This document shows, in pieces, positions 1 to 9,479 of a stretch of DNA of 9,479 bases. The stretch is taken from contig CATLGN010000042.1 in assembly GCA_949935685.1 (NCBI GenBank), forward strand, positions 1 through 9,479. Direction: 5' to 3'. Position numbers and translations under genes: made by a program. The DNA is from an uncultured Lachnospiraceae bacterium. GTDB lineage: Bacteria; Bacillota; Clostridia; Lachnospirales; Lachnospiraceae. The notes beneath the pieces are model-generated. The model had not been told where the DNA came from. It saw nothing but the letters and a program-made list of their open reading frames with translations, and searched no databases. The number at the start of each line of letters is the position of its first letter. Position 1 is the stretch's first letter.

Positions 1-1
1 A

Positions 2-883
2 TTGATTTCCGTGCTCTCCGTATGGCAGGTGTTTCGCATCCGTCCGCTGTTTCGCAGACTGCCGCAGCGGATGGCCGCAGCGGAATATGTGAGGACGGCG
101 GCCAGCTATCTGCTGCTGTTCGGGGCGTCTACTTTTATGATGAATCTGGATACGCTGATTTTGAAACGGGTGTCGGGAGATAATGAGGTCGTGGGATACT
201 ATACGGGGGTTGCCAATTTTGCAAAGATTCCCTATTATCTGCTGACGGCGTTTTATACGGTTGTGCTGCCGATTATTACAGGGTATTATATGCAGAATAA
301 AATGCAGGAGGCGCGGGAAAAGATCGGAGATGTGCTAAAACTGATTCTGGGCTTTATTCTGCCGGTCGTCACCGTTGTGTCCGCGTCTTCCGGGCATATA
401 CTGGGGCTTTTTTATAAGCCCGGCTACAGACGCGGGGAAAATGCGCTGGCGATTCTCGTATTTGGCATCGCATTTTTGAGTATGACACTTGTATTTTCGA
501 TGATTCTTTCGGCGGCTGACCGGAAAAAGATGATCGCATGTATATCCGCGGGTATGCTGGCGGCACAGGCGGCGCTCTGTGTGGTGCTGACAAAGCTGTA
601 TTCCCTGACGGGGACGGCAGCGGCCACCCTGCTCGCGGCGGCCGCGGGTATGGTCTTTTCGGCGGCCGCGGTGCGGAATATTTTCGGCGCCGTCTGGAAT
701 CGGGAACATTCTCTGCTGCTCGGCGTCAATCTCATCGTCTATGTGTGGATGTTTGGCTTTTTCCGCCGCGTGGAGTTCCACAATTTCTTTCTGCTGGCCG
801 CAGTGTGTGCTGTCTGTTATCTGGCGCTGGCCGGCTTCGCTGCCCTTCGGCTCGGAATCATGAAGCGTCCGGCGAACCGCTGA
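2..883 (+). CDS. Wzx-like polysaccharide flippase, C-terminal part (5' end outside window)
   Basis: This is the last 293 codons of an integral membrane protein of the MATE/MOP flippase superfamily (polysaccharide biosynthesis protein, Wzx/RfbX type), which moves lipid-linked sugar units across the cytoplasmic membrane. The frame is open at the left edge, so the true start and the first helices are missing; the TTG at position 2 should not be taken as the start. Visible signs are repeated hydrophobic helices with short loops, a segment reading TLILKRVSGDNEVVGYYTG (a loop commonly seen in this family just after a helix with an Asn-Leu-Asp), and the family-like C-terminal region around GHILGLFYKPGY and ADRKKM. 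It ends with TGA, and its last 26 bases overlap the 3' end of the opposite-strand gene. The neighbouring glucosyltransferase fits a surface-glycan locus. Its substrate cannot be told from the sequence. Confidence 0.8.
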   Translation: MISVLSVWQVFRIRPLFRRLPQRMAAAEYVRTAASYLLLFGASTFMMNLDTLILKRVSGDNEVVGYYTGVANFAKIPYYLLTAFYTVVLPIITGYYMQNKMQEAREKIGDVLKLILGFILPVVTVVSASSGHILGLFYKPGYRRGENALAILVFGIAFLSMTLVFSMILSAADRKKMIACISAGMLAAQAALCVVLTKLYSLTGTAAATLLAAAAGMVFSAAAVRNIFGAVWNREHSLLLGVNLIVYVWMFGFFRRVEFHNFFLLAAVCAVCYLALAGFAALRLGIMKRPANR

Positions 884-2213
884 TAAATTTGGCGATGCGT
901 CCGGCGACAGCTTCCCGGCCTTTGGCATTCAGATGTTCCTTGTCTTCTTCCAGATAGTCTTCGTAATTGTCCTCGTGTATGGTGCCGAAGTAGTTGTCGA
1001 TAAAAGCCACATTTTCCGATACGGCGATATTCTTATAGGCCACCATGTAATCGGCGAGCGTGCCCTGTCCGAGATTGAGCGTACTGCCGGGCTGCCGTTC
1101 TCCGTTTTCGTCTTCAATATAAGAGAAATACGGCGACGATACGATAATCTGTATATGCGGATACGTGTTTTTCAGAAGCCGGATGGATTGCAGCAGACAG
1201 CCACAACAGGAGGCGGGCAGCGTATCGTCATAGGGGCCTGTGAGCAGACGCTTTGCCTCATAATCGTGGTAATCATACATAATCGTAATCACATCAACAG
1301 CGTTCATATCGAGATTTTTCAGCATTTCCACAACTTCCGTCACGTTTTCATCCCGGTCCCATGAGCGGGCGTTGTCTTCCAGTAACGTGAAATCCTGCAT
1401 TGTGATACAGGAAACAATCCAGTACAGGCTGAATACGTCCGTCTGGTACGATTCGTCGTAGACGGCGTTTTTCACGGACAGATAGGTGCGGTTCAGACTG
1501 GCATTGTAAACTTTCCCGCCGGTCAGTTCCTCCAGCCGGGTATCAATGCCGTCGGTTTCCCCTCTGGCAGACGCCAGAGCGCCGTTACCGAGCAGGAGGA
1601 TTGAGGTAACGCCGTCATCGACCTGTTTCTCCCGCATTTCGGATGTCACGGCGACGGGAAAATCTTCTGTTTCGGTGTCAAATCCTGTGTCGGTTGCATT
1701 GGGGTCGTAATCGGATTCCGTTCCCCGGTTCCAGCGGACCAGTTTGAAAATACCGACGGCCAGGATGAGTACAATCAAAACAACCAGCGCGATATGGATA
1801 TGTGAGGCGCGGATATTTCGCAGCGTGTCTGACGAGCGGGAGAAAAAGTCTCCGGTCTGTGGGCGGCGCGCGCCGCTTTTTTTACGCGGCGCCTGTCTGC
1901 GCCTGCCTGAATGTGGAGCGCCTGTTCTGGAGACTGACGGTTTCCGTGGACGGGAAGCGGAGGGGCCCTGCGGGGCGGACGTCCGCTTCCCGGATTTTGT
2001 TTTGCCGGTTTTTCCGGTGGCGGCGGACTTTCGCGCCGCCGATTTTTGCGTTGGCGCTGTCCGTTCGGGTGTACCTGCCCTCTCCGCGGCCGTTCGCTTT
2101 TGCCTTGCATGGGGGTTTGACATATCTGGACGGGGAGGAGATTTTCGCGGCCGGGGTTTGTTTGTCCTATTTTCAGAGGATGGGGATTCGATATTGGGAT
2201 TGTCTTCTCTCAT
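858..2213 (-). CDS. Membrane-anchored SGNH/GDSL-hydrolase-like protein with altered nucleophile motif
   Basis: The 451-residue protein has three parts. Residues 1-135 are a very basic, Pro/Ser/Arg/Lys/Ala-rich, presumably disordered cytoplasmic tail. Residues about 140-157 form one transmembrane helix. Residues about 195-447 form an exported domain resembling SGNH hydrolases. The fold is suggested by a beta-strand plus turn at ILLLGNGALA (block I position), KVYNASLN (block II), DVITIMYDYHDY (block III), and a C-terminal DxxH motif, D424-K-E-H427, followed by LNAKG. Block I reads G209-N-G211 where active enzymes have G-D-S, so the nucleophile is not in its usual place. SGNH proteins in glycan loci are often O-acetyl transferases or esterases; a binding or non-catalytic role is equally possible here. 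ATG at 2213 has an AGGAG site just upstream. It lies 17 nt after the glucosyltransferase gene, so the two are probably cotranscribed. Confidence 0.75.
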   Translation of the reverse strand: MREDNPNIESPSSENRTNKPRPRKSPPRPDMSNPHARQKRTAAERAGTPERTAPTQKSAARKSAATGKTGKTKSGKRTSAPQGPSASRPRKPSVSRTGAPHSGRRRQAPRKKSGARRPQTGDFFSRSSDTLRNIRASHIHIALVVLIVLILAVGIFKLVRWNRGTESDYDPNATDTGFDTETEDFPVAVTSEMREKQVDDGVTSILLLGNGALASARGETDGIDTRLEELTGGKVYNASLNRTYLSVKNAVYDESYQTDVFSLYWIVSCITMQDFTLLEDNARSWDRDENVTEVVEMLKNLDMNAVDVITIMYDYHDYEAKRLLTGPYDDTLPASCCGCLLQSIRLLKNTYPHIQIIVSSPYFSYIEDENGERQPGSTLNLGQGTLADYMVAYKNIAVSENVAFIDNYFGTIHEDNYEDYLEEDKEHLNAKGREAVAGRIAKFISGSPDAS

Positions 2214-2230
2214 ATAAGCTCCTGTTCTTT

Positions 2231-3796
2231 TTAATCGTCGTTTAATTTGATCACGGTGACATCGTTGATCACACGGATGCAGCCGTCATGGGGAAAGCGC
2301 GGCATTTCCTGAAATTCCGGCGTGGACTTCAGCGCTTCTTCTTCCTCCGGCGATACGACGGTAATATCTTCGCCCAGACAGTTTTGGAAGAACGGCAGAT
2401 ATGCACGGCTGGAACCGCCGAATACCCGCGCGCCTTTCATGCCGGTCATAGGCTCCAGCAGATCGGTTACGGCCTCCATTTTATAAGTTTTGCTGTAGTT
2501 GCCGACAAAGGCAATGGGTCTGTCTTTGTCATAGTCTTCGGATTGTTCCAGCCTGTCCATGATTTTGATACATAAGGCGTATGTTTTTTCATAACGGAAG
2601 TTCATGTTAAAGTATGCGATATTGGAGAGCAGAATATAATTCCATACCGCCAGGAAAACGGCGCCGAAGGATACCCATTCGAGCAGCCGGGCTCTGTTGA
2701 CGCCGCACAGCGGCGCCGCTTTTTCGTAAAAGAGAATGACGGCCGCAAAGAGAAGGCACCATGCATGGCGCATCAGCATATGGACGTTGACGCCGGAGGA
2801 AATCAGATAGAACACTTCCAGCGAGAGCGGAACGCAGAGCGCGCAGAACACGAGAAACGCATTCCGCAGCAGGCTCTTGTACACGGCGTGTTTCCAATAG
2901 AGCACTGCCGTGAACAGGAGCAGCGCGGTCAGGGAGACAGCCAGCGCCGCACGCATCCAGGGGTTGAACGCGAGTACCTGAGACGGTCCGAGAGAAGTGC
3001 GGAAGTCCTGAAAAATGAGCAGCAGCCGGTTTTTGATCTCGGCCAGACCGGGTACGGAACTATTGTCAATGCCCTGATAAGAGCTCAATTCCATATGTTT
3101 TGCCGCCAGCGTGGCGGTCATGCCGATATAGTAAGCGCCCATGCCGACGCCCAGCATCAGCACATAGCGGATTGCCATGGTCAGAATGGTCTGATCCGGA
3201 TATTGCTGCGGCTGCAAAAGCATGAGGACAAAAAAAAGCAGCATCAGGATCAGCGTAAAGGCGAGATATGCCTGATAAATTCCCACGCTACAGCACAGAC
3301 AGGCCGCGCCGGCCAGCCAGCCCCACCGGGCGTCCGTGCGGGTGACAAAATATGCCGCCAGTGTGCCGAGCAGACAGCTCAGCAGAAACGGGTCCGCGGC
3401 AAACATATAGGAATAGATGGCGGCAACCGACGGAAAGGTAATCAGCATACCGGAAATCAGGATTACGCCGAGCGTATTGCGCAGATCGAATATGCGTACG
3501 AGCACCATAGCGGCAAGTCCCGCATAGACCAGCGCAAGAATACCATTGACTGCCGGCAGACTGAAATAAGACGAGATCCCCGCCGCGTAAGTCTGCAGCC
3601 AGCGCCCCAGTTCGGGTTTGTCGAAGGTGACATACAAATACCGGATGTCGTCGTTATTGTACATGGAATTGGTAAAAATAAATATATGACAGAAAAAGCC
3701 GATGAAAAACGTGCTGAGAAAGGCTGTTCTCTGTTGCCGGGTCAGACGGCTGCACAGACTGTGCAGACAGTCCGACGGACTTTTGACGGAAAACAT
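2231..3796 (-). CDS. GtrII-like integral membrane glucosyltransferase-domain protein
   Basis: The 521-residue protein has about ten or more hydrophobic helices and a soluble C-terminal tail from about residue 420. It resembles the 'glucosyltransferase domain-containing' (GtrII, Glucos_trans_II) family, which uses lipid-linked glucose to decorate surface polysaccharides from the outer face of the membrane. Supporting features in the first 140 residues are the acidic pair D49-D50 in the first extracellular loop (MYNNDDIRYL), GRW at 64-66, and ADPF at 134-137 inside a helix-rich stretch. The GtrA flippase and GtrB lipid-glucose synthase that often accompany this family are not in the window. The start at 3796 is supported by AGGAGG eight bases upstream and by a near-consensus promoter. 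It is the first gene of a two-gene operon with the SGNH-like gene. The sugar and acceptor are unknown. Confidence 0.78.
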   Translation of the reverse strand: MFSVKSPSDCLHSLCSRLTRQQRTAFLSTFFIGFFCHIFIFTNSMYNNDDIRYLYVTFDKPELGRWLQTYAAGISSYFSLPAVNGILALVYAGLAAMVLVRIFDLRNTLGVILISGMLITFPSVAAIYSYMFAADPFLLSCLLGTLAAYFVTRTDARWGWLAGAACLCCSVGIYQAYLAFTLILMLLFFVLMLLQPQQYPDQTILTMAIRYVLMLGVGMGAYYIGMTATLAAKHMELSSYQGIDNSSVPGLAEIKNRLLLIFQDFRTSLGPSQVLAFNPWMRAALAVSLTALLLFTAVLYWKHAVYKSLLRNAFLVFCALCVPLSLEVFYLISSGVNVHMLMRHAWCLLFAAVILFYEKAAPLCGVNRARLLEWVSFGAVFLAVWNYILLSNIAYFNMNFRYEKTYALCIKIMDRLEQSEDYDKDRPIAFVGNYSKTYKMEAVTDLLEPMTGMKGARVFGGSSRAYLPFFQNCLGEDITVVSPEEEEALKSTPEFQEMPRFPHDGCIRVINDVTVIKLNDD

Positions 3797-3831
3797 GCGG
3801 AAAACCTCCTGACTGCATTTTATATTGCCTT

Positions 3832-3860
3832 ATTATATTACATTTGCCATATATTATCAA
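3832..3860 (-). promoter_or_regulatory. Sigma-A-type promoter of the glucosyltransferase/SGNH operon
   Basis: On the minus strand, TTGATA (3855-3860) and TATAAT (3832-3837) are separated by exactly 17 bases. Transcription would start near 3825, about 29 nt before the ATG, with AGGAGG in between. The -35 box lies only about five bases outside the left end of the large palindrome, so the repeat borders this promoter. Confidence 0.7.
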
Positions 3861-3865
3861 ATATT

Positions 3866-4289
3866 TTGGCCGGCGCCGGCGAGGAAACGCATGAGTGAAC
3901 AAAACGGGAACATAACGTGTGTGGGCACAGAGACTGAAAAATTCTGGCAGGATTATGACTTTCCGGCAAGGGCATATCATTCCGGCCATACACCGGGCTG
4001 CGGGTATAAGCAGTTCTAAGCGCTGCGATAACGAATACGGGCAGGCATGTAACCGGCCTCTATGCGCCATCCAGGCGCAGGTCGGCCTTTTCCGGACATC
4101 CTTGCCCGGAAATTACAGGCTGCGACGCAGCGGCAAGAACTGCTAATACCCTCCGTAAGGCGCATGGCCGGAATGATATGCCCTTGCCGGAATGACATTG
4201 TATTGCAGAATTTTTCAGTCTCTGTCCCGCTCAGTTATGAAGTGTTCCCGTTTTGTTCATTCATGTATTTCCTCGCTGGTGCCTGTCAA
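3866..4289. repeat. Large imperfect palindrome (long inverted repeat), about 424 nt
   Basis: The outer arms are about 3866-3989 and 4164-4289. Each reverse-complements to the other with few mismatches and small indels; shared stretches include GAACAAAACGGGAACA, AGACTGAAAAATTCTG and a perfect run of 27 bases ending in TTCCGGCCAT. The pairing continues inward: AGCAGTTCT...CGCTGCG (about 4009-4027) matches CGCAGCGGCAAGAACTGCT, and CGGGCAGGCATGT (4038-4050) matches ACATCCTTGCCCG. The centre is a hairpin at 4063-4079. It sits between divergent operons. No transposase is present. The left arm opens with a 42-codon frame (3891-4019, GAGGAAA before its ATG); the right arm has the same opening codons on the minus strand but a stop after nine codons, so I do not call a gene there. 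A second frame, 3955-4146, is discussed under findings. It is a MITE-like or structured-RNA element of a family I cannot name. Confidence 0.8.
4053..4085. other. Apical hairpin of the palindrome
   Basis: TGCGCC (4063-4068) and GGCGCA (4074-4079) pair around the five-base loop ATCCA. Below a four-base bulge (TCTA), CCGGCC (4053-4058) can pair with GGTCGG (4080-4085) with one G-T wobble. The same core stem with loop ATCCG occurs at 7703-7719 in the second repeat copy, so this tip is the best-conserved structural part. No T-tract follows immediately, so it does not look like an ordinary intrinsic terminator. Confidence 0.6.
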
Positions 4290-4497
4290 TTGATTCCCCT
4301 CCTTATATTTTTACACAAAACGGTCAAACTAACAGGCAGCAATGTGGACGGAAGAAATAAATTTCAGAAAATCCGGGTTTCGAGAGGCAAAAACAAAAAC
4401 TTTTGAAACTAAAATCTAAAATCTTTCTAAATATTGAATAAATTCTTTGTGTAGTGTAGGATTGACAAAAATAAAGAAAATATAAGGAGGGTGATTG
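4290..4497. other. AT-rich leader between the palindrome and nanE
   Basis: About 200 bases without a gene, strongly AT-rich in the second half. It should contain the nanE promoter and any operator for the RpiR-type regulator. I see a small inverted repeat TTTC-A-GAAA (about 4362-4370) and a GTTTC/GAAAC pair (4377-4381 and 4405-4409), either of which could be part of an operator, but neither is strong. No riboswitch or terminator hairpin is evident. Confidence 0.4.
4434..4462 (+). promoter_or_regulatory. Candidate promoter for the nanE operon
   Basis: TTGAAT (4434-4439) and TAGGAT (4457-4462) are spaced by 17 bases and lie just upstream of the AAGGAGG site. Each box matches consensus at four of six positions. 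An alternative with the same spacing is TTGAAA (4403-4408) with TCTAAA (4426-4431). A perfect TTGACA at 4462-4467 has no -10 box at the right distance. The choice among these is uncertain. Confidence 0.3.
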
Positions 4498-5175
4498 GTG
4501 ATTATGTTGGATAAATTGAAAGGAAAACTGATCGTTTCCTGTCAGGCGCTGCCGGATGAACCGCTGCATTCCAGCTTTATTATGTCGCGGATGGCGCTGG
4601 CGGCGCAGCAGGGCGGCGCGGCAGGTATCCGGGCACAGTCAAAGGAAGACATTCAGGCGATTCGGGAGACGGTGGATCTGCCGGTGATCGGCATTGTGAA
4701 ACGGAATTACGACGACAGCGATATTTATATCACGCCGACCCGGAAGGAAGTGCAGGAGCTTTTGGAGTGCGGTTGTGAGATTATCGCGCTGGATGCGACG
4801 CTGCGGAAACGGCCGAATGACGAGAGGCTGGAAGATCTTGTGGAAATGGTTCATGCGGGCAAATCTCTGGCGATGGCGGACTGTTCCACATTTGAAGAAT
4901 GCAGGCATGCCGTGGAGATCGGTTTTGATCTGGTGGGGACGACGCTGTGCGGTTATACACCGTATTCCGAAAAGCTGGACGGTCCGAACTTTGACCTGCT
5001 GAAAAAATGTGTGCAGGAGTTGGATGTCCCGATTATCGCGGAGGGAAAGATTAACACGCCCGAGGAACTGAAACAGGTCATGGAGGAGTGCGGCGTATAC
5101 AGTGCGGTTGTGGGCGGTGCGATCACAAGACCGAAACAGATTACGGAACGTTTTGTCAAAGCAATTAATAAGTAA
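4498..5175 (+). CDS. nanE: N-acetylmannosamine-6-phosphate 2-epimerase
   Basis: Cytoplasmic TIM-barrel enzyme that converts ManNAc-6-P to GlcNAc-6-P in sialic acid and ManNAc catabolism. The whole family pattern is present: the N-terminal [53 protein letters not shown] and IIAEGKI, ending with VVGGAITRP. Counting from the ATG at 4504, the lysine of GIVKR is K66 and the glutamate of AEGK is E180, the positions of the catalytic Lys and Glu described for the Clostridium perfringens enzyme, so it should be active. The start is uncertain: GTG at 4498 has ideal spacing (7 nt) from AAGGAGG, whereas ATG at 4504 gives the family-like N-terminus but 13 nt spacing. It is the first gene of the operon, followed by the PTS gene after 15 nt. 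No sialate lyase (NanA) or ManNAc kinase is nearby; the PTS would supply the 6-phosphate directly. Confidence 0.95.
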
Positions 5176-5190
5176 AGGAGGAAACAGATT

Positions 5191-6693
5191 ATGTTTAAAA
5201 CACTGCAGAAAATCGGAAAATCTTTTATGCTGCCGATTGCCATTCTGCCGGCAGCCGGCTTGCTGCTCGGGATCGGGAGCGCATTGAGCAGCGAAGCGAC
5301 GCTTCTCAGTTATCCGATGTTGAACATACCGTTTTTACAGGCAATCTTTAAAATTATGGCGGCGGCCGGCAATACGGTCTTCTCCAATCTGTCGCTGCTG
5401 CTCTGTATCGGCCTCTGTATCGGGCTGGCGCAGAAAGACAAAGGCGTGGCTGCCCTGTCGGGTGTTGTCGGTCTGTTGATTATGAACGGGACGATCGGCG
5501 TGATGCTGTCCATATTTAATCCCGAAGGTTCCGGGATTGACACAGGTGTTGTCGGCGCGTTGGTTATGGGTGCGGTTGTCGTAAAACTTCACAATAAATA
5601 CCGGAGCGTTCAGCTTCCGCAGGTGCTCGGCTTCTTCGGCGGTTCCCGCTTTGTTCCGATTATCACTTCGGTGGCGGCTATTTTGGTGGGCGCAGCGTTT
5701 TATCTTGTGTGGCCGCCGCTGCAGAATCTGCTTGTAATGGCAGGAAACGGGATTGCCTCCATGGGCGTTATCGGCACTTTCTTATATGGTTTCCTGATGC
5801 GTCTGTGCGGTGCGGTCGGGTTGCACCATATGATTTATCCGATGTTCTGGTACACGGAACTGGGCGGCGTGGAAGTCGTTGCCGGTGAAACCATTGCCGG
5901 GGCGCAGAAAATTTTCTTTGCGCAGCTTGCGGATCCGAACCATGCCGGACTGTTTACGGAGGGGACACGGTTCTTTGCCGGCCGTTTCAGCACAATGATG
6001 TTTGGCCTTCCGGGCGCATCCCTGGCGATGTATCATTGTGTCAAGAAGGAAAAACGCAAAAAATATATGGGTATCTTTCTGAGCGTTGCGCTTACTTCGA
6101 TTATCACCGGTATTACAGAGCCGCTGGAATACATGTTTTTGTTTGTTTCGCCTATATTATATGTAATCCATTCTTTCTTTGACGGATTATCGTTCCTCGT
6201 GGCGGATCTTTTGAGTATTCGAATCGGCAATACGTTTTCGGGCGGATTGATTGACTTCTTCTTATTTGGTATTTTGCAGGGAAATGCAAAAACGCACTGG
6301 CTGATTCAGATTCCGTTTGGATTGTGCTGGACGGCGCTGTATTATGTGACGTTTAAATTTGCCATTACAAAATTCAATATTATGACGCCCGGGCGGGACG
6401 ATACGGAAAGTATGGACGAGGCGCCGAAGGTTGCCGATAAGTCTTCGATCGCGGAGGAAGCGAAGCGCATTCTGATCGCACTTGGCGACACCGCTAATAT
6501 CGAGGATGTGGATGCCTGCATAACGAGGCTGCGTGTCAGCGTAAAAGATCCGGCTGCGGTTGATAAGGATCTGCTGAAGGAAATGGGAGCTGCCGCAGTA
6601 TTTGAGATAGACGGCGGAATCCAGGCCGTGTATGGTGCAAAAGCAATTCTTTATAAAAACGCGATCAATGATATTCTGGGTATCGACGATTAG
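5191..6693 (+). CDS. PTS EIIBC permease, glucose/N-acetylglucosamine family, probably for ManNAc or a related amino sugar
   Basis: A 500-residue membrane sugar transporter that phosphorylates its substrate during uptake. The N-terminal EIIC domain (about 1-395) begins in the typical way (FKTLQKIGKSFMLPIAILPAAGLLLGIG), has about ten helices, a GLHHMIYP-like loop, and the signature GITEPLE at 307-313 with the conserved glutamate. A linker leads to an EIIB domain (about 420-497) with the phospho-accepting cysteine C443 in DACITRLRV. There is no EIIA domain, so a EIIA-Glc-type protein encoded elsewhere must donate phosphate, as in several members of this family. Position between nanE and an RpiR-type regulator suggests ManNAc as the substrate (delivered as ManNAc-6-P), with GlcNAc or MurNAc as alternatives; specificity cannot be read from sequence alone. 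The ATG is preceded by AAAGGAGG at nine bases. Confidence 0.9.
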   Translation: MFKTLQKIGKSFMLPIAILPAAGLLLGIGSALSSEATLLSYPMLNIPFLQAIFKIMAAAGNTVFSNLSLLLCIGLCIGLAQKDKGVAALSGVVGLLIMNGTIGVMLSIFNPEGSGIDTGVVGALVMGAVVVKLHNKYRSVQLPQVLGFFGGSRFVPIITSVAAILVGAAFYLVWPPLQNLLVMAGNGIASMGVIGTFLYGFLMRLCGAVGLHHMIYPMFWYTELGGVEVVAGETIAGAQKIFFAQLADPNHAGLFTEGTRFFAGRFSTMMFGLPGASLAMYHCVKKEKRKKYMGIFLSVALTSIITGITEPLEYMFLFVSPILYVIHSFFDGLSFLVADLLSIRIGNTFSGGLIDFFLFGILQGNAKTHWLIQIPFGLCWTALYYVTFKFAITKFNIMTPGRDDTESMDEAPKVADKSSIAEEAKRILIALGDTANIEDVDACITRLRVSVKDPAAVDKDLLKEMGAAAVFEIDGGIQAVYGAKAILYKNAINDILGIDD

Positions 6694-6731
6694 ATCGCCG
6701 TATCGTTACGGAGTATGGAGTAAAGAGTGTT

Positions 6732-7535
6732 ATGATGTATACGGAAGATATTATTCCTGCGATCATTGATCGTTATGAGTATTTTACAAAGGGAGAGCAG
6801 GTCATCGCGGATTTCTTTGTCAGCAATAAAGAAAAGCAGGATTTTTCCATCCGTGCGATGAAAGAGAAGCTGTATGTTTCAGAGGCTTCTCTTTCCCGCT
6901 TTGCCAAAAAACTGGGATTTCGGGGATACCGTGAATTTATTTACCAGTATCAGCGGGCATTTGTGAATATGACCGACGGAATTCCCATATCCTTTCAGAC
7001 GGTGCTCAATCGGTATAATGATCTGCTGCGCCGGTCGTTCAGCATTGTGAATGAAGAACAGATCAAGCGTATCTGCCGCATGATCGGAGAGTCGAAACGC
7101 GTTCTCGTGGTGGGGATCGGAAGCTCGGGATTGGCTGCGGAGGAGATGAAGCGGCGGTTTGTCCGTCTGGGTGTTCTCATGGAATCCTGTGATCAGCGTG
7201 ATATGATTAAAATGGCTGCTATTTTTCAGAATATCGATCATATGGTGATTGGCATTTCGCTGAGCGGACTGAAGGAGGAAGTGCTTTTTGCACTGGAACA
7301 GTCCCATCAGCGGGGCGCCAAAACGGTTTTTATTACCGGAAACCGTGCGAGACATGCATTTGTCGATGAACAGATCACGGTGGCGGCGCTGAAAAATCTG
7401 GACAATGGCAATCTGATTTCACCGCAGTTCCCGATTCTTGTCATAATTGATCTGTTGTACGGTTACTTTCTGGATTCCGATCAGAATAAGCGAGTGCTGC
7501 ATCAGGAGACCGTGGAGATACTGGAAAAGCGGTAA
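6732..7535 (+). CDS. MurR/RpiR-family transcriptional regulator
   Basis: A 267-residue protein with the usual two domains. The N-terminal helix-turn-helix (about residues 1-75) includes FSIRAMKEKLYVSEASLSRF and KKLGFRGYREF. The C-terminal SIS domain (about 115-245) opens with RVLVVGIGSSG (123-133) and carries the phosphosugar-contact pattern S176-L-S-G179. Proteins of this family bind sugar phosphates and usually repress neighbouring sugar-catabolism genes; the likely ligand here is ManNAc-6-P or GlcNAc-6-P. It is the third gene of the operon, 38 nt after the PTS gene, so it may control its own transcription. Two ATGs (6732 and 6735) are possible and the ribosome site is weak (GGAG about 11 nt away), consistent with low expression of a regulator. 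Confidence 0.9.
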   Translation: MMYTEDIIPAIIDRYEYFTKGEQVIADFFVSNKEKQDFSIRAMKEKLYVSEASLSRFAKKLGFRGYREFIYQYQRAFVNMTDGIPISFQTVLNRYNDLLRRSFSIVNEEQIKRICRMIGESKRVLVVGIGSSGLAAEEMKRRFVRLGVLMESCDQRDMIKMAAIFQNIDHMVIGISLSGLKEEVLFALEQSHQRGAKTVFITGNRARHAFVDEQITVAALKNLDNGNLISPQFPILVIIDLLYGYFLDSDQNKRVLHQETVEILEKR

Positions 7536-7594
7536 TGGGGTGCTGCCTGTCTACGCAGGATATGACAAACGCAGGAAAAAGTCCTGACAAGGTT

Positions 7595-7735
7595 ATGGCT
7601 TTCCGGCAGGGACGCGGCATTCCGGCTAAGCACCGGGCTACAGGCATAAGCGGTTCTAATCGCTGCGGCAACGGATATTGGCAGGCGTGCAACCGTCCCC
7701 TATGCGCCATCCGGGCGCAGGGCAGACTTTTCCAT
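7595..7735 (+). repeat. Half copy of the palindromic repeat
   Basis: This aligns without gaps to 3955-4095, the left arm and tip of the large palindrome, with 111 of 141 bases identical by hand count. It shares the apical hairpin (7703-7719: TGCGCC, loop ATCCG, GGCGCA). The matching right arm is absent: after about 7735 the sequence no longer pairs with the left side, so this is a half element or a decayed copy. A frame opening at ATG 7595 stays open to 7807 and encodes a peptide similar to the frame at 3955-4146 (shared pattern M-x-FRQG-x-x-IPA and QACNRPLCAI). Confidence 0.75.
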
Positions 7736-7904
7736 TTCTGTCTTGCTGTACACAGGCCGGCACAGGCTCTGCCATTGGCAAAACAATATTGTTCCTGCTG
7801 CGCCTGAAAAGCAGGAGAATGATTTGTATATTTTGCCTGAGACAAATCTTCAAGGACTTTTTAATCAATTTCACAAAAAATTCACAGTTTATCACATCGT
7901 TAGC

Positions 7905-7932
7905 TTTACTTTTTGCTTTGAATGGATATAAT
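7905..7932 (+). promoter_or_regulatory. Promoter of the toxin-antitoxin operon
   Basis: A perfect TATAAT (7927-7932) follows TTTACT (7905-7910, four of six matches to the -35 consensus) at 16 bases. It lies in AT-rich DNA about 54 bases before the antitoxin ATG, with AAAGGG as ribosome site. AbrB-type antitoxins usually repress their own promoter, so an operator probably overlaps this site. Confidence 0.55.
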
Positions 7933-7985
7933 AAAAGTAGACCTCAATTTTTCTTTAGATTTCAAGAATAGAAAGGGTGGCTTTT

Positions 7986-8243
7986 ATGAATTTAGCAAAA
8001 ATCTCTGCGAATGGACAAATTACTGTGCCGGTGGAAATTCGCCGTCTGCTGGGTCTGAAGTCCGGCGATAAGATTCTGTTTTACCAAAAGCAGGACGGAG
8101 AGGTGGTTTTAAGTAATGCCTCTGCACAGGCAATCCGTAAAGCGCAGTCTGCTTTTTCGGGCGCAGCCGAAGCTATGGGGATTTCCAGTGAAGAGGATGT
8201 GCAGGCTCTTGTGGACGAAGTACGTTACGGAAAGGAAAGGTAA
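7986..8243 (+). CDS. AbrB/MazE-type antitoxin
   Basis: A small protein of 85 residues. Its first about 48 residues are a SpoVT/AbrB DNA-binding fold (MNLAKISANGQITVPVEIRR, then LGLKSGDKILFY and GEVVLSN), which forms a swapped-hairpin dimer in this family. The C-terminal part is helical and charged and would wrap the toxin to block it. ATG at 7986 is chosen over the in-frame GTG at 7977 because AAAGGG lies eight bases before it and the family pattern begins there. The PIN toxin gene starts two bases after its stop, a normal antitoxin-first order with translational coupling. Confidence 0.88.
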   Translation: MNLAKISANGQITVPVEIRRLLGLKSGDKILFYQKQDGEVVLSNASAQAIRKAQSAFSGAAEAMGISSEEDVQALVDEVRYGKER

Positions 8244-8245
8244 AA

Positions 8246-8644
8246 TTGCGGATATTGGTCGATACAAACATTCTCTTTTCCGCGTTGGTTTTCCCACGAT
8301 CAAGACCGGCACAGGCTCTGCTCCATGTAGCCGACAACCATGAGATGGTCCTATGTGATCGCAATATCACAGAGTTGCGGGATATTCTGGAGCGGAAAGC
8401 ACCTAAGTTTCTGCCGGATACGGAAGTACTGCTGGCAGAAATGTCTTATGAGTTGGTCCCGGCGGTAAACCATGCGGAAAAACTGATACGTGACGCAAAG
8501 GACCAGCCAATCCTCAATGCTGCCATTGTGTCTGATGTGGATATTATACTTACAGGAGACAAAGACTTTCTAAGCCTTGAAATGGAACATCCCAGATGTA
8601 TGACTGTCGCACAGTTTTTAGAAAGTGAGGGCGTGGTGGAATGA
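8246..8644 (+). CDS. PIN-domain toxin (putative ribonuclease, VapC-like)
   Basis: A 132-residue PIN protein of the 'putative toxin-antitoxin system toxin component, PIN family' type. Such toxins are metal-dependent ribonucleases that stop growth by cutting RNA when the antitoxin is lost. The acidic active-site set is present: D6 (LVDTNI), E43 (NITELRDIL), D86 (RDAKDQPIL, D83 nearby) and D105 (ILTGDKDF, D107 nearby), so it should be catalytically competent. It starts with TTG only two bases after the antitoxin stop; AAGGAAAGG in the end of the antitoxin gene serves as ribosome site. The RNA target is unknown. It may stabilise a mobile element: a recombinase scrap lies three bases beyond its stop on the other strand. 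Confidence 0.88.
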   Translation: MRILVDTNILFSALVFPRSRPAQALLHVADNHEMVLCDRNITELRDILERKAPKFLPDTEVLLAEMSYELVPAVNHAEKLIRDAKDQPILNAAIVSDVDIILTGDKDFLSLEMEHPRCMTVAQFLESEGVVE

Positions 8645-8647
8645 ATT

Positions 8648-8737
8648 TCACACTTTTTTAACAGAGTTGCTCTCGCCTAAAAGCTCGTCGTCATGGGAAA
8701 GTCTCTCGTATAGCGGGGTGATCTTTGTTTCCATCAT
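8648..8737 (-). pseudogene. Truncated 5' end of a large serine recombinase (TndX/TnpX-like) gene
   Basis: On the minus strand an AAGGAG site precedes ATGATG and a 29-codon frame. Residues 3-25 (ETKITPLYERLSHDDEL, then LGESNS) match the N-terminus of large serine recombinases from clostridial conjugative or mobilisable elements, including the catalytic-serine motif YERLS (S14). The family normally continues for about 500 residues; here the reading breaks after GESNS into VKKV and a TGA stop, and no further recombinase sequence follows because the PIN gene occupies that DNA. An in-frame ATG at 8791 could extend it by 18 codons, but the ribosome site favours 8737 or 8734. I infer a scar of an element that was deleted or excised imprecisely. 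Identification rests on a short motif. Confidence 0.65.
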
Positions 8738-8997
8738 GGCATAGCTCTCCTTGTATGAAAAAATGCCCGAAATGTGTTCTTCACGAACCATGAGAAAATC
8801 TCGTGATTAAGAAGTCATTCAGAGCATATATCACCGGAAACGGGCAGTTACCGGTTCGTTCAGATGCGCGTTATCCCGGGTTCCCATGCCTGACTGCTGC
8901 CTGTCCCGGCGTATACCCCCTTTCTTTTTGCATCATTTTATTCTATAATAATGTACATACTGTGATGCGGATTACAAAAAGGATGGGCTGTAACAGG
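8738..8997. other. Intergenic segment between the recombinase scrap and the membrane-protein pair
   Basis: No gene is supported here. It contains the upstream region of the recombinase scrap, an imperfect hairpin ACCGGAAAC/GTTACCGGT (8833-8841 and 8847-8855, five-base loop, one A-A mismatch), and the presumed promoter of the downstream gene. A reading frame continuous with the downstream gene runs back to about 8803 but has no start signal and no recognisable protein character. Confidence 0.4.
8944..8949 (+). promoter_or_regulatory. Candidate -10 box for the EamA/SMR-like pair
   Basis: A perfect TATAAT lies about 49 bases before the chosen ATG. The base run at the -35 position (TTTCTT, 8921-8926) is poor, so this is a weak call supported mainly by position. 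Confidence 0.35.
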
Positions 8998-9360
8998 ATG
9001 AAAAAAAAGATCGGGATAAAGGACATATTGTTTTTGCAGTTGGTGATTATGATTTACACGGGGTCCGGTATCGCTGCCAAGTTCGCGGCGGGCCGGGAAC
9101 TTTTTTCACCGGGATTTTGTCTGTTTTATGGGCTGGAGATTGTGGTGCTGGGGGTTTATGCCATACTCTGGCAGCAGATTATCAAACGGTTTGAGCTGTC
9201 CGTCGCCTATGCCAATCGCGCCATGGTTCTTGTGTGGTCGCTTGTCTGGGCGGTATGTATTTTTCATGACAGTCTGACGGTGCAGAATCTGGCCGGTATT
9301 GCGCTTGTGATTGCCGGTACGGTTATCGTCAATCTGGATGCGGGGGAGGGCGCTTTATGA
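8998..9360 (+). CDS. Small EamA/SMR-like membrane transporter subunit
   Basis: A 120-residue protein with four hydrophobic helices: LFLQLVIMIYTGSGIAAKFA, a second at FCLFYGLEIVVLGVYAILW, a third at ANRAMVLVWSLVWAVCIF, and a fourth at LAGIALVIAGTVIVNL. This is the layout of the drug/metabolite transporter (EamA/SMR) superfamily in its short four-helix form, which works as a dimer of two such chains. The next gene overlaps its stop by ATGA, which suggests an obligatory heterodimer, as with ArnE/ArnF-type proteins that flip lipid-carrier-linked sugars. ATG at 8998 is chosen because the upstream codons look non-coding, but AAAAAGG is 15 nt away; ATG at 8983 or 8964 is possible. The substrate is unknown. 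Confidence 0.65.
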   Translation: MKKKIGIKDILFLQLVIMIYTGSGIAAKFAAGRELFSPGFCLFYGLEIVVLGVYAILWQQIIKRFELSVAYANRAMVLVWSLVWAVCIFHDSLTVQNLAGIALVIAGTVIVNLDAGEGAL

Positions 9361-9479
9361 ATCGGTATTTTCTGCTGTACTTCGTATCGGTGACGGTTGC
9401 CTCCGTCTCGCAGCTTTTACTGAAAAAAAGCGCGATGCGGCCGCATACTTCGTTTCTGCGGGAATATTGGAACCCGTAT
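9357..9479 (+). CDS. Second EamA/SMR-like subunit, N-terminal part (3' end outside window)
   Basis: The ATG overlaps the stop of the previous gene (ATGA) and is preceded by GGGGGAGGG. The 41 visible codons encode a first helix (YFLLYFVSVTVASVSQLLLKK) followed by SAMRPHTSF. A first helix ending in SQLLLKK is characteristic of small SMR/EamA subunits such as ArnE/ArnF-like proteins. It is probably the partner of the preceding protein. Identity rests on a short segment plus its context. Confidence 0.6.
   Translation, partial: MNRYFLLYFVSVTVASVSQLLLKKSAMRPHTSFLREYWNPY

Follow-up and report, generated by a model that had tools for sequence, protein, structure and literature searches.

The palindrome at positions 3866–4289 of the DNA analysed here is probably one copy of a multi-copy, MITE-like element that carries the RNA family TwoAYGGAY at its centre, is likely to be moved by a DDE-type transposase encoded elsewhere and has a minus-strand RNA predicted to bind CsrA. 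The window, which is the whole of a 9,479-nucleotide contig (C42), belongs to the 2.0-Mb genome (69% complete; hereafter G000) of an uncultured Lachnospiraceae bacterium. Earlier interpretations of TwoAYGGAY were either as a cis-regulatory RNA, the type assigned to it in Rfam (RF01731), or as an RNA that sequesters or binds CsrA, as already proposed by Gardner and Eldai (PMC4333381). Together with Clostridiales-1, it was tabulated in 2010 among candidate RNA families, with no function given (PMC2864571). In the present data its behaviour is that of a mobile repeat with dispersed copies.

Structure of the palindrome and identity of its core

Repeat searches of the window and RNA folding confirm the near-complete palindrome from which this work started. 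Three sets of inverted arms were found, at 3866–3912/4243–4289 (47 nt, 85% complementary), 3924–3946/4206–4228 (23 nt, 96%) and 3938–4027/4126–4215 (90 nt, 77%), and the predicted fold of 3846–4309 reaches −272.9 kcal/mol compared with −145.1 ± 6.5 for 100 dinucleotide shuffles (z −19.6), none of which was as good. Pairing is weaker in the outermost 13 nt on each side than in the rest. The palindrome sits between divergent genes for a GtrII-type glucosyltransferase (2231–3796, minus strand) and a NanE-type epimerase (4495–5175, plus strand); the longest open reading frames inside the 398-bp element are shorter than 150 amino acids, and the stated lack of a transposase is borne out for the nine window proteins scanned against Pfam. 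The epimerase, a PTS EIIBC transporter and an RpiR-type regulator are consecutive (4495–7535), a likely amino-sugar operon, and at 7977–8644 a PIN-domain gene comes directly after one for a MazE-type antitoxin, a likely toxin–antitoxin pair.

The original prediction could not match the palindrome to a named family, a statement that no longer holds: the middle of the palindrome, read on the minus strand, covers the RF01731 model from end to end at 92.4 bits, against a gathering score of 43. In Rfam the family is a model of 168 nt, whereas here it is flanked on both sides by further palindromic sequence that finishes in transposon-type ends, and it occurs in many copies without preference for gene or strand. 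The related half copy noted in the window was also recovered, as a relic (Table 1): by direct reading, hairpin 1 and the greater part of the second arm are gone, and an Rfam scan of the window gives no RF01731 match there.

Table 1 Features of the palindrome and related loci
Feature	Position	Strand	Basis or remark
MITE-like palindromic element (probable)	3879..4276	-	398 bp; sister-copy end comparison and same-genome BLAST matches; ends degenerate CACGAC-type, here GCGAGG/CCTCGC
Left outer arm (limits of the original prediction)	3866..3912	.	Pairs with 4243–4289
Right outer arm	4243..4289	.	Pairs with 3866–3912
TwoAYGGAY RNA core (Rfam RF01731)	3995..4158	-	Model positions 1–168; 92.4 bits
Hairpin 1	4089..4112	-	Sequence and Rfam alignment
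Hairpin 1 loop	4098–4103	-	AAGGAT (A-N-GGA-Y); predicted CsrA site
Hairpin 2	4063..4079	-	Sequence and Rfam alignment
Hairpin 2 loop	4069–4073	-	TGGAT (N-GGA-Y); predicted second CsrA site
Relic copy	7577..7733	-	One arm and hairpin 2 left; 79% identity to 3937–4093
Clostridiales-1 loci inside GATTCGGG-type ends	L259:3093–3259; L296:2558–2724; L313:4605–4771; L271:1–103		

Copy number and distribution

The search for further copies that had been proposed was productive, with about 55 dispersed in G000 and others across the family. RF01731 matches 55 times in G000, 54 of them above the cut-off, and BLAST with the window element returns at least 51 matches in the same genome, the element itself included. 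Counts in nine congeners were 17, at least 51, 0, 0, 0, 8, 0, 2 and 0. Across the family, 65 of 397 genomes, representing 58 of 334 genera, hold a match (63 genomes above the cut-off); with at most six candidates scored per genome under strict filters, counts from this survey are lower bounds. None of 16 genomes from other families of the order matched. The genomes vary in completeness, and copies were sampled by best score.

Ends, target duplications and insertion

The end pattern of the G000 copies, CACGACAAACGCATGAATGAAC, matches 75 times in that genome at up to three mismatches, against 0 for the reversed control. Of 52 copies tested, 23 have both ends by the criterion used, and nine of these are flanked by direct repeats of 7–10 bp where mismatched flanks predict 0.05. 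Mostly 9–10 bp long, these duplications include three exact 10-mers (GATTCTATTA, TTATTTTTCA and ATTTATCGCA), with three exact 9-mers, one 10-mer with a mismatch, one 8-mer and one 7-mer making up the remainder. The congener G002 has other ends, GATTCGGGTGTCAAAAG, and 7-bp duplications, present at 6 of 12 two-ended copies (25 tested) against 0.64 expected; the other 14 of 23 copies in G000 and 6 of 12 in G002 fall below the duplication score. Duplications of this kind around sister copies are typical of transposons, and the element is therefore likely to be carried to new sites by a transposase encoded elsewhere. The proposed check of ends and target duplications thus came out positive for the sister copies and negative for the window copy, which has degenerate ends and no detected duplication and whose insertion we therefore infer from its relatives.

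An occupied site can be compared with empty ones between argJ and argB: the gap is 375 nt and holds the element in G002, and it is 21–167 nt without an element in eight other genomes of the genus, including that of the window (one further genome was not readable on the argJ side). As an empty site for the window copy itself, G008 was considered and rejected, because its similarity starts only at 4395 and leaves no clean empty site.

Ends of the G002 type also occur, among the matches listed, in records titled Lachnospiraceae, Roseburia, Blautia, Anaerocolumna and a few others. Eighty stretches were listed of at least 116, and 75 of the 80 were scanned for RNA families; 19 of these 75, again among the matches listed, hold TwoAYGGAY, each 50–57 nt from the end. 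A flank test took in 16 of the 19 loci, the other three being truncated where their contigs stop, together with three for Clostridiales-1. Of these, 17 were scorable: exact 7-mer duplications were found at 5 of 17 (control rate 0.000) and matches of at least six of seven positions at 8 of 17 (control rate 0.029). The 7-bp duplications of G002 and the named Lachnospiraceae resemble one another (TTCATAG, CTATAAG, CTATGAA, CTACTAG, CCTATAG), and this likeness suggests a preferred insertion target for these elements. Contigs filed under Muribaculum, Muribaculaceae and Gastranaerophilales MAGs (L260, L274 and L312) also carry GATTCGGG-type ends and may be misbinned Lachnospiraceae.

Elements of 62–240 bp have the same ends and no core. 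Searches of plasmid and phage collections gave no match to the element, and viral contigs contain no exact GATTCGGG-type end; one viral contig (L428:13536–13708) contains a core-less, CACGAC-ended element of 173 bp with a 9-bp duplication, AAAGTATGT. No transposase between GATTCGGGTGTCAAAAG or CACGACAAACG ends was found in the loci examined, which came from a genome 69% complete and from a listing of 80 of at least 116 end stretches. Two candidate sources of an autonomous partner were rejected: the genes enclosed by one G002 pair of ends 3 kb apart (L201) are by reading of transporter type, with no transposase among them, and no open reading frame recurs beside unpaired ends in the named records except for two matches on one haloarchaeal plasmid.

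The MITE-like reading offered at the outset is thus supported by the many copies, common inverted ends, duplications, an occupied and empty site and core-less elements. Like bacterial MITEs, the element is short (398 bp), has no internal transposase gene, shares terminal inverted repeats (degenerate in the window copy) with many intergenic relatives (55 matches) and shows target duplications at sister copies. It differs from them in a conserved two-hairpin, RNA-type core common to two end families, in arms that are copy-specific in some genomes and in that no autonomous partner was found in the loci examined.

Self-complementarity of the arms

Of 177 sampled copies with sufficient flanking sequence, 168 continue to pair past the Rfam model, and this holds in 47 of 49 genomes; of 531 left arms tried with the right arm of another genome, 7 pair. 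Because single copies are themselves palindromic, two units inserted head to head are not supported as the origin of the window element. Of the explanations first put forward, those of a MITE-like element and of a dispersed structured RNA are supported, the latter by virtue of the Rfam match, and the head-to-head reading is not supported here.

Within a genome, arms rarely pair with those of another copy in G328 (14 of 300 pairings), G017 (3 of 30) and G001 (11 of 90), and are therefore copy-specific there; they are partly shared in G000 (150 of 576), G002 (135 of 276) and G013 (92 of 110). The arm mismatches comprise 378 G:T and 428 A:C, and this near equality suggests that complementarity is maintained in the DNA and not in one RNA strand; selection on RNA alone is not supported for the arms. 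Neither arms nor hairpins show a G:U strand bias, which does not favour selection on RNA. An early excess of G:U in the core (108 against 30) proved to include wobble pairs fixed in the consensus; without these, the hairpins of G000 and G002 together have 15 G:U and 25 A:C, no excess, and the outer core stem still has an excess in G000 (97 G:U against 56 A:C, p 0.0012) and none in G002 (28 against 40).

Where arms are copy-specific, target duplications are not clearly more frequent than expected. A first test used a threshold too high for 7-bp repeats (1 of 24 in G002); in the 7-mer test, observed counts (expected in brackets) were 1 of 24 in G328 (0.39), 0 of 10 in G001 (0.44), 0 of 7 in G006 (0.00), 1 of 6 in G017 (0.20) and 1 of 11 in G013 (0.70), compared with 7 of 47 in G000 (0.98) and 5 of 24 in G002 (1.17). 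Arms that match each other well and are nevertheless specific to one copy may arise by arm-to-arm templating, from a DNA hairpin under selection or through entry of the core into existing palindromes.

Predicted CsrA sites in the two loops

In 52 G000 copies, seven loop sites (the hairpin 1 A and the two GGA triplets) are without substitution and the neighbouring positions vary, the Y of hairpin 2 being T in 33 copies and C in 19; 36 of 157 other sites are likewise invariant, giving a chance of about 3e-5 on the assumption of independent sites, which does not quite hold. The matching sites are also invariant in 25 G002 copies (about 2.5e-4), yet hairpin 1 there reads ACGAY without GGA. A test of loop conservation restricted to singletons was weak (p about 0.04 and 0.03). 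In a set of 183 copies from 49 genomes, whose hairpins were identified by a C–G closing pair and a loop containing GA, both loops carry GGA in 119 copies, a single loop does so in 58 and neither does in 6; GGA is lost in most G017 copies and from hairpin 1 of most G002 copies.

According to one report (PMC7652899), CsrA/RsmE prefers A-N-GGA-N hexaloops, a CsrA dimer can bridge sites 10–63 nt apart and most of the CsrA hairpins selected by SELEX have no more than four contiguous pairs. The two GGAs of the core lie 29 nt apart, start to start; against CsrA binding, the TwoAYGGAY stems, at about ten pairs, are longer than the SELEX-selected ones. If transcribed, the RNA of the element is predicted from its loop sequences to bind the global regulator CsrA. 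It resembles CsrA-sequestering RNAs of the CsrB/RsmZ type in having hairpins with A-N-GGA-N loops, and differs from them in that a unit has only two sites, long stems and a place within a repeat.

The window's genome has a CsrA gene (G000:C61), and CsrA is present in 62 of 65 TwoAYGGAY-positive genomes compared with 148 of 332 negative ones (Fisher 4e-16; the genomes are related). The positive genomes without CsrA are G192, G343 and G382; G343 also lacks a flagellin match, yet holds one copy with both GGA loops. Flagellin, used as a control to separate CsrA from motility, failed in that role, as it occurs in 64 of 65 positive and 149 of 332 negative genomes; because it co-varies and the genomes are related, the association with CsrA may reflect motility or lineage. 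What is added here to the proposal of Gardner and Eldai is the repeat, its ends, a second family and this co-occurrence.

The same data bear on a purely selfish MITE, the core of which would be a DNA hairpin used in transposition (by the transposase or in replication) and its likeness to CsrA sites incidental. Near-equal G:T and A:C counts in the arms and also in the hairpins, random orientation relative to genes (below) and the ACGAY loops of G002 and G017 all fit this reading. The core-less elements argue against it, as they show that the core is not needed for the movement of those elements; so do the A-N-GGA-Y loops, which with N and Y free fit CsrA, and the association with CsrA genomes, confounded as it is. 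We regard a purely selfish element as possible but unlikely.

Clostridiales-1, a further RNA family within these ends

In four loci of one named MAG (S22M_St_6), the orphan RNA family Clostridiales-1 (Rfam RF01699) has a GATTCGGG-type end 10–11 nt away (Table 1). The three copies with both flanks, nearly identical to one another, lie inside perfect 7-bp duplications (CTGACAG, CTATGAA and GTAAAAA, read by eye). One kind of mobile ends thus carries at least two orphan structured-RNA families, and Clostridiales-1, judged by these flanks, also looks mobile. It shares GATTCGGGTGTCAAAAG-type ends and 7-bp duplications with TwoAYGGAY of G002, but its core is unrelated and, by reading, not a full palindrome, and all four examples come from a single MAG.

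The core of the present element might itself be mobile in its own right, homing as a module to the centre of palindromes already in place, among them MITEs of two or more end families. This would account for the same core within two unrelated end families with different duplication lengths, for core-less palindromic elements with each set of ends and for the copy-specific arms of G328, G017 and G001. No empty palindrome was seen, however, for a locus with copy-specific arms; the shorter elements are equally explicable as deletion derivatives, and arm-to-arm templating could likewise make arms diverge together. We consider a homing core decidedly improbable. A wider version of it would make TwoAYGGAY a self-standing mobile RNA module or CsrA decoy that enters unrelated palindromes and MITEs, with Clostridiales-1 a second module on the same ends. 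Persisting in dozens of copies in motile, CsrA-bearing Lachnospiraceae, TwoAYGGAY would through its copy number buffer or rewire their Csr network. We put this wider version forward as speculation with a small chance of being right.

Gene context and paired copies

Both neighbours could be called (from open reading frames) for 95 of 113 copies, of which 54 lie between codirectional, 19 between divergent and 22 between convergent genes. At the codirectional sites the motif is in sense in 25 and antisense in 29, so that about half of the copies would be read on the wrong strand, and no neighbour family recurs in more than four genomes. Neither orientation nor neighbours support cis-regulation, and a terminator role was rejected because convergent sites are not enriched.

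These observations weigh on a host regulatory RNA, that is, a CsrA-sequestering small RNA or leader kept by the host, whose copies would reflect dosage and not mobility. The Rfam typing, the sequestration proposal (PMC4333381), the conserved loops and the co-occurrence with CsrA speak for it; against it are the target duplications and the empty site, the even split of strands, the lack of a widely recurring neighbour and a copy number that ranges from 0 to at least 51 within one genus. We judge it more doubtful still than a homing core. A REP/BIME-like intergenic repeat or bidirectional terminator would explain stable hairpins in intergenic DNA, but is very improbable given the spread of copies over convergent, divergent and codirectional sites and, by reading, no T run at the ends of the window copy.

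Where copies neighbour one another at less than 2.5 kb, 20 of 22 pairs are minus-then-plus, facing away from each other (p 1e-10 against one in four); the pairs come from G000, G001, G002, G017, G140, G328, G389 and G408. The short gaps of some G000 pairs are alike by reading, and the back-to-back pair may itself be a unit. In G328, an AT-rich non-coding repeat of about 0.4–0.7 kb, some 88–95% identical between loci, adjoins or separates TwoAYGGAY copies (L408, L409, L410, L411, L414, L418 and L419).

Proposed mechanism and implications

For a MITE-like element with a TwoAYGGAY centre, we propose that a transposase encoded elsewhere would recognize the ends, paste the element into intergenic DNA and duplicate the target, and that self-complementarity of the arms would be maintained in the DNA, either by a DNA hairpin or by templating of one arm on the other. 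Wherever transcription runs across the element on the correct strand, the two loops of the RNA would offer a bridged site for a CsrA dimer, and many copies together could act as a CsrA sink.

In the literature covered, we found neither TwoAYGGAY nor Clostridiales-1 described as a mobile element. Pairing past the Rfam model in nearly all sampled copies carries the caution that screens for structured RNAs can pick up palindromic MITEs. Two orphan RNA families of 2010 are carried by transposon-type ends; mobility would explain, for both, the scattered distribution and the absence of a regulated gene, and it raises the testable question of whether a mobile element has acquired CsrA decoys.
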